From an uncultured Altererythrobacter sp. (GTDB lineage Bacteria; Pseudomonadota; Alphaproteobacteria; Sphingomonadales; Sphingomonadaceae): 64,000 nt of DNA. Numbering within the stretch: position 1 is the first letter of the stretch; each line of letters starts with the position of its first letter. Positions 1 through 64,000 of this stretch are shown piece after piece. A program made the translations under genes and the position numbers. Location: contig CAMPIX010000007.1 in NCBI GenBank assembly GCA_946886565.1, positions 62,001 through 126,000 on the forward strand, in the 5' to 3' direction. Under the pieces are notes generated by a model. That model worked only from the letters and a program-made list of their open reading frames with translations. It was not told the DNA's origin and searched no databases.

Positions 1-1386
1 GCGGTGGTGGTCAACTTCTCACCGCTCTATACGGTCGATGAGCTGACCCAGCAGGTCGAGGACTCGGGCGCGCGGCTGCTCGTCACGATCAACGCCGCGA
101 GCCTGTTACCCACTGCGCTGAGGGTGCTCGACGCGTCTCCCCTTGAAACACTGGTTGTCGGCCGGCTGGAGGAAATGCTCTCGTGGCCCAAGCGGATCGC
201 GCTCAAGCTTCTCGGACGCAAGAGCATCGCTTCGATCCCCGACCGTCCGAACATTCGCGAATGGCGGCACGCGCTGGTGGCGAGCAAGGTCGCACCGGTC
301 GTGCTTTCGCCGGTCGATCTCGCTTTGCTCCAGTACACAGGCGGCACCACCGGCGTGCCCAAAGGCGCAATGCTTACCCACGCCAATCTCGCGGTAAACG
401 CGCTGCAGGTCGATGCGATCGATCCGTTCGACGACGAAGAGCCCGATGTGATCATGGGCGCGCTGCCGCTATTTCACGTATTCGCCAACACTTGCGTGCT
501 CAACCGCACCGTGGCCAAGGGCGGATGCATAGCGATGGTGCCGCGGTTCGAGCCCAAACAGGTGTTGCAGACGCTCGAGCGCGCGCGCGTCACGGGATTT
601 CCGGGCGTGCCGACGATGTTCCAGGCGCTACTCGACCATCCCGATATGCCGAGGACCAATTTCTCGTCGCTCAAGATCGCCATCTCGGGCGGCGCGGCGC
701 TGCCCGCGCCGGTGCGCGAGAAGTTCGAGGCGATGAGCGGCGCGCGGCTGGTCGAGGGCTACGGCCTGACCGAGAGCGCCGGGGTAGTCTCCACCAATCC
801 CTATACCGGACTGCGCAAGCCGGGCACTATCGGGCAGGTGATTCCGCAGACGCGGGTCATGTTGCTCGACAAGGAAGATCCCACTCGGCCCGCGCCCGAG
901 GGACAGCCCGGCGAGCTGGTCATCGCCGGGCCGCAAGTCATGCAGGGCTACTGGAACCGACCAGACGCCGCCGCGCACGCCTTTGCCAAGATTGGCGATA
1001 CCCATTGGCTACGCACCGGCGATGTGGCCCAGATCGACGAGGACGGCTTCATCACCATCGTCGACCGGATCAAGGACATGATCGCGGTCGGCGGGTTCAA
1101 GGTGTTCCCTTCGCAAGTTGAGAACGTCCTCCTCGGGCATCCTTCCGTCAAGGAAGCGCTCGTGATCGGGGTGCCAGACGACTACCTCGGCGAGACGCCG
1201 CGTGCCTACGTCACCTTGCAGGAGAATTCGAAGGTTGAAGCCGACGACCTGCGCGGCTGGCTCAACGCGCGCGTCGGCAAGCATGAGCGCGTGTCGGGGA
1301 TCCTCATCCGCGAGGAGTTGCCCAAGACGATGATCGGCAAGCTCGACCGCAAGGCATTGCGGCTGGAAGTACTGGCGACCGACTGA
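1..1386 (+). CDS. Long-chain acyl-CoA synthetase, 5' end cut by window edge
   Basis: AMP-forming acyl-CoA ligase, which activates a free fatty acid through an acyl-adenylate for beta-oxidation or lipid synthesis. About 461 codons are visible and the frame is open to base 1, so the N-terminal part (roughly 80-100 residues by family length) lies outside the window. Visible signatures in order are the P-loop YTGGTTGVPKGAML (about residue 114), LPLFHVFANT, the adenylate-binding GYGLTESAG (about residue 252), the hinge region with WLRTGDVAQIDEDGF and the C-terminal lysine segment LPKTMIGKLDRK. The medium- to long-chain FadD type is the best fit; the exact chain length cannot be read. It could act downstream of the CYP153 gene at 27 kb, which is inference. 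It converges on the bactofilin gene. Confidence 0.9.
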   Translation, partial: AVVVNFSPLYTVDELTQQVEDSGARLLVTINAASLLPTALRVLDASPLETLVVGRLEEMLSWPKRIALKLLGRKSIASIPDRPNIREWRHALVASKVAPVVLSPVDLALLQYTGGTTGVPKGAMLTHANLAVNALQVDAIDPFDDEEPDVIMGALPLFHVFANTCVLNRTVAKGGCIAMVPRFEPKQVLQTLERARVTGFPGVPTMFQALLDHPDMPRTNFSSLKIAISGGAALPAPVREKFEAMSGARLVEGYGLTESAGVVSTNPYTGLRKPGTIGQVIPQTRVMLLDKEDPTRPAPEGQPGELVIAGPQVMQGYWNRPDAAAHAFAKIGDTHWLRTGDVAQIDEDGFITIVDRIKDMIAVGGFKVFPSQVENVLLGHPSVKEALVIGVPDDYLGETPRAYVTLQENSKVEADDLRGWLNARVGKHERVSGILIREELPKTMIGKLDRKALRLEVLATD

Positions 1387-1404
1387 GCGGTCGCCGCGGA
1401 GCCG

Positions 1405-1836
1405 TCAGTTCGCCAAGGTGAGCTTGGGCTCGCCGTCGTCCTTCGCGGCGGAGCCGGCGGCTGGCGCCGCAGCAGCCGGCTTGTCGCCTGTGCGCTGATG
1501 GGGAACGCGGTGCGCGAAGCGGCCTTCGACTTGCGCGCCCTGCTCGATCGTGAGCGCATCGTAGTGGACGTCTCCATCGATCCGCGCGGACTTGAGCACG
1601 ACGAGCTGGCGCGCGCTGATCGAGCCGCTGATCTTGCCCGAAAGTCGCGCGGTTTCAGCGCCCACCGCGCCTTCGATCACGCTCGTCTCGCCCTGGACGA
1701 GCGAATCGCAGGTGATGTCGCCTTCGATCCGGCCATCGACGTGGAGCTCGGTCGAGGCCGAAATATCGCCTTTGATCGTGACGTCGGCGCCAATGACCGA
1801 GAAGGTCGAACCGGACGGTGCGGAAGGTCTAGCCAT
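1405..1836 (-). CDS. Bactofilin (polymer-forming cytoskeletal protein)
   Basis: Bactofilins assemble without nucleotides into filaments that position cell-wall enzymes. The 143-residue product has a proline/serine-rich N-terminus, then repeated beta-helix turns (GADVTIKGDIS, VDGRIEGDITC, VIEGAVGAETARLSGKI) and a disordered alanine/lysine tail. I chose the ATG at 1836 because GGAGGGAG sits 8 bases upstream; an in-frame ATG at 1881 would add 15 residues. The chosen start overlaps the stop of the upstream M23 gene by 8 bases, so the two are probably translationally coupled. Pairing of a bactofilin with a membrane-anchored LytM peptidase is a known arrangement in shape-determining modules. Confidence 0.85.
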   Translation of the reverse strand: MARPSAPSGSTFSVIGADVTIKGDISASTELHVDGRIEGDITCDSLVQGETSVIEGAVGAETARLSGKISGSISARQLVVLKSARIDGDVHYDALTIEQGAQVEGRFAHRVPHQRTGDKPAAAAPAAGSAAKDDGEPKLTLAN

Positions 1837-3013
1837 TGGAATCACTCCCTCCGGCTCGTGCTCTGGCTTCTTTGAGAACATCGGGGGCATTCTCCAGGAA
1901 GGGCCGCGGATTGACTGCGCGGCCGTGGATGCGGACTTCGAAGTGAAGGTGCGGGCCGGTCGAGCGGCCGGTGCTGCCGATCGCGCCGATGACGTGACCG
2001 GCGTCGACCCGCTGGCCGATCTGGGCGGCGAACTTCGACATGTGAGCATAGCGAGTGACGAGACCGTTTCCGTGAGTGATCTCGACTACGTTGCCATAGC
2101 CCGACTTGCGTCCGACGAAGCTGACGCGGCCTTCGGCGGCGGAGTAGATCGGTGCCCCCATCGGACCAGCGAAGTCGAGGCCCTTGTGCAGCGCGCCGCC
2201 GCCGGTGAACGGGTCGCGGCGGACGCCGAAGCCCGACGAGATGTACTTGATGCTGGCAGGCTGGAACTGCGGGATGCGGTCGAGCCCTTCCTCGAGCGCG
2301 GCCATCCGCGCGAGGCTGAGGCCGAGCCGCTCGAAGCGCGGATCGGCCTCGTCGCCGGGGCCGGTCGCGAGCAGTTCGAGCGGACCACCCATCGCCTGGT
2401 TGCTGGCCGAACGCAGCAGCGCCGAGGGATCGAGCCCCAGCTTGCGCATCGCCGCGGCGGCGCGTCCGGCGCGGCGATCAGCAAAACGCGTCATCTTCTC
2501 GACGAGGGCGAGCTGACGCGCTTCGATCTCGGCGAGTGGACGCGCCTCGGGGAACACCGCGCTGACTTTGGCAACTGTTTCGGCCGCCGCGCCACTCGAA
2601 TCGCTGACCGAGTCGGTGCCGCTGATGTCCTCGGGAAGCATCTCGGCCATTTCCTCGAGCACCGTTTGCCGTTGCGCCAGTTCTTTCGCGACCGCGGTCA
2701 GATCGTCGCCATAAGCTTCGAAGCGCTCTTCCGAGGTGGCGACCTTTGCTTCACGTTCGAGCAGCGAAAGGCGCTCAGCCTGCGCCTGGAACTGGGTCCA
2801 GCCCATGATCGCCATGCTGAGCAACCATGCGAACAGCGCCGCTGCCGCAATGGCCGCCGCCGTCATCTGCACACGCGATGAAACCTTGATGAAGCGAACC
2901 TGGCCCTGCGATCGCATGAAGAATTCGCGATCGGGAAACCAGGTCCGCAGGCGTCCCATCCAATCGCCAACGGTAGAGTTGATCACTCGAAACGACCCCG
3001 CTTTTGCCGTCAT
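1829..3013 (-). CDS. Membrane-anchored M23 (LytM) peptidoglycan endopeptidase
   Basis: The 394-residue protein has a short cytoplasmic N-terminus, one transmembrane helix (about residues 50-72), a periplasmic coiled region (about 75-180) and a C-terminal M23 domain. The zinc ligands look complete: HKGLD (His276, Asp280) and GPHLHFE (His355, His357). It should therefore cleave peptide cross-links in the periplasm. The next gene is a bactofilin, which in characterised systems localises or controls such peptidases. It is first in a two-gene operon, with no gene close upstream on this strand (nadD is divergent). Substrate specificity cannot be inferred. Confidence 0.88.
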   Translation of the reverse strand: MTAKAGSFRVINSTVGDWMGRLRTWFPDREFFMRSQGQVRFIKVSSRVQMTAAAIAAAALFAWLLSMAIMGWTQFQAQAERLSLLEREAKVATSEERFEAYGDDLTAVAKELAQRQTVLEEMAEMLPEDISGTDSVSDSSGAAAETVAKVSAVFPEARPLAEIEARQLALVEKMTRFADRRAGRAAAAMRKLGLDPSALLRSASNQAMGGPLELLATGPGDEADPRFERLGLSLARMAALEEGLDRIPQFQPASIKYISSGFGVRRDPFTGGGALHKGLDFAGPMGAPIYSAAEGRVSFVGRKSGYGNVVEITHGNGLVTRYAHMSKFAAQIGQRVDAGHVIGAIGSTGRSTGPHLHFEVRIHGRAVNPRPFLENAPDVLKEARARAGGSDSNG

Positions 3014-3160
3014 ATGTTATGTGCCGGGGCGGCTATCATGCGAATCCCGAGGGGTCGAATCTCCAGCGTCTCAAAGGGGGCGAATCGAACGACTCGCGGG
3101 TTGAATCGTTTTCCATCTGCGGAATAATCCGGATTTACCTGGAACAAATCGTTCATCAGC

Positions 3161-3937
3161 GTGTTCGTCGCTGACCCGATTCCCTCGCTGACAGCCCTGC
3201 GCGCGACTGCTAGGCGCGCAAACGATGGCGATCTTCGTACGAGCTTACAGCTGACTTTCGCGCACCGCATCGGCCTGCTCGGTGGCAGCTTCAATCCCGC
3301 GCACGGCGGACACCGTCGAATCTCGCTATTCGCGCGTGAAGCCCTGGGGCTCGGCGAGGTCTGGTGGCTGGTTTCGCCAGGCAATCCGCTCAAGTCCGAG
3401 GCGGGCATGGCACCGCTGACGGCGCGGATGAAGTCCGCGATCGCGCAGGCGCGCGGTGTGCCGATCCGCGTCACCGCTATCGAGCGCGAGCTCGGCACGC
3501 GCTATACCGTCGACACGTTGCGGGCACTCCAGCGGCGCTACCCGCGGCGCGAATTCGTCTGGCTTATGGGATCGGACAACCTTGCGCAATTCCACCGGTG
3601 GAAGGATTGGCGCGACATAGCGCGCGCCATGCCGATTGCGGTGATCGCGCGGCCCGGCTATGATGCGGCAGCCGTCGCCGGTCCCGCGATGGCATGGCTG
3701 CGCGACCATCGTGCCGATGCCGCCACATTCCGGAACCGGGACCAGTGGAGTGCGCCGAGCCTGGTTATCCTGCATTTCGATCCGGATTCCCGATCGGCGA
3801 CCGCCATCCGCCGTGCCGACCCCAAATGGGCCAGGCGCTATTCGCAGGTTCCACCGCGAGACCAGCTTACATTCCGGCCAGTCGTACCCATATCTGACGT
3901 CGGCTCGTCGGCCGAGGGGCCTTTGCAGGCGCCATGA
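3161..3937 (+). CDS. nadD: Nicotinate-nucleotide adenylyltransferase
   Basis: Adenylates nicotinate mononucleotide to deamido-NAD in the cytoplasmic NAD pathway. The 258-residue product carries the nucleotidyltransferase signature GGSFNPAHGGHRR (about residues 41-53; family GxFxPxHxGH), MGSDNLAQFHRW in the middle and SRSATAIR (family ISSTxIR) near the C-terminus. The start used is a GTG at 3161. It gives about 35 residues before the conserved core, longer than usual, and no strong ribosome binding site is visible, so a start nearer the core is possible. rsfS and rlmH follow, the usual alphaproteobacterial order. Confidence 0.9.
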   Translation: MFVADPIPSLTALRATARRANDGDLRTSLQLTFAHRIGLLGGSFNPAHGGHRRISLFAREALGLGEVWWLVSPGNPLKSEAGMAPLTARMKSAIAQARGVPIRVTAIERELGTRYTVDTLRALQRRYPRREFVWLMGSDNLAQFHRWKDWRDIARAMPIAVIARPGYDAAAVAGPAMAWLRDHRADAATFRNRDQWSAPSLVILHFDPDSRSATAIRRADPKWARRYSQVPPRDQLTFRPVVPISDVGSSAEGPLQAP

Positions 3938-3996
3938 CGCGCACGCCCGCCCCCTCGCATTTCCTTCCGCAACGATCAGGAGCGCAGTAAACGCCT

Positions 3997-4413
3997 ATGA
4001 CAAGGGCGCATCATCCATCAACGTCCGAGCAAAGCTCGCCCCCCCCGCCCGCCATCGAAGCCGAGCCGGGCTCACTGCACGCGCTCGTCCTGCATCAGCT
4101 CGACGAGGATCAGGCGCAGGATGTCGTCTCGATCCCGCTCGCGGGTAAGTCGAGTATCGCCGACCACATGGTGATCGCCTCCGGGCGCTCGACCCGCCAG
4201 GTCGCCGCGATCGCGCAGAAGCTGTCCGAGCGGATCAAGCACGAAGGCCACGGCCCGGTGCGGCTCGAAGGGCTGCCGCAGGCCGACTGGGTGCTGATCG
4301 ACGCGGGCGACGTGGTCGTCCACCTGTTCCGCCCCGAAGTCCGCAGCTTCTACAACCTCGAGCGGATGTGGGCCTTCGGCGACGCGCCTCCGGTCGCCGC
4401 CGGAACCGCATAG
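3997..4413 (+). CDS. rsfS: Ribosomal silencing factor RsfS
   Basis: Iojap/DUF143 protein of 138 residues. RsfS binds ribosomal protein L14 and blocks joining of the subunits when nutrients are short. Family hallmarks are the core ADHMVIASGRSTRQVAAIA, the GLPQADWVLIDAGDVVVHLF strand and the terminal SFYNLERMW. The first 25 residues are a proline/serine-rich extension not needed for the fold. The gene lies 59 bases after nadD, as in many Proteobacteria. Confidence 0.93.
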   Translation: MTRAHHPSTSEQSSPPPPAIEAEPGSLHALVLHQLDEDQAQDVVSIPLAGKSSIADHMVIASGRSTRQVAAIAQKLSERIKHEGHGPVRLEGLPQADWVLIDAGDVVVHLFRPEVRSFYNLERMWAFGDAPPVAAGTA

Positions 4414-4585
4414 TCTTTTCGTGACGGTGCGAGCGGAGTCCTCGGCCCGCAGGGCCGCAAGGCTGACCGGCCGGACCCCTCGGCTGGCTGCCTGCGACAG
4501 CCGCTCAGGACAAGCTATGCGCCCGCAGGGTGCGAGGATGGCCAAAGCGGCGGATGCCGCCGCCGGCGTCTGAGGCGCAAAGAAA

Positions 4586-5008
4586 GTGCTTTTACACGTG
4601 GTCGCGCGCGGCAAGATCGGGCGCTCGCCTGAAGGTGAGCTGGTCAGGCGTTACGAAAAACGCCTGACCTGGCCATACAAGTCAACCGAGCTACCCGAGA
4701 GCGGCGGCAAGATTCCCGAACCGCAAACTCCGCTGCGCACCGTGCTGCTCGACGAGCGCGGCAGGGACCTTTCGTCCGATGAGTTCGCGATTCTGCTCGG
4801 CCGCTGGCGCGACGACGGCGTACGCGAGGCGCGCTTTGTGCTCGGCGCGGCGGATGGCCATGCGGAGGAGGAGCGCACCGAAGCAGACCTGCTGCTCGCC
4901 TTCGGCCATGCCACATGGCCGCACCTTCTCGCGCGCGCGATGCTGCTCGAACAGCTCTACCGCGCGACCGCTATTCTTGCTGGGCACCCCTACCATAGGG
5001 CAGGATAG
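4586..5008 (+). CDS. rlmH: 23S rRNA (pseudouridine1915-N3)-methyltransferase RlmH
   Basis: SPOUT methyltransferase that modifies pseudouridine 1915 in helix 69 of 23S rRNA on the assembled 70S ribosome. The 140-residue protein shows the C-terminal knot: LLDERGRDLSSDEFA, FVLGAADGH (SAM loop, family FxIGGxxG with GA in place of GG), and LLEQLYRATAILAGHPYHR, the conserved end. The start is GTG at 4586. The 172 bases before it hold no recognisable gene. The stop at 5008 lies four bases before the next start, suggesting one operon with the EnvC-like gene. Confidence 0.93.
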   Translation: MLLHVVARGKIGRSPEGELVRRYEKRLTWPYKSTELPESGGKIPEPQTPLRTVLLDERGRDLSSDEFAILLGRWRDDGVREARFVLGAADGHAEEERTEADLLLAFGHATWPHLLARAMLLEQLYRATAILAGHPYHRAG

Positions 5009-5012
5009 TGCT

Positions 5013-6236
5013 ATGGAGGGCCGTGCATCGATCTTGGGACTTGCTGCGGTTGCTGCGCTGGCGACAATCGCGGGGTCCGGGATCGCGCAGCGGGCTGCCG
5101 ATTATTCGGGGCCGAACGACGCGCGCGAGGCGCTCGAGCGCGCACAGCGCAACGCGCGTGCCGCCGAGGCGCGTGGTGAACGGCTCGAGGCGGCAGCACG
5201 CGAGGCGACCGCAGCGGCGGAGAGGACCGCGCGCGAAGGCGCCGCTCTCGCCGCGCGCATCCAACAGGCCGAGGCTGACATCGCCGCCGCCGAGGCGCGG
5301 ATCGCGCTGATCAACGGCCAGCGAAGGCGGCTCGATCGGCGGTTGGCCGAGCGGCGCGAGCCGCTGATGCGTCTGACGGCCGCGTTGCAAAAGCTTGCCC
5401 GGCGCCCCCTTGCACTTTCGGCGTTGCGACCGGGATCGCTGCGCGAGACGGTTTATCTTCGCGCAATGCTCGAAACGACGATTCCCGAAGTGCGACGCCG
5501 CACCGCTGCGCTGCGCGCCGAAATTGCGCGGGGGCAGCGGCTCGCAGCCGAGGCACAACAGGCACTTGCCGCACTCAACAAGAGCGAACAGGAGCTCGGC
5601 TCCAGGCGTCAGCGGCTGCTCGCGCTCGAAAGCCGCCAGCGGCTCGAATCGCGCCGCGCGAGCGGGGTAGCGGATCGCGAGGCCGAACGTGCATTGGCGC
5701 TGGCAGAGGAAGCGCGCGACCTCGACGGGCTGGTGGCGCGACTCGAAGATGCGAGTTCGCTGCGGCGCCAACTCGCGGCGCTGCCTGGCCCGATCATCCG
5801 CCCGCCCCGACCGCAGGATTCGCAAGTGATCGGTGCGGAGCTCTCGACGCCTGCGCCGCGTGCGACCGCGCCGCCGGGGGATTTTCAGCTTCCGGTGATA
5901 GGAGAGACGGTCGCCGGGTTCGGCGCCGTGTCGGACGCGGGGCTAGTGAGCAACGGCCTCTCGCTCGCGCCCCGACCGGGCGCCCTGGTGGTCGCCCCGG
6001 CGCGCGGGCGAGTTGCCTTTGCTGGCCCTTACCGGGGCTACGAGCGGATCGTGATCATCGAGCACGACGGTGAGTGGGCCAGCCTCGTCACCGGCCTCGC
6101 GCGGACCGACGTGGCGGTCGGCGACGAACTGGTGGCCGGCGCGCCGCTCGGCGTGGCTGCAGTGGATTCGCCGCTCATCACGCTCGAACTCCGGCGCGAC
6201 GGCGAACCGGTGAACCCGCTCGATTTCGTGGGTTAG
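5013..6236 (+). CDS. EnvC-like murein hydrolase activator with degenerate LytM domain
   Basis: The 407-residue product has an N-terminal signal sequence (about residues 1-26), a long alanine/arginine-rich coiled coil (about 35-275) and a C-terminal LytM-like domain. That domain lacks the M23 zinc residues: where active enzymes have HxGxD there is SNGLSLAPR, and the HxH motif is replaced by LITLELRRDGEPVNP. EnvC-type proteins with such inactive domains do not cut peptidoglycan; they activate amidases at the division site through the periplasmic coiled coil. The ATG at 5013 is preceded by AGGATAG and lies four bases after rlmH. The ctpA-like protease gene follows. Confidence 0.85.
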   Translation: MEGRASILGLAAVAALATIAGSGIAQRAADYSGPNDAREALERAQRNARAAEARGERLEAAAREATAAAERTAREGAALAARIQQAEADIAAAEARIALINGQRRRLDRRLAERREPLMRLTAALQKLARRPLALSALRPGSLRETVYLRAMLETTIPEVRRRTAALRAEIARGQRLAAEAQQALAALNKSEQELGSRRQRLLALESRQRLESRRASGVADREAERALALAEEARDLDGLVARLEDASSLRRQLAALPGPIIRPPRPQDSQVIGAELSTPAPRATAPPGDFQLPVIGETVAGFGAVSDAGLVSNGLSLAPRPGALVVAPARGRVAFAGPYRGYERIVIIEHDGEWASLVTGLARTDVAVGDELVAGAPLGVAAVDSPLITLELRRDGEPVNPLDFVG

Positions 6237-6326
6237 GCTCCGCAGGTTGCGCAGTCTCGGGCCAATCCTCATCTGGCATTAAGCCCGGCTGCGCGATAAA
6301 AGCCGTTCTCAAGGAGGCATTCGCCG

Positions 6327-7664
6327 ATGAAATTCGCCGCTCTCGTTCGTTCGGCTGCGCTCGTGACTGCGGTCGCGCTGATTCCGGCCACCACGGCCGG
6401 CGTCGCCCAGGTCGAAGGTCGCGCCGGACCCGAGTTCGCGCGCCTGTTCGCTACCTACGAGCGGATCAAGGCGAGCTACGTCGAGCCGGTCGATGACGAG
6501 CAACTGATCCGCGGTGCGATCGACGGGATGCTGGCAAGCCTCGACCCGCATTCGGCCTATCTCGATGGTGCCGACCTCCAGCGGCTCGAAACGATGATCG
6601 ACGGCAACTACACCGGTCTCGGCCTCTCGGTGCAGATGGAAGACGGCGCGGTGAAGGTCATCTCGCCGTTCCGTGGCAGTCCGGCGATGGAAGCGGGTAT
6701 CAAGGCGGGCGACTACATCACCCATCTCGATGGCGACCTGATCTATGGCGGCGATCTCGACGAGGCGGTCAGTCGCATGCGCGGGCCCGCGGGCACGTCT
6801 ATCCGGCTGACGATTTTCCGAACTGGGCGTGAGGAGCCGTTCGATGTGACCGTCACCCGTGGTCTCATCGAGCTCGAGCCGGTGACCCACGAAATGAAGC
6901 CCGGCGGCATCGGCGTGATTATGGTCAATGAATTCTCGCGCGATGTTGGTGCGGACGTGTTCGCTTCTTGGGAAGCGCTGCGCAAGCAGGCCGGCGGACA
7001 GCTCAACGGCCTCGTGCTCGACCTGCGCGCCAATCCCGGCGGCTCGCTCGACGAAGCGGTGGCGCTGTCGGACCTGTTCCTCGAGGACGGCCAGATCGTT
7101 TCGCAGCGCGGCCGCGCGCAGGGAGAGACCTACGTCTACGAGGCCGAGACGGTATATCGCGGAGAGATTGCCGAGGATGTGCCGATGATCGTGCTGATCG
7201 ATGCGGGCTCTGCGTCGGCGAGCGAGATCGTCGCGGGCGCTCTGCAGGATCATCGCCGCGCGCTGATCATGGGCCAGCGCAGCTTCGGCAAGGGCAGCGT
7301 GCAGACGCTGCTCCCGCTCGGCCGCGACGCCGCGCTCAAGCTCACTACGGCGCGCTACTACACGCCCTCGGGCCATTCGGTGCAGGAAGGCGGGATCGAG
7401 CCCGATATCGCGGTGCCGCAGCTTTCCGATCCCGATCTTGCCAAGCGCGCCAAGTTCACCTTGCGCGAATCGGATCTGCGCGGCCATCTGATCAACGAGG
7501 CGGCGCTCAAGGACGAGGAGATGGAGCGCGATCGGCGCGAGGATCCGCGCTTCACGCTCACCGCCGCGCAGCTCGAGGAGCAGGGGATCGAGGATTACCA
7601 GCTCCACTACGCTCTCGAGACACTTCGCCGCACAACCCCGGCCACCGTCGCGCGCCGCAAGTAA
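6327..7664 (+). CDS. S41 carboxy-terminal processing protease (CtpA family)
   Basis: Periplasmic serine protease of 445 residues with a signal peptide (about 1-27), a PDZ domain (about 95-180) and the S41 catalytic domain. The Ser-Lys dyad is visible: DAGSASASEI with the nucleophile at about Ser297, and RSFGKGSVQT with Lys322. Family members trim C-termini of periplasmic proteins and often control levels of cell-wall hydrolases, which fits the EnvC-like gene just upstream. The start is preceded by AAGGAGG, a strong ribosome binding site. Confidence 0.93.
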   Translation: MKFAALVRSAALVTAVALIPATTAGVAQVEGRAGPEFARLFATYERIKASYVEPVDDEQLIRGAIDGMLASLDPHSAYLDGADLQRLETMIDGNYTGLGLSVQMEDGAVKVISPFRGSPAMEAGIKAGDYITHLDGDLIYGGDLDEAVSRMRGPAGTSIRLTIFRTGREEPFDVTVTRGLIELEPVTHEMKPGGIGVIMVNEFSRDVGADVFASWEALRKQAGGQLNGLVLDLRANPGGSLDEAVALSDLFLEDGQIVSQRGRAQGETYVYEAETVYRGEIAEDVPMIVLIDAGSASASEIVAGALQDHRRALIMGQRSFGKGSVQTLLPLGRDAALKLTTARYYTPSGHSVQEGGIEPDIAVPQLSDPDLAKRAKFTLRESDLRGHLINEAALKDEEMERDRREDPRFTLTAAQLEEQGIEDYQLHYALETLRRTTPATVARRK

Positions 7665-7674
7665 GCGCTCGCCG

Positions 7675-8154
7675 ATGCTCGACACGCCCCCCGCCCGACT
7701 GGCACAGCGGCTCGCGCTCGGCGTGCCCGCACTGCTGCTCGCGGGCGCCTACGTTTCCGAATACGGCTTCGGGCTCTACCCGTGCGAGATGTGCTGGTGG
7801 CAGCGCTGGCCGCACTTCGCCGCGCTCGCGCTTGCGCTGCTCTCGACCGTGGCGGCGCCCAAACGCGTGTGGATTGCGCTCGCCGCGCTCGCGATCCTCG
7901 TGTCGGGCGCGATCGGGGCATTCCATGCGGGCGTCGAATACGGCTGGTGGGAAGGGATCACCGGCTGCGCGATGACCGCGCGCGCGGAGGGCGGTGACCT
8001 GCTCGAATCGATCATGAGCGCGCCGATCATCCGCTGCGACCAGCCGCAGTGGACGCTGATGGGCGTCTCGCTCGCGGGGTTCAACTTCCTCTTCTCGACC
8101 GCCGGCGGGCTTGCGATCCTGTGGCTGCTCGGCAAAGGCAGACGCGCGGCATGA
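7675..8154 (+). CDS. DsbB-family disulfide bond formation protein
   Basis: Four-helix inner-membrane protein of 159 residues that would reoxidise a DsbA-type thiol oxidase and pass electrons to quinone. The first periplasmic pair is PCEMC (Cys37, Cys40), followed directly by WWQRW, typical of this family. The second loop carries Cys98 (TGCAM) and Cys121 (IIRCDQ). The stop overlaps the start of coq7 as ATGA, so the two are co-translated; both proteins touch the quinone pool. Confidence 0.9.
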   Translation: MLDTPPARLAQRLALGVPALLLAGAYVSEYGFGLYPCEMCWWQRWPHFAALALALLSTVAAPKRVWIALAALAILVSGAIGAFHAGVEYGWWEGITGCAMTARAEGGDLLESIMSAPIIRCDQPQWTLMGVSLAGFNFLFSTAGGLAILWLLGKGRRAA

Positions 8155-8672
8155 CCAGGGACGAGATCGCGCGGATGATCCGGGTCGACCAAGCGGGCGA
8201 GTTCGGCGCGACGCGCATTTATCAGGGCCAGCTCGACGTGATGGGCGACCGCGGCCCGCACGCCGCCGAGATCGCCGAGATGGCCGAACAGGAGAAGGGC
8301 CACCGCGCGAAGTTCGACGCGCTGATGGCGCGCCGCGGGGTGCGCCCGACCGCGCTCCAGCCGTTCTGGTCGGCCGCGGGCTATGCGCTCGGCGCAGGCA
8401 CCGCGCTGCTCGGGCCCGAAGCGGCGATGGCCTGCACCGCCGCGGTCGAGGAAGAGATCGACCGCCACTATTCCCAGCAGCTCGACCGGCTCGCCGAAAA
8501 CGATACGGACCCCGAACTGTCGGCGATGATCGAGGAATTTCGGGAGGACGAGCGGGCGCATCGCGACGCCGCGCTCGCCGCAGGCGCGGAAAAGGCGCCG
8601 GCCTATCCGCTGCTCTCGGGCGCGATCCGGCTCGGTTGCCGGGTCGCGATCAGGCTCGCCGAACGGGTCTGA
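8151..8672 (+). CDS. coq7: Demethoxyubiquinone hydroxylase (Coq7 family)
   Basis: Di-iron monooxygenase of 173 residues that adds the C6 hydroxyl in ubiquinone biosynthesis. The two-fold carboxylate-bridge motifs are complete: DQAGEFGATRIYQGQ (Glu), EMAEQEKGH (ExxH), AAVEEEIDRH (Glu) and FREDERAH (ExxH). The ATG at 8151 is chosen because it matches the family N-terminus (MTRDEIARMIRVDQAGE) and overlaps the dsbB stop. The compact 170-residue form is the usual alphaproteobacterial Coq7. Confidence 0.93.
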   Translation: MTRDEIARMIRVDQAGEFGATRIYQGQLDVMGDRGPHAAEIAEMAEQEKGHRAKFDALMARRGVRPTALQPFWSAAGYALGAGTALLGPEAAMACTAAVEEEIDRHYSQQLDRLAENDTDPELSAMIEEFREDERAHRDAALAAGAEKAPAYPLLSGAIRLGCRVAIRLAERV

Positions 8673-8755
8673 GGGAACCGCTTCCGGCGGTCGTACGCTT
8701 CATATAGAGTTCACGCCGCAACGCGGAAAATCGGGCGAATTTCCGCCCAATCACG

Positions 8756-9397
8756 ATGGGAAACGCCATGAAATCGCTCCTCGCCGCCACTGCTCTCGCC
8801 GGGATCGTGCTGTCCGCGGTGCCTGCCGCCGCGCAGGAGACGACGGATGAGGCCACCGCAGCCGCCGCCGTTCCCACGACCGACGATGTTCGCATGGTGA
8901 TCGTCTATGGCGACGATCCGGCGCCCGAGCCGGTCGGCGACGAGATCGTTGTCGTTGCGCGCCTGCCCGAATCTGAACGCTACCGCATTCCCGAATCGCT
9001 ACGCTTCAGCGATGATCCTGAAAATGTCTCGTGGACGCAGCGGGTGGAGTCGCTGGAAATGGTCGGCGCTTTCGGCACGCTCTCGTGCTCGCCGACGGGT
9101 GCGGGCGGCTTCACGGGCTGCACTCAGCAGCTCATCGACCAAGCTTACGGCGCGCGCGAGGGCAGCGCGAACGTGCGCTTCAGTGAGTTGATCGCGGCAG
9201 CGCGCGAAGAACGCCTGTCGAAGATAGACGAGCAGGCCGCCGCCGAACAAGAGCGCGTAGAAGCGATCGAGCGCGAATACATGGAACGGCTGGAGGCCGA
9301 GCGCGACGCGGCACTTCCCGATGAGGAGAATCCCTCGATTCCGCCGAGCGAGGATGCCGAGCCGATCATGGCCGAGCCAAAAGAGCCGCAAGGCTGA
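8756..9397 (+). CDS. Secreted protein of unknown function, sphingomonad type
   Basis: The 213-residue protein has a signal peptide ending near AAAQE (about residue 26). A conserved stretch DEIVVVARLPESERYRIPE (about 62-80) is, to my recollection, common in sphingomonad secreted proteins. One Cys pair (SCSPTGAGGFTGC) could form a disulfide. The C-terminal third is a charged, glutamate-rich helix that may be coiled coil. No enzymatic motif is seen. An internal ATG at 8768 (MKSLL) is an equally good start. It stands alone after coq7. Confidence 0.75.
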   Translation: MGNAMKSLLAATALAGIVLSAVPAAAQETTDEATAAAAVPTTDDVRMVIVYGDDPAPEPVGDEIVVVARLPESERYRIPESLRFSDDPENVSWTQRVESLEMVGAFGTLSCSPTGAGGFTGCTQQLIDQAYGAREGSANVRFSELIAAAREERLSKIDEQAAAEQERVEAIEREYMERLEAERDAALPDEENPSIPPSEDAEPIMAEPKEPQG

Positions 9398-9494
9398 GGC
9401 TGTTAACCGAGTTGCGCTAAGCGGGCGGCATGACCGCGCGGCGCAAGATCCTCACCGTCTTCGTCGCGGGCGCTGAGCGCGACTTGCGAGCTGA

Positions 9495-10508
9495 TCAGAC
9501 GGCGTAGTAGTCGCGGTACCATTCGACGAACCGGCGCACGCCGTCACGGAACTCGGTCTGCGGGCGGTAGCCGGTGAGCTCCTGTAGCAGCGTCGCGTCG
9601 GCCCAGGTCGCGGGCACGTCGCCTTTTTGCATCGGCATGAAGTTCTTGATCGCTTCCTGCCCGCACTCTGCCTCGATCGCCTCGACGAAGTCCATCAGCC
9701 GTACTTTGTCGCTGTTGCCGATGTTGACCACACGGAACGGTGCCACGGGTGACAAGCTGTCGTAGTCGGCGATCGCGTCCTTGTTCTCGGGCCGCTCGGG
9801 CACCGCGTCGATCAGCAGCCGGATGCCGCGCACCAGGTCGGTGACGAAGGTGAAGTCGCGGTACATGTCGCCGTCGTTGTAGATGTCGATCGGCGTGCCC
9901 TCGAGGATTCCCTTGGTGAACTTGAACAACGCCATGTCGGGCCGGCCCCAAGGCCCGTAGACGGTGAAGAAGCGGAACATCGTGGTCGGCAGGTTCCACA
10001 GGTGGGCATAGCTGTGGGCCATCGCTTCGGTGGCCTTCTTGGTCGCGGCGTAGAAGGTCAGCGGGGTGTCGCACTTCTCGCGCTCGTCGAACGGCATGTC
10101 CTCGTTCGCGCCGTAGACCGAGCTGGTCGAGGCCATGAGCAGGTGCTCGACCTCGAGCTCGCGCGCGCATTCCATCACGTTGAACGTGCCCGTGATATTG
10201 GCGTCGAGATAGGCGCGCGGGTTCTCGAGGCTGTAACGCACTCCCGCCTGCGCGGCGAGGTGGACGATCACGTCGGGCTGCTCTTCCAGCATCAGCGCAT
10301 GGAGCGCGTCGAAGTCCTCGAGCATGCCGACGTGGGCGGAAAAGTGCTGGTTCTGCAGCAGCATCTGGTGCCGCCGCTCCTTGATGCGCACATCGTAATA
10401 GTCGGTCATTCCGTCGAAGCCGACGACCGCGAAGCCTTCCTGCAGCAGAAGTTGCGAGAGGTGGAAGCCGATGAAGCCGGCCGAGCCGGTGACGAGAACC
10501 TTGCGCAT
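9495..10508 (-). CDS. NAD-dependent epimerase, UDP-glucuronate 4-epimerase type
   Basis: Extended short-chain dehydrogenase of 337 residues with the NAD motif [10 protein letters not shown] (about 7-16), the active-site tyrosine/lysine in YAATKK, and the serine of the triad in [23 protein letters not shown] after the Rossmann motif and [15 protein letters not shown] are typical of UDP-glucuronate 4-epimerases, which make UDP-galacturonate. The gene is ten bases downstream of a nucleotide-sugar dehydrogenase, so this pair probably supplies an acidic sugar to the polysaccharide locus. The exact sugar is inference. Confidence 0.85.
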
Positions 10509-10518
10509 ATCGGGTTTC

Positions 10519-11787
10519 CTAAAGCGTCCAGTCGGCGCGTTCGAGCGCGCCCTTGAGATCGGCGAGCGTTCCGCCGCGATTCAGGCGGGCGCGCAGGGCG
10601 TCGGCGCCCATCGCCAGATATTCGCGATGCGGCACCGCGAGCAGGACAATGTCGTAGCTGCGTTCGAGCGCGGTGGGATCGAGTTCGAGGCCGTATTCGT
10701 GCCGCGCCTCGTCGGCATCGGCGTGCGGATCGTGCACCGTCACTGCGTGCCCGCGCTCGGCCAGCGCGGCGATCAGGTCGGCGACCTTGGAGTTCCTGAG
10801 GTCGGGCACGTCTTCCTTGAAGGTGAGGCCGAGCACTAGCACGCTGCCCGCCGTCTCGCCGCGTGCCACGTGGAGGCGCTCGGCGACCCATTCGGCCATC
10901 CCGTCGTTGATCGCGCGCCCGGCCAGGATCACCTTGGGATCGTGACCGAGCTCTTCGGCGCGATGCGCGAGGTAGTAGGGATCGACCCCGATGCAGTGGC
11001 CGCCCACGAGCCCGGGGGAGAAGGGCAGGAAGTTCCACTTGGTGCGCGCCGCGGCGAGCACGTCCCATACCGAAAGGTCCATCTTGCCGAAGATCTGCGC
11101 GATCTCGTTCATGAAGGCGATGTTGATGTCGCGCTGCGCGTTCTCGATCACCTTGGCGGCCTCGGCCGCGCGGATCGAAGCGGCGCGGAACACGCCGCCG
11201 CTGGTGATCGCGTCGTAGAGAGCGGCGACTTTGTCGAGCACTTCGGGGGTCTGGCCCGAGACGACCTTGGTGATCCGGTCGATCGTGTGCTCGCGGTCGC
11301 CCGGATTGATCCGCTCGGGGCTGTAGGCGAGGAAGAAGTCCTTCCCGCACGCAAGGCCGGTCACCTCTTCGAGGATCGGCCCGCAGATATCCTCGGTCAC
11401 CCCGGGATAGACGGTGCTCTCGTAGACCACGATCGGCTGGCGCCCTTCGGCGCAGGCGGCGGCGACCATCGCGCCGACGGTGCGCGAGGCCGCCTCGACG
11501 ATCGACAGGTCGGGCCGGTTGCCGTCGTCGATCGGGGTCGGCACGGTGACGATGTAGAAATCAGACGGCGGGCAGTCGGCCGGGTTCGCGGTCAGCTTCA
11601 GCGCACTCTTCGCGAGCCGTTCGCTTTCGATCTCGCCGGTGCGGTCGTGGCCATCGCGGAGTTCTGCGATCCGGCGCGCATCGACATCGAAACCGGTCGT
11701 CGCGATGCGCCCGGCCAGCGCGACCGCCAGCGGCAGCCCGACATAGCCGAGCCCGATCACCGTCACCTGGCCTGAAGTGTGAGCCAT
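10519..11787 (-). CDS. Nucleotide-sugar dehydrogenase (TviB/WbpO type)
   Basis: Oxidises the C6 hydroxyl of a UDP-sugar to the uronate with two NAD. The 422-residue protein has the Rossmann motif [10 protein letters not shown] (about residue 12), [11 protein letters not shown] in the linker and [20 protein letters not shown]. The last contains the catalytic Cys and is the form seen in UDP-N-acetyl-hexosamine dehydrogenases such as TviB and WbpO, rather than UDP-glucose dehydrogenases. The C-terminal domain begins at [19 protein letters not shown]-GalNAc or UDP-GlcNAc is therefore the likely substrate. It lies between the aminotransferase and epimerase genes in one minus-strand operon. Confidence 0.87.
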
Positions 11788-11876
11788 CGTCTGTCTGCAC
11801 CGTGGATCGAGAGGGGAGGGGCGCTGCGTGCCGCATGCCCTCTATCGGCGTGCGCGTGACGCATCAACATCTTCGG

Positions 11877-13055
11877 CTAGGTTGTCGCCTCGGCGAGCGT
11901 TGCCGAGACGGCGTCGCAAATGCGCGCCACGTCGGCGTCGGAAAGGGTCGGATGGGTGAGGAACATCAGACTGGTCGCGCCCAGTTCGCGCGCCCGGGGC
12001 AGGCGCTGCGCGGGCCGCCAGCCGGTGCCGTCGAAGGCTTTTTCGAGGTAGACCTCCGAACAGCTCCCCTGCATCAGCGGCACCCCGCGCGCGGTTACTT
12101 CGGCCACGATCCGGTCGCGATCCCAGCCGGGCTTGAGCCCTTCCTCCCGAACATAGCCGTAGAATCGGTACCAGGCGTGCTGGAGGCCGCTCTCGGGCCG
12201 CGGCGCACGGACTGCATGCGCGAATGGCGCGAGCGCCTGCGTGTAGCGCTCGGCGATCTCGCTGCGCCGCTGCGTCCAGCGCTCCATCCGGTCGAGCTGG
12301 ATCAGCCCGATCGCCGCCTGGATCTCGAGCATGCGCCAGTTGGTGCCGAAGCTCTCGTGGAGCCAGCGGAAGCCCGGCTCGTGCGCGCGCTCGAACACCG
12401 CTTCCCATGATTTCCCGTGGTCCTTGTAGGCCCACATCGCGCTCCACAGCGCATGGTCGTTGCAGGTGACCATGCCGCCTTCGCCGCCGGTGGTCATGAT
12501 CTTGTCCTGACAGAACGACCAGGCGCCCGCGTGACCGAACGAGCCGACCGGCCGGCCGTCGATCCGCGCGCCGTGCGCCTGTGCGCAATCCTCGATCACC
12601 GCAATCCCTCGCGGTTCGGCGAGCGCCATGATGCCCGGCATGTCGCACGGCCAGCCGGCGAGGTGCACTGGGATGATCGCCTTCGTCTTCTCGCTCAGCA
12701 CGGGCGCGATCGTCGCGGGCGAAATGTTGCCGCTGTCACGATCGACGTCGGCGAACACCGGCACTGCGCCCGCGTTGGCCACGCTCGAGACCGAGGCGAT
12801 GAAGGTGCGCGGGGTGACCACGACCTCGTCGCCGGGCCCCACGCCGAGACCTAGCAGCGCAAGATCGAGCGCGAGCGTTCCGTTGGCGACCGCGACCGCG
12901 TGTTCGCATCCGGCGAAGCGGGCGAACGCGCGTTCGAACGTGCGCACCTCCTCACCCGTCCACTGGTTCACGCGCCCCGAACGCAGGACGCGCGCGGCGG
13001 CCGCAACCTCCTCCTCGTCGTAGGCCGGCCAGGGTGCGACCGAAGTGCCGAGCAT
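11877..13055 (-). CDS. DegT/DnrJ/EryC1 aminotransferase, bacillosamine pathway (PglE/WeeJ-like)
   Basis: PLP enzyme of 392 residues predicted to transfer an amino group to C4 of a UDP-4-keto-6-deoxy-GlcNAc. Signatures are the N-terminal RVNQWTGEEVRTFE, VVVTPRTFIASVSS, VIEDCAQAHGA (PLP aspartate) and WSFCQDKIMTTGGEGGM with the Schiff-base lysine. The C-terminal GSCSEVYLEKAFD resembles WeeJ-type enzymes of acinetobacter-like bacillosamine clusters. The ATG at 13055 is preceded by GGAAGGA. The gene is divergent from the 4,6-dehydratase gene, whose product makes its substrate, and heads the minus-strand operon. Confidence 0.85.
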   Translation of the reverse strand: MLGTSVAPWPAYDEEEVAAAARVLRSGRVNQWTGEEVRTFERAFARFAGCEHAVAVANGTLALDLALLGLGVGPGDEVVVTPRTFIASVSSVANAGAVPVFADVDRDSGNISPATIAPVLSEKTKAIIPVHLAGWPCDMPGIMALAEPRGIAVIEDCAQAHGARIDGRPVGSFGHAGAWSFCQDKIMTTGGEGGMVTCNDHALWSAMWAYKDHGKSWEAVFERAHEPGFRWLHESFGTNWRMLEIQAAIGLIQLDRMERWTQRRSEIAERYTQALAPFAHAVRAPRPESGLQHAWYRFYGYVREEGLKPGWDRDRIVAEVTARGVPLMQGSCSEVYLEKAFDGTGWRPAQRLPRARELGATSLMFLTHPTLSDADVARICDAVSATLAEATT

Positions 13056-13154
13056 ATGATCCTTCCGCAATGCCGTGATGGCGTTCGCGCGCTGCCCCAT
13101 CGCCGCCGCCTTTGCAAGCGTGCCGAGCTGGAGCGCTCGAACCGCGAAATCGCC

Positions 13155-13200
13155 TGCAAAGTTGCATACTTGCATCGAACTCGGCAAGCCAATATGGCGC
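13155..13200 (+). promoter_or_regulatory. Possible promoter in the divergent dehydratase/aminotransferase spacer
   Basis: The 201-base spacer between the two divergent genes holds TTGCAT at 13170-13175 and TATGGC at 13193-13198 with 17 bases between, a plausible promoter toward the dehydratase. It is overlapped by the repeat TTGCATACTTGCAT (13162-13175), which could bind a regulator. This is visual matching only. Confidence 0.25.
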
Positions 13201-13256
13201 GAGGGAATCTCGACAACCAGCGGACGAATTTGCGACGCTCGCCGAAAGGGGAGACG

Positions 13257-15167
13257 ATGATAACCCGGCTTGCGGAAAGGGGAACGTCGCTCGCGCGGAG
13301 CGTTTCCGGCGTCCTGCTCGGCGCCAACCGGCGATCCAAGCGGCTGCTCGCCGCCGGGGTCGACATGGTCCTGTGCCTGCTGGCGGTGGTGGTGTCGTTC
13401 TCGGTCCGGCTCGGCTACTGGCAATTCCTGACCGAACCGATGGCGATGATGGCTGCGATCGAAATCGCGCTGTTCCTGCCGATCTTCTTCGCCGCCGGTG
13501 TCTATTCGAACCTGTTCCGGTTCCACGGCGCGCACGGAATGATCCAGGTCTCGCTGGCTTGCGCGATACTGACGATCCCCAACGTGATCGTCTTCGGGCT
13601 GATCGCCTATCCGGGCGTGCCGCGCACGGTCAGCGTGCTGTTTCCGCTGGTGTTCTTCGCGCTCGTCGCGCTGTCGCGGATCGTCGCGCGCTACTTCCTG
13701 GTCGATTTGTTCGGCAACGTCGGCGCCAAACGCAACGTGCTCATCTTCGGTGCGGGGGCTGCCGGCCGACAGCTGGCCCTGTCGCTCGCCTACGAAAGCG
13801 AATACCGGCTTGCCGCCTATATCGACGACGATCCGGTGCTCAGCCGCAGCAGGCTGGAAGGCATCCCCATCCATTCTTCCGATCACCTCGAAAGCGTGAT
13901 CCGCCGCGAGGGCATCGAGATCGTGTTCCTCGCCATTCCGAGCATGCCGCGTGCGCGCCGTGCGAAACTCGTCGAACGTCTGCAGGCCGCGGACGTGCAC
14001 GTTCTCACGCTCCCCGGCGTCGCTGAGATCGTCGACGGCAAGGTGTCGGTGAGCGATCTGCGCCAGATTGACGTGGCCGATCTGCTGAGCCGCGATCCGG
14101 TCAGCCCCGATCCCGAGCTGATGCGGCAGACGATCGCGGGGAAGATCGTGCTCGTGACCGGCGCCGGCGGTTCGATCGGCAGCGAGCTGGCGCGGCAGAT
14201 CGTCGCACAACGCCCCGAACGGTTGATCCTGGTGGAGATGACCGAAGCCGCGCTCTACCAGATCGATGTCGAGTTGCGCGCGCTCGCGCGGCAACTGGGT
14301 CTCGAGGTGGAGATCGTTCCCGAGCTTGCATCGATCGACAAGAAGGGCAGCGTGCAGCGCATCTTCGGGCGCTATCGCCCGCATACGATCTACCACGCTG
14401 CCGCTTACAAGCACGTACCGATGGTCGAGGCGAACGTCGTGTCGGGCGTTGCGAACAACGTGCGCGGGACGCTCAATTGCGCGCTGGCGGCATGCGAGAT
14501 CGGCACCGAGCGTTTTATTCTGGTCAGTACCGACAAGGCGGTGCGCCCGACCAATGTCATGGGCGCTTCGAAGCGGGTCTGCGAGATGGTGCTCCAAGCG
14601 TTGTCGACGCAGGATTGCCCGACGGTGTTCTCGATGGTTCGCTTCGGCAATGTTCTGGGATCGTCGGGCTCGGTCGTACCGCGTTTCAGGGAGCAGATCG
14701 AGCGGGGCGGTCCCGTTTCGGTCACCCATTCCGACATCACGCGCTATTTCATGACGATACCCGAGGCGGCCGAGCTCGTAATCCAGGCCGGCGCGATGGC
14801 GGAGGGGGGCGAAGTCTATTTGCTCGAGATGGGCGAGCCGGTGAAGATAATCGACCTCGCGCACACCATGATCCGGCTGTCGGGCCGCACGGTGCGGGAC
14901 GCCGAGAATCCCGACGGCGATATTGCGATCGTCGAGACCGGCCTTCGCCCGGGCGAGAAGCTCTACGAGGAGTTGCTGATCGGAGCCGAGGCGGAGCCCA
15001 CGCAGCACGCGCGCATCTTTCGTGCGCGTGAGGATCATCTGCCGTGGACCGAGCTCGAAGAGCAACTGACGCAAATCGACCGGCTGGCGCGAGTCGGCGA
15101 TGCGCTGGCGATCCGCGCGAAGCTGCGTGAGCTGGTGCCCGGCTACACGCCGCGCGAGGAAGCATGA
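13257..15167 (+). CDS. Membrane UDP-GlcNAc 4,6-dehydratase (CapD/PglF/WbpM family)
   Basis: The 636-residue protein has an N-terminal membrane region with about four helices (residues 30-150), a CoA-binding-like domain (VLIFGAGAAGRQLALSLA, about 160-270) and a C-terminal SDR domain (VTGAGGSIGSELARQ, about 297). The catalytic region reads STDKAVRPTNVMGASKR, with Met replacing the usual SDR tyrosine, as in FlaA1/PglF dehydratases. The product, UDP-4-keto-6-deoxy-GlcNAc, is the aminotransferase substrate. The ATG at 13257 follows AAAGGGGAG. The stop overlaps the next start (ATGA), so it is co-translated with the sugar-phosphate transferase. Confidence 0.9.
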   Translation: MITRLAERGTSLARSVSGVLLGANRRSKRLLAAGVDMVLCLLAVVVSFSVRLGYWQFLTEPMAMMAAIEIALFLPIFFAAGVYSNLFRFHGAHGMIQVSLACAILTIPNVIVFGLIAYPGVPRTVSVLFPLVFFALVALSRIVARYFLVDLFGNVGAKRNVLIFGAGAAGRQLALSLAYESEYRLAAYIDDDPVLSRSRLEGIPIHSSDHLESVIRREGIEIVFLAIPSMPRARRAKLVERLQAADVHVLTLPGVAEIVDGKVSVSDLRQIDVADLLSRDPVSPDPELMRQTIAGKIVLVTGAGGSIGSELARQIVAQRPERLILVEMTEAALYQIDVELRALARQLGLEVEIVPELASIDKKGSVQRIFGRYRPHTIYHAAAYKHVPMVEANVVSGVANNVRGTLNCALAACEIGTERFILVSTDKAVRPTNVMGASKRVCEMVLQALSTQDCPTVFSMVRFGNVLGSSGSVVPRFREQIERGGPVSVTHSDITRYFMTIPEAAELVIQAGAMAEGGEVYLLEMGEPVKIIDLAHTMIRLSGRTVRDAENPDGDIAIVETGLRPGEKLYEELLIGAEAEPTQHARIFRAREDHLPWTELEEQLTQIDRLARVGDALAIRAKLRELVPGYTPREEA

Positions 15168-15772
15168 AGCGCGCATTCGACCTCGCGCTGGCAAGTCTTC
15201 TGCTGATCGTACTTGCGCCGCTGCTGCTGGTGTTGGCGCTCTTCGTGCGGCTAGTGCTGGGTAGCCCGGTCCTGTTCCGTCAGAAGCGGCCGGGGCTCGG
15301 CGGCAAGCCGTTCGATATCCTCAAGTTCCGCACCATGACCGATGCGCGCGATGCAAACGGGGCGCTGTTGCCCGATGCGGCGCGTCTCAGCGTGTTCGGC
15401 CGCTTCCTGCGCGCGAGCAGCCTCGACGAACTGCCCGAGCTCATCAACATCCTGCGCGGCGAGATGAGCTTCGTCGGCCCGCGCCCGCTGCTGATGGAGT
15501 ATCTGCCGCTCTACACCACCGAGCAGGCGCGGCGGCACGAAGTGCGGCCCGGGATCACCGGGTGGGCGCAGGTCAACGGGCGCAACGCGATCGGGTGGGA
15601 GCGCAAGTTCGCGCTCGATGTCGAATACGTCGAGCGCCGCTCGTTCGCGCTCGACATGAAGATTCTCGCGCTGACCGCGCTCAAGGTGATCCGCGGAGAG
15701 GGCATCGCCGCGGCGGGCGAGGCGACGATGCCGCGCTTCACTGGCGAGGCTAACGGAGACCCGCGCGCATGA
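15164..15772 (+). CDS. Monotopic phosphoglycosyl transferase (PglC/WeeH-like)
   Basis: Bacterial sugar transferase of 202 residues that moves a sugar-1-phosphate from UDP to undecaprenyl phosphate and so starts each repeat unit. It has one N-terminal re-entrant hydrophobic segment (about 7-32), FRQKRPGLGGKPF, the catalytic dyad Asp88-Glu89 in SSLDELPEL, and GPRPLLMEYLPLY. It is the small PglC-like form, lacking the long multi-helix N-terminus of WbaP. With the flanking dehydratase, acetyltransferase and divergent aminotransferase, the sugar is most likely diacetylbacillosamine. The stop overlaps the acetyltransferase start. Confidence 0.9.
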   Translation: MKRAFDLALASLLLIVLAPLLLVLALFVRLVLGSPVLFRQKRPGLGGKPFDILKFRTMTDARDANGALLPDAARLSVFGRFLRASSLDELPELINILRGEMSFVGPRPLLMEYLPLYTTEQARRHEVRPGITGWAQVNGRNAIGWERKFALDVEYVERRSFALDMKILALTALKVIRGEGIAAAGEATMPRFTGEANGDPRA

Positions 15773-16389
15773 GGCACCTGGCGATCTACGGAGCGGGCGG
15801 TGCGGGGCGTGGCGTCATGCCGCTGCTGCACGCGTCCGCCCTGCCGGGCGACACGCTCTGGTTCGTCGACGATGGCGAAGCAGGCCAGGAGATCAACGGC
15901 CACCGTACGCTCGGCTTTGCGGATTTCGCCGCGCTTTCGGGCGAGAAGCGCGTCGCGCTGGCGATTGCCGACGCAGATACCCGCCGCGCGCTGGCCGATC
16001 GTTCCGAAGAGGCGCAGATCGGCTTTCTCGAGGTGCGGGCAGCCAGCGTCGTCGAGATGGACGACGTCCGGCTGGGCGAGGGGGCGATCCTGTCGCCGTT
16101 CGTGACCCTGACCAGCAACATCCGCATCGGACGGCATTTCCACGCCAACCTCTATTCCTATGTCGAGCACGATTGCGTGATCGGCGATTTCGTCACTTTC
16201 GCACCCGCGGTGCGGTGCAACGGCAACGTCATCATCGGTGACGGCGCCTATATCGGCGCGGGCGCGGTGATCCGTCAGGGCATTACGATCGGTGAGTGCG
16301 CGACCGTGGGAATGGGTGCGGTGGTGACGAAGGACGTGCCCGCCGGCGAGACCTGGGTCGGCAACCCGGCGCGGAAGCTGGTGCGGTGA
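15769..16389 (+). CDS. NeuD/PglD-family sugar O/N-acetyltransferase
   Basis: The 206-residue protein has an N-terminal nucleotide-sugar-binding domain (IYGAGGAGRGVMPLL) and a C-terminal left-handed beta-helix of hexapeptide repeats (about residues 95-200). NLYSYVEHDCVIGDFVTFAP contains the histidine that acts as base in PglD. In this setting it would acetylate the 4-amino group to complete UDP-diNAc-bacillosamine. The end VGNPARKLVR is typical. The stop overlaps the GTG of the glycosyltransferase gene. Confidence 0.88.
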   Translation: MRHLAIYGAGGAGRGVMPLLHASALPGDTLWFVDDGEAGQEINGHRTLGFADFAALSGEKRVALAIADADTRRALADRSEEAQIGFLEVRAASVVEMDDVRLGEGAILSPFVTLTSNIRIGRHFHANLYSYVEHDCVIGDFVTFAPAVRCNGNVIIGDGAYIGAGAVIRQGITIGECATVGMGAVVTKDVPAGETWVGNPARKLVR

Positions 16390-17492
16390 GGATCCTGATC
16401 AACGGCTCCTACGCGCCGTCGCTGATCGGATTTCGCGGCCCGCTGATCCGCACGCTGTGCGAGCGCGGCGACGAGGTGCACGTCGCCGCACCCGAGATCG
16501 GCGACGACGTGCGCGAGGAGCTCGAACGCTACGGCGCGCGGGTGCACGAGGTACCGCTCAGCCGCACCGGACTGAGCGTCGCGGGCGATCTGACCTACTT
16601 CCTCGCACTGCGCCGGCTGATGCGGCGTGTCGCGCCCGACTTCGTGCTCGGCTACACGATCAAGCCCAATATCTGGGGCTCGCTCGCCGCGCGCTCCCTT
16701 TCGATACGTAGTGCGTCGATGGTCACCGGGCTCGGTTATGCCTTCGCGCCCCCGGCGGGCCTTGCGCGCCGCCTGCTGGCCGGCCTGTCGCGGCGGCTCT
16801 ATCGGCTGGCGACGAGCGCAAACGACCGGGTGGTGTTCCAGAACCCCGACGATCTCGCCGATTTCGTCGCCGCCGGATGCCTCGCCGACCCGAGCAAGGC
16901 GGGCATCGTCAACGGGTCGGGGGTCGACACCGCACACTATGCGCCCGCGCCCCTGCCGCCCGAATCCGTGTTCCTGCTCGTGGGACGGCTGCTGGGGGCC
17001 AAAGGGGTGCGCGAGTACGGCCGTGCCGCGGCCCGACTGGGCGCGCGGTATCCCGAGTGGCGCTTCCTGCTGGTCGGTTTCCCCGACGAAGGTCTCGACG
17101 GCATAACGCCCGGCGAACTCGCCGGAATCGAGGCCGCGGGGGTCGAGTTCCTCGGCCGGCGCGACGATATCCGCCCAGTGATCGCCCAGGCGAGCGTCTT
17201 CGTTCTCCCCTCGTACCGCGAGGGGACGCCGCGCAGCGTGCTCGAGGCGATGGCGATGGGCCGGCCGGTGGTGACCACCGACGCCCCCGGCTGCCGCGAA
17301 ACGGTGATCGACGGCCTCAACGGCCGCCTCGTCCCGGTCGGCGACGCCGAAGCGCTCGCGGCGGCGATGGAGGCGCTGGGCGCTAGCCGCGAACTCCGCG
17401 AGAAGATGGGCGCCGAAAGCCTGCGGATCGCGCGCGAGAAATACGCGGTCGAACAGGTCAATGCATCGCTGCTGCGGCTGCTCGGCCTTTGA
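16386..17492 (+). CDS. GT4 glycosyltransferase (PglA-like)
   Basis: The 368-residue GT-B enzyme resembles PglA, which adds GalNAc to carrier-linked diacetylbacillosamine. N-terminal domain: SYAPSLIGFRGPLIRTL and LGYTIKPNIWGSLAAR. C-terminal domain: LLVGRLLGAKGVREY and the donor-binding EX7E region SYREGTPRSVLEAMAMG. The GTG start at 16386 overlaps the acetyltransferase stop (GTGA), so five genes from 13257 to 18789 read as one operon. It probably adds the second sugar; donor identity is inference. Confidence 0.85.
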   Translation: MRILINGSYAPSLIGFRGPLIRTLCERGDEVHVAAPEIGDDVREELERYGARVHEVPLSRTGLSVAGDLTYFLALRRLMRRVAPDFVLGYTIKPNIWGSLAARSLSIRSASMVTGLGYAFAPPAGLARRLLAGLSRRLYRLATSANDRVVFQNPDDLADFVAAGCLADPSKAGIVNGSGVDTAHYAPAPLPPESVFLLVGRLLGAKGVREYGRAAARLGARYPEWRFLLVGFPDEGLDGITPGELAGIEAAGVEFLGRRDDIRPVIAQASVFVLPSYREGTPRSVLEAMAMGRPVVTTDAPGCRETVIDGLNGRLVPVGDAEALAAAMEALGASRELREKMGAESLRIAREKYAVEQVNASLLRLLGL

Positions 17493-17586
17493 GACGCGCC
17501 GACCCGAACCCCGCCAGCGATCACGATCCTTGCTCCGATCGAATGCGAACACTAGGAGAGCCGCACCCGCGGCCGAAGTCGAGCGC

Positions 17587-18789
17587 ATGAACAAGCCAGG
17601 ATCCTTCCACGCCATTCTGTTGTTTCTCGGCGTCGCGCTGCTGCCGGTCTACATCTTCGGCTCGGGCGCCGCGCAGCCGACGCACATTGCGCTGGCGCTG
17701 TTCGCCGGAACGGTGTGGCTCACGACGCATATCGCGCTCGACCGCTGGAGCTTCCTGCTGCTTCTGCTGGCTGTCTACGGTGCGCTGGTCGAGCTGTTGT
17801 ACGTCGTGGTGGGGAGCGATCCCGAGAACCTCATCCACGCCGTGTTCCTGCTCTACAATTTCGTGATCCCGTATGCGGTATACGCCTACTGCGTCCGGCA
17901 TGGCGACCGGGCGATCGCGCACGGATTGATATTCGCCACCGCGATCGCGATCGGCACGGTGTTGCTCAACGGGATCGAGCTACAGGCGATCGGCCGCACC
18001 ATGCGCGAGACCGGATCGTTCAACAATCCGAACCAGCTTGGCTACTTTGCAGTCTGCCTTCTGTCGCTGACATATCTTCTGCGGCTGCGCGGGGCGTACG
18101 GAAACCTGGTGACGATCGCCTTCTATGGCGCCGCGGTGTTCCTGGCGATCGCCTCGCTTTCGAAGGCGGCGATGATTGCGACGTTCGCGGTCATCTTCTT
18201 CGCTTCCAAACCTCGTCTTTCGCGCAACTACGTCGCCGCCTGGTTCTTCGCTGTCGTAGGTGCGATCGCTCTCCTTCTGGCAGCGTACCAGTCCGGATAT
18301 CTCGACCAGTATCTGTTCATGCAACGTCTCGACGGGATCATGACCGAAGGCGACAGCAGCCTCGCAAGCCGCGGATATTTCGCGTTTCTGCAGGGCAACG
18401 CGATTCAAACCTTCCTGGGCCTCGGCGCGGAGAACGTTAACGATCTCATCGGCCACGAGGTGCATTCGACGTTCTTCTCGATCCTCAGCAACTACGGCCT
18501 CGTCGGATTCACATTGCTTCTGGCGGTGATGGTCGTCTGGTTCAAATCGCTCTGGCGGACTTATGGCTTCATCGGACTCGTGTGCATCGCCGGCCCCTCG
18601 ATGCTGTACGGGGTGACGCACAACGGCTCGCGGTTCACCATATTCTGGATTCTCTTCGCGCTATCGCTGGTACCCTTGCCCGCCGTCCGGCGGGCGGCCC
18701 TCCAGAGTTCTGCGGGACCCGCTTCAGGACCTCAACCGCGGCAGCCGCTGGCGGGCGCCCCTGTCGCTTATCCGGCGACCCGACCGTAG
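17587..18789 (+). CDS. Wzy-like O-antigen/exopolysaccharide polymerase
   Basis: Polytopic membrane protein of 400 residues with about 10-11 hydrophobic helices and a large periplasmic loop (about 245-320). MRETGSFNNPNQLGYFAV and the later HSTFFSILSNYGLVGF match the O-antigen ligase/polymerase fold (PF04932-like). Polymerase rather than ligase is inferred from its place in a repeat-unit locus. The C-terminal tail is proline/alanine-rich. The 94 bases before the ATG at 17587 hold no other gene; an upstream extension in frame exists but lacks membrane character. Confidence 0.75.
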   Translation: MNKPGSFHAILLFLGVALLPVYIFGSGAAQPTHIALALFAGTVWLTTHIALDRWSFLLLLLAVYGALVELLYVVVGSDPENLIHAVFLLYNFVIPYAVYAYCVRHGDRAIAHGLIFATAIAIGTVLLNGIELQAIGRTMRETGSFNNPNQLGYFAVCLLSLTYLLRLRGAYGNLVTIAFYGAAVFLAIASLSKAAMIATFAVIFFASKPRLSRNYVAAWFFAVVGAIALLLAAYQSGYLDQYLFMQRLDGIMTEGDSSLASRGYFAFLQGNAIQTFLGLGAENVNDLIGHEVHSTFFSILSNYGLVGFTLLLAVMVVWFKSLWRTYGFIGLVCIAGPSMLYGVTHNGSRFTIFWILFALSLVPLPAVRRAALQSSAGPASGPQPRQPLAGAPVAYPATRP

Positions 18790-18799
18790 TCTGCCGCTG

Positions 18800-19918
18800 T
18801 CAGCCAAGGACGAAGCGCTCGAACAGCGCTTCGTATTTGCGCACGATGGCGGCTTTTTCGAAATTCCTCGCTACATGCTCGCGGCCGCGCTGGCCGATCA
18901 TCTCGTGATCGCCCTCGATCGCGCGAAGCATGGCCGCGCCGATCGCATCGGCTTCGATCGCGTCGGCGAGAAATCCGGTCTCCCCGTCCTCGATCAGGTC
19001 GCGCGTCGCGCCCGGGCAATCGGTCGCCACGACCGGCACGCCGAGCGCCATGGCTTCGAGCATGGCGTTGCTGAAGCCTTCGTAGCGCGAGGACGAGACG
19101 AACAGGTCGGCGCGCTCGATCTCGGCGAGCACGGCCTCGCTGCGTCCGGGCATGCGGACACAGCCCGCCAGGTCCAGCGTATCAGCCTGCCGTTCGATCT
19201 CGGCGCGTTGCGGGCCTTCGCCCAGGATGGTCAACGTCGCTTCGGGATGCCGCGCGCGAAACGCGGCGAACGCCGGGAGCAGCAGATCGAAGCCCTTCTG
19301 GGGGGCGAGGCGGCCGACCGCGATCACCGCGGGCCGGCCGTGATCGGCGACAGCAATTGTCGCCTTCTGCCGCGCCAGAGCGTGCTCCAGCTCGTCGAGC
19401 GACAGCGGATTGCCGATCACCGCGATGTCCTGGCCGGGCCGCAGATCGCGGCGCAACTCGCGCGCCATGTCGTCCGACTGCGCGACCACCGCGTCGGCCC
19501 GGCGCATCAGCATGCGGATAAGGACTTGCGCCAGCCTGTGCTTGACCAGCGAGGTCTGCTTCAGGATCGCGAAATCGGCCGCGATCGCGTTCGCCTGCCG
19601 GGCGATCACCGGCGGCTTGCGCCGCTGGAACGCGCGCGCCGCGAGCGCAACCACGTTCATCCGCAGCGTGGTGAAGACCAGATCGGGTGCGATCCGGTCG
19701 ATCGCCCGCGCGAATGCGCGCACGGGGTAGCGGCCGCCCTCGACTACGACCACCCGCACATCGTCCGGCAGGGCATCGAAATAGCGCCCGCCGCGCACCG
19801 AGGTCACCAGGATCGGCGAGAACCGCCGCCGGTCCAGCCCGGTCAGCAACTCGTAGATTACCCGGTCCGGCCCGCCGGCGTCGAGCTCGGGCACCGCGAA
19901 AGCGATCGTGGCGGTCAC
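18800..19918 (-). CDS. GT4 glycosyltransferase
   Basis: GT-B fold glycosyltransferase of 372 residues. The N-terminal acceptor domain opens with FAVPELDAGGPDRVIYELL; the C-terminal donor domain has VGRLAPQKGFDLLLPAF and SSRYEGFSNAMLEAMALGVP (EX7E motif), then DCPGATRDLI. The profile is that of capsule or O-antigen transferases acting at the inner membrane. It converges with the polymerase gene (10-base gap) and is divergent from the HAD gene. Donor and linkage cannot be predicted. Confidence 0.83.
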   Translation of the reverse strand: MTATIAFAVPELDAGGPDRVIYELLTGLDRRRFSPILVTSVRGGRYFDALPDDVRVVVVEGGRYPVRAFARAIDRIAPDLVFTTLRMNVVALAARAFQRRKPPVIARQANAIAADFAILKQTSLVKHRLAQVLIRMLMRRADAVVAQSDDMARELRRDLRPGQDIAVIGNPLSLDELEHALARQKATIAVADHGRPAVIAVGRLAPQKGFDLLLPAFAAFRARHPEATLTILGEGPQRAEIERQADTLDLAGCVRMPGRSEAVLAEIERADLFVSSSRYEGFSNAMLEAMALGVPVVATDCPGATRDLIEDGETGFLADAIEADAIGAAMLRAIEGDHEMIGQRGREHVARNFEKAAIVRKYEALFERFVLG

Positions 19919-20079
19919 CGCCGGGCGGTCCGGTGCTGGAAACTGGGGCGCAGGATCGGGCAGTCTATGTCTGGCATGGCGGGCGCGCTATTCAGGATCG
20001 GCGCCGCCATGGCAAGGGCGGGGCGCGGACGCGCGCGGCGCTTGAGCCCGTCCACGGTAGTCTTTAACAGCCGTTTGCG

Positions 20080-20694
20080 ATGAACCTCGAAGAAAGAATT
20101 GCAGCTGCGGGCATTTACGATGCCTGGTTGTGCGACCTGGACGGGACGCTCGCCGAAACGATGCCGCTTCATCACCGCGCCTACGCGTCGGTCTTCGCCG
20201 ATCTGGGCGGCGCTCTTTCGCTCGAGGATTTCTCGACGCTCGCCGGCGGGCCTGCGCGCGAGACGATTTCGCGCTTCGCCGCGGCTGCGGGAGTATCGGC
20301 GGACGACGCCTTGCCGTGGGAGCAGATTCATGCGCGCAAAAAGGCGCTGTTCAGCAGCTTCGTCGCCGCCGGCGAAATCGCGCCGCTCGAGCTCGCCGCG
20401 CTCGTGCGGGCCGCTCCGCCGCACGTCCGCGTCGCGGTCGTCACCTCGGGCAATCGCGCCGGCGCGATCGAGATCGTCGAGGCGCTCGGATTGACCGGGC
20501 GGATCGACCTGATCGTCTCCGGCGACGATGTGGAGAAGGGCAAGCCCGACCCTGAACCCTATCGGAAGGCCGCCGAGCTGTTGGCGATCGCGCCGGAGGA
20601 CTGCCTCGTGTTCGAAGACCATGCCGACGGGGTGGCGTCGGCCAGGGCCGCGGGCATGACCGTCATCGACGTGTCCGACCTGGTCCGGGCCTGA
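20080..20694 (+). CDS. HAD phosphatase, beta-phosphoglucomutase-like subfamily
   Basis: Cytoplasmic HAD hydrolase of 204 residues with motif I CDLDGTLAETMPLHH (about 16-30), motif II VVTSGNRAGA, and motifs III/IV KGKPDPEPYRKAAELL and VFEDHADGVASARAAGM. All four catalytic motifs are intact. It is followed six bases later by a kinase-fold gene and then a nucleotidyltransferase, so dephosphorylation or isomerisation of a small phosphorylated compound in the same pathway is likely. The ribosome binding site is weak. Confidence 0.82.
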   Translation: MNLEERIAAAGIYDAWLCDLDGTLAETMPLHHRAYASVFADLGGALSLEDFSTLAGGPARETISRFAAAAGVSADDALPWEQIHARKKALFSSFVAAGEIAPLELAALVRAAPPHVRVAVVTSGNRAGAIEIVEALGLTGRIDLIVSGDDVEKGKPDPEPYRKAAELLAIAPEDCLVFEDHADGVASARAAGMTVIDVSDLVRA

Positions 20695-20699
20695 CCGCA

Positions 20700-21593
20700 A
20701 TGCACGACCATCCGGCATTTGCGGGCGAGCGCGAGGTCGTGCCGCTCTCGGGCTTTTCCGGTGCGCTGATCGCCCTCCTGCGAGACGCCCGGGGGCGCAG
20801 CTACGTGCGCAAGGCCGCCAAGACGCCCGCAGACAGCACGAAGCTGGCCCGTCAGGCCGACCGGCAAACCGAGCTCGGCGCGCTTCTCGACGGGGTCGCC
20901 CGAATGCCCGAGGTGTTGCGCACCGGCGAGGCGGACGGCTGCTACTGGTTCGACATGACCTTCGTGCCGGGCCGTGATGGCATCCGTTACCTGTCTGACG
21001 CGAGCCACATCGAATTCGACAGCTTCACCGGCCAGATCGGCGGCATCATCAACCGTTTCGCCTCCACTGCCGACCAGGCGTCGCCGATCGACGTGCGAAG
21101 CGCGATCGCCGACAAGCTGCTCGATATCGACCGCAAGACGGCGGGCGAGTTTCGCCACCTGCTCGCACGGCTGAACTTTGCGGCGAGCAGCATTCCGCAG
21201 ACGCTCCCACGAACGGCGGCGCATGGCGATCTGACGCTGGAGAACCTGATCGTCGACCGGCAGGACAAGCTTTGGTTGATCGACACGATCGACAGCCCGT
21301 TCGATCATTACTGGATCGACCTGTCCAAGCTGTTCCAGGATTGCGAAGGGCGCTGGTTCAAGCACCGCGGCCGCGCGCTTTCGCTGGGCATCAGCTGGGA
21401 GCTGCGGCAGCGGATATTCCGCGCTGCGCAGGCGATGGATGCGCGCTATCCCGCCTTTCACTACCTGCTGCTGTCGTTGACGTTCGCCCGCATCCTTCCT
21501 TATTCGCGCACCGAAACCGACCGGACCTTCGTTCGCCGGCGCGTCGAAACGTTCATCGGCGCGTGCGAAGCGGCCCTGGAGACCGAACGATGA
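20700..21593 (+). CDS. Aminoglycoside/choline kinase-fold phosphotransferase
   Basis: The 297-residue protein has an APH-type C-lobe: AAHGDLTLENLIVDRQ (catalytic HGDxxxxN) and LIDTIDSPFDHYWIDLSKL (metal-binding Asp). A nucleotide-binding lobe is suggested by VVPLSGFSGALIALL and a lysine in YVRKAAK. The family phosphorylates small hydroxyl compounds such as choline, sugars or amino alcohols. The stop overlaps the start of the nucleotidyltransferase gene (ATGA), linking phosphorylation to nucleotide activation. The substrate is unknown. Confidence 0.75.
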   Translation: MHDHPAFAGEREVVPLSGFSGALIALLRDARGRSYVRKAAKTPADSTKLARQADRQTELGALLDGVARMPEVLRTGEADGCYWFDMTFVPGRDGIRYLSDASHIEFDSFTGQIGGIINRFASTADQASPIDVRSAIADKLLDIDRKTAGEFRHLLARLNFAASSIPQTLPRTAAHGDLTLENLIVDRQDKLWLIDTIDSPFDHYWIDLSKLFQDCEGRWFKHRGRALSLGISWELRQRIFRAAQAMDARYPAFHYLLLSLTFARILPYSRTETDRTFVRRRVETFIGACEAALETER

Positions 21594-22645
21594 AGATCAT
21601 TATTCCGTGCGGGGGGCGCTCCTCCCGCTATCCGAACATGCCGCCCAAATGGATGCTGCCCGACCACGACGGCGTGCCGATGGTGGTCCGCGCCGTGGCG
21701 GGTCTGGACACCTCGCCCGACGATATCGTGGTGACGATCCTGAAGGAACACGACGAAAAGTTCGATGCCTGCGCGGGCATCCGCAAGGCGTTCGGCCGCT
21801 CGATCGAAATCGTCGTGCTCGACGAGCAGACCCAGAGCCAGTCCGAAACCGTGGCCTTGACGCTGCGCAGGACGGGCCTGGACGAGCCGTTCCTGGTGAA
21901 GGATTCCGACAACCATTTCACCATCGAGCAGCCGAACGCGACCTACAACTACGTGTCGGTTGCCTCGCTCAACGATTTCGACCAGATCAACCCGCGCAAC
22001 AAGAGCTACTGCCGGGTCGACCAGGAAGACATCATCCTGGCGATACGCGAGAAGCGCGTGATTTCGGATCTTTTCAGCGTGGGGGGGTACTTCTTCACCG
22101 ACCCCGCGAAGTTCCTCGCGACGTTCGACGAACTGTCGCAGGCGCCGACCGTTGCCGCGGGCGAGCTCTACATATCCGAGATCATCGCGAACATGGCGCT
22201 GCGGGGGGAAATCTTCAAAGTGCGCCGGGTGAAGAACTACGAAGACTGGGGCACGGTCCACGAATGGCGCGAGAAGCTGCAGGAACGCAGACTGTTCTTC
22301 GTCGCGGTCGACGGGTTTCTGTTCGAGCGCGGATCGGCGCATTTTTCGCCGGCGTTCGAGAACGCGCGGCCGAACGAACAGGCGGTCACCGCCGTCCGCC
22401 AGCTAGGCGAGGCCGGGCACGCGGTCGTCTACCTGTCGATCCGGCCCACCGAGCTCGAGAAAGCGACCGCCGAGGCGATCGCGCAACTGGAGCTTCCGGC
22501 GGGGAGCCTCATCATGGAATGCGGGGTCGCGCAGTGGAATCTGGTCACCGCCCCTGATGCGACGTTGCCGTTCAGCACCTCGCGTTCGCTCGAGCTGTCG
22601 CCCGACGATCCGAACCTCAGGGAAAAACTCGACGGGCACAACTGA
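21590..22645 (+). CDS. Nucleotidyltransferase with extra C-terminal domain
   Basis: Residues 1-235 form a GT-A-like nucleotidyltransferase. The start MKIIIPCGGRSSRYP is a variant of the usual GxGTR loop, the lysine of PPKWMLPDHDG is kept, and KDSDNHFTI supplies a metal-binding Asp. RRVKNYEDWGTVHEW closes the domain, as in capsule sugar-phosphate nucleotidyltransferases. Residues about 240-351 are a separate domain beginning RLFFVAVDGFLFERG that looks HAD-like but has only a weak motif I. The product would be an NDP- or CMP-activated small molecule for polysaccharide decoration. Co-translated with the kinase gene. Confidence 0.7.
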   Translation: MKIIIPCGGRSSRYPNMPPKWMLPDHDGVPMVVRAVAGLDTSPDDIVVTILKEHDEKFDACAGIRKAFGRSIEIVVLDEQTQSQSETVALTLRRTGLDEPFLVKDSDNHFTIEQPNATYNYVSVASLNDFDQINPRNKSYCRVDQEDIILAIREKRVISDLFSVGGYFFTDPAKFLATFDELSQAPTVAAGELYISEIIANMALRGEIFKVRRVKNYEDWGTVHEWREKLQERRLFFVAVDGFLFERGSAHFSPAFENARPNEQAVTAVRQLGEAGHAVVYLSIRPTELEKATAEAIAQLELPAGSLIMECGVAQWNLVTAPDATLPFSTSRSLELSPDDPNLREKLDGHN

Positions 22646-22666
22646 CGCCCGCAAGAGCGCCGGCGC

Positions 22667-23728
22667 TCACGCCCCGAAGGCTTCGCCGGCGCGATAGCGC
22701 TGCAGCGCCCGGTCATACGCCTTTCGGGCGACGAGGGTGCCGACGGGCCCCATCGCGAGCAGCGCCCTGAGCGCTGCAACCTTGCGCGATCCGCGCACCA
22801 GCTCTGGATAGGCGGCGCGGCCGAAATCGAGCGTGCGGCGGGCCAGCTTCCGCTCGCCTTCGGCGACCATCTTCATTCCGCGCAGCCCGATGTCATGCTC
22901 GACGAACGCCCGCGCCAGGTCGGCGCGCCCGAGACCGGCGCGCTCGAGGATTTCGGGGGCGGTGTCGAACGTTGCGCGATACTGGTCGATCAGGTGCTTG
23001 AGCGCGCCCGATTCGCGCTGCAGCGCAGCCTGGTTGTTGGCGTGGACCCGATAGACGAACAGCGGCCGGTCGATGAAAAACGCTTCGTCCGCCACCGCCA
23101 GCAGCTTCCACGCGAACCCCTTGTCGGGATTGATCAGATTGCCCCCGCCGTAGCCTTCGACCCGCTCGTACAAGTGGCGCGGATAGCAAGTGGCGACGAA
23201 CGGAAGCGGAATTCGCAGCTGCTCGAACGAACGGCGAAGCAGGCTCGCTGCAGCCTGGCGATAGACGGGGGCTCCGATCGCTGCGCTCAGCGCGGCGTCG
23301 GGCTCTGCGGGCCAGAGCCGCCGGTCGATTCCCGCCTCGCCGGTCTTGACGCCGTTACCGTCGACGACTTCGTTGCCCGCGGCGAAGACCGCATTGTCGG
23401 CCGCCGGGCCCAGCGCCTCGGCCAGCGCCGCATAAGTGGCGAAGGCTTCGGGTTTGGCCAGATCATCCGACGAAAGCAGCAGCATGCGATCGCCCGTGGC
23501 GTGCTGGCACGCGCGGTCGAGATTCCCAGCGAAGCCCACATTCCAGCGGTTGGTGTGCAGCTTGATTCGCGGATCGCCGAACGCCTCGACCACCGCCACG
23601 CTGTCGTCGGTGCTGCAATTGTCCGAGACGAGAATCTCGATGTCGGCCTGCTGCACGCGGACGCTCTCTATGGTCTCGCCGATATAGCGCGCGTAGTTGT
23701 AATTCGGGATGCAGATACTGAATTTCAT
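22667..23728 (-). CDS. GT2 family glycosyltransferase
   Basis: Inverting GT-A glycosyltransferase of 353 residues. The N-terminus ICIPNYNYARYIGETIESV, then EILVSDNCSTDDSVAVVEAF and LLLSSDDLAKPEAFA (DxD-type metal site SSDD) are classical GT2 motifs. The C-terminal third is helical and probably membrane-associated through amphipathic segments rather than a true transmembrane helix. It converges on the nucleotidyltransferase gene. It is the third glycosyltransferase in the locus, suggesting a repeat unit of about four sugars with the initiating sugar. Confidence 0.83.
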   Translation of the reverse strand: MKFSICIPNYNYARYIGETIESVRVQQADIEILVSDNCSTDDSVAVVEAFGDPRIKLHTNRWNVGFAGNLDRACQHATGDRMLLLSSDDLAKPEAFATYAALAEALGPAADNAVFAAGNEVVDGNGVKTGEAGIDRRLWPAEPDAALSAAIGAPVYRQAAASLLRRSFEQLRIPLPFVATCYPRHLYERVEGYGGGNLINPDKGFAWKLLAVADEAFFIDRPLFVYRVHANNQAALQRESGALKHLIDQYRATFDTAPEILERAGLGRADLARAFVEHDIGLRGMKMVAEGERKLARRTLDFGRAAYPELVRGSRKVAALRALLAMGPVGTLVARKAYDRALQRYRAGEAFGA

Positions 23729-24087
23729 GGGAAATGCGGGTCCGTTGGCGGCGATCGGCCGACGCTTGCGTTAACGGCAGCGCTCGGCAGGGGTCAAGCG
23801 CAAGCCGGCGGGAAGCGCGCTGGCCCCCCGGATGGAAAGGCGAGCAGGCACGGCGGGCGACGACGAGGCTCAGCCCTTCGTCGCAGACGTAACTGCTGGA
23901 AGGGACTTGGAAAAAGACCGCCTCCCCGACATTGCCCGCCGGTTCTCGTTCTTCTAAGCGTCATTTGTATATCCGTCGGCTCCCCTTGTTCGCCGGCGGT
24001 CCCGAGTATCCTGACGAGACCGGCGCACATTTCTGGCGCTCCGGGGATGGGCCCGGCCTGCAGACGAAAGGGGCGAAAGGGAATGAC
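23729..24087. other. Intergenic spacer between GT2 and acyltransferase genes
   Basis: These 359 bases separate two divergent genes. I see no supported coding region. A short inverted repeat (CGACGAGG...CCCTTCGTCG) lies near 23859-23881. TTGTATATC near 23966-23974 could be an extended -10 element for the acyltransferase. An in-frame extension upstream of 24088 has no family similarity. Confidence 0.5.
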
Positions 24088-25197
24088 TTGCAAGCGAAGG
24101 TTCGTTTCGTAGCGCTGGACTCGTGGCGTGGGATCGCCGCGCTTGTCGTCGCATTCGGCCATCTCAAGACGACCGGCACGCTTTCCGGCCTGGCACTCGC
24201 GACCACCAGTTACCGCTTCGTCGACTTCTTTTTCGTCCTGTCGGGGTTCGTGATCGCACATTCGAGCGGGGAAAAACTTTCCACGGGCAAGGGCGAAGCC
24301 ATGCGATTCATCGTGCGGCGAATCGCCAGGCTGTGGCCGCTTCATCTGTTCGTCCTGGGGCTGTTCGTCGTCCACCAACTGGTGTTGCTCGCCGCCAACG
24401 GGATGGACCTGGTGGAAGAGCCGCTTGCCTTCACCGACAGCTTCGATCTCGGCTGGCTTCCCGCAAATCTGGCGATGGTCCAGGCCTGGGGCACGACGCC
24501 GTACAATACCTGGAACGAACCCGCCTGGTCGATTTCGACCGAGATGTTCGCCTATCTCTGCTTCGTGCTCGCTTGCATCGCCGCGCAGCGCAGGGGCTGG
24601 GTGGTTCTCGCCGCGGTGGGCCTGGCGTGTACCGCCTACGCCGTCGCTTTTCCCGAGACCATGACAGCGACGACGTCGATTGCCCTGGTCAGGGGCATGG
24701 CCGGCTTCGGCCTGGGCGTGCTGATGCACAGGCTATGGGCGAAGTGGCACGCGATCCGCATCCCCTTCGCAACGGTTCTCGAATTCGCCGCGATCGGCGC
24801 CACCTTCTTCGCCATCGTTCAGGTGCCGCTGGAAATGGGCGCGGCTATCATCCCTCTCTTTGCCCTGGTGGTGCTGCTCTTCGCGTACGAACAGGGCCTG
24901 GCCTCGCGGCTGTTGCGGAGCGGCGCTTTCGTATTTCTCGGCGAACGCAGCTATTCGATCTATCTGATTCACGCATTCATCATCATGGGTATCCTGTCCG
25001 CCGCTGCAGTGCTCGGCTTCCTGGGCGGCAGCGAAGGCACTACGGCGATCGTGTTGCCGACGCCGATCGCGGACGCGCTTATGGTCGGCTATCTTGGCAT
25101 CACGATTGCGGTGGCCAGCTTGACCTTCCGCTTCGTTGAGATGCCCGGTCAGGAGGTTGGCCGGATGGTTGTGCGCCGAACAGAGGTGGCGAAGTAG
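24088..25197 (+). CDS. Acyltransferase 3 family membrane protein (OafA-like)
   Basis: Integral membrane O-acyltransferase of 369 residues with about ten helices. VALDSWRGIAALVVAFGH (about 7-24) holds the conserved arginine and histidine, FFFVLSGFVIAHSSG follows, and WSISTEMFAYL and RSYSIYLIHAF are family motifs. Such proteins acetylate sugars of O-antigen or exopolysaccharide. The start chosen is TTG at 24088, because AAAGGGAA lies just before it and the conserved core begins seven residues later; ATG or GTG starts further upstream would add an unrelated leader. Confidence 0.85.
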   Translation: MQAKVRFVALDSWRGIAALVVAFGHLKTTGTLSGLALATTSYRFVDFFFVLSGFVIAHSSGEKLSTGKGEAMRFIVRRIARLWPLHLFVLGLFVVHQLVLLAANGMDLVEEPLAFTDSFDLGWLPANLAMVQAWGTTPYNTWNEPAWSISTEMFAYLCFVLACIAAQRRGWVVLAAVGLACTAYAVAFPETMTATTSIALVRGMAGFGLGVLMHRLWAKWHAIRIPFATVLEFAAIGATFFAIVQVPLEMGAAIIPLFALVVLLFAYEQGLASRLLRSGAFVFLGERSYSIYLIHAFIIMGILSAAAVLGFLGGSEGTTAIVLPTPIADALMVGYLGITIAVASLTFRFVEMPGQEVGRMVVRRTEVAK

Positions 25198-25284
25198 CGT
25201 GCACGCCTGTAGGCACGGCGGCGAGCCATCGAACGTCGTTCGGCGCGGTTGCGATGGAGGTTCGCCGATTCCGGGAGGTAGGCA

Positions 25285-25983
25285 ATGCGCCCTGTAGAGG
25301 CCGAATGGATACGTGATCGGCTCCTCGCGACCGATCCGCAAAAGTGCTCGCCAATCGCCAACGTCGGATCCTCCACCCACGCGTTTCGCACCGTCAACAA
25401 ACCGCATATCGAACGGCTGCTCTTCGCGCCGCTGCGGGCGGCGGGGTTCGAGGTGGTTCATATCGATATAAAGCCGGACGAGGGAGTCGATATGGTCGGC
25501 GACCTGACCGATCCGGCGTTCCTGGCCGAGGTGAAGGCGCGGGGTTGCCGCTCGGCCATCTGTTCCAACCTGCTGGAGCACCTTTCGGAGCGACAGGGCG
25601 TGATTGATGCGTGCGGCGAACTCGTCGCCGAGGAGGGCGCGCTGGTGGTGACGGTCCCTTATAGCTATCCCTATCACGCCGATCCGATCGACACGCTCTA
25701 TCGTCCCGACGTTGAGGCCCTGGCGGGCGAATTCCCGGATCTCGAACTCGTGACCGGGGAGATTCTGAGCGATGGCACTCTGATGCAGGAGGAATTCGGC
25801 AAAGGCACGACGAACGGGCTGCTCTATCTGCCCAAGGCTTTCTTGCGAATCCTGCGATTCTGGAAGCCGGCGATCGCGCTGGGGCAGCTTCATCGGCTGG
25901 CCTGGCTGGTCAGGCCGTTCAAGGTGACGTGCGCGGTGTTTCGCCGGCCTGGCAGGCCCGATTTTGCAGGAAAGGCCGTCTAG
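25285..25983 (+). CDS. SAM-dependent methyltransferase-like protein
   Basis: Class I methyltransferase fold of 232 residues. IANVGSSTHAF replaces the usual GxGxG loop, VHIDIKPDEGVDMVGDLTD gives the acidic SAM-ribose residue, and AICSNLLEHLSER with ALVVTVPYSYPYH marks strands 4 and 5. Proteins of this kind in polysaccharide loci methylate sugars or act on the chain end, but an inactive or different role is possible given the altered SAM loop. It ends the locus; its stop shares the palindrome CTAG with the stop of the convergent P450 gene. Confidence 0.65.
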   Translation: MRPVEAEWIRDRLLATDPQKCSPIANVGSSTHAFRTVNKPHIERLLFAPLRAAGFEVVHIDIKPDEGVDMVGDLTDPAFLAEVKARGCRSAICSNLLEHLSERQGVIDACGELVAEEGALVVTVPYSYPYHADPIDTLYRPDVEALAGEFPDLELVTGEILSDGTLMQEEFGKGTTNGLLYLPKAFLRILRFWKPAIALGQLHRLAWLVRPFKVTCAVFRRPGRPDFAGKAV

Positions 25984-27317
25984 AACTCCGTCACTTCGAC
26001 CTCGAGCTTGCGGAAGCCGTGGACGAAGTTGGCGCGCACCCGCTCCACATCGCCCGCGACGTGAACGCGCATGCGCCGCGCGTGCATTTCCTCGAGCAGC
26101 ACGCGCAGTTGCAGCTCGGCCAGCCGGGCGCCGACGCAGCGGTGGATGCCGTAGCCGAAGCTGAGGTTGCGCCGCGCGTTCTCGCGCTCGATGTCGAGCT
26201 TGTCGGAATTGGCGAAGACCTCCTCGTCGCGGTTGGCCGAGAGGTACCACAGCACCATCTTGTCGCCCTTCTTCACCGCCTCGCCGAACAGCTCGGTGTC
26301 CTCGGTGCAGGTGCGGCGCATGTGCGCGAGCGGGGTCTGGTAGCGGATGCATTCCTGCACCGCGTTGGGGATCAGCTCGGGCCGTTCCTCGAACAGCTTG
26401 CGCTGGTCGGGGAACTTGTCGAACGCGTGGACGATGCCGCTCATCGTGTTGCGCGTGGTGTCGTTGCCGCCGACGATCAGCAGCACCAGATTGCCCATGA
26501 ATTCCTGCGGGCTCATCTGGTTCATCGCGGGCGAGTGGATCATCATCGAGATAAGATCGGGCGCCGGCTCCGCGTTCGCGCGCTGCATCCACAGCTGCTG
26601 GAAATAGGTCGCCATCTCCTTGAGGATGCCCTGCCGGAACTCGTCGAGCTCGCGCACCATTGCGAGCTCGGTGTCGCCCGCCCAGTCGGACCAGAAGGTC
26701 AGCAGCCGGCGGTCCTCCCACGGGAAGCCGAACAGCATCGCGAGCATTCCGGTGGTCAGCTCGATCGAGACCGTGTCGACCCAGTCGAACACTTGCCCGC
26801 GCGGGAGCGAATCGAGCAGCTCGCCAGTGCGCTGGCGGATGTCGCCCTCGAGCCGCTTCATCTCGGCCGGAGTGAACGCGGGGGCGACGGTGCGCCGCTG
26901 GCCGGTGTGCTTGGGCCGGTCCATCGCGATGAACATCGGCAGCTCGAACCGCTCGCGACCGAGCTCCTTCAGTTGCTCGTCGTCCAGCCGGTTGAGGATC
27001 GTGATCCCGCCGTGCTCCCAGCTCGAGGAGAACAGCTCGGGCAGCGACTCGACGTGCTGCACCGCCTTGTGCTGGACCACGTTCCAGTACGGGCCGACGG
27101 GGCTCTCGTCGACGTAGTGGATCGGGCCACGGCTGCGCATTTCGGCGAAGATCGGCTGCCAGCGATCCTCGTAGTAGATGTCGCTGCGGCTGACGTCGAA
27201 GGGGTGCGGATGGTGCCACTGCTCCTCGGGATGCTGCGCCAGATGCTCGCGCAGCGCGTCGACCGCGCTCGGGCTGGTGCGCCAGGTGGCAGGCGGCTCG
27301 GCGAACTGGGTAGCCAT
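25980..27317 (-). CDS. Cytochrome P450, CYP153-type alkane hydroxylase
   Basis: Soluble bacterial P450 of 445 residues predicted to hydroxylate terminal carbons of medium-chain alkanes or fatty acids. Motifs: I-helix IVGGNDTTRNTMSG (Thr287/288), ExxR in ECIRYQ (Glu322, Arg325), QTPLAHMRR, and the heme loop FGYGIHRCVG with Cys394. GGNDTTRN, the wording MVLWYLSANRDE and the end NFVHGFRKL are characteristic of CYP153. The ATG at 27317 follows GGAGAGA. CYP153 needs a ferredoxin and reductase; a reductase gene lies at 31 kb but I find no ferredoxin nearby. Confidence 0.88.
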   Translation of the reverse strand: MATQFAEPPATWRTSPSAVDALREHLAQHPEEQWHHPHPFDVSRSDIYYEDRWQPIFAEMRSRGPIHYVDESPVGPYWNVVQHKAVQHVESLPELFSSSWEHGGITILNRLDDEQLKELGRERFELPMFIAMDRPKHTGQRRTVAPAFTPAEMKRLEGDIRQRTGELLDSLPRGQVFDWVDTVSIELTTGMLAMLFGFPWEDRRLLTFWSDWAGDTELAMVRELDEFRQGILKEMATYFQQLWMQRANAEPAPDLISMMIHSPAMNQMSPQEFMGNLVLLIVGGNDTTRNTMSGIVHAFDKFPDQRKLFEERPELIPNAVQECIRYQTPLAHMRRTCTEDTELFGEAVKKGDKMVLWYLSANRDEEVFANSDKLDIERENARRNLSFGYGIHRCVGARLAELQLRVLLEEMHARRMRVHVAGDVERVRANFVHGFRKLEVEVTEF

Positions 27318-27431
27318 CGGCTGTCTCTCCTCGCCCGGAGTCTCGTCGGTCCGGATCGAGGCTATCCTGCCGCTACTTACCGCCATGTCAATAGTGCGTT
27401 GCGATTTGCGACCTATCGTTGCGCCGCAGCG

Positions 27432-28691
27432 TTACGGGCGTGCGCTGCTCGCGCCGGGGACTATCTCCGCCGCAACGTCGCCGGCTCGCCGCCAGAAGCG
27501 CTTCTTTCCGCTCGGCGCGGGACCCGATTTCATCACCCGCTTACGGAAAAGCCGCGCGCCGGTGCGCACGAAGACCGCGACTGCGAGCACCTGCCAGACC
27601 AGCGCCACCGCGTGCGGCCACAGCGCCGGCTCCTGCGCCGCGCGCGCGACCATCGCGTAAGGCGAGCTGAGCGGGAAGACGACCGCGAACAGTTCGACCG
27701 GCGAGCCGATGTCGGTCATCGCGAAGCTGGCGAGGAAGAACACCAGCAGTTGCAGGATCGTCGCCGGCATCGACATCGTCTGCACGTCGCGCACGGTCGG
27801 GGCCATCGATCCAATCGCGAGGAAGATCGAGCCGATCAGCAGGTAGGCCATCGCGAAATAGACCAGGAACAGCGCGACGAACATCGGCCAGCCGACCGCG
27901 GGCGGCGCGACCTGATCGAGCGCGCCCGTGGCGAGCACGATCGCGCCCGCCGTGCCGCCCCAGATCGCGATCCCCACGAAGCTGACCGCGAGCATCGCGA
28001 ACAGCTTGCCGAGGAAGACCGCGTCCATCGGGATCGCCGCGGCGAGAATCTCGATGATCTTGTTGCCCTTCTCCTCGACGAGGTTGGACATGACCATGCC
28101 CGCGAGCAGCATCGTCAGCAGGAACAGCAGCGTCAGCCCGCCGGTCGCGGTGGCGGCGTTGGCGGTGCGCTTGCTCGCGACCGTGGTTGCGGTGGGCGAG
28201 AGCGCGACTTCGGGATAGCGCGCGGCCGCCCCGCTCGCCTCGGCCGCGACCAGCGCGACCTCGCCCTCCCACTCCTCGATCCGGTCCGCGGTGCCGGTCA
28301 ACGTCGGGGCGGCGAGCGTGCCGCCGAGCACCGCGGCGAAATTGCGCGTATCGTCGGCGAGCAGCGCGGCGGTCTCCCCCGCCTCGCCGGGATCGACGAC
28401 CTCGATGTCGGGCATGCGCACGAGCTCGGTCAGCCGGGCGTGCGCGGCTGCGAAGGCCTGCGATTCGGTAGGCGTCAGCGCGACCGCGAGCCGCGGGCTG
28501 TCGGCCTTGTCCACGGCCTGACTGGTCAGAAATCCGGCCGCGCCGCTGATGCCGATGAAGAACAGCGGGCCGACCAGGAAAAACAGAAACGCCTTGCTGA
28601 ACAGGATTGCGGTAAAATCGCGCCGCGCGATCACGAACGCCGCGCTCCACAGCGAGAGCCGCGACCTGGCGGTGTCGGTGGCCGTGCTCAT
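27432..28691 (-). CDS. ABC-2 type transporter permease (NatB-like)
   Basis: The 419-residue integral membrane protein has an N-terminal helix (about 30-55), a large extracytoplasmic domain (about 60-170) and five or six C-terminal helices from LTLLFLLTMLLAGMVMSNLVEEKGNKIIEIL on. The VEEK..KIIEIL segment is the coupling motif of ABC-2/NatB permeases. Partner of the ATPase encoded just upstream; the start overlaps that gene's stop by four bases (ATGA). Export of sodium, a lipid or a toxic compound is possible; the substrate is not readable. Confidence 0.85.
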   Translation of the reverse strand: MSTATDTARSRLSLWSAAFVIARRDFTAILFSKAFLFFLVGPLFFIGISGAAGFLTSQAVDKADSPRLAVALTPTESQAFAAAHARLTELVRMPDIEVVDPGEAGETAALLADDTRNFAAVLGGTLAAPTLTGTADRIEEWEGEVALVAAEASGAAARYPEVALSPTATTVASKRTANAATATGGLTLLFLLTMLLAGMVMSNLVEEKGNKIIEILAAAIPMDAVFLGKLFAMLAVSFVGIAIWGGTAGAIVLATGALDQVAPPAVGWPMFVALFLVYFAMAYLLIGSIFLAIGSMAPTVRDVQTMSMPATILQLLVFFLASFAMTDIGSPVELFAVVFPLSSPYAMVARAAQEPALWPHAVALVWQVLAVAVFVRTGARLFRKRVMKSGPAPSGKKRFWRRAGDVAAEIVPGASSARP

Positions 28692-29674
28692 CGATTCGCC
28701 TCCGCCGGGGTTTCCTCGTCGAGCGCGCGCGCCGCCGCCTCACCCGCGATGTGGACGAAGGCGTCGTGCAGCCCGGCGCGCTCGATCGAGAGCGAGAGGA
28801 TCCCCGCCTCGCCCTCGATCAGCGCGCGCAGCAGCGGCTCGATTCCCGTTTCGGGGAGCGAGAAATGCCAGAAATCGCCCTCGCGCCGCGCGTCGGCGGG
28901 CAGCGCATCGCGCCAGCGGCCTTCGCGCGCGCGGGTCTCGAGGCGGACTTGCGCGGGGATGCGGTCGCGCGCCGCGTCGACCGAGCCGGCGTAGGGGACC
29001 TTGCCGCCGGCGATGATCGCCACGTCGTCGCACAAGCGCTCGGCGTGGGCGATGACGTGGGTCGAAAAAATCACGGTCGTCCCCTTCTCCGCCAGCCCGC
29101 GAATCAAGACCTCGAGCTTGCCCTGATTGATCGCGTCGAGGCCCGAGAACGGCTCGTCGAGGATCACCAGCCGCGGCTCGTGCACCAGCGTGCCGAGCAG
29201 TTGCACGGTCTGCGCCATGCCCTTCGAAAGCTGGCGGATCTGCTTGTCGGCAGCATGGCCCAGGCCGTGGTTCTCGAGCAGCTCGCGCCCGTGCGTGCGG
29301 CCCTCGGCGAGCGGCACGCCGCGCAGCGCGCCCATGAACGCAATCGCCTCGACCGCCTTCATCGAGGGATAGAGCCCGCGTTCTTCGGGCAGGTAGCCGA
29401 TCAGGCGCGCGATATCGTGCGGATCCTCGTGTCCGAACACACGGCGCATGCCTTCGTCCGGGTCGATGATGCCCAGCAGCATGCGCAGCGTGGTGGTCTT
29501 GCCCGCGCCGTTGGGGCCGAGCACGCCGTAGATCGCGCCTTCGGGCACCGTGAGATCGACCCCGTCGACCGCGGTCGTGCCCTCGAACCGCTTGACCAGC
29601 CCCCGCGCCTCGATCGCAAGACGCGAAGACGGCGCGCGGTCGTTGCTCCGTTGGTGCGGATCGCTTAGCGCCAT
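28688..29674 (-). CDS. ABC transporter ATP-binding protein (NatA-like)
   Basis: The 328-residue ATPase has Walker A GPNGAGKTT (about 53), the signature QLSKGMAQTVQ, a variant of LSGGQ, Walker B LVILDEPFSGLD and the H-loop FSTHVIAHAE. A C-terminal extension of about 90 residues is typical of DUF4162-containing ABC-2 ATPases. I chose the ATG at 29674 since AGGA stands five bases before it; the ATG at 29680 would add two residues but has no properly spaced ribosome binding site. Forms a two-gene exporter operon with the permease. Confidence 0.9.
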   Translation of the reverse strand: MALSDPHQRSNDRAPSSRLAIEARGLVKRFEGTTAVDGVDLTVPEGAIYGVLGPNGAGKTTTLRMLLGIIDPDEGMRRVFGHEDPHDIARLIGYLPEERGLYPSMKAVEAIAFMGALRGVPLAEGRTHGRELLENHGLGHAADKQIRQLSKGMAQTVQLLGTLVHEPRLVILDEPFSGLDAINQGKLEVLIRGLAEKGTTVIFSTHVIAHAERLCDDVAIIAGGKVPYAGSVDAARDRIPAQVRLETRAREGRWRDALPADARREGDFWHFSLPETGIEPLLRALIEGEAGILSLSIERAGLHDAFVHIAGEAAARALDEETPAEANR

Positions 29675-29723
29675 GTCCATCCTACGCGGTTAGCCCCCGC
29701 GCCCGGCAAGGAGCAACCCCGGC

Positions 29724-30785
29724 GTGCCCGACGCGCGAGAAAATCCGGACTTGCGCGACGATCTGATCGCCGAGGCGAAGCGGCTGGGCTTCGTCGCGGT
29801 CGGGATCGCGCCCGCGGCGGACGATCCGTTGCGCGCGCACCGGCTGCGCGAATGGCTCGCTGCCGGGCACCACGGCACGATGGGCTGGATGGAGGATCGC
29901 GCCGAGGTGCGGCAGGGCCCCCAGGCGATGTGGCCCGCAGCGAGGAGCGTGATCGCGCTCGGCATGAGCTACGCGCCCGACCACGATCCGCTCGCGCTCG
30001 AAGGCGATCCGGAGCGCGCGCGCATCTCGGTCTATGCGCAAGGGCGCGACTATCACGACACGGTCAAGAAAGCGGCCAAGGCGCTCGCGCGGTGGCTGGT
30101 CGCGCGCGCGCCCGAGAGCGAGCTCAAGGTCTTCGTCGACACCGCACCGGTGATGGAGAAGCCGCTCGGCGAAGCAGCGGGGATCGGCTGGCAGGGCAAG
30201 CACACCAACCTGGTCAGCCGCGAGCACGGCAGCTGGCTGTTCCTCGCCGCGATCTACACCACGCTTGCGATCGAACCCGACCAGCCGCACGCCGACAATT
30301 GCGGCTCGTGCCGCGCGTGTCAGGATGCCTGCCCGACCGACGCCTTTCCCGAGCCCTACCGGCTCGATGCGCGGCGCTGCATCTCCTACCTCACGATCGA
30401 GCACAAGGGGCCGATCCCGCAGGAATTCCGCAAGACGATCGGCAACCGCATCTACGGTTGCGACGATTGCCTCGCGGTGTGCCCGTGGAACAAGTTCGCC
30501 GACGCCGCGGCGCGCAACCGCGCCTTCCTGCCGCGCGCCGAGCTGGTGGCGCCGCGGCTCGAAGAGCTGCTCGCGCTCGACGATGCGGGGTTCCGCCAGC
30601 TCTTTTCGGGCTCGCCGATCAAGCGCATCGGCCGCAACCGTTTCGTGCGCAACTGCCTGATCGCGGCCGGGAACAGTGGAAATCGGACGCTGGTCGCTCA
30701 AATCGCGGAGTTGGCGAGCGATCCCGATCCAGTGATCGCCGAAGCTGCCGAATGGGCGTTGGGCGAGCTTACACCAGCGCCTTGA
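29724..30785 (+). CDS. queG: Epoxyqueuosine reductase
   Basis: Cobalamin-dependent iron-sulfur enzyme that performs the last step of queuosine synthesis in tRNA. The 353-residue product has the N-terminal DUF1730 domain ([19 protein letters not shown]) and two 4Fe-4S motifs: [16 protein letters not shown] and [18 protein letters not shown]-like C-terminus (about 300-350) binds tRNA in known structures. The start is GTG at 29724 with AAGGAG upstream. The 3' end overlaps the convergent reductase gene by 17 bases. Confidence 0.93.
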
Positions 30786-31995
30786 GCGAGATTTCGGTGT
30801 CGGCGAGCGCCTCGCGGTCGGGCTTTACGCCGGCTTCGACCAGCTTGCGCCCCTGCGCGTAGTCCCTGGTGGCGTTCACGCAGTCGAGCGCGATCACGCG
30901 GCCTTCCTTGAGATAGACGATCGAGAATTTCCGCTCGGCCGGATCGCCGCGCAGCACGGTGTCGTCGTGATCGAGCGACAGCCCGACCGTTTGCAACCGC
31001 AGATCGTACTGGTTCGACCAGAACCACGGCACCGCCTTGTACGGCTGCGGATCGCCGCAGATAGACTTCGCGGCAGTGTTGGCCATGTCGTTCGCATTCT
31101 GGACCGATTCGAGCCGGATCACCGCGCCGTCGGCGTAGGGATTGGAATGCGCCGCGCAGTCGCCGATCGCGTACACGTCCTCGAGCGAGGTGCGGCACAA
31201 TTCGTCGACATCCACCCCGTTGGCGCCCGCCGCGCCCGCTGCGATCAGCGGACCGACCGAGGGCACGATGCCGATCCCGACCACCACCAGATCGGCGGGG
31301 ATCACCTCGCCGCCCTCGAGCCCGACCCCGGTGACCTTCTCGCCGTCGCCCTCGATCCGGTCGACCGCGGCGTCGAGAATCACGTCGACGCCCTGTTTGC
31401 GATGCTCGTCCTCGTAGAAGCGCGACAGTTCCTCGCCCGCGACGCGCGCGAGCACGCGCGGCAGCGCCTCGACCACCGTGACCGCGCAGCCGAGCTTGCG
31501 CAGCACCGCGGCCGCCTCGAGCCCGATATAGCCGCCGCCCACCACGACCGCGCGCTTCGCGCCCGCCCGGAGCTCGGCGATCATCCGGTCGACATCGGCG
31601 CGGGTGCGGACCGAATGCACGCCCGCGAGGTCGGCGCCCGAGCACGACAGGCGGCGAGGATCGCCGCCCGCAGCCCAGATCAGCTTGCCGTAGCCGAGCC
31701 GGCTCTCGTCGGAGAACTCGAGCTCGTGCGCCTGCGGATCGACCGCGACCACCGAGGTCCTGAGCCGCAGCGCGATGTCCTTGTCGGCCCAGAACTGCGG
31801 CGGGCGCAGGCAGATGCGCTCGAACGGCTTCTCGCCCGCGAGGTATTCCTTCGACAGCGGCGGCCGCTCGTAGGGCGGTTCGCTCTCGCGCCCGATCATC
31901 GCGATCGAGCCGGTGAAGCCGTGCTGGCGCAGGGCGATGGCGGCCTGCGCGCCGCCGTGCCCGGTGCCGACGATGACGATGTCCGCGCGTTCCAT
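30769..31995 (-). CDS. FAD-dependent ferredoxin/rubredoxin reductase
   Basis: The 408-residue flavoprotein has two Rossmann motifs: [17 protein letters not shown] (FAD, about 11) and [20 protein letters not shown] (NADH, about 151), plus [10 protein letters not shown] for the flavin ribityl chain and a C-terminal reductase domain ([12 protein letters not shown]). The family (putidaredoxin/rhodocoxin reductase) passes electrons from NADH to a 2Fe-2S ferredoxin that serves P450s. It may serve the CYP153 enzyme 3.5 kb away or the P450 at 54 kb; no ferredoxin gene is adjacent. Confidence 0.88.
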
Positions 31996-32063
31996 GGGTC
32001 GCGGGGTTTGGACAAAACCGCCGCCGGGTCAACCCCGGCGGCATTCCGGCGAAACTGGAAAAA

Positions 32064-35000
32064 CTACCGCCCGAGCAAGTTGCGTGCCTGGCTGGCGATC
32101 TGCGCGAGCATCGCTGGCGCGACCTCGCCCTGGGCCTGCGCCCGCCCGATCATCGTGCGGAACTGGCGGATCGCCGCAGCGTGCTCGTCCGCCCAGGTTG
32201 CGACCGCGCCAAGCGGATCGCTCTTGGCCCCCTTGCGGCGCGAAAGCCGGCGCAGGAAATCGAGCCGCATCTGCTGGAAATCGCGCGACAGGCCGGCCAC
32301 GAGCAGCCGCTCCCACACGTCCGAGGGGTTCATCAGCGCCGAGGTGCTCTGCGCCCAGTCGAGGCCGATCCGTTCGCCCAGGTCGGTGAACGCCGCGGTC
32401 AGCGAGCGAGCGTCGATCTCGGCAGCCCGGGACAGCGACGCGAGCCCGATCGCGCCGTCGAGATCGTAGAGATGCGTCACTTGCGCAGCGAGCTTTTCGG
32501 GCGCGCCCATTTCGACGAATTCGGCCTTGAGCTTGTCCGATTGTCTGATCGAGGCCCTGGTCAGCAATTCGTCGGTGCCGGTTGATAGCTGTGCGACACG
32601 CTTCTGCAGGCTTTCGATCAGCTCGCTCGGGGGCGTAGTGCTGGCGCCGACCCGGATGAGATCGGCCATCTGGCTGCGCAGCGCGCCGGCGGTGTGGCGA
32701 AACAGATGGAGGCGCGCATCCTCGGGCATATCGGCCGTTTCCAGCTCGGCCCACAACGCGCCCACGTTGAACAGCTTCTCGGCAGCGACGAACGATGCGG
32801 TGACGTCGGCGAGGCCGACGCCTTCCTCTTCCGACAGCTCGAACGCATGGATGAGCCCCATCCGGTTGACGAACAGGTTGGCGAGCGAGGTGGCCACGAT
32901 CTCGCGCCGTAGCTGATGCCCCTCGATCTGGCGCCGATAGGACTTGCGCATGGCCGACGGGAAATAGGCGAACAGCAGATCGCCGAGGCTCGGATCGTCG
33001 GGCAACGATGTCTGCTCGATCGCATCCTGAAGAACCAGCTTGGTGGACGACAGCAGCACGGCGAGTTCAGGCCGGGTCAGCCCGATGCCTTCACCGGCTC
33101 GACGGGCCAGATTCTCGGTCGAGGCCAGGCCTTCGGTCTGCCGGTCGAGCGCGCCCTTGTCCTCGAGCCTTTCGATGAGCTGCAATTGAGTGGCGACCGC
33201 GGGCGCGCCGCCCGCTTCGGCGATCGACAACGCCAACGCCTGGAGCCGGTTGCTCTCCAGCACCAGATGGGCGACCTCGTCGGTCATCGATTGGAGCAGC
33301 GCATTGCGCTTCCGGGTCGACAGCTTGCCGGTCCGCACCGCCGCGGCGAGCGCGATCTTGATGTTTACCTCGTTGTCCGAGCAATTCACGCCTGCGGCGT
33401 TGTCGATGAAGTCGGTGTTGATGCGTCCGCCGCCCAGCGCGAATTCGATCCGGCCCGCCTGAGTGGTGCCGAGGTTGGCGCCTTCGCCGATGACCTTGGC
33501 CCGCACCTCGGCCGCATCGACCCGCAGCGTGTCGTTCGCCGGATCGCCGACCTGGACGTTGTTCTCGAGGCTGCTCTTTACGTAAGTTCCGATGCCGCCG
33601 AACCAGATCAGATCGATCTCGGCCTTGAGGATCGCCGAGATCAACGCCTCGGGCTCCATTTCCCTGGCTTCGACGCCGAGCAGCTTGCGCGCCGCCGACG
33701 ACAGCGGAATGCGCTTCATCGCGCGCGAGAACACTCCGCCGCCCTTCGAGATAAGCGCGGTGTCGTAGTCCTCCCAGCTCGAGGCCGGCAGGTCGAACAG
33801 GCGTTGGCGCTCGGCCCAGCTTGCTGCCGGATCCGGATCGGGGTCGATGAAGATATGACGGTGGTCGAACGCGGCGACCAGCTTGATCGCCTTCGACAGC
33901 AACATGCCGTTGCCGAACACATCGCCCGACATGTCGCCGCAGCCGACTGCGCGCACCGGTTCGCTCTGCACGTCGACGCCCATTTCGCGGAAATGCCGCT
34001 GGACCGAAACCCACGCGCCGCGCGCGGTGATGCCCATCGCCTTGTGGTCGTAGCCGTTCGAGCCGCCACTCGCGAAAGCGTCGTCGAGCCAGAAGCCCTG
34101 GCTCTGCGCAATCGCGTTGGCGATGTCGGAGAAGCGCGCAGTGCCTTTGTCCGCGGCGACCACGAAGTAGGGATCGTCGCCGTCGTGGATCACCACGCGC
34201 TCGGGGTGAACGACCTCGTCGCCCGCGATATTGTCGGTGACCGACAGCAGCGTGCGGATGAACAGCTCGTAGCTCGCCTGTCCCTCGGCCGCCCAGCCCG
34301 CGCGGTCCTTGTCGGGCGCGGGGAGCTGCTTGGGGTAGAACCCGCCCTTGGCGCCGGTCGGCACGATGACGGCGTTCTTGACCCGCTGCGCTTTCATCAG
34401 ACCCAGGATTTCCGTGCGGAAGTCGTCACGCCGGTCGGACCAGCGCAGGCCGCCGCGCGCGACCGGGCCGGCGCGCAGGTGAATGCCCTCGACGCGGCGG
34501 GAATAGACGAAGATCTCGCGCCACGGAATCGGCTTGGGCAGGCCGGGCACGAGCTGCGAGTCGATCTTGAACGCCAGCGCCTCCTGGCCGGCCGCCGCGA
34601 AGGCATTGGTGCGCAGGATCGATCCGATCACGGCGTGGTAGAGGCGCAGCAGCCGGTCGTCGTTGATCGCGGCCACACGGGCGAGGCCCTGCCTGATCGC
34701 GTCCTCGCATTCCTTCGTCGCGGCTCCGCGGTCGCCGGCGAAATCGGGATCGTGGCGCGCGGCGAACAACCGGACGAGCGCGCGGGTTACTCCCGGCGCG
34801 CGGTCGAGAGCATCGACCACTGTGTAGATCGTGAAGCTGACCCCGGCCTGACGCAGATAGCGGTAGAACGCGCGCAGCCAGTTCGCCTCGTCCGCACTGA
34901 GCGCAGCGCCGACCACCAGCCGGTTGAACGGATCGTCCTCCGCCCAGCCGTTGAGCACGGCGGCGATCGCCGCCTCGATCGCCTCGGCGCGCTCGAGCAG

Positions 35001-36788
35001 CGGGCCGATGGTGTCGCCTTCGGGCAGCGCGAGCGTGAAGTCGTGGATCGTGCCGAGCCGGCCCTCGTCGAGCGGGGTGGGGATTTCCGCGAGCACGCGG
35101 AAGCCGAAATTCTCGAGCGCGGGCACCGCGTCGGACAACGGCAGCGCGCCTTCGTGCTCGTAGATCTTGAGCCGCAATTGCGCTTCGGTGTCGCCTTCGA
35201 ACGCATAGAGGCGCGCGTCGCGCTGCGATGCGGCGGTGTTCGGCGCGTCGGAATCGACCGTCGAGAGATGGCGCATGCGCGCGATGTCGAGTGCGGCTTC
35301 GGCAGGGCCGTAATCGGTGCGGTAGGCGACGGGAAACGCTTCGGCGAAGCGGGTCGCGACCGCTGCGGCGCGGCCTGGCTCCATATGCTCGCCGAGTTCG
35401 CTCTCGACCGCTTCTGCCCAGCCGCGCAGCATCCTCTGCAGCCGGGCCTCGAGTTCGGCCTCCGGCGTGGCGACCTGCCCGCCGCGCAAGTCGAGCACGA
35501 AACGCAGCATCGCGAGGTTGCCGCCTTCGACCTGCAGGCTCCAGTCGAGCATCGTCGCCCCGGCGCCTTCCTCGAGCAGATCCTCGATCCGGTGGCGCAC
35601 CTGCGTCGCCAGCATGTCGCGCGGCATCCACACGAAGGCGAACAGGTGGCGCGCGAGCGGCGCCTCGACCAGAGCAAGCCGCGGGCGCGGGCGATCGACG
35701 AGGCTCATCATCGCGGTCGCGACGCGCTCGATGTCCTTGTCCGAGAAGCCGATGACCAGATCGTGCGGCAGCGCGTGCAAGGCGTGCACCAGCGCTTTTC
35801 CGGCATGGCCCGAGGCGTCGAAGCCGAACTTGTCCATCAGCCCCGAGACTTGCGCCCGCAGACGCGGAACCTGGGTCGGCGCAGCGGCGAGCGCGGCGCT
35901 GGTCCACACCCCGGCATGGATCGAAAGCGCGACGACTTCGCCGTCTTCGCGCAGCGGAACGATGAACAGGTCGAGCGGCACGCGGCGGTGGACGTTGGAG
36001 ACCCGGTTGGCCTTGATGATCAGCAGCTCGCGTCCGTCGTCGGCCGGGCCGAACCAATCGAATGCGCGCTCGTAGGATGGATCGGCGAGGATCTGCCTGG
36101 CGCTCTTGCGGCAGATGCCGAGCAGGCCCGAATGGCTGCCGTCGCGATGGCGCGTGAGGTGGCCGAGCTGGGTCAGCATTCCGCCTTCGAGCCAGCGAAG
36201 CAGTTCGGCGCCCTCGGCATCGTCGATCCGCGCGGCGTCCTCGCGCATCGCCTCGCGCATCTTGGGCCAGTCGGCGACCGCAGCGTGGACATCGGCCAGC
36301 GTCGCGCGCAGCGCGCGCTCGAGCTCGCGCCGCTGGCGTGCGTCGATCCGTACGGTTTCGACGTAGATCATCGACTCGCGCCGGGTATCGTCGCCCCGCT
36401 TGGCCGCAATATCCTCGAGCGTGCCATCGCCGTCGCGGCGCACGTGCACCACAGGGTGGACGAGCCGGTCGATCGCGAGCCCCTGCGCGGCGATCGTCGC
36501 GGCGACCGAATCGACTAGGAAGGGCATATCGTCGTTGACCAGCGCGATGCGCATGAAACGGCGCTCTTCGGTCGCCGAAGCAAGCGCGATCGATGCTTCG
36601 CCGCGCTCGCGCCGCGCCGCCGCTTCGAGCATGAACTGGGCCGCCTCGCGCACCTTCTCTTTCGCGAACGGGGTGTCGCCGGGCAGAAGCGAATCGCAGA
36701 TCCGCTCGGTCAAGGCTTTTGCGAGGGCCGGGCTGACGGCCGGCGGACGGCGGGACTTGTCGGAAGACGCGGCGGCTTTGGAACCCAT
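32064..36788 (-). CDS. NAD-specific glutamate dehydrogenase, 180-kDa class
   Basis: Very large GDH of 1574 residues that deaminates glutamate to 2-oxoglutarate with NAD, feeding amino-acid carbon into the TCA cycle. The N-terminal half (about 1-690) holds ACT-like regulatory segments. The catalytic part begins near [21 protein letters not shown] and contains [18 protein letters not shown] (catalytic lysine), [21 protein letters not shown] and [16 protein letters not shown] (Rossmann). A helical C-terminus follows. Start ATG at 36788 with GGAG eight bases upstream. The gene stands alone. Long open frames on the opposite strand are composition artefacts. Confidence 0.93.
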   Translation of the reverse strand: [1574 protein letters not shown]

Positions 36789-36919
36789 CGAAATTGCTCC
36801 GTCGGGCCGGTCGGCCCGGGCATCGTGCGCCACGCGGCGCGGAAATAATGTTGCGCGACTACGCCCAAGTCGGTCGCGCCGCAAGCGGGCTTGGCGGGGA
36901 ATTTCCGTTACGTCGCGGG

Positions 36920-37900
36920 TCAGACCATCGCCTGCTCAAGCAGCTCCAGGGTGCGCACCCGCGCGGCCGGATCGTATGTCGCGCCCGACAGCATGATCTC
37001 GTCGGCGCCGGTGCGCGCGACGAAGGCCTCGATCCGGGCTCTGGCCTGCTCGGGCGTGCCGATCGCCGAGGCCTCGCCGATATGTTCGAGGATCGCGCGC
37101 GCCTGCGGCGGCAGGCTGTCGCGGTAGCCCGCCACGGGCGGCGGCAGCTTGCCCGGGTTGCCGGTGCGCAGGCGGACGAAACTCTGTTCCTGCGAGGACG
37201 CCACGATCCGCGCTTCGTCTTCCGTTTCGGCGACGAACACGGTCATCGCGGCCATGACGTGCGGCCGGTCGAGCGCCTCCGACGGCTGGAAATCGCGCCG
37301 GTAGAGTTCGAGCGCGGCGTCGAGATGCGTCGGCGCGAAATGGCTCGCGAAGGCATAGGGCAGCCCGAGCCGCGCGGCGAGCTGCGCGCCGAACAGGCTC
37401 GAGCCGAGCATCCACATCTCGACCTGCGCTCCGAAGCCGGGCGTGGCGCGGATCGGCAGTTCGGGATCGCCCGCGAGCATGGCGCGCAGTTCCGCGACGT
37501 CGTGCGGGAAGAGCTCGGCGGCGCGGTGCAGGTCCTTGCGCAGCGCACGCTGGAGTTCGGGTCCCGCGCCGGGCGCGCGGCCGAGACCGAGGTCGACCCG
37601 GCCGGGGAACAGCGCCGCGAGCGTGCCGAATTGCTCGGCGATCACGAACGGGTTGTGGTTCGGCAGCATGATCCCGCCCGCGCCGATGCGGATGGTCGAG
37701 GTCGCATTGCCGACATGGCCGATCACCACCGAGGTCGCTCCGCCGCCGATGCCCTCCATCGCGTGGTGCTCGGCGATCCAGAAGCGCTCGCACCCGGTCG
37801 CCTCGGCGGCCTGCGCGAGTTCGGCGGTCGCGGCGTAGGCCTCCTCCAGCGTTCCGCCCTCGCGGATCGGAACGAGATCGAGGATGGAAAAACGAGTCAT
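36920..37900 (-). CDS. LLM-class flavin-dependent oxidoreductase (luciferase-like)
   Basis: TIM-barrel monooxygenase of 326 residues related to bacterial luciferase and YhbW/MsnO8. Motifs: FSILDLVPIREGGTLEEA, CERFWIAEHHAMEGI, RIGAGGIMLPNHNPF and LFPGRVDLGLGRAPG. These use reduced FMN from a separate reductase to oxidise an organic substrate, which cannot be named here. Its ATG overlaps the stop of the upstream TPR gene by four bases, so the two are co-translated although no functional link is obvious. Confidence 0.88.
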   Translation of the reverse strand: MTRFSILDLVPIREGGTLEEAYAATAELAQAAEATGCERFWIAEHHAMEGIGGGATSVVIGHVGNATSTIRIGAGGIMLPNHNPFVIAEQFGTLAALFPGRVDLGLGRAPGAGPELQRALRKDLHRAAELFPHDVAELRAMLAGDPELPIRATPGFGAQVEMWMLGSSLFGAQLAARLGLPYAFASHFAPTHLDAALELYRRDFQPSEALDRPHVMAAMTVFVAETEDEARIVASSQEQSFVRLRTGNPGKLPPPVAGYRDSLPPQARAILEHIGEASAIGTPEQARARIEAFVARTGADEIMLSGATYDPAARVRTLELLEQAMV

Positions 37901-38733
37901 GCGCTCTCCAACTGGTCGAGATAAGCCCGCGCGGTCGCCGCCTCGGCGCTGTCGGGCGCCGCCTCGATCACCGAGCGCCAGCTTTGCCGCGCGGCATCGT
38001 CGCGGCCCGCGAGCACGGCGATGACACCGGCCTCGAGCCCGACGGCCGGATCAAGCGGAGCCAGCTCGGCCGCGCGCTCGATCCGCGTCTGCGCCTCGGC
38101 GAGATCGCCTTCGCGCCGCGCGAGCGTTGCCGAAAGCAGCCACGCCTGCCCATTGTCGGGCAGAGCCGTGCGTGCCACGTCGAGCGCCGCCGCCGCATCA
38201 TCGGCGCGCCCGAGCGCGACCAGCGCAATCGCGCGGTCGATCGCGATCTGGCCGCGAATCGTGGCGTCGCCTGCCGTCTCGGCGTCGGCCTGCGCCCGGT
38301 CGAGCAGAGCGAGCGCGCCTTCCGCATCGCCGCCCGCCAGCAGAGCGCCGCCCGCCAGCGCGCCGCGCAGCGCTCGACCGCGCGGGTTGTCGGCAGGGGT
38401 CGCGTCGCGCGCGGCGAGGAAAGTTTCGGCAGCCGCCTCGCGCTGCCCGAGCTGCGCCTGGGCGACCCCCAGGCACTGGCCGGCGTCGCCACGCGCATCG
38501 GCATCGGTGGCCTCGGCGAGCCAGGCTTCGGCCTCGTCCACCGCGCCGCCCGGATCGGTCCGCGTCTGCGCCAGGCACCGGGCGAGGCGGCTCGTTTCGG
38601 GCAGGACCTCGACATAGGCGTTGCGCCGCGACATTTCGCGCTGCTGCTGCATCTCGGGCGGAAGCGGCGAGATCGGTTCGACCGTCGGCGCGGGGCCGAC
38701 CTGGAGCATGAGAGCGAGAAGCGGAGTCATCAT
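37897..38733 (-). CDS. Tetratricopeptide-repeat protein
   Basis: The 278-residue protein begins with a short hydrophobic segment (MMTPLLALMLQVGPAP), perhaps a signal sequence, followed by about five TPR-like helix pairs from residue 45 on (for example GQCLGVAQAQLGQREAAAET and GQAWLLSATLARREGDLAEA). TPR proteins are scaffolds for protein contacts, and this one is probably periplasmic or membrane-attached. The start is the first of two adjacent ATG codons. It lies 14 bases after the alpha/beta hydrolase gene, forming a three-gene operon with the luciferase-like gene. Confidence 0.78.
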   Translation of the reverse strand: MMTPLLALMLQVGPAPTVEPISPLPPEMQQQREMSRRNAYVEVLPETSRLARCLAQTRTDPGGAVDEAEAWLAEATDADARGDAGQCLGVAQAQLGQREAAAETFLAARDATPADNPRGRALRGALAGGALLAGGDAEGALALLDRAQADAETAGDATIRGQIAIDRAIALVALGRADDAAAALDVARTALPDNGQAWLLSATLARREGDLAEAQTRIERAAELAPLDPAVGLEAGVIAVLAGRDDAARQSWRSVIEAAPDSAEAATARAYLDQLESA

Positions 38734-38747
38734 CGTGCGGCGTCCGG

Positions 38748-39485
38748 TTACGGGATGGGAAGCGCGGCCACCGTACGCAACAGCAGATCGATATCCTGCG
38801 TGCGCGAAAGCCGGTGGTCCCCATCCTTGACCAGCACGACCTGTACCTCGCCCGAACGCAGCGCGGCAGCGGTGCGCAGGCTTACCTCCCATGGCACGTC
38901 GCCGTCGGCCTGCCCGTGGAGCAGGCGGACCGGGCAATCGATCGCGATTGCGCGCTCGAGCAGGCGCAGCGTCTCGGCGTCCTGCCAGAACGTCGCGTGG
39001 GTCGGGGTGGGCCGGGGTCCGTAGGGGTTGTCCTCGAAAATGGTGCGCCCGGCCTGCAAGTCCGCCTTCTGGGCATCGTCGAAACCCCAGTCGGAAAAAT
39101 CGGGTGCGACGGCGATCCCGACCATGCTCGCCAGCCGCCCGCTCAGCGCCTCCCCTACGAGCAGCATAAGCCAGCCGCCCATCGACGAGCCGACCAGCAC
39201 GACCGGCCCCTCGACCTCGGCTTGGATCAGCGCGAGCACTTCCTCGCACCAGCGCGACAGCGTTCCCTCGGCGAAGTCGCCGTCGCTTGCGCCGCAACCC
39301 GAATAGTCGAGCAACAGGCAGGCGCGCCCCTCGGCCGCCGCCCAGTCGAAAACCGCGCTCGCCTTGCCGCCCGCCATGTCGGACATGTAGCCGGGGAGAA
39401 ACACGATGGTCGGCCCGGCGCCGCGGTTATGCCGGAAAGCAATGCGGCGCCCGTCGGGCATGGCGTGGTGCTGGATTTCGCTCAT
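38748..39485 (-). CDS. Alpha/beta hydrolase
   Basis: The 245-residue serine hydrolase has the nucleophile elbow VLVGSSMGGWLML (GxSxG, about Ser101), the oxyanion region FLPGYMSDMAGGKA, a candidate acid Asp in LLHGQADGDVPW and the histidine in VKDGDHRLSR. LDYSGCGASDGDF is typical of small esterase/thioesterase-like members. The substrate is unknown. The ATG at 39485 gives the family-like N-terminus MSEIQHHAMPDGRRIAF. Confidence 0.87.
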   Translation of the reverse strand: MSEIQHHAMPDGRRIAFRHNRGAGPTIVFLPGYMSDMAGGKASAVFDWAAAEGRACLLLDYSGCGASDGDFAEGTLSRWCEEVLALIQAEVEGPVVLVGSSMGGWLMLLVGEALSGRLASMVGIAVAPDFSDWGFDDAQKADLQAGRTIFEDNPYGPRPTPTHATFWQDAETLRLLERAIAIDCPVRLLHGQADGDVPWEVSLRTAAALRSGEVQVVLVKDGDHRLSRTQDIDLLLRTVAALPIP

Positions 39486-39540
39486 CGTCGGGCCATGCCC
39501 GCAAGCCGTGCGGCATGGCAACCCCGCGTCGCGCGTATGG

Positions 39541-39645
39541 TCAGTAGAGTGCGGGCGGCTCGTAAAAGCGCGACGGCTCCTCGCTGCGGTCACCGCAGCC
39601 GGCGAGCGCGAGGCAGGCGAACAGCAATGTGGCGATGTGCTTCAT
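39541..39645 (-). CDS. Small lipoprotein, 34 residues
   Basis: A 34-residue product with a lysine-containing N-region, a hydrophobic stretch and the lipobox LALAGC, cleaved before Cys18, leaving only a 17-residue mature peptide (CGDRSEEPSRFYEPPALY minus its last residues would be too short for a fold). GAGGAAG lies just before the ATG. It is the last gene of the small operon that contains the XRE regulator, seven bases after it. Function unknown; possibly a tiny outer-membrane-attached peptide. Confidence 0.5.
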   Translation of the reverse strand: MKHIATLLFACLALAGCGDRSEEPSRFYEPPALY

Positions 39646-39652
39646 GGCTTCC

Positions 39653-39844
39653 TCACTCGGGCCGGAATATAGCCTCGATCGGCATGTCGAACAACTCGGC
39701 GATGCGGAAGGCGAGCGGCAGCGAGGGATCGTAGCGGCCCGTCTCGATCGCATTGACGCTCTGGCGCGACACCGCGAGCCGCTGGGCGAGGTCCTGCTGG
39801 CTCCAGTCGCGCTCGGCGCGCAGGACCTTGAGGCGGTTCTTCAC
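39653..39844 (-). CDS. Small XRE-family transcriptional regulator
   Basis: The 63-residue protein is essentially one helix-turn-helix domain: LKVLRAERDWSQQDLAQRL, then AVSRQSVNAIETGRYDPS and AFRIAELFDMPIEAIF. This compact form (YozG/HigA-like size) commonly follows a membrane-protein gene and controls its own operon. The start is GTG at 39844, overlapping the upstream stop as GTGA. Two 18-base dyads at the operon promoter (40636-40653 and 40667-40684) are candidate binding sites. Confidence 0.85.
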   Translation of the reverse strand: MKNRLKVLRAERDWSQQDLAQRLAVSRQSVNAIETGRYDPSLPLAFRIAELFDMPIEAIFRPE

Positions 39845-40479
39845 GCGGGCTCCCCCGCGGCCCGGTCGCGCCATGCCATCCAGCATTGCGCCAGCCCCAT
39901 ACCGATCGCCCAGACAGGGAAGGTCCACCAGGCCCAGACGTGCGGGACCACGCCAAACGTTTCGAGGAATCCCCAGAAGCTGCCCGCCGCGAGCACCACG
40001 CCGAGCCCGAACAGCGAAGCCATCGCGGCGCGGTGGCGGAGGAACTCGTCCTCCTCCTCGATCAGATACCGCGCCATGGCCCAGATCATCACGAAGATCG
40101 GCAGCACCGGCAGCAGGGCTATGGCGAAAGCGCCTGCACCCGTCAGTTCCATCCGCTCGTGCAGCGTGATCGCGAGGCCGAGCCCGAGGACGTAGCCGAA
40201 CGATCCCGCCATGAAGCGCCTGGTATAGCGCACGACGGCGGGACTGAGGTGGCCCGTCTCGCGCTGGTGCGCCAGCGAGGACCGGACCAGCGGCACGATC
40301 AGCAACATCGCTCCGCACATCAGGACGAAGCCGGTCGTCCCGTCGATCGCGTCGCTCATCCGCAGGCCGGCGATCGCGGCGAACGAGCCCGCCATGAGCC
40401 CGCCCCAGAACCCGCGCGAGCGGCCCGCCGGCCGGACTATCGCGGCGCTCACCGGGCGCTCTTTCGCGGCAGGCTGCAT
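39841..40479 (-). CDS. Integral membrane protein of unknown function
   Basis: The 212-residue protein has about six hydrophobic helices in three pairs (around 25-60, 85-140 and 150-205). MARYLIEEEDEFLRHRAAMAS, a charged cytoplasmic loop between helices, is a recognisable feature shared by membrane proteins that lie beside small XRE regulators. No transport motif is visible. It is co-translated with the XRE gene and overlaps the 3' end of the preceding 54-residue gene by 31 bases. Confidence 0.75.
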   Translation of the reverse strand: MQPAAKERPVSAAIVRPAGRSRGFWGGLMAGSFAAIAGLRMSDAIDGTTGFVLMCGAMLLIVPLVRSSLAHQRETGHLSPAVVRYTRRFMAGSFGYVLGLGLAITLHERMELTGAGAFAIALLPVLPIFVMIWAMARYLIEEEDEFLRHRAAMASLFGLGVVLAAGSFWGFLETFGVVPHVWAWWTFPVWAIGMGLAQCWMAWRDRAAGEPA

Positions 40480-40613
40480 TTGCTACCGTCGAGGAAGAAC
40501 GGCGCGGTCAGAACCGCTGCGATCGTCGTCCAGTCGGGCAGCACGTCGACGATGTTGAGCAGGGCTATAGCCATCACGGCGGTGCCCCAGATCAAGGCGC
40601 GGGTATGGATCAT
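40449..40613 (-). CDS. Small membrane protein, 54 residues
   Basis: The 54-residue product starts MIHTRALIWGTAVMAIALLN and contains one or two hydrophobic helices (about 7-24 and 28-41) followed by a basic tail (SLPRKSAR). GGGAG stands eight bases before the ATG, a good ribosome binding site. Its 3' end overlaps the next gene. It is the first gene of a four-gene operon ending with the small lipoprotein. No family recognised. Confidence 0.6.
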   Translation of the reverse strand: MIHTRALIWGTAVMAIALLNIVDVLPDWTTIAAVLTAPFFLDGSKCSLPRKSAR

Positions 40614-40635
40614 CGGTCAAGCTCCCTTGTTCCTT

Positions 40636-40684
40636 TGTAAAGCGACCTAGACATGAGCTCACGCGATGTCAAGCGACCATGACA
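40636..40684 (-). promoter_or_regulatory. Promoter of the XRE operon with two operator-like dyads
   Basis: On the minus strand TTGACA (plus 40667-40672) and TAGGTC (plus 40644-40649) are spaced 17 bases, pointing to the 54-residue gene. Each element sits in one copy of an 18-base dyad, TGTCATGGTCGCTTGACA and TGTCTAGGTCGCTTTACA, identical at 15 of 18 positions and centred 31 bases apart, about three helical turns. Binding would block the promoter. Confidence 0.5.
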
Positions 40685-40715
40685 ATCTGCATATGACGCT
40701 TGTCGCCATCCCGGC

Positions 40716-40743
40716 TTGATCGCGCGAAATGTCGCGGCTATCC
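40716..40743 (+). promoter_or_regulatory. Candidate thrS promoter placing the start at the leader ATG
   Basis: TTGATC (40716-40721) and CTATCC (40738-40743), 16 bases apart, would start transcription near 40750-40752, so the leader frame would be read from a leaderless or almost leaderless message. No Shine-Dalgarno sequence precedes the leader ATG, which agrees with this. Promoter assignment is by eye. Confidence 0.35.
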
Positions 40744-40751
40744 ACTGCGTC

Positions 40752-40820
40752 ATGAACGCACCCGGCTTTACGACCACTACCACCACCCGGCTCGTCCGGG
40801 GGCGGTCGGTCGCGCGCTGA
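40752..40820 (+). CDS. Threonine leader peptide upstream of thrS
   Basis: A 22-codon frame reading MNAPGFTTTTTTRLVRGRS, then VAR and stop. It contains six consecutive threonine codons (40770-40787, using ACG, ACC and ACT) and lies 131 bases before the threonyl-tRNA synthetase start, on the same strand. Known amino-acid leaders regulate by ribosome stalling at such runs when the charged tRNA is scarce. The following RNA can form mutually exclusive hairpins, described separately. It encodes no recognisable protein domain and the peptide itself probably has no function. Confidence 0.75.
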   Translation: MNAPGFTTTTTTRLVRGRSVAR

Positions 40821-40850
40821 CGCGACCTGCCGCCGCCCGGTTTCGGGCGG
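40786..40850 (+). promoter_or_regulatory. Attenuator-like alternative hairpins before thrS
   Basis: Three competing stems are visible. Arm 1 CCCGG (40786-40790) pairs with CCGGG (40796-40800). Arm 2 GGGCGG (40800-40805) can instead pair with CCGCCC (40833-40838). Arm 3 CCGCCCG (40833-40839) can pair with CGGGCGG (40844-40850) over the loop GTTT. A ribosome stalled in the threonine run covers arm 1 and favours the 2:3 stem; one reaching the stop covers arm 2 and frees 3:4. No T-run follows 3:4, so termination may need Rho or the stem may act differently. Confidence 0.6.
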
Positions 40851-40951
40851 TGCGGCGTTCCTCCCGAAATCGCTGATCCCACCACCGCCGCTCTTCAAGC
40901 GCGCGCCGCGCTGTGCCATGGCGCTGGCCAAACGAACGGACGACGAGACCC

Positions 40952-42961
40952 ATGACCGAACTGCTCAAGATCAGCCTGCCCGACGGATCGGTGCGCGAGG
41001 TCGCGCCGGGCACGACCCCGGCAGACATCGCCGCGGCGATCGGCCCGGGTCTCGCCAAGGCCGCGCTCGCCGCGCGCGTCGACGGAGAATTGCGCGACAT
41101 CACGCGCCCGTTCGACGGCGATGCGCAGCTCGCGCTGGTCACCGCGCGCGACGAGGCCGATGCGCTCGAACTGGCGCGCCACGACTACGCCCACGTTCTG
41201 GCCGAGGCGATCCAGGCGTTGTGGCCGGGTACGCAGATCACTTTCGGCCCCTCGACCGACGACGGCTTCTACTACGACGTGAAGGCCCCCGACAGCCGCG
41301 ATCCGTTCTCGATGGACGACCTGCCCGCGATCGAGGAGAAGATGCGCGAGATCATTCGCGCCGACAAGCCGCTGCGCCGCGAAGTCTGGAGCCGCGAGGC
41401 GCTGATCGACAAGTGGAGTTCCGAAGGCGAGAGCTTCAAGGCCGAATGGGCGCAGGAACTGCCCGAGAACGAGGAGTTGACGGTTTACTGGTCGGGTAGT
41501 GACTGGCTCGACATGTGCCGCGGCCCGCACCTCGCCAGCACCGGCAAGCTCGACCCGCAGGCGTTCAAGCTGATGCGCGTCGCCGGCGCCTACTGGCGCG
41601 GCGACCAGAACAATGCGCAGCTCACGCGCATCTACGGCACCGGCTGGCTCAACAAGAAGCAGCTCGACGCGCACCTCCACAAGCTGGAGGAGGCGGCCAA
41701 GCGCGACCACCGCAAGCTCGGCCGCGAGATGGACCTGTTCCACTTGCAGGAAGAGGCGCACGGCAGCGTGTTCTGGCATCCCAACGGCTATCGCATCTGG
41801 CGCGCGCTCGAAGCCTACATGCGCCGCAAGATGGACGGAGCCGGCTACCGCGAAATCAAGACGCCGCAGCTGATGGACGTGCGCCAGTGGGAGCAGTCCG
41901 GCCACTGGGGCAAATATGCCGAGAACATGTTCGCCGTGCCCGATATCGTGCCCGAGGTCGACGACAGCGGGGCGGGCGCGGAACCCCGCGTCGCCGCCGA
42001 CGCCGACTGGATGGCGATCAAACCGATGAACTGCCCGGCGCACGTGCTGGTCTTCAAGCAGGGCATCACCTCCTACCGCGACCTGCCGATCCGGCTGGGC
42101 GAGATGGGCTGCTGCCACCGCAACGAACCGCACGGCGCGCTCCACGGGCTGATGCGCGTGCGCCAGTTCACGCAGGACGACGCGCACATCTTCTGCACCG
42201 AGGCGCAGGTCGTCGAGGAAGTGCGTGCCTTCTGCAAGCTGGCCGACGCGGTCTATTCGGACTTCGGCTTCAGCTACGAGATCAAGCTCGCGCTGCGTCC
42301 CGAAAAGCGGCTCGGCAGCGATGCCGACTGGGATAAGGCCGAACAGGAACTGCGCGACGCGGTCGAAGAAGCGGGCATGGCCAACGCCGACTACGGATGG
42401 GAGGAACTGCCCGGCGAAGGCGCGTTCTACGCCCCCAAGCTCGAATGGCACCTGACCGACGCGATCGGGCGGACGTGGCAGGTCGGCACGATCCAGGGCG
42501 ACCGCGTGCTGCCCGAGCGGCTCGACGCGAGCTACGTCGGCGAGGACGGTGAGAAGCATCGCCCGGTCATGCTGCACCGCGCGATCTTCGGCTCGTACGA
42601 ACGTTTCATCGGCATCCTGATCGAACATTTCGCCGGACGCCTGCCAGTGTGGCTCGCGCCGACGCAGGCGGTGGTGGCGACGATCGTCTCCGACGCCGAC
42701 GGCTATGCTAGCGAGGTACTGGCCAAGCTCGAAGCCGCGGGCATCCGCGCCGACGCCGACCTGCGCAACGAGAAGATCAACTACAAGGTCCGCGAACACT
42801 CGCTCGCCAAGGTCCCCCACCTGCTGGTGGTCGGCAAGCGCGAGGCCGAGGAAGGCACCGTCGCGGTGCGCACGCTGGGCGAACAGCACCAGAAGGTGAT
42901 GCCGGTGGACGAGGCGATCGCGATGCTGCGCGAGGCCGCGACCCCGCCCGACCTGCGGTGA
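40952..42961 (+). CDS. thrS: Threonyl-tRNA synthetase
   Basis: Class II aminoacyl-tRNA synthetase of 669 residues. Order of domains: TGS (about 1-62), editing domain with [10 protein letters not shown] (HxxxH) and [11 protein letters not shown], the catalytic core with [32 protein letters not shown] (zinc cysteine) and [22 protein letters not shown], and the anticodon-binding domain from about 560. The ATG at 40952 gives the family-like start [13 protein letters not shown]. Its expression is probably controlled by the leader described upstream. The stop overlaps the acetyltransferase start. Confidence 0.96.
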
Positions 42962-43407
42962 GGATTCGCGCAGGGTCGCCGGCCGACGTGCCGCGCGCGC
43001 TCGCGATCTGGCGCGCGGCGGTCGATGCGACGCACGGCTTCCTGACGCCCGAAGATCGCCGCGAGATCGACCGCATGATGGCGGACGAGTTCCTGCCGCA
43101 GGCCGAGCTGTGGTTGGCCGGGGACGGCGACGGGCGCGTCGTCGGCTTCCTCGTCATGGAGGGCGAGGAGATCGACGCGCTGTTCGTCGACCCTGCGGTG
43201 CACGGGCGGGGCTATGGCACGGCCCTCGTCGAGCACGCGCTCACGCTTTCTCCGCACGCCACGGTCGAGGCGAGCGAGCAGGCGAGCAACGCGCTGCCGT
43301 TCTACGAGGCGCGCGGTTTCGAGCGCATCGGGCGATCGGAAACCGATCCGCAAGGCCGGCCCTATCCGCTCGTCCGGCTGCGCTACCGGGGCAGTAAGTG
43401 GAGCTGA
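42958..43407 (+). CDS. GNAT-family N-acetyltransferase
   Basis: The 149-residue protein has the acetyl-CoA loop [19 protein letters not shown] (about 79-97) and the C-terminal [22 protein letters not shown], resembling YjaB-type enzymes. [21 protein letters not shown] at the N-terminus is a common start in this group. The GTG start overlaps the thrS stop (GTGA), so it is co-translated with the synthetase. The target amine is unknown. Confidence 0.85.
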
Positions 43408-44147
43408 TCGCGGGGTTCACCGCGCTCCAGATCGCGGTGGCGCTCACCGCCGCGCTGGCCGCGGCGTTCGTTCGCGGGCTCGCGGGGTTCGGCCTCGCGA
43501 TCCTGCTCGTGCCGGTCCTCGCGTTGGCGCTCTCGCCGGTCGAGGCGGTGCTGGTGGCCAATTTCCTCGGGCTGTTCGCCGGGCTGACCGAAATCCGCTG
43601 GCTCGCGACGCACGCCGAACGCTCGGCCTGGCGCATCTCGCTGCTGGTGCTGCTGACGACCGCGCCGGGGCTCTACATGCTGTCGCTGACCCCGGCGCCA
43701 CTCGCGCGGCTACTCATCGCACTGGTCGCGATGGCCGCTTTCGCCGTGATGCTCCTGCCGCGGCGCGGCGCTGCAGTTCCCGGCGGGGTCAACACGCTCG
43801 CGACGGGGGTATCGGCGGGGCTGCTCACGGGGTTCGCGGGAATGCCCGGGGTGCCGGTGGTGCCCTACTACGTCGGGCGCGACATTCCGCGGCAGGTGGC
43901 CAAGGCCTCGATGGTGCTGATCTTTACCGTCGCCTCCTTCGCCGGCCTGTGCTCGGGCCTCGCGATCGGCGCGATGCACTGGAACCTGCCCCTGCTCGCG
44001 CTGGCGTTGTTCCCGGTAGTCTTGGTGGGCAACTGGCTCGGCGCGCAGACCTTCGGCCGGGTCGGCGACCGGGCATGGCGCGCGTTCGCCGCAACCGTGC
44101 TCGGCGCGGCGGCGACGGCTGCGCTGGTCAAGTTGCTACAGGGGTAG
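43398..44147 (+). CDS. TauE/SafE-family membrane permease
   Basis: The 249-residue integral membrane protein has about eight helices arranged as two repeats, each opening with a small-residue-rich motif: AAAFVRGLAGFGLAILLVPV and TGVSAGLLTGFAGMPGVPVV. This is the anion-exporter fold (sulfite, sulfoacetate or thiosulfate carriers). The GTG start at 43398 overlaps the end of the acetyltransferase gene by ten bases. The substrate cannot be assigned. Confidence 0.85.
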   Translation: MELIAGFTALQIAVALTAALAAAFVRGLAGFGLAILLVPVLALALSPVEAVLVANFLGLFAGLTEIRWLATHAERSAWRISLLVLLTTAPGLYMLSLTPAPLARLLIALVAMAAFAVMLLPRRGAAVPGGVNTLATGVSAGLLTGFAGMPGVPVVPYYVGRDIPRQVAKASMVLIFTVASFAGLCSGLAIGAMHWNLPLLALALFPVVLVGNWLGAQTFGRVGDRAWRAFAATVLGAAATAALVKLLQG

Positions 44148-44261
44148 CCCCGGCAGCGCCGCATCGGCGGCGATCAGCGCGAGCGCGCAGCCTGCGACCA
44201 GGACTACGCGCAGCGCTTCGAGCGCGCGGTGGGTGCGGGTGAAGGCGAGTGCCTGTGCCAT
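44136..44261 (-). CDS. Possible small hydrophobic protein, 41 residues
   Basis: A short frame giving MAQALAFTRTHRALEALRVV, then a hydrophobic helix (LVAGCALALIAADAALPG). It overlaps the end of the convergent TauE gene by 12 bases and fills most of the 160-base gap before the agmatine deiminase gene. No clear ribosome binding site and no family recognised, so it may be chance. Confidence 0.25.
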   Translation of the reverse strand: MAQALAFTRTHRALEALRVVLVAGCALALIAADAALPGLPL

Positions 44262-44307
44262 CCGGCGAGCCTGCGCCCCTGCCCGCTAACGAAGCGTTAA
44301 ACGCGCC

Positions 44308-45273
44308 TCACAGCGCCGGCATCTGCTGGCTCGCACAGTGAAAGCCGCCGCCCCCTGCGAGCACCGCATCGGCGGGCAGGCCGATCGTCGCACGATCGGG
44401 GAACAGCGCCGCGATCGCCGCGACGCCCTCTTCGTTGTGGATCGAGCCGAAGGTCGGCACCACGACCAGATTGCTGGTGATCGCGAAGTTGGCGTAGCTC
44501 GCCGGTTCGACCAGATCGCCGCGCGTGATCAGGCCGGGCGAGGGAATCTCGACGACCTCGATCCCGAACTTCTCGGCGCGGAGTTTCGCGTCAGCATAGA
44601 TCGCGGCGTTCGGATCGTCCTTGCCGGTCGCGCGGGGCAGCGCGAGGCGGTTGGGACCGACGAAACGCGCGAGGTTGTCGACATGGCCGTCGGTGTGATC
44701 GTTGATCAGCCCCTCGCCGAGCCACAGCACGCGCTCGAAGCCGAGATCGCGCGCGAGCCGCGCCTCGATCTCCTCGCGAGAGAGTTCGGGGTTGCGATTC
44801 GGATTGAGCAGACATTGCTCGGTGGTGACGACGAGGCCCGTCCCGTCGCCGTCGATTGCCCCGCCCTCGAGAATCCAGTCGGAGACCACGACCGGCAGCC
44901 CCGCGTCGCGCGCAAGTTCGGCTCCGATCTCGCGGTCGCCCGCCATCTCGTACTTGCCGCCCCAGCCGTTGAAGCCGCAGCGCAGCGCCGAGCCGTCAGT
45001 GCGCACCAGCGGCCCGGTGTCGCGCAGCCACACATCGCCGAACGCGCGCCGCTCGAGCGCGACGCCGCCCGACACGAGCGCCTTCGCGCGCGCCTCGTTC
45101 GCCGCATCGCGGACAAGCAGGCGCACCTCCTGCCCACTCTCGGCGACCGCGTTGGCAAACGCCGCGATCTGCTCCTGCGCCCGCCCGAGATAGCCGGGCC
45201 ACTCCTCCGCATCGTGGGGAAAGCCGATCCACAGCCATTGCTGCGGCGCCCACTCGGGCGGCATCGAAGGCAT
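44308..45273 (-). CDS. Agmatine deiminase (peptidylarginine-deiminase-like family)
   Basis: Guanidine-modifying enzyme of 321 residues that converts agmatine to N-carbamoylputrescine, a step from arginine to polyamines. WLWIGFPHDAEEWPGYLG, FGDVWLRDTGPLV, GFNGWGGKYE, HTDGHVDNLARFV (catalytic His) and the C-terminal GGGGFHCASQQ with the nucleophile Cys313 are all present. The ATG at 45273 follows AAAGGG. It lies 23 bases after the M28 peptidase stop on the same strand, so they may share a transcript. Confidence 0.93.
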   Translation of the reverse strand: MPSMPPEWAPQQWLWIGFPHDAEEWPGYLGRAQEQIAAFANAVAESGQEVRLLVRDAANEARAKALVSGGVALERRAFGDVWLRDTGPLVRTDGSALRCGFNGWGGKYEMAGDREIGAELARDAGLPVVVSDWILEGGAIDGDGTGLVVTTEQCLLNPNRNPELSREEIEARLARDLGFERVLWLGEGLINDHTDGHVDNLARFVGPNRLALPRATGKDDPNAAIYADAKLRAEKFGIEVVEIPSPGLITRGDLVEPASYANFAITSNLVVVPTFGSIHNEEGVAAIAALFPDRATIGLPADAVLAGGGGFHCASQQMPAL

Positions 45274-45296
45274 CGGCGTCCCTTTCGCGTCGCGGC

Positions 45297-46985
45297 TCAG
45301 CAGCCGCCCTCGGCGGCGCAGGCCTCGTCGCGGATGCGGCGGAATTCGTCGCCTTCGACCCAGTTGGGCCACGAGGTCGACATCGCCATCATTCGGCCGA
45401 GGCGGTAGTAGAGGCGCAGGTCCTGCGCCACGCCCGACCAGTCCCAGCTCTCGTCGAATTCGTCGCCGACCGCGTGGTAGGCGGTGTCGCGATAGCGCGC
45501 CTCGTAGGCCTCGCCCGCCTCGGTACCGCCGTCGATCAGGTCCTGCCCGCCGTCGATGTAGAGCATCGGCAGTCCGCGCTTGGCCATGCTGAAGTGGTCC
45601 GAACGATAGTAGTACCCCGCCTCGGGCGAGGGGTTGGGCGTGCCCACCCGTTCTTCAGCGGTCAGCGCGGCGGTGAGGAACTCGTCGAGCTGCGACTTGC
45701 CGGGGCCGACCACGGTCACGTCCTTCGCCGGGCCGGCGAGCGAAAGCGCGTCCATGTTCACGCCCCCAACCGTCTGCTCGAGCGGGAAGACCGGGTTCGC
45801 GCCGTAGTATTCGGAGCCGAGCAGCCCCTGCTCCTCGGCGGTGACCGCGAGGAACACCAGGCTGCGGTCGGCCGGGCCGGCCTTGGCGTGCGCCTCCGCC
45901 AGCGCGATCAGCGCGGCGGTGCCGGTGGCATTGTCGATCGCGCCGTTGCAGATCTCGTCCTCTTCGCCCGGAGCGCAGCGGCCGAGATGGTCCCAGTGCG
46001 CGGTGTAGAGCACGTATTCCTCGGGCCGTTCGGCGCCCGGCAGCACGCCGATCACGTTCTTCGAGGTGAACTCGCGAATATCGTTCTCGAACGAGGTGGA
46101 AACCGTCGCACCCAGCGGCACCGCCTCGAAGCCCTTCTTCTGCGCCGCGGCGGTCAGCTGCGCCAGATCGTGTCCGGTGGCCTCCATGATCTTGCGGGCG
46201 ACCTCCTGCTGGACCCAGCCGTTCATCACCGTCGGCTGCGGGCCGTCGTCTTCGCCTCCGGCATAGGCCTGCGGGCCCGACCAGCTGTTTTCGACCGTGG
46301 TCCAGGGGTATGATGCGGGATAAGTCTCGTGGACGATGATCGCCCCGGTCGCGCCCTGGCGCGCGGCTTCCTCGTACTTATAGGTCCAGCGGCCGTAGTA
46401 GGTCATCGCCTTGCCGTTGAACGTGCCCTCGAGCGTCTCGGACTGGTAGTCGGGATCGTTGACGAGGATGACCGCGGTCTTCCCGGTCATGTCGATGCCC
46501 TCGTAGTCGTTCCAGCCCTTCTCGGGCGCGTTGATGCCGTAGCCGACGAACACCAGCTCGCTGTCCTCGACCGTGGTGGTCGGGGTCTGGCGGTAGGACA
46601 CGCCGACCCAGTCGTCGGCATAGTCGAAGCTCATCGTCTCGCCGTCTTCGGTCTCGACCGTCAGCGGGGCGAACTCGCTGCCGGTGATCTCGACCAGCGG
46701 CACTTCCTGGAACCAGCTGCCGTTGTTGCCCGGCTGGAGCCCGGCCTGCTCGAACTGTTCGACCAGATAGGCGACGGTCTTGGCCTCGCCCGCGGTGCCG
46801 GGCAGACGGCCCTCGAACTCGTCGGACGAGAGGACGCGGGTGGCTTCCTTGATCGTCTCGATCGAGATTTCGGGGACTTCGATCTCGGGGATATCGAGTG
46901 CGGCGTCGCCCTGCGCCTCTTCGACGGCGACGTTGCACGCGGCAAGCGCGGCCACGGCAGTGATGGCTAGGATTCGGCGGATCAT
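45297..46985 (-). CDS. M28 family zinc aminopeptidase, lipoprotein
   Basis: The 562-residue exported protease carries a lipoprotein signal (lipobox ALAAC, Cys at about 17), a PA domain (about 130-290, VFVGYGINAPEKGWNDYEG and ATGAIIVHETYP) and an M28 domain with the metal ligands TAHWDHLG, GAIDNATGTAA, VTAEEQGLLGSEYY, VNMDALS and HAVGDEFD. Such enzymes release N-terminal residues from peptides outside the inner membrane. The C-terminus has a Cys pair (DEACAAEGGC). It is divergent from glnE. Confidence 0.92.
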   Translation of the reverse strand: MIRRILAITAVAALAACNVAVEEAQGDAALDIPEIEVPEISIETIKEATRVLSSDEFEGRLPGTAGEAKTVAYLVEQFEQAGLQPGNNGSWFQEVPLVEITGSEFAPLTVETEDGETMSFDYADDWVGVSYRQTPTTTVEDSELVFVGYGINAPEKGWNDYEGIDMTGKTAVILVNDPDYQSETLEGTFNGKAMTYYGRWTYKYEEAARQGATGAIIVHETYPASYPWTTVENSWSGPQAYAGGEDDGPQPTVMNGWVQQEVARKIMEATGHDLAQLTAAAQKKGFEAVPLGATVSTSFENDIREFTSKNVIGVLPGAERPEEYVLYTAHWDHLGRCAPGEEDEICNGAIDNATGTAALIALAEAHAKAGPADRSLVFLAVTAEEQGLLGSEYYGANPVFPLEQTVGGVNMDALSLAGPAKDVTVVGPGKSQLDEFLTAALTAEERVGTPNPSPEAGYYYRSDHFSMAKRGLPMLYIDGGQDLIDGGTEAGEAYEARYRDTAYHAVGDEFDESWDWSGVAQDLRLYYRLGRMMAMSTSWPNWVEGDEFRRIRDEACAAEGGC

Positions 46986-47106
46986 CGAAAGTCTCTCTCT
47001 CCAGTCTGCGACCGGCATCTGCTTGGCAGGTCGAACGCGCGCCGGCAACCCGCGGCTTGTGCCGCCGTACTTGTGCAAGCAGCGGCGACGCGGCAGGGAA
47101 GCGCGG

Positions 47107-49800
47107 ATGACGCTCGACTGGCCCGATGCGATCGCGCGAGCGCGCGCCAATGCGCCGTTCCTCGCCCGCGCGCTCGACCGCCAGCCGGCGCTCGAGGAAC
47201 TGCTGGCGGCGGGCGACAGCGCGGCCGCGCTCGCTTGGGCGCGTCATGCGGGCGCGGATGCACCGAGCTGCGAGGTGGTGCTGCGGCGCGAGCGGCTGGG
47301 GCTCGCCGCGGCGCTCGCGGTGGGCGATCTTGCCGGGGCGTTCGCGCTCGAGCGGGTCATGGCCGAGCTGTCCGATTTCGCCGACCGCGCGCTCGACCGG
47401 GCGATCGGCGAGGCGATCGCGCGCCGGGTCGAGGACGCCGCGCCCGCCGGGTTCGTCGCGCTCGCACTCGGCAAGCACGGCGCGCGCGAGCTCAATTACA
47501 GCTCGGACATCGATCCGATCCTGCTCTACGATCCCGAGACGCTGCCGCGGCGCGAACGGGACGAGCCGGGCGAGGCGGCGCAACGCTATGCGCGTGAGAT
47601 CGTGCAGATACTCTCGGCGAATAGCGCCGAAGGCTATGTTTTCCGGGTCGACCTGCGGCTGCGCCCGGCCTCCGAGGTCAGTCCGCTGGCGATCTCGTTC
47701 GACGCCGCGCTGAGCCATTACGAAAGCTCGGCGCTCGCGTGGGAGCGCGCCGCCTATATCCGCGCGCGCGCCGCGGCGGGCGACGTGCCCGAGGGCGAGG
47801 AATTTCTCGCCGCGATCCGCCCGTTCGTCTGGCGCCGCAGCCTCGACTTCGGCGCGATCGAGGAGATCGGGCGGCTCACCTCGCGCATTCGCGAGCGCTA
47901 TTCGGGCCCCATAGAGCCGAAGCCGGGCTTCAACCTCAAGCAGGGGCGCGGCGGAATCCGCGAGATCGAATTCTTCGCGCAGGCGCACCAGTTGATCCAC
48001 GGCGGGCGCGACCGCAGCCTGCGGGTGCGCGGCACGCGCGATGCGCTCGATGCGCTCGCCGCGGCGGGGCATATCGCGGCGGAGGACGCCGAACTGCTCG
48101 GCAAGAGCTACGACCGGCTGCGCACGATCGAGCACCGGTTGCAGATGCTAGAGGACCACCAGACGCACAGTCTGCCCGGCGGCGAGGCGCTGGACCGCGT
48201 GGCGCGGCTCGACGGGCTGGCCGATGGCGCGGCGCTGCTCGGCGAATTGACCCCGCTCTGCGCCGAAGTGGCGGCGCGGTTCGACACGCTGGTCGAGGAC
48301 CCGGATGCGCGTGAGGGCACGGGTGGGACGGAGAGCCTGCCCGCCCGGCTCGAACGACTGGGTTTCGAGGAGGCCGAGGCGCTCGCCGAGCGGATCGCGG
48401 GGTGGAGCGACGGGCATATCCGGTCGTTGCGCAGCGGAGCGGCGCGCGCCTCGCTTCAGGCTCTGCTGCCGCGCCTGCTCGAGGCGTTCGCCGAAGCGCC
48501 CGACCCGCGCCGCGCGCTGCTGCTGTGGGAAGACCTGATCGCCAAGGCCTCGAGCGCGATCAACCTCTTCCGCCTGCTCGACGCCCGTCCCGGGCTGCTC
48601 GATCAGCTCGTCGGGGTGCTCACGCTCGCCCCGCCGCTCGCCGAGGAGCTCGCACGGCGGCCCGAACTGGTCGATGCGCTGATCGACAGGAGTGCGCTGG
48701 ACCTTCCGGGCACAGTGCCAGAGCTCGCGGAGCGTATGGCGCGCGGCGAGGCCGGCGACGACTACCAGGCCGCACTCGACCGAATCCGCGTCGTAACCGG
48801 CGAGACGCGCTTCGCGCTCGGCGTGCAACTGATCCAGGGCGCGCACGACCCGCTCGAGATCGCCGCCGCGCTCTCGCGCACCGCGGAGGCTGCGCTCGAG
48901 ATCGCAGCCCGCACCACGCAGGACGATTTCGCCGCGAAGCACGGCGTGGTGCCGGGGGGCGAGCTGCTCGTTCTCGGGCTCGGGCGGCTCGGCGGCGGCG
49001 CGCTGACCCACGCTTCCGACCTCGACATCGTCTATCTGTTCACCGGCGATCATGGCGCCGAATCGGACGGCGCCCGCCCGCTCGGCGCGACGCTCTACTT
49101 CAACCGGCTCGCGCAGCGGGTCAGCGGCGCGCTGAGCGTGCCGACCGCGCAAGGCGCGCTCTACGAGGTCGACACGCGGCTGCGGCCGCAGGGCGCGCAG
49201 GGTCCGCTCGCGGTCAGTCTCGACAGCTTCGCGCGCTATCAGCGCGAGGATGCCTGGACCTGGGAGCACATGGCGCTGACGCGTGCGCGGCCGCTGTTCG
49301 GCTCGCGTAAGGCGCGCGCGGCGCTCGAAAGCGCGATCGCAGATGCGTTGCGCCAACCGCGCGACCCCGCCACGTTGCGCGCCGACGTGCTCAAGATGCG
49401 CACCGAAATGGCCGCCAACAAACCGCCGCGCGGCCCGCTCGACGCCAAGCTGCTGCGCGGCGGCCTGGTCGACCTCGAATTCCTGCTCCACTACCTGCAG
49501 CTGCGCGAGAAAGCCTGTATCTACCCCGATCTCGGCCAAGCCATCGCCTGTCTCGCCGAGCGCGGACTGGCGCCCGGCGACATGGCCGGGGCCGAGGCGG
49601 TGATGACGCGGCTGCTCGTCGCCGGTCGTCTGCTCGCCCCCGAAATCGACCAGCCCACGCCGGCCGCAGCGCGTGCGCTCGCTGGCGCCTGTGGCTGCGA
49701 AAGCATCGACGAGCTTCTGCAGCGGTTCGGCGCGGCGCGGCAATGCGTCGCGGATGCCTGGCACACCATATTCGAAGAGAAACTGGAGACCCACGAATGA
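47107..49800 (+). CDS. glnE: Bifunctional glutamine synthetase adenylyltransferase/deadenylylase
   Basis: The 897-residue enzyme adds or removes AMP on glutamine synthetase in response to PII signals. Both nucleotidyltransferase domains are intact: the deadenylylase half with NYSSDIDPILLYD (about residue 135) and GRGGIREIEFFAQAHQL, and the adenylyltransferase half with GRLGGGALTHASDLDIVYLF (about 635) and LLRGGLVDLEFLLHYL. The ATG at 47107 is preceded by AGGGAAG. The stop overlaps the bcp start (ATGA), a common sphingomonad arrangement. Confidence 0.95.
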   Translation: MTLDWPDAIARARANAPFLARALDRQPALEELLAAGDSAAALAWARHAGADAPSCEVVLRRERLGLAAALAVGDLAGAFALERVMAELSDFADRALDRAIGEAIARRVEDAAPAGFVALALGKHGARELNYSSDIDPILLYDPETLPRRERDEPGEAAQRYAREIVQILSANSAEGYVFRVDLRLRPASEVSPLAISFDAALSHYESSALAWERAAYIRARAAAGDVPEGEEFLAAIRPFVWRRSLDFGAIEEIGRLTSRIRERYSGPIEPKPGFNLKQGRGGIREIEFFAQAHQLIHGGRDRSLRVRGTRDALDALAAAGHIAAEDAELLGKSYDRLRTIEHRLQMLEDHQTHSLPGGEALDRVARLDGLADGAALLGELTPLCAEVAARFDTLVEDPDAREGTGGTESLPARLERLGFEEAEALAERIAGWSDGHIRSLRSGAARASLQALLPRLLEAFAEAPDPRRALLLWEDLIAKASSAINLFRLLDARPGLLDQLVGVLTLAPPLAEELARRPELVDALIDRSALDLPGTVPELAERMARGEAGDDYQAALDRIRVVTGETRFALGVQLIQGAHDPLEIAAALSRTAEAALEIAARTTQDDFAAKHGVVPGGELLVLGLGRLGGGALTHASDLDIVYLFTGDHGAESDGARPLGATLYFNRLAQRVSGALSVPTAQGALYEVDTRLRPQGAQGPLAVSLDSFARYQREDAWTWEHMALTRARPLFGSRKARAALESAIADALRQPRDPATLRADVLKMRTEMAANKPPRGPLDAKLLRGGLVDLEFLLHYLQLREKACIYPDLGQAIACLAERGLAPGDMAGAEAVMTRLLVAGRLLAPEIDQPTPAAARALAGACGCESIDELLQRFGAARQCVADAWHTIFEEKLETHE

Positions 49801-50270
49801 GCGAATATCCGCAAGCGGGCGACCCGATGCCCGACGTGGCGATGGAAACGCCCGAGGGCGGGACGGTAAGGCCGTCCGATTTTCGCGGCCGCAAACTGGT
49901 GCTGTTCTTCTATCCCAAGGACAACACCCCCGGCTGCACGACCGAAGCGAAGGACTTCACCGCGCTCGCGACCGAGTTCGAAGGGGCCGGGACCGTGCTG
50001 CTCGGGGTGAGCAAGGACTCGCCGCAGAAGCATCACAACTTCATCGCCAAGCACGAGCTGGCGGTTCCGCTCGCGACCGATGCCGAAGAAGGCGGGCTGT
50101 CGGATGCGCTCGGTGTCTGGGGCGAGAAGAAGATGTACGGCAAGACCTTCATGGGCATGATCCGCACGACCTACCTCGTCGATGCAAGCGGCACGATCGC
50201 GCGTGTGTGGAGCAAGGTGAAGGTCAAGGGCCACGCCGGGGAGGTGCTCGAAGCGGCGAAGGCGCTTTGA
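49797..50270 (+). CDS. bcp: Thiol peroxidase, Bcp/PrxQ type
   Basis: Cytoplasmic peroxiredoxin of 157 residues that reduces hydroperoxides. The peroxidatic motif is DNTPGCTTEAKDF with Cys47. The resolving Cys found five residues later in E. coli Bcp is absent and the protein has no other Cys, so it must work as a 1-Cys enzyme regenerated by an outside thiol. LVLFFYPKDNTPGC and VWGEKKMYGKTFMGMIR are typical. Co-translated with glnE and with the DUF455 gene. Confidence 0.93.
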   Translation: MSEYPQAGDPMPDVAMETPEGGTVRPSDFRGRKLVLFFYPKDNTPGCTTEAKDFTALATEFEGAGTVLLGVSKDSPQKHHNFIAKHELAVPLATDAEEGGLSDALGVWGEKKMYGKTFMGMIRTTYLVDASGTIARVWSKVKVKGHAGEVLEAAKAL

Positions 50271-51103
50271 GCGAGATCCGCCACCAATCGGTCGCGTCGG
50301 CGATTCGCCATGCGCTGCTGACCGCCGAGCCAACGGCGAAAGTGTTCGCCGCGCGCGACGTCGCGCGCCGCTGGCGACTCGGGCGGCTCGACTGGCGCTT
50401 CGATGCCGCGATGCCCGAGCGGCCGGCATGGCCCGCCGAGCCCGAGCTGCTGTCGCCCGGCCGCATGCCCCGGCGCGGCAAGGCCGGCTCCGAGCGCGGG
50501 CGGATCGCGCTGTGGCACGCGCTCGCGCACATCGAATTCGTCGCGATCGACCTCGCGCTCGACATGGCGGGGCGATTCGGCGCCGAGATGGGGCGCGCGT
50601 TCGTGAGCGATTTTCTTGCGGTCGCCGCCGACGAGGCGATGCATTTCGCGCTGCTCGACCGCAAACTGCGCAAGCTCGGCAGCCGTTACGGCGCATTGCC
50701 CGCGCACGACGGGTTGTGGGAAGCCGCCAACGAGACCCGGCACGATGTACGCGCACGCCTGGCGGTGGTGCCGATGGTGCTCGAAGCGCGCGGGCTCGAC
50801 GTGACCCCCGCGACCCGCGATCGCGCCCGTGCGCAAGGTGACGAGGACGGCGCGCGCATCTTGGAGCGCATCCTCGACGACGAGATCCGCCATGTCCGTT
50901 TGGGCACAGAACATTTCATCGCCGGCTGTGAAGCGATGGGAGAAAACCCGCCGGACTGCTGGAAAATGCTGGTGAAAAGCCACTTTCGCGGCGTCCTGAA
51001 GGCGCCATTCAACGACTCAGCGCGTTCGGCAGCCGGTTTATCGCGAGACTTCTACGCAAGCCTTGCAAGCAGGGCGCAGGCCCCGTTACCCCACAATCAC
51101 TGA
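50267..51103 (+). CDS. DUF455 ferritin-like protein
   Basis: The 278-residue protein belongs to the ferritin-like DUF455 family. Carboxylate/histidine metal ligands can be picked out in ALAHIEFVAIDLALD (ExxxxxD and His), AADEAMHFALLDRKL (ExxH) and ILDDEIRHVRLGTEHF (ExxH), consistent with a di-iron helical bundle. The start is taken as TTG at 50267, which overlaps the bcp stop (TTGA); no ATG or GTG occurs at a sensible place. The function of the family is not well established. Confidence 0.8.
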   Translation: MSEIRHQSVASAIRHALLTAEPTAKVFAARDVARRWRLGRLDWRFDAAMPERPAWPAEPELLSPGRMPRRGKAGSERGRIALWHALAHIEFVAIDLALDMAGRFGAEMGRAFVSDFLAVAADEAMHFALLDRKLRKLGSRYGALPAHDGLWEAANETRHDVRARLAVVPMVLEARGLDVTPATRDRARAQGDEDGARILERILDDEIRHVRLGTEHFIAGCEAMGENPPDCWKMLVKSHFRGVLKAPFNDSARSAAGLSRDFYASLASRAQAPLPHNH

Positions 51104-51212
51104 GACGGCGGGGGGTTCCGCAATCTCGCAAAAAATCGTCGCACCGGCTGCGTGGCCGGTGCGGATACGGATCGCTGCGGTCTTTCGGGGCCGCAAACAA
51201 GAGGACGGGATC

Positions 51213-51914
51213 TTGGTCGCAACTCCCCTTATCCGGCGGATCGCCAAAGCTGCTGCTACAGCTGGCGCCGCGCTTCTCACCATCGCCGCCACTCCGGCGT
51301 TCGCCAATTCCAGCGCCGCCGCTGCCGCCGACATGACCGCTCCGGTCGAGGAAGCGCAGGCCGCCGTGAACGGCGATGCCCAGTTCCGCGAGCTTTTCGC
51401 CAGCTGGCGCTCGCTCGACGGGCGCCGCGCCGAACAGCCGGTGCTCACCGCAACCGGCATCTCGATCCCCTCGCGCATGCCGCTCGAAGGCGCGCGGATG
51501 ACCAGCGACTACGGCATGCGCACCCATCCGGTGCTCGGCGGCCGCCGCTCGCACAACGGGATCGACCTCGCCGCGCCGACCGGCACTCCGGTCTACGCGA
51601 CCGCCGACGGGCTCGTCAGCCGCGCCGACCGGTTCAGCAGCTACGGCCTCTACATCTCGATCGAGCACGGCGCGAACCTCCAGACGCGTTTCGCGCATCT
51701 CTCGAAGCTCGCGGTGGCAGACGGCCAGCGGGTAAAGAAGGGCGACCTGATCGGCTATGTCGGCTCGACCGGCCGTTCGACCGGGCCGCACCTGCACTAC
51801 GAAGTCCGCATCGACGGCCGCGCGGTCAACCCGATCCCCTACATGGTCGAGAGCGACGCGCAGCAGGCGTTCGCGATGGCGACCGGTGAAGGCGGCATAG
51901 GAGGCGGCGAGTAA
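51213..51914 (+). CDS. Secreted M23 peptidase
   Basis: The 233-residue protein has a signal peptide ending near PAFANS (about residue 32), then an M23 domain with complete zinc ligands: SHNGIDLAAPTGTPVYA (HxGxD) and GPHLHYEVRIDGRAVNP (HxH). The ATGACC-rich MTSDYGMRTHPVLGGRRSH is the usual approach to the active site. It should be an active periplasmic peptidoglycan endopeptidase. The start is TTG at 51213 preceded by GAGGACGGGA. A strong terminator follows. Confidence 0.87.
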   Translation: MVATPLIRRIAKAAATAGAALLTIAATPAFANSSAAAAADMTAPVEEAQAAVNGDAQFRELFASWRSLDGRRAEQPVLTATGISIPSRMPLEGARMTSDYGMRTHPVLGGRRSHNGIDLAAPTGTPVYATADGLVSRADRFSSYGLYISIEHGANLQTRFAHLSKLAVADGQRVKKGDLIGYVGSTGRSTGPHLHYEVRIDGRAVNPIPYMVESDAQQAFAMATGEGGIGGGE

Positions 51915-51969
51915 GGATTTCACGCCTCGCTTGGGCGAGGGGGCAGGCATTGGAGAGGATGCCTGACAA

Positions 51970-52005
51970 AAGGGCGGCGGGAACGATCCCGCCGCCTTTT
52001 TTCTT
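51970..52005 (+). terminator. Intrinsic terminator after the M23 gene
   Basis: A nine-pair GC stem, GGCGGCGGG (51974-51982) with CCCGCCGCC (51989-51997), loop AACGAT, followed by six T (51998-52003). It ends the glnE-bcp-DUF455-M23 unit and separates it from the acyl-CoA synthetase gene. Confidence 0.9.
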
Positions 52006-52105
52006 GCAGCGGCAACTCGGACAGCTAGGTTTCGAATCACAACGAGATCGCCCTCCGCGCACGAACCGCGCATGAGCCGGGCGCCGTGAGTGGAGAGAGG
52101 CCGAG

Positions 52106-53644
52106 ATGCATCCGATCACCCATGCGCAGACGCGCCCCGACCGCCCCGCGATCGTAATGGCCGGCTCGGGCAAGAGCGTGACTTACGCCGAGCTCGACCG
52201 AACCGCCAACCGCTTCGCGCATCTGCTGCGCGAACGCGGGCTCGGGCGCGACGACGCGTTCGGGATGCTGATGGAAAACAACGCGCTGTTCCTCCAGCTC
52301 GTCTGGGGTTCGCAGCGCGCGGGCACGATGATGGTGCCGATTTCGACCCGCCTCACCGCGCCCGAGATCGCCTATATTCTCAGGGACAGCGGGGCGAAGC
52401 TTCTGGTTACTTCCGCCAAGTTCGCCGAGGTGCTGGAGGGCGTGCGACGCGAATGTCCCGAGATCGAGGCGCTGGTGCTCGGCGGCGCGGAGGAGGATGA
52501 TCTCGAGGCCGCGCTCGCGGCGCAGCCCGTCGCACCGACCCCGGACCAGTATCCGGGGCTCTACATGCTCTATTCCTCGGGCACGACCGGGCGGCCGAAG
52601 GGCATACGCCCGGCACCGCCGAAGGAGCCCGACGTCCAGGCGAGCAACCCGTTGGTCATGCTCGCCGTCATGGGCGCCGGGATGCCGGCGGATGGAGAGA
52701 TGGTCTACCTCTCGCCCGCCCCGCTCTATCACGCCGCGCCGATCGGCTGGTGCTGCACGGTCCACCGCCTGGGCGGCACGGTGGTGGTGATGGAGAAGTT
52801 CGATCCCGAGGACGCGCTCGCCGCAATCGAGCGCTACGGCGTCACCGACAGCCAGTGGGTTCCGACGCATTTCGTGCGTATGCTCAAGCTCGACGAGGCG
52901 GCGCGCGCGCGCCACGATCTCTCAAGCCATCGCCGCGCGATCCATGCCGCCGCGCCGTGCCCGGTCCCGGTGAAGCGCGCGATGATCGACTGGTGGGGGC
53001 CGATCGTGATCGAATACTATGCCGGCTCCGAGGGCATCGGGATGACGCTGGTGAAGAGCGACGCCTGGCTCGAGCATCCCGGCTCGGTCGGCCCGGCGAT
53101 CCACGGCAAGGTCCACGTCTGCGGGCCCGAGGGCGAGGAGCTTCCGGCGGGCGCCGACGGGCTGATCTACTTCGAAAACGACGTGATCCCGACCTATCAT
53201 AACGATCCAGCCAAGACCGCTGAGGCGATGCACCCGAAGGGCTGGATGACACTGGGCGATATCGGCCACCTCGACGAAGACGGCTTTCTCTACCTGACCG
53301 ACCGCAAGAGCCACATGATCATCTCGGGCGGAGTCAACATCTACCCGCAGGAGATCGAGAACCTGCTGATCACCCACGGCAAGGTGATGGACGCCGCGGT
53401 GATCGGCGCGCCCGATGCGGACCTGGGGGAGAAAGTCGTTGCGGTGGTTCAGCCGGTCGACATGGCGGATGCGGGGGAGGAACTGGAGCAGGAACTGCGC
53501 GACTTCCTCGCCCCCCAGCTCGCGCGGATCAAGATGCCGCGCCGCTTCGACTTCCGCCCCGAGCTGCCGCGCGAAGCCAACGGCAAGCTCTACAAGCGCG
53601 AGCTGCGCGACGAGTACGAGCGTCGCGCGAAAGAGCATGCGTGA
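52106..53644 (+). CDS. Acyl-CoA synthetase, AMP-binding family
   Basis: The 512-residue ligase activates a carboxylic acid to its CoA thioester. Motifs: P-loop MLYSSGTTGRPKGIRPAPP (about 155), YYAGSEGIGMTLVKS in place of the usual YGxTE, LGDIGHLDEDGFLYLTDRKSHMIISGG (hinge) and PREANGKLYKRELR (catalytic lysine). The Y-AGSEG variant and the RPAPPKEPD extension after the P-loop are seen in ligases for bulky or ring-containing acids, such as steroid side chains. The stop overlaps the start of a P450 gene, so both probably serve one catabolic route. Confidence 0.88.
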   Translation: MHPITHAQTRPDRPAIVMAGSGKSVTYAELDRTANRFAHLLRERGLGRDDAFGMLMENNALFLQLVWGSQRAGTMMVPISTRLTAPEIAYILRDSGAKLLVTSAKFAEVLEGVRRECPEIEALVLGGAEEDDLEAALAAQPVAPTPDQYPGLYMLYSSGTTGRPKGIRPAPPKEPDVQASNPLVMLAVMGAGMPADGEMVYLSPAPLYHAAPIGWCCTVHRLGGTVVVMEKFDPEDALAAIERYGVTDSQWVPTHFVRMLKLDEAARARHDLSSHRRAIHAAAPCPVPVKRAMIDWWGPIVIEYYAGSEGIGMTLVKSDAWLEHPGSVGPAIHGKVHVCGPEGEELPAGADGLIYFENDVIPTYHNDPAKTAEAMHPKGWMTLGDIGHLDEDGFLYLTDRKSHMIISGGVNIYPQEIENLLITHGKVMDAAVIGAPDADLGEKVVAVVQPVDMADAGEELEQELRDFLAPQLARIKMPRRFDFRPELPREANGKLYKRELRDEYERRAKEHA

Positions 53645-54957
53645 TGGCGACGGCGACGAGGCCCACGCTCGATCCGGCCGAGGCATTCGCGGTGATCGAT
53701 CCCAGGAGCTACGCCGAGTGGGATCCGCTGCTCGACCTGTTCGACACCTTGCGGGAGAAGAAGCCGGTCGCCTGGGTCGAGGGGCCAGCCGATGAGACGG
53801 GCGCACGGGTGCACCCGCCGTTCTGGCTGGTCACCCGCTACGACGACGTGATGCGCGTGTCGAAGGACAACGCGACCTTCCTCAACCACCCGCAGACGGT
53901 GGTCTTCTCGCTCACCGAGGGGATCGAGTTCGCGAAACACCTCACCGGCGGCAGCCCGCACATGGTCGCGAGCCTCGTCACCTTCGACGCGCCGATCCAC
54001 ATGAAGTACCGCAAGCTGACGCAGGAATGGTTCATGCCCAAGAACCTGCGCGGGATCGAGGACGAGATTCGCGCGATCGCGCAGGCGGCGGTGCAGCGGC
54101 TGGTCGATGCAGCGCCGGAGTGCGATTTCTGCAAGGTCGTCTCGCAGCCCTATCCGCTGCACGTGGTGATGCAGATTCTCGGCGTGCCCGAGGCGGACGA
54201 GCCGCGCATGCTCATGCTCACCCAGCAGATGTTCGGCGGGCAGGACGAGGAGCTCAATCGCTCGGGAATGGCAGAGCTGACGCAGGATCAGATCATCCAG
54301 CTCGTCGCCGGCGCGGTGAAGGACTTCGAGGCTTACTTCGCCGGCCTCACCGCGGAAAAGCGCGCCCACCCCACCGGCGACGTCGCGAGCACCATCGCCA
54401 ACGCGGTGATCGACGGCGAGCCGCTCAACGACCGCGATATGATGGGCTACTACATCATCGTCGCCGCCGCCGGGCACGACACGACTTCGGCGAGCACCGC
54501 GGGCGCGATGCTGGCGCTGGCGCGCGATCCCGAGCAGTTCGCACGGGTCCGCGCCGACCGCTCGCTGCTGCCCGGCATCGTCGAGGAGGCGATCCGCTGG
54601 ACCAGCCCGGTGCAGCACTTCATGCGCACCGCGGCCGCAGACACCGAGCTGGGCGGGCAGCGCATCGCCAAAGGCGACTGGCTGATGATCAACTACGTCG
54701 CCGCCAATCACGACCCCGCCCAGTTCGACGACCCGCGCCGGTTCGACGCCGCGCGCAGCCCCAACCGCCACCTCGCCTTCGGCGCGGGTGCGCACCAGTG
54801 CCTCGGCCTCCACCTCGCGCGGCTCGAGATGCGGATCCTGTTCGAGACCCTGCTCGACCGTATCGAATCGGTCGAACTCGCCGGCGAACCGCGACGCGCC
54901 AAATCGACCTTCGTCGGCGGGCTCAAGACCCTGCCGCTGCGGTTCAAGGCGGCCTGA
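53644..54957 (+). CDS. Cytochrome P450
   Basis: Soluble P450 of 437 residues. I-helix AAAGHDTTSASTAG (about 274-287), ExxR in EEAIRW (Glu315, Arg318) and heme loop FGAGAHQCLG with Cys386 are intact. The motifs are of the CYP107/125-like general type and clearly different from the CYP153 gene at 26-27 kb. An upstream GTG at 53641 is possible; the ATG at 53644 shares a base with the stop of the acyl-CoA synthetase gene (TGATG). The substrate is unknown; a sterol- or terpenoid-derived acid would fit the partner gene. Confidence 0.88.
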   Translation: MATATRPTLDPAEAFAVIDPRSYAEWDPLLDLFDTLREKKPVAWVEGPADETGARVHPPFWLVTRYDDVMRVSKDNATFLNHPQTVVFSLTEGIEFAKHLTGGSPHMVASLVTFDAPIHMKYRKLTQEWFMPKNLRGIEDEIRAIAQAAVQRLVDAAPECDFCKVVSQPYPLHVVMQILGVPEADEPRMLMLTQQMFGGQDEELNRSGMAELTQDQIIQLVAGAVKDFEAYFAGLTAEKRAHPTGDVASTIANAVIDGEPLNDRDMMGYYIIVAAAGHDTTSASTAGAMLALARDPEQFARVRADRSLLPGIVEEAIRWTSPVQHFMRTAAADTELGGQRIAKGDWLMINYVAANHDPAQFDDPRRFDAARSPNRHLAFGAGAHQCLGLHLARLEMRILFETLLDRIESVELAGEPRRAKSTFVGGLKTLPLRFKAA

Positions 54958-55351
54958 TTCGCGCCTCCGGTCCGTGGCCCGCCGTGTGCGCGGCGGGAGA
55001 CATGGACCGGTTGTTACACTGTTCTGGAGCAAAAAGGTCGCCTTGCGCCAAACCGCGTCGCCTTGCGGGCGGAAAGCGTCGCCTTGCGCGCCAGAAGCGT
55101 CATCTTGCGCGGTCCGGCCGTCACCTTGCGCCAGCCTGCAGAGCAGCGCGCGTCCACGATCTTCACCTGTCAAAGAGCCGACGCGAAGCTAGCAGACGCG
55201 CGGGGGTGTAGGAAAATCGTTCGAACGACGCGCTATCCGCTGGACGATGGAGGGGAACGCGAGAGCCGAGAAGCCGTGGCAGTGCGCGCAGCGGCCGGTA
55301 CCCTTCCATCCCGCCTGCGGCGGCGATCCCGCTCCGCCGTGCCCGGGAGAA
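54958..55351. other. Intergenic region between P450 and galU, with short repeats
   Basis: The 394 bases between two convergent genes contain no supported gene. The element GTCGCCTTGCG occurs at 55037, 55057 and 55078, and the variants GTCATCTTGCG and GTCACCTTGCG at 55099 and 55120. GTTACACTGTTC upstream (about 55012-55023) resembles a regulator half-site. The last 150 bases are featureless. Confidence 0.6.
55037..55130 (+). repeat. Five direct repeats of 11 bases at 20-21-base spacing
   Basis: Copies of GTCGCCTTGCG (last two with one or two changes) start at 55037, 55057, 55078, 55099 and 55120. The period of 20-21 bases equals two helical turns and also seven codons. Between copies the sequence is not conserved. 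Either an array of protein-binding sites or a remnant of repetitive coding sequence. Confidence 0.75.
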
Positions 55352-56251
55352 TTACCGCCCCAGCAACCTTTCCGCCATCGCGCGCACCTCGGCCCCCATG
55401 TCCTCGCGCTCCAGCGCCAGCGCGAGGGTGGCTTCGACGAAGCCGGTCTTGCTGCCGCAGTCGAAGCGGCGGCCGGCGAAGGTGACTGCGTGGAACGGCT
55501 GGGTGCCGATCATCCGCGCCATCGCGTCGGTCAACTGGATCTCGCCGCCCGCGCCTTTCCCCTGGTCCTCGAGCGTGCGCATGACCTCGGGCTGGAGGAT
55601 GTAGCGGCCCGAGATGATCTTGTTCGAGGGCGCCCGATCGACCGGGGGCTTTTCGACCAGCCCGCGCACCTCCGTCAGTGCGCCGTTTTCCGCGCCAGGA
55701 TCGATCACGCCGTAGCTCGAGACATCCTCGCGCGGGATCTCGAGCACGCTGATGAGATTGCCGCCGACTGCCTCGTAGGCCTCGACCATCTGCTTCATGC
55801 AGCCGGTCCCGCCGCCGGCGTCGCCGCCTACTCGGGGCACCATGAGCTCGTCGGGCAGGAGAATCGCGAAGGGCTCGTCGCCGACGATCGCGCGCGCGCA
55901 CCAGATCGCGTGCCCCAGGCCGAGCGGGACCTGCTGACGCACCGTGATGACGTCGCCGGGAGTGAAGCGCGTCGGCTCGAGAATGGCGAGGTCCTTGCCG
56001 CGCTCGCCCATGGTCGTCTCGAGCTCGTAGGCGACGTCGAAATGCTCGACGATCGCGGTCTTGCCGCGCCCGGTGACGAAGATCATCTGCTCGATTCCCG
56101 CCTCGCGCGCCTCGTCCACCGCGTACTGGATCAGCGGTCGGTCGACGATCGGCAGCAGTTCCTTGGGGATCGCCTTGGTCGCGGGGAGGAAGCGGGTGCC
56201 GAGCCCGGCGACGGGGAACACGGCTTTTCTGATCGGTTTGCGGATGGTCAT
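55352..56251 (-). CDS. galU: UTP-glucose-1-phosphate uridylyltransferase
   Basis: The 299-residue enzyme makes UDP-glucose, a precursor for the exopolysaccharide locus, the galE product and osmoprotective glucans. Motifs: VFPVAGLGTRFLPATKAIPKE, LLPIVDRPLIQYAVDEA, PLGLGHAIWCAR, ILLPDELM (metal Asp) and VEKPPVDRAPSN. The ATG at 56251 fits the family start (IRKAVFPVAG). It stands alone, with an inverted-repeat element just upstream. Confidence 0.95.
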   Translation of the reverse strand: MTIRKPIRKAVFPVAGLGTRFLPATKAIPKELLPIVDRPLIQYAVDEAREAGIEQMIFVTGRGKTAIVEHFDVAYELETTMGERGKDLAILEPTRFTPGDVITVRQQVPLGLGHAIWCARAIVGDEPFAILLPDELMVPRVGGDAGGGTGCMKQMVEAYEAVGGNLISVLEIPREDVSSYGVIDPGAENGALTEVRGLVEKPPVDRAPSNKIISGRYILQPEVMRTLEDQGKGAGGEIQLTDAMARMIGTQPFHAVTFAGRRFDCGSKTGFVEATLALALEREDMGAEVRAMAERLLGR

Positions 56252-56293
56252 GGAAAATGTGGTTTGCAGGCCGTGGTGAATGCGTCAACGCAG

Positions 56294-56520
56294 GATTGGC
56301 TCGCGCAGAGCCCGCAGGGGAGCAGAGATCGCGGAGGGAGTCCTTTCGCGCTAAGACGGGAAGACGACATGCCGCGCCGAAGCCGCATTCCCTGCAAGCG
56401 CGACACACGAAGATTGAATGCGCCGCCGCCGCGGGCCGGACAATTTCGGGCCTCGGCGTCTTCGCGCGCAAAAAATCCTCTGCGCCCTCTGCTCCTCTGC
56501 GGCCTCCGCGTGAACCAATC
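56294..56520. repeat. Inverted-repeat element A (GCAGAG-type arms)
   Basis: The left arm begins GATTGGCTCGCGCAGAG and carries the purine-rich run GGGGAGCAGAGATCGCGGAG; the right arm is close to its reverse complement and ends CCTCCGCGTGAACCAATC. The arms are about 45 bases and the interior about 130. It fills most of the 335-base gap between galU and UPF0262. Arms of this GCAGAG type recur in bacterial intergenic elements. No coding capacity. Confidence 0.7.
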
Positions 56521-56586
56521 TTCCTGGCGTTCCGCCCCCAACAGCACTTGCCCCCGCCCCTTCGCATCTGCGAAAGCGGCGCGACC

Positions 56587-57081
56587 ATGCCTGCCGCTGA
56601 CGACACCTGGCGCATCGCCCATATCGCGCTCGATCAGGACACGATCCTGTGGCGCAACGCCGATGTCGAGCAGGAGCGGCGCGTCGCGATCTACGATCTG
56701 ATCGAGGAGAACCGCTTCAAGCCGCTGCGCGCGGTCGAGAAGGGGCACGACGGGCCGTATCGCCTCGCGCTCTCGGTGCGCGACGGGCGGCTCGCGATGG
56801 AAATTCGCGACCTGGACGAAGCCCCGGTCGAAACGCTGGTACTCGGGCTTGCGCGTTTCCGCCGGCCGATCCGCGAATACTTCGCGATCTGCGACAGTTA
56901 TTATCAGGCGATCCGCAAGGCGACCCCGGCCGAGATCGAGACGATCGACATGGCGCGGCGGGGCATCCACAACAATGCCGCCGAGCTTCTGCTCGAGCGG
57001 CTCGAGGGCAAGGTCGAGACCGACTTCGCGACCGCGCGGCGGCTGTTCACGCTGATCTGCGTGCTGCATATCAAGGGCTGA
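56587..57081 (+). CDS. UPF0262 family protein
   Basis: The 164-residue conserved alphaproteobacterial protein of unknown function matches UPF0262. Landmarks are DTWRIAHIALDQDTILWRN, ENRFKPLRAVEKGHDGPYRL, FRRPIREYFAICDSYYQAIR and the end TARRLFTLICVLHIKG. Highly charged, no signal peptide or membrane segment, so cytosolic. The start is ATG at 56587. The lysozyme-like gene follows after ten bases. Confidence 0.88.
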   Translation: MPAADDTWRIAHIALDQDTILWRNADVEQERRVAIYDLIEENRFKPLRAVEKGHDGPYRLALSVRDGRLAMEIRDLDEAPVETLVLGLARFRRPIREYFAICDSYYQAIRKATPAEIETIDMARRGIHNNAAELLLERLEGKVETDFATARRLFTLICVLHIKG

Positions 57082-57091
57082 CCGGGGAAGC

Positions 57092-57793
57092 ATGGCTCGC
57101 AGGGGGAAACGGACCGGATGGCGCGCGCGTGCGCTCGCAGCGCTGCTGCTCGCAGCGCTCGTCGCAGCCGGCTGGATGTGGTGGGACTTGCAGCACTGGC
57201 GGCCAGACGAGGCGAAGTTCCCCGACCAGGGTGTCGAGGTCGGCGCGGCCGACGGCGCGGTCAATTTTCGCACCCTGCGCGCGACCGGCGCGAGCTTCGC
57301 CTATCTCGACGCGAGCGACGGCGCAGCGGTGCAGGACGCACGCTTCGGACGCAACCTCGCGGCGGCGCGCGAAGCGGGGCTGCAGGTCGGCGCGGTTCAC
57401 CGCTTCGATCCGTGCACGATGGCGGGCGAGCAGTCGGCCAACTTCGTCACCATGGTCCCGCGCGATCCCGCGCTGTTGCCGCCCGCAATCGAGCTCTCGC
57501 GCACGGCTGACGACTGCGCCGAGCACGTGGGCGACGCGGCGGTCGAAAGCGAGCTGATGACGCTGATCAACCAGATCGAGATGCACGCCGGAAAGCCGGT
57601 GATCCTCAAGATCGATCCGGGTTTCGAGGACCGCTATCACCTCGCCGGGCTGTTCGAACGCAACCTCTGGCTCACCCGCACCCGCTTCGAACCGACCTAC
57701 GCCGGCCGCCCCTGGCTCCTGTGGACCGCCAACACAGCGCTGCGCACCGCCGCGAGCGAGGAGCCATTGCGCTGGGTGGTGGCGCGGCCCTAG
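57092..57793 (+). CDS. GH25 (lysozyme)-like protein, probably inactive
   Basis: The 233-residue protein has an N-terminal anchor helix (about 12-32) and a GH25-like barrel. The family start DVSxxxG with KATEG is replaced here by GVEVGAADGAVNF and SFAYLDASDGAAVQD, and the acidic DxE pair expected after the fourth strand reads PPAIELSRTADDC. Catalytic acids therefore look lost or changed. It is likely a periplasmic peptidoglycan-binding or structural protein rather than a muramidase, though sequence alone cannot settle that. Co-transcribed with UPF0262. Confidence 0.65.
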   Translation: MARRGKRTGWRARALAALLLAALVAAGWMWWDLQHWRPDEAKFPDQGVEVGAADGAVNFRTLRATGASFAYLDASDGAAVQDARFGRNLAAAREAGLQVGAVHRFDPCTMAGEQSANFVTMVPRDPALLPPAIELSRTADDCAEHVGDAAVESELMTLINQIEMHAGKPVILKIDPGFEDRYHLAGLFERNLWLTRTRFEPTYAGRPWLLWTANTALRTAASEEPLRWVVARP

Positions 57794-57844
57794 CCCTCCT
57801 CGAGCGCGGGCGCCTTTCAGCATTCATGATGCGCTCTGAGATGC

Positions 57845-58018
57845 GAGGTTTTGGTTCGCGCAGAGAACGCAGAGTGAGCAGAGGTCGCGGAGGTGTCAGA
57901 CCTGCGGCGAAGCCGCACTGCAATTGCATACGTCATAATCGAGTTAGGCCGCCTTTGGCGGCAAACCTACTCTGCGGCCTCTGCTCCTCTGCGTTCTCTG
58001 CGTGAACCAAAAAACCTC
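57845..58018. repeat. Inverted-repeat element B (GCAGAG-type arms)
   Basis: Starts GAGGTTTTGGTTCGCGCAG and ends CGTGAACCAAAAAACCTC, with arms of about 50 bases that are nearly exact reverse complements (CGCAGAGAACGCAGAG against CTCTGCGTTCTCTGCG) and an interior of about 75 bases. It shares arm sequence with element A, 1.3 kb away. It fills most of the 293 bases between the GH25-like gene and cdd. Non-autonomous repeat, no transposase. Confidence 0.8.
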
Positions 58019-58086
58019 CGGTCTCCGCGCCTCGGTAAGAAACAATCGTCTCGCATCTCGGGACCGGACGCGGTAGCGAACCCCAT

Positions 58087-58491
58087 ATGACCGACGCCGA
58101 CCTGATCGCCGCCGCCCGCGCCGCGGCCGAAAGCTCATACTCGCCTTACTCGAATTTCCCTGTGGGCGCGGCGTTGCGCTTTGCCGACGGCAGTGTGGTG
58201 ACGGGCACCAATATCGAGAACGCCAGCTACGGCCTGGCGCTTTGCGCCGAGACGGTGGCGGTGGCGAAGGCGATGGCCGAGGGGGTTCGCGGCGGACTCG
58301 AGGCGATCGCTGTGGTCGGGCCGGGTTCGGAGCCGATCACCCCGTGCGGCCGCTGCCGCCAAGTTCTCAACGAACTCGCCGCGCTCGGCGGCACCGATCC
58401 CGAGGTGTTGTGCGTGGGACCGAACGACGTGCGCCGCACCACGCTTTCCGCCTTGTTGCCGCAGGCTTTCGGTCCCGCCAGTCTGACGTAG
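58087..58491 (+). CDS. cdd: Cytidine deaminase
   Basis: Homotetrameric zinc deaminase of 134 residues converting cytidine and deoxycytidine to uridines in pyrimidine salvage. ALCAETVAVAKAM gives the first zinc Cys and catalytic Glu; TPCGRCRQVLNELA gives the other two cysteines. SPYSNFPVGAALRF at the N-terminus and GTNIENASYGLAL (substrate pocket) are standard. The stop TAG is the first stem base of a hairpin that ends the transcript. Confidence 0.95.
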   Translation: MTDADLIAAARAAAESSYSPYSNFPVGAALRFADGSVVTGTNIENASYGLALCAETVAVAKAMAEGVRGGLEAIAVVGPGSEPITPCGRCRQVLNELAALGGTDPEVLCVGPNDVRRTTLSALLPQAFGPASLT

Positions 58492-58520
58492 CGCCCCCTT
58501 CCCCCACAGGAAGGGGGCGC
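58491..58520. terminator. Perfect 12-pair hairpin between convergent cdd and porin-like genes
   Basis: GCGCCCCCTTCC (58491-58502) pairs fully with GGAAGGGGGCGC (58509-58520) over the loop CCCACA. It has no T-run on either strand but lies between convergent stops, so a bidirectional terminator or transcript-stabilising stem is likely. Confidence 0.6.
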
Positions 58521-58526
58521 CGCCAG

Positions 58527-59132
58527 TCAGAAGCGCACGCCGACGCCCGCGACGACCTGATCGGTCGTCACGTCGCCGAAAGCGCCATCGGCCACGTCTT
58601 CGTAGCGCGAGCGGCGATATTCGAGCCGGCCTTCGAACGGGCCGGGCAGTTGCACCTGCAGGCCGCCGCCGAAGCGCAGGCCGCCCGCGTTTTCTTCGAG
58701 TTCGTCGAGCGAGCCCGCGGAGGTGAACGCCTCGGTGTCGAGCGCGGTGTAACCGACCTTGCCGTAGGCCGCGATGCCCGGCGTCAGCGCAACACCGGCG
58801 CGCGCGCCGATGTAGTACTGGCCGTCGGCGTCGAGCCCGTCGCGCGCGCCGTCGAAGCTGTCGGGGAACTCGGTCGAGCCGCCGCTGGTCGAAAGCTCGC
58901 CCTCGATCCCGACGAAGGCGCTGCCGAGGCTGAGGTCGTAGCCCGCGGCGACGCCGTAAACCGCCGAATCGGCATCGGCGCTGACCGAGCCGTCGGACGA
59001 TTCGACGTCGATCCCCTCGTAACCGCCGAGGGCGCCCACGTAGAGGCCGCCGGGTGCGGTGTTGTCCTGCGCCACGGCCGGGGCCGCAACGAGGCCGGCT
59101 GCGACCGCCGCCAGCGCGAAAACTCTTTTCAT
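58527..59132 (-). CDS. Outer-membrane beta-barrel protein (OmpA/Ail-like)
   Basis: The 201-residue protein has a signal peptide (AAPAVAQDN, cleavage about 21/22) and alternating hydrophobic strands that suit an eight-stranded barrel: GGLYVGALGGYEGI, AVYGVAAGYDLSLGSAFVGIEGEL, YYIGARAGVALTPGIAAYGKVGYT, GGLRFGGGLQVQLP and RLEYRRSRYEDV. It ends VVAGVGVRF with the terminal Phe of outer-membrane proteins. Related to the small OmpX/Ail/Omp25 family. It would sit in the outer membrane; ligand unknown. Confidence 0.85.
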   Translation of the reverse strand: MKRVFALAAVAAGLVAAPAVAQDNTAPGGLYVGALGGYEGIDVESSDGSVSADADSAVYGVAAGYDLSLGSAFVGIEGELSTSGGSTEFPDSFDGARDGLDADGQYYIGARAGVALTPGIAAYGKVGYTALDTEAFTSAGSLDELEENAGGLRFGGGLQVQLPGPFEGRLEYRRSRYEDVADGAFGDVTTDQVVAGVGVRF

Positions 59133-59244
59133 CGTTATGTCCTTTTTTCGCGTGCATCGAATTGCACGCTCCCGCGATTCCGCGCGGACGGCTTGCCGTG
59201 TCATGAACCGCCGGCCCATCCGTCCGTTTGGCGCGACGGACCGT

Positions 59245-60393
59245 TCAGTCGCCGGTCTCGAACCACTCCAGCAATGCGCCGAGGCAGTCGCGGCCGAGCT
59301 GCATGCAGCGCTCGGGCGACCAGTTCTGCTCGGGATCGGGCAGGTCGTCGTTGTCCTTGTAGGGCATTTCCAGCGTCATCGCGGTGGCGCCGAAGCGGTG
59401 CGCGACCTGCGTGGTGCTCATCGACATGTTCGCCGCGCCCGGCTTCGAGGCGACGTAGCCTTTGGCGCTCTGGAAATCGGGCGTGCGCCGCTCGAGGATC
59501 GCGCGGTAGCGGGTGAAGCCGGCGTAGTGGTCGTCGGTCAGCCCCGGAATGCCCTCGTAGCCGGCGAGAAACACCGCGGGGATCGCCTCGTCGCCGTGGA
59601 CGTCCATCGCGAAGTCGACCCCGGTTTCGTCCATCGCGCCCAGCAGCGCGAGCACCTCGGGCGAGTTCTCGGACGTCGGTTCGTCCCACTCGCGGTTGAG
59701 GTTCACCCCCTTGGCATTGGTGCGCAGATGGCCGCGGCGCGAACCGTCGGGGTTGCAGTTGGGCACGACGTGGAAGCGGCACTTCGCCCGCAGCGCGCGC
59801 GCCACCGGGTCGGCGGGATCGGTCAGCCGCTCGAGCGCGCCCTCCATCCACCATTCGGCCTGGGTCTCGCCCGGGTGCTGGCGCGCGTAGAGCCAGACCT
59901 GTTTGTCGCCTTCGCCCATTTCGAGGCAGTCGATCGGCTGCCCGTCGAGCGTCGTGCCGAGGCGGCGGTAGTCGACCCCCTCGCTCGCCGCGCATTCGGC
60001 GACGAGGTCGTGATGGCGCTCCATCGAGTACGGCGCGAAATAGGCGAACCAGGCTAGGTCGCTCGCGGGGGTGTAGCGCACGGTGAGCGTGCCGCCGTCT
60101 TCGCCCTTGTCGTAAGTGCTCGGCGCGGCCGCCCAGTATTCGCGGTCCTCGCTCACCCGGCAGTTGTAGTCCGGCCAGCCGAGCGGATAGGCCGAGCTCT
60201 CGAGCCCGGTGATCTTGAGCGTGAGTTCGCGCCCGGCCGCGCCGCTGACGCGGAAATGGAACCACTGCTTGAACTCGGACAGGTGGTCCTGCCGGATCGC
60301 GAGCGTCGCGCTTGCGCCGTCGACCGACAATACCTCGATATTGCCGCCGTCGAAATTGCCGTCGATGTCGATGCTACTGGCGCTCTTGCTCAC
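59245..60393 (-). CDS. M14 zinc carboxypeptidase, cytosolic carboxypeptidase-like
   Basis: The 382-residue enzyme has an N-terminal beta-sandwich (about 1-120) followed by an M14 domain. Zinc ligands are in [18 protein letters not shown] (HxxE) and [10 protein letters not shown] (His), and the general base Glu in MTLEMPYKD. RQHPGETxxxWWMEG together with the N-terminal domain is the M14B/AGBL subgroup seen in bacteria. No signal peptide. The start is GTG at 60393, overlapping the stop of the DUF4136 gene (GTGA). Substrate unknown. Confidence 0.87.
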
Positions 60394-61004
60394 TCGGAAA
60401 CCCTTACTTCGATCGTTTCGCCGTCGTTGCCCGGAAAGTTCCGGAACAGCGCGTCTGCCACGGCCGCGGCATTGGCGGAGGTATCGGCATAAGGCGAATT
60501 GCCGCTTACCGAAAATTGCGCGCGGCCTTCCCAATATGTCGCGTTGGTCGACTTGTCACGGATCATCACGCGAACCTCGGTGTCGATCATCTCGCGCGGA
60601 CCGCCGCCGCCAAGGTTGATCCCGAGCCCGAGGCCGACCCCCGAACCGTACGACCCGGTCGAGCCGCCGACCCCGACGCTGACCGGCCCGCGCCGCTCGC
60701 CGCCGACGCTGCGGTAGCGCTCGACCCACACCTGCGCGACCTGGGTGGCGGCGGCGCGCGACCCTTCGCGGTAGCCCAGCGACTCGAGCTCGCGCGCAAT
60801 CGCCTCCTTGTACGGCGCGAGCGCGAGCGAATCGCCTTCGACCCCGGGGGCCGTCTCGACGAAGATCGTGCCCTGACCGAGCCGCGCGCTCGCGGTGGAT
60901 TCGACGAACCGCGTGACCTCCACCGGGCCGGTCACGACCGGGGTGGCGCAGGCGGCGAGCGAGGCGAGCGCCGCACTGGCGATCGCGAACTTGGCAGGCT
61001 TCAT
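60390..61004 (-). CDS. DUF4136 lipoprotein
   Basis: The 204-residue exported protein has a lipoprotein signal (lipobox SLAAC, Cys19) and a DUF4136 domain. A glycine-rich loop ([14 protein letters not shown]) sits in the middle, and [27 protein letters not shown] is the family's conserved strand pair. The domain is common in outer-membrane lipoproteins of unknown function. Co-translated with the carboxypeptidase gene and read from the divergent spacer with galE. Confidence 0.8.
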
Positions 61005-61133
61005 GGGGCGACTCCTTCTCCACGCGGACGACGCGCGCGCCCGCTTCGTCTGCACAACGCACGGGCGGGGCCTTGCGTGCCCGCGCGGCCCGCCCGCGAA
61101 ACGGTTCCTTTACCACGTTTGGACTAACGCCAC

Positions 61134-62189
61134 ATGATGGACAGCAAGCCACCCGTGCTGGTGACCGGGGGCGCCGGCTATATCGGCAGCCACGCCGTGC
61201 TCGCGCTGCTCGACGCCGGCTGGCCGGTGGCGGTGGTCGACGACCTCTCGACCGGGGTGCGCTTCGCGGTGCCATCCTCGGTGCCGTTCTACCGCGGCGA
61301 CGTCGCCGATGGCGACCTGCTCGCGCGGATCTTCGCCGAGCAGCGGATCGGCGCGGTGATGCATTTCGCCGGCTCGGTGGTGGTGCCCGAATCGGTCGCC
61401 GACCCGCTCAAGTACTACGACAACAACACCGCCAAGAGCCGCGCGCTGATAGCCGCGATCGTCGCGGCTGGCGTGCCGCACATGATCTTCTCGAGCACTG
61501 CGGCGACCTACGGGATTCCCGAGGTCTCGCCGGTGACCGAAAGCACGCCGCAGCACCCGATCAATCCCTACGGCTGGTCGAAGCTGATGACCGAGCGCAT
61601 GCTCGCCGATGTCGCTGCGGCGCACCCGCTCAACTACTGCGCGCTGCGTTATTTCAACGTCGCGGGGGCCGATCCGCAGGCGCGGGCCGGGCAATCGACC
61701 GCGGGCGCGACGCACCTGATCAAGGTCGCGTGCGAAGCCGCGACCGGCAAGCGCGGCCATGTCGACGTGTTCGGCACCGATTATGCCACGCCCGACGGCA
61801 CCGGGGTGCGCGACTACATCCACGTGAGCGATCTCGCCGCGGCGCACGTGCTCGCACTCGAGGCGCTGATCGCCGAGCCGGAGCGTTCGCTGACGATGAA
61901 CTGCGGTTACGGCCGCGGGTTCTCGGTCGACGAAGTGCTCGACGCGGTCGATCGGGTGACCGGGCGCGCGATCGAGCGCCACTACGGCCCGCGCCGCGCG
62001 GGCGACCCCGATTCGCTGGTCTCCGACCCGTCGCGGATCCGCGCGACGCTGCCGTGGGAGCCGCGCCACGCCGATCTCGAGCAGATCGTATTCCACGCAT
62101 TGCAGTGGGAGCGCGTGCTCGGCGAGCAAGTGCTGGGCGACCTTGGGCGCGGCGAGGAGGCTCCGGAGCGCGCCCGGCCGGCCGCCTGA
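61134..62189 (+). CDS. galE: UDP-glucose 4-epimerase
   Basis: Extended SDR of 351 residues interconverting UDP-glucose and UDP-galactose. VTGGAGYIGSHAVLALL (about 9-25) binds NAD, HFAGSVVVPESVADPLKYY, SSTAATYGIPEVSP and YGWSKLMTERML (YxxxK) form the active site, and YFNVAGADPQARAGQS binds the sugar. The C-terminus ends in an arginine-rich tail. An ATG six bases downstream of the paired ATG codons is not needed. It would feed the polysaccharide locus together with galU. Confidence 0.93.
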   Translation: MMDSKPPVLVTGGAGYIGSHAVLALLDAGWPVAVVDDLSTGVRFAVPSSVPFYRGDVADGDLLARIFAEQRIGAVMHFAGSVVVPESVADPLKYYDNNTAKSRALIAAIVAAGVPHMIFSSTAATYGIPEVSPVTESTPQHPINPYGWSKLMTERMLADVAAAHPLNYCALRYFNVAGADPQARAGQSTAGATHLIKVACEAATGKRGHVDVFGTDYATPDGTGVRDYIHVSDLAAAHVLALEALIAEPERSLTMNCGYGRGFSVDEVLDAVDRVTGRAIERHYGPRRAGDPDSLVSDPSRIRATLPWEPRHADLEQIVFHALQWERVLGEQVLGDLGRGEEAPERARPAA

Positions 62190-62193
62190 GCGC

Positions 62194-62264
62194 TTGACTT
62201 TGCCGCCCGCCACCCTTAGGCGCGCGGCTTGATTTTGCGGCATCGGGGGCCATCTCCGGTGCCG
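62194..62264 (+). promoter_or_regulatory. rpmJ promoter and 5' UTR hairpin
   Basis: TTGACT (62194-62199) and TTAGGC (62216-62221), 16 bases apart, make a good alphaproteobacterial promoter. The transcript would begin near 62228 and then form a nine-pair stem, CGGCATCGG (62238-62246) with CCGGTGCCG (62256-62264), about 22 bases before the rpmJ start. The stem is far enough from the start codon to leave it open. Confidence 0.6.
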
Positions 62265-62286
62265 ATTTCGTTCCCGGGAAAGACCA

Positions 62287-62412
62287 ATGAAGATCCGCAA
62301 CAGCCTCAAGTCGCTCAAGGGCCGCCATCGCGATTGCCGCGTGATCCGTCGCCGCGGGCGCACCTACGTCATCAACAAGACCAACCGCCGCTTCAAGGCC
62401 CGCCAGGGCTGA
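62287..62412 (+). CDS. rpmJ: 50S ribosomal protein L36
   Basis: A 41-residue ribosomal protein reading [19 protein letters not shown] to NRRFKARQG. It is the zinc-free type: the C-x-x-C...C-x-x-x-H ligands of the other L36 type are missing, with a single Cys at residue 17. GGGAA lies near the start. The gene stands alone, not in the spc operon, with its own promoter and terminator. Confidence 0.95.
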
Positions 62413-62458
62413 TGCGGCTCGCGCCGCGACTCGCTCGCGGCCGCGATGGAATCGAAGG

Positions 62459-62483
62459 GCCCTCGCGAAAGCGGGGGCTTTTT
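62459..62483 (+). terminator. rpmJ terminator
   Basis: GCCCTCGC (62459-62466) pairs with GCGGGGGC (62471-62478) over a GAAA tetraloop, then TTTTT (62479-62483). The HAD gene ATG follows three bases later, so that gene is read by leak-through or from a promoter not seen. Confidence 0.85.
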
Positions 62484-62485
62484 GT

Positions 62486-63094
62486 ATGTCTGACGTAGAG
62501 GCCGTCGTATTCGACGTGGGCCGCGTGCTGGTGCAGTGGGAGCTGCGCGCGCTGTTCGCCAAGCTGATCGACGATCCGGCCGAGCTCGACCGCTTCCTCG
62601 CCGAAGTCGTCACCGAGGAATGGCACTTCCAGCACGACCGCGGCCGCCCGCTCGCCGCGATGGTGCCCGAGCGCCAGGCCCAGTTTCCCGAGCACGCGCA
62701 CTTGATCGAGGCTTACGCCACGCGCTTTCTCGAGACCATTCCCGGCCCGGTTCCGGGCACCGCGGCGCTGGTCGAGCGGCTCGCGGCGCGCGGCGTGCCG
62801 CTCTACGCGATCACCAACTTCGGCGCCGAGTTCTGGGACATGTTCCGCCCGACCGCGCCGCTGCTCGACCGCTTCGGCGACATCGTCGTCTCGGGGCGCG
62901 AGAAGCTGGCCAAGCCCGATCCGGCGATCTTCGCGCTCGCCGCGCAGCGCTTCGGCCACGCGCCCGAGGCGATGCTGTTCATCGACGACAACCGCGCCAA
63001 TATCGAGACCGCGCAGGCGCTCGGGTGGCAGGTCCATCATTTCGCCGATGCTCCGGCGCTCGAACGCGATCTCGTCGCGCGCGAACTGATCTGA
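62486..63094 (+). CDS. HAD-superfamily hydrolase
   Basis: The 202-residue phosphatase-like protein has motif I VFDVGRVLVQWE (Asp nucleophile, FDxGxVL type as in YihX and epoxide-hydrolase-linked HADs), motif II YAITNFGAEFWDM, motif III lysine REKLAKPDPAIF and motif IV FIDDNRANIETA. Substrate unknown; sugar phosphates are common in this group. The start is immediately after the rpmJ terminator. Confidence 0.87.
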   Translation: MSDVEAVVFDVGRVLVQWELRALFAKLIDDPAELDRFLAEVVTEEWHFQHDRGRPLAAMVPERQAQFPEHAHLIEAYATRFLETIPGPVPGTAALVERLAARGVPLYAITNFGAEFWDMFRPTAPLLDRFGDIVVSGREKLAKPDPAIFALAAQRFGHAPEAMLFIDDNRANIETAQALGWQVHHFADAPALERDLVARELI

Positions 63095-63126
63095 AAAAAG
63101 AGCCCCCGGCGCGGTGCCGGAGGCCC
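63094..63126 (-). terminator. Terminator for the CC_3452 gene
   Basis: Read on the minus strand, GCCTCCGGC (63124-63116) pairs with GCCGGGGGC (63110-63102) with one mismatch, followed by TCTTTTTT (63101-63094). It lies 41 bases after the stop of the minus-strand gene and overlaps the HAD stop. Confidence 0.75.
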
Positions 63127-63166
63127 TTGCAGTTGCCACCCATTCTGGAGAGGACGGGGTGGGGGA

Positions 63167-63508
63167 TTACTTGCCGTTGCAGCGGACGAGGTCTTCGGCG
63201 GGAAGCGTTTCGCCCGCTGCAGCAAAGGCAGTGACTTCGCCGAGCTCGCGCGATACGCGCTGGCAGACGACCACTGGGCGCGATCCGCCCTTGGCGGCGG
63301 TGCAGGTGGTGCCCTGGCACTGCCAGGCGAGCCCGCCGATCACGTTGGTCCGCTCGGCCGCAGGCGTGGCGAGCTCGACGGTGTAGAACGCCGCGCCGTT
63401 GGCCTGGGCCGGGGTTGGAGCAACGAGTGCGCCAAGGGTCAGCGCGCTGTAGACGAGCGCCAGCGAAGCCGCGCCCGCGGTGCGGAAGATGGGGGAGGAG
63501 AGGTTCAT
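63167..63508 (-). CDS. CC_3452-family secreted protein
   Basis: The 113-residue exported protein has a signal peptide ending near PAQANG (about residue 37) and a small conserved domain with four Cys: GLAWQCQGTTCTAAKGGSRP and VVCQRVSRELGE followed by VRCNGK. It fits the CC_3452 family known from Caulobacter and sphingomonads; function unknown. The ATG at 63508 is chosen since AAGGAC stands eight bases upstream; a more distal ATG at 63535 would add nine residues. Confidence 0.75.
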   Translation of the reverse strand: MNLSSPIFRTAGAASLALVYSALTLGALVAPTPAQANGAAFYTVELATPAAERTNVIGGLAWQCQGTTCTAAKGGSRPVVVCQRVSRELGEVTAFAAAGETLPAEDLVRCNGK

Positions 63509-63687
63509 CGGACTTGTCCTTGTACGCAGGGGCATTTATGACAATCAGGTTTCGATTAGATACCCGTTGCGAATCGCTACTTATCTCCATATACGATAGG
63601 TTGCAAGTGAAAACGTAGTTTCAATTTTGTGGCGACGCGGCTTCGGGCTACAGTTCATGCTAGATTGGGCGTCGGGAGAACGATGCG
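63509..63687. promoter_or_regulatory. AT-rich divergent spacer with AAACGTAGTTT dyad
   Basis: The spacer between the CC_3452 gene and the HxlR gene is richer in A and T than its surroundings. It carries the dyad AAAC-GTA-GTTT (63611-63621), extended to GTGAAAACGTAGTTTCAA, a possible site for the HxlR protein or another regulator of both genes. Confidence 0.35.
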
Positions 63688-64000
63688 ATGGGTGACGTGA
63701 GAGAACCGCTACGCGAGCTGACCAGCTGCGGCTTGCCCGAGGCGCTCGAGGTCATGGGCGAGCGATGGAGCTTCATGATCCTGCGTGCGAGCTTCAACGG
63801 CCTGCATCACTTCGAGGAATTCCTGAGCGAGCTCGGCATCGCGCGGAACATTCTCTCGAACCGCCTCGCCAAGCTGGTCGAGCACGGCATTCTCGACCGC
63901 CAGCCGTGCCCCGACGACCGGCGGCGGATAGAATATCGGCTGACCGAAAAGGGCTTCGACCTGCTCCCCGCGATGGTCGCGCTGCGCCAGTGGGGACAGA
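63688..64000 (+). CDS. HxlR-family transcriptional regulator, 3' end cut by window edge
   Basis: The first 104 codons encode a winged helix-turn-helix of the HxlR/MarR-like group: CGLPEALEVMGERWSFMILR (about 16-35), FEEFLSELGIARNILSNRL (recognition helix) and LVEHGILDRQPCPDDRRRIEYRLTEKG (wing). Such regulators often sense electrophiles, aldehydes or aromatic compounds. GGGAGA precedes the ATG. The frame is still open at base 64000. Confidence 0.88.
   Translation, partial: MGDVREPLRELTSCGLPEALEVMGERWSFMILRASFNGLHHFEEFLSELGIARNILSNRLAKLVEHGILDRQPCPDDRRRIEYRLTEKGFDLLPAMVALRQWGQ

What the first reader, a model, noticed from the sequence alone, without database searches (positions are those of the whole stretch)
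40752..40851. Six-threonine leader peptide with attenuator-like hairpins in front of thrS
Seen: a 22-codon frame with six consecutive Thr codons (40770-40787), 131 bases before thrS on the same strand. Stem 1:2 (40786-40790 with 40796-40800), stem 2:3 (40800-40805 with 40833-40838) and stem 3:4 (40833-40839 with 40844-40850) exclude each other, and the Thr run covers arm 1 while the leader stop (40818-40820) lets a ribosome cover arm 2. This is the geometry of trp/his attenuators. Known: thrS is controlled by operator-type translational repression in E. coli and T-boxes in Firmicutes. Inference: here a ribosome-mediated attenuator sets ThrRS level by threonyl-tRNA supply. The leader has no Shine-Dalgarno and may be leaderless. 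Caveat: no T-run follows stem 3:4.
Basis: partly seen in the sequence, partly recalled or inferred. Interest (0 to 1): 0.85.

Follow-up and report, generated by a model that had tools for sequence, protein, structure and literature searches.

The report
Threonine-sensing leader switch before thrS
In many relatives of this bacterium the gene for threonyl-tRNA synthetase is preceded by a tiny gene rich in threonine codons and a conserved RNA switch, so a shortage of charged threonine tRNA probably turns the gene up; such switches are known, but this one lacks the usual stop signal and carries a conserved RNA knot instead.

Summary
The leader ORF (40752-40820, six Thr codons) is conserved: of 171 thrS upstream regions (164 distinct), 87 hold a short ORF with at least 5 Thr in 8 residues on the sense strand and 0 on the other strand; no other amino acid exceeds 8. 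A -10-like box 13-14 nt before the leader ATG in 58 of 83 loci (other offsets at most 7) implies a leaderless transcript. Arm 2 to stop codon is 25 nt in 63 of 65 loci. A covariance model finds 38 of 119 family genomes, all 38 hits upstream of thrS, and in a class-wide sample only one genome of 142, itself a family member. New here: the terminator-like hairpin 3:4 has no U-run, and a covarying H-type pseudoknot (40838-40850:40860-40872 and 40852-40857:40886-40891) excludes it. I read it as a ribosome-mediated attenuator of thrS with a non-classical, unproven output step (Rho-dependent or U-poor termination). A thrS leader peptide was already reported in Streptomyces lividans. New variant of a known kind; no expression data.

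The parts
40716..40744 (+). Promoter-like P1: TTGATC (40716-40721), 17 nt, TATCCA (40739-40744); predicts a start at about 40750-40752, i.e. a leaderless leader ORF
   Evidence: Read; a [CGT]TA[TGC] box starts 14 or 13 nt before the picked leader ATG in 58 of 83 loci, before some in-frame ATG in 70 of 83; other adjacent offsets at most 7 and 10
40752..40820 (+). Leader ORF, 22 codons plus stop, MNAPGFTTTTTTRLVRGRSVAR
40770..40787 (+). Six consecutive Thr codons (sensor)
40786..40800 (+). Hairpin 1:2 (40786-40790 with 40796-40800)
   Evidence: helix of 5 bp or more in 63 of 65 loci, 0 of 2000 permutations as good; but as aligned only 67.1% of cells pair and most measures do not exceed shuffles
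40796..40840 (+). Hairpin 2:3 (antiterminator-like); leader stop codon at its loop
40833..40850 (+). Hairpin 3:4 (terminator-like, no U-run)
   Evidence: 95.8% of cells paired, 19 double-changed cells against 8.1 in shuffles, all at one pair
40838..40872 (+). Helix 4:5 (40838-40850 with 40860-40872), stem 1 of the pseudoknot, excludes 3:4
   Evidence: predicted by RNAalifold without a given structure
40852..40891 (+). Helix 4':6 (40852-40857 with 40886-40891), stem 2 of the pseudoknot
40893..40921 (+). Conserved promoter-like module P2: CTTCAA, 17 nt, CCATGG, between the switch and thrS
   Evidence: positions read
40952..42961 (+). thrS, threonyl-tRNA synthetase

Best explanation
A ribosome-mediated attenuator of thrS that senses charged tRNA-Thr. 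The transcript starts at or next to the leader AUG (inferred from promoter geometry). With ample Thr-tRNA the ribosome reaches the stop codon, which lies at the loop of 2:3, and keeps 2:3 open; hairpin 3:4 forms and the transcript is cut short (geometry shown; the cut itself is inferred). With scarce Thr-tRNA the ribosome stalls on the Thr codons over arm 1; 2:3 forms first and takes arm 3, so arm 4 pairs with segment 5 and the pseudoknot 4:5 + 4':6 closes; RNA polymerase goes on into thrS (inferred). As there is no U-run, termination is most likely Rho-dependent, or intrinsic but U-poor, and the pseudoknot hides the C-rich stretch 40858-40891. A separate promoter-like module P2 just before thrS probably gives a basal level.
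For: Thr-specific leader, 87 sense against 0 antisense in 171 regions. Leaderless promoter geometry, 58 of 83 against at most 7 at other offsets. Arm 2 to stop end 25 nt in 63 of 65 loci; the fragment left by a ribosome stalled in the Thr run, at its least favourable position, folds more stably than 3:4 in 63 of 65. Covariation for 3:4 at a pair that only 3:4 uses (40835:40848) and for 4:5 at pairs that only 4:5 uses (40841-40843 with 40867-40869). 4':6 better than sequence-swapped partners in 65 of 65. Model hits in 38 of 119 family genomes, 38 of 38 upstream of thrS on its strand. ACT is 131 of 639 Thr codons in leaders against 75 of 1323 in thrS genes. The stretch 40858-40891 averages 40% C and 18% G over 65 loci.
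Against: No expression or 5'-end data. No U-run: at most 4 T in any 8 nt of the 14 nt after 3:4 in 61 of 65. A tree-based null in my own script gives the best pairs only E = 0.21 to 0.81. Equilibrium folding does not cleanly give the two states: with a stalled ribosome arm 3 pairs with arm 2 in 32 and with arm 4 in 38 of 83; at the stop 3:4 forms in 52 of 83 (the automatic hairpin picker chose wrong hairpins in some). 1:2 is weak as aligned; swap tests for 2:3 do not help (373 and 58 of 2000 permutations as good). The stop-at-loop result (65 of 65) follows largely from its fixed midway position. 81 of 119 family genomes have no model hit. P2 could bypass the switch.
Confidence: 0.8

Rival explanations
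1. Classical intrinsic attenuation: 3:4 is itself the terminator, working with a short, broken U-tract (GUUC, GUUUCC, GUGUUCU) helped by NusA/NusG; the pseudoknot is a by-product of read-through RNA.
For: 3:4 is GC-rich and conserved; 46 of 65 loci have 3 or 4 T as the most in any 8 nt after it; in the 40,000 of 64,000 window bases scanned, T-run terminators are not in excess (6 found, 11.0 in shuffles; 3 found, 9.3 in shuffles), so U-poor termination may be normal here.
Against: In exonuclease-type loci such as L013 the first bases after 3:4 hold hardly a U; a thrS leader of another alphaproteobacterium, L192, has a hairpin with T6; the pseudoknot covaries.
Confidence: 0.3
2. Translational attenuation: the alternative folds open or close the start region of the next gene instead of ending transcription.
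For: In five exonuclease-type loci stem 6 ends only about 10-14 nt (by eye) before the next start codon; H-type pseudoknots next to a ribosome site do this elsewhere (recalled).
Against: In the usual layout the modelled element ends 52-86 nt before thrS (35 of 38), far for covering its start, and 4':6 can form in both states.
Confidence: 0.12
3. ThrRS binds its own mRNA as in the E. coli thrS operator; the Thr-rich ORF is incidental.
For: Hairpin-like motifs lie between the switch and thrS (by eye).
Against: Does not explain a leader under selection for Thr or the constant arm 2 to stop spacing; I saw no constant tRNA-Thr anticodon-like loop, but looked by eye only.
Confidence: 0.04
4. A small functional peptide or plain upstream ORF without regulation.
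For: RGR..A at the C-terminus recurs.
Against: The RGR codons coincide with arm 2 of the RNA structure; the N-terminal residues vary while Thr content, folds and spacing are kept.
Confidence: 0.03

Closest known systems
trp/his-type ribosome-mediated transcription attenuators (and pheST of gamma-proteobacteria, an aaRS example named in PMC1262725)
   Same: Leader ORF rich in the codons of the regulated amino acid, mutually exclusive 1:2, 2:3, 3:4, stop codon placed to open 2:3
   Different: No U-run after 3:4; conserved pseudoknot downstream; probably leaderless; Thr and thrS
thrL leader before thrS in Streptomyces lividans TK24 (PMC8079986, passages seen)
   Same: Leaderless leader peptide before thrS, one hairpin, no uridine-rich stretch
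   Different: Two Thr in 18 residues; no pseudoknot or comparison with relatives in the passages seen; another phylum
LEU element before leuA in Actinobacteria (PMC1262725, passages seen)
   Same: Leader peptide plus pseudoknot with an alternative fold, attenuator parts missing
   Different: [quoted passage not shown] here the pseudoknot lies past the leader and, in the usual layout, away from the thrS start
E. coli thrS operator and Firmicute thrS T-box (recalled)
   Same: RNA-level control of ThrRS
   Different: Those sense ThrRS protein or uncharged tRNA directly; here a translating ribosome would be the sensor
L192, an unnamed alphaproteobacterium outside the family sample
   Same: Thr-rich leader MFKRPTIETTATTTLLEGP before thrS
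   Different: Hairpin with T6 after the leader; no match to model R1 at E <= 1

Membership tests
Ribosome-mediated transcription attenuator | Short leader ORF enriched in the cognate codons | tested here: met
   87 of 171 sense, 0 of 171 antisense; next amino acids 8 of 171
Ribosome-mediated transcription attenuator | Mutually exclusive 2:3 and 3:4, both conserved | tested here: met
   mean -31.0 and -16.9 kcal/mol over 65 loci; swap test uninformative for 2:3
Ribosome-mediated transcription attenuator | Leader stop placed so that a terminating ribosome opens 2:3 and a stalled one does not | tested here: met
   arm 2 to stop end 25 nt in 63 of 65; stop at the loop of 2:3 in 65 of 65
Ribosome-mediated transcription attenuator | Equilibrium folds of the stalled and terminated states differ as expected | tested here: inconclusive
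   32 and 38 of 83 (stalled), 52 of 83 (at stop)
Ribosome-mediated transcription attenuator | Intrinsic terminator: GC-rich hairpin followed by a U-run | tested here: not met
   61 of 65 loci have at most 4 T in any 8 nt of the 14 nt after 3:4. Filed as a variant, not as a classical member
Ribosome-mediated transcription attenuator | Response to starvation for the amino acid | not testable with these tools
   needs a reporter or RNA-seq
Rfam release 15 families (4227) | Score at or above the gathering threshold | tested here: not met
   0 hits in the window and in 10 loci; 3 sub-threshold hits in 40700-40980, all on the other strand and unrelated
T-box | Match to an Rfam T-box model | tested here: not met
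   no Rfam match; specifier loop and T-box sequence not examined apart from this
E. coli-type thrS translational operator | tRNA-Thr anticodon-arm mimics near the thrS ribosome site, bound by ThrRS | tested here: inconclusive
   by-eye reading only; no binding test possible

The most novel reading that the evidence does not exclude
A leader-peptide attenuator whose read-out is not a terminator hairpin but an H-type pseudoknot: the stalled ribosome lets 2:3 take arm 3, which frees arm 4 to close a pseudoknot that shields the C-rich RNA from Rho; a finished ribosome leaves 3:4, and Rho stops transcription before thrS.
Probability: 0.3. Interest if true: 0.75.

Novelty: new variant of a known kind. 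Interest (0 to 1): 0.6.

Why it matters
It adds threonine and thrS in Sphingomonadaceae to the genes probably set by a ribosome reading its own codons, gives another way to control the same synthetase besides the E. coli operator and the T-box, and offers a natural series in which the classical U-run is missing and a pseudoknot covaries with the switch. That makes the question of how leader-peptide attenuators work without an intrinsic terminator, raised for Actinobacteria in 2005 (PMC1262725), directly testable.

Tried and rejected
Chance or coding artefact: rejected. Known Rfam element: rejected. A hidden U-run terminator: not found. tRNA-Thr mimicry in the hairpin before thrS: looked at by eye, no constant anticodon-like triplet seen. 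Equilibrium folding as a test of the two states: mixed, in part because the automatic hairpin finder chose wrong hairpins in some loci and because 2:3 would form before arm 4 is made; on 65 aligned loci looks at geometry and fragment energies instead; both are reported. Tree-based covariation: the top three of 13203 pairs fall in 4:5, 3:4 and 4':6, but with E 0.21-0.81, so I rest on pair counts, swaps and RNAalifold as well. My first promoter count (63 of 83) picked the box nearest to -14 and was therefore biased; one search recounts without that choice and gives offsets as control.

Rows dropped: two mis-picked ORFs (L006, L066), L096 (a weak pick), L039 (hairpin 3:4 and pseudoknot missing) and L029 (insertion) before the counts, leaving 90, then 83 after removing sequences at least 90% alike without gaps; 18 of the 83 with indels in or near the hairpins or otherwise divergent were left out of alignment A1 (65), and 44 of those 65 were used for A2 and model R1. 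Of 118 family genomes with a thrS match I read 90 upstream regions; of 133 class genomes 80.

Literature: the listings show no paper that I recognised as describing this element, and passages of six papers (PMC2965389, PMC1262725, PMC8079986, PMC4117421, PMC4833913, PMC10272879) do not describe it; I read no paper whole. Lopatovskaya et al. 2010 (doi 10.1134/S0026893310010164), whose title covers attenuation of aminoacyl-tRNA operons, was seen only in reference lists and may already list thrS.

Full report
WHAT IS THERE. The frame ATG 40752 to TGA 40818-40820 reads MNAPGFTTTTTTRLVRGRSVAR. The next gene on the strand, after 131 nt, is thrS (40952-42961; TIGR00418). The run of six ACN codons is unique in the window, and the arm 2 / arm 3 pattern occurs once, with 0 in 100 shuffles. 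The stretch 40752-40870 folds with z = -2.68 against shuffles, the longer stretch to 40951 with only -0.83.

RELATIVES. No genome is held for the window itself. The closest thrS genes found in the species collection are 90% identical (Parerythrobacter lacustris and an Erythrobacter MAG, best 80 kept of a capped list), so the window is probably from an Erythrobacteraceae-like member of the Sphingomonadales. Of 81 upstream regions (80 named loci and the window) 56 gave a Thr-rich short ORF by script; two (L006, L066) are mis-picks, leaving 54. I added upstream regions from a sample of 119 family genomes (118 with a thrS match; I read 90: the best 30 and 60 of the rest). Of the 171 regions in all (164 distinct in their last 200 nt), 87 hold an ATG ORF of 8-40 codons with at least 5 Thr in 8 residues on the sense strand, 0 on the other strand; the next amino acids are A, R and S with 8 each. 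The leader start is mostly about 185-300 nt before thrS, about 700-735 nt in the exonuclease-type loci. Many relatives lack it, for instance 6 of 7 Aurantiacibacter and 5 of 6 Novosphingobium loci among the named 80.

PROMOTER. A [CGT]TA[TGC] box begins 14 or 13 nt before the picked leader ATG in 58 of 83 loci, against at most 7 (mean 2.2) for other adjacent offsets between -60 and -18; allowing any in-frame ATG it is 70 of 83 against at most 10. In the window TTGATC, 17 nt, TATCCA ends 7 nt before the ATG (read). This predicts a leaderless transcript; it is inferred, not mapped.

SWITCH GEOMETRY. On 65 aligned loci (A1) the distance from the start of arm 2 to the end of the stop codon is 25 nt in 63; the stop codon lies in or next to the terminal loop of 2:3 in 65, which follows largely from its midway position; and the fragment left free by a ribosome in the Thr run, at its least favourable position, folds more stably than 3:4 in 63. 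Mean free energies are -31.0 for 2:3 and -16.9 for 3:4. An equilibrium test on 83 loci was mixed. Leaders use ACT for 131 of 639 Thr codons against 75 of 1323 in the thrS genes of the named loci: a codon that is rare in these genes is favoured where stalling would matter (inference; base pairing could also favour it).

COVARIATION. 3:4: 95.8% of cells paired, 19 double-changed cells (shuffled mean 8.1, 0 of 500 shuffles as high), all at one pair, 40835:40848, which 2:3 and 4:5 do not use; the counts of pairs and pair types do not exceed shuffles. 2:3 core: 92.7% paired, 19 double-changed cells in five pairs (shuffled 7.5). Swap tests between sequences do not support 2:3 on their own (373 and 58 of 2000 permutations as good), as expected where the sequence hardly varies. 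1:2: a helix of at least 5 bp in 63 of 65 loci, 0 of 2000 permutations as good, although the fixed-column count is poor (67.1%, and 78.2% when slid by one).

A DOWNSTREAM PSEUDOKNOT. Segment 5 (40860-40872) pairs with the loop and 3' arm of 3:4 (40838-40850), and 40852-40857 pairs with 40886-40891; the two helices cross. I first saw them by eye in these sequences. On A1 they are 88.1% paired with 78 double-changed cells (28.3 shuffled), on A2 (44 loci) 92.6% with 53 (15.9 shuffled; at most 10 when slid by 1-3 columns). Native partners beat swapped ones in 65 of 65 loci for 4':6 and 56 of 65 for 4:5, 0 of 2000 permutations as good for either. RNAalifold, given no structure, predicts 4:5 and extends it by two pairs; it cannot show pseudoknots. 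In my tree-based null the top three of 13203 pairs are one each in 4:5, 3:4 and 4':6, but E is only 0.21-0.81. Where 40844:40866 of 4:5 changes from C-G to G-C (13 of 65 loci) the 3:4 pair 40839:40844 is lost (17 of 65 unpaired). So both folds are kept, each at pairs that the other does not use: the mark of a switch.

SPECIFICITY. Model R1 (2:3 plus the inner part of 4:5) finds 38 of 119 family genomes at E <= 0.01, one hit each (at most 32 candidates scored per genome and strict filters, so weak or further copies may be missed). All 38 lie upstream of thrS on its strand, 35 at 52-86 nt and 3 at 574-588 nt from the end of the match. In a class-wide sample of 142 genomes only G001, a family member, is hit (the same limits; the sample holds at least one other family member, G092, without a hit). 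In 80 thrS upstream regions of other class genomes (ThrRS 50-64% identical; 80 of 133 sampled) five Thr-rich ORFs came up, of which I find three plausible (L183, L192, L196); L192 has a hairpin with T6. None of the three matches R1 at E <= 1.

OUTPUT STEP. There is no U-run. T-run hairpins are not in excess in the 40,000 window bases scanned, so their absence is not decisive. In five loci (L012, L013, L051, L091, L107) the switch stands directly before a 168-codon gene with thrS after it; the L013 copy resembles the 3'-5' exoribonuclease Rv2179c weakly (E 1.2e-4 over residues 1-82; no Pfam match), and the tail of 3:4 there holds hardly a U. I judge Rho-dependent termination most likely, U-poor intrinsic termination next, translational control third. 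A promoter-like module (CTTC.., 17 nt.CCATGG) stands between switch and thrS in 77 leader loci, and 37% of 81 loci outside that set (which still include L029, L039 and L096) score above the 95th percentile of shuffled sequence for it, so the switch probably tops up a basal promoter.

COMPARISON WITH WHAT IS KNOWN. Leader-peptide attenuators of aaRS genes are known or predicted (pheST; trpS and leuS in Streptomyces; PMC1262725, passages). A leaderless thrL before thrS with two Thr and no uridine-rich stretch was reported in S. lividans (PMC8079986, passages). PMC2965389 (passages) treats hisS leaders and mentions E. coli ThrRS only as a self-regulator. PMC4117421 (passages) shows leader CDSs before trpS and ilv genes and leaderless mRNAs in Caulobacter. 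A pseudoknot with a leader peptide and no clear terminator is described for the actinobacterial LEU element. I found no description of the present element in the searches listed under Tried and rejected. It works like an attenuator; by the strict definition it fails the terminator feature, so I call it a new variant.

Noticed in passing
L012, L013, L051, L091, L107 (e.g. L013:1455-1961): A 168-codon gene, weakly like the Rv2179c 3'-5' exoribonuclease, lies between the switch and thrS; stem 6 ends about 10-14 nt (by eye) before its start codon.
   Followed up: partly
window 40893-40921 and the same place in relatives: Promoter-like module with 17-nt spacing between the switch and thrS, also present in part of the loci outside the leader set.
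   Followed up: partly
L192, upstream of thrS at -193: Thr-rich leader with a T6 terminator-like hairpin before thrS in an alphaproteobacterium outside the family sample; no match to model R1, perhaps of independent origin.
   Followed up: partly
L029:1742-1852 and the 221 nt between leader stop and thrS: A long palindromic repeat is inserted between segments 5 and 6, inside what would be the pseudoknot loop; the rest still matches R1 with 85.7 bits.
   Followed up: partly
L039, 50 nt between leader stop and thrS: Leader ORF kept but hairpin 3:4 and the pseudoknot are missing (only 13.5 bits with R1): a natural deletion or an assembly fault (MAG).
   Followed up: partly
window 40886-40905 and relatives: Segment 6 can also pair with bases just after the CTTC motif in many relatives (CACCG..CGGTG, ACGC..GCGT and the like, by eye); L020, which lacks the leader, still has this hairpin.
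   Followed up: no
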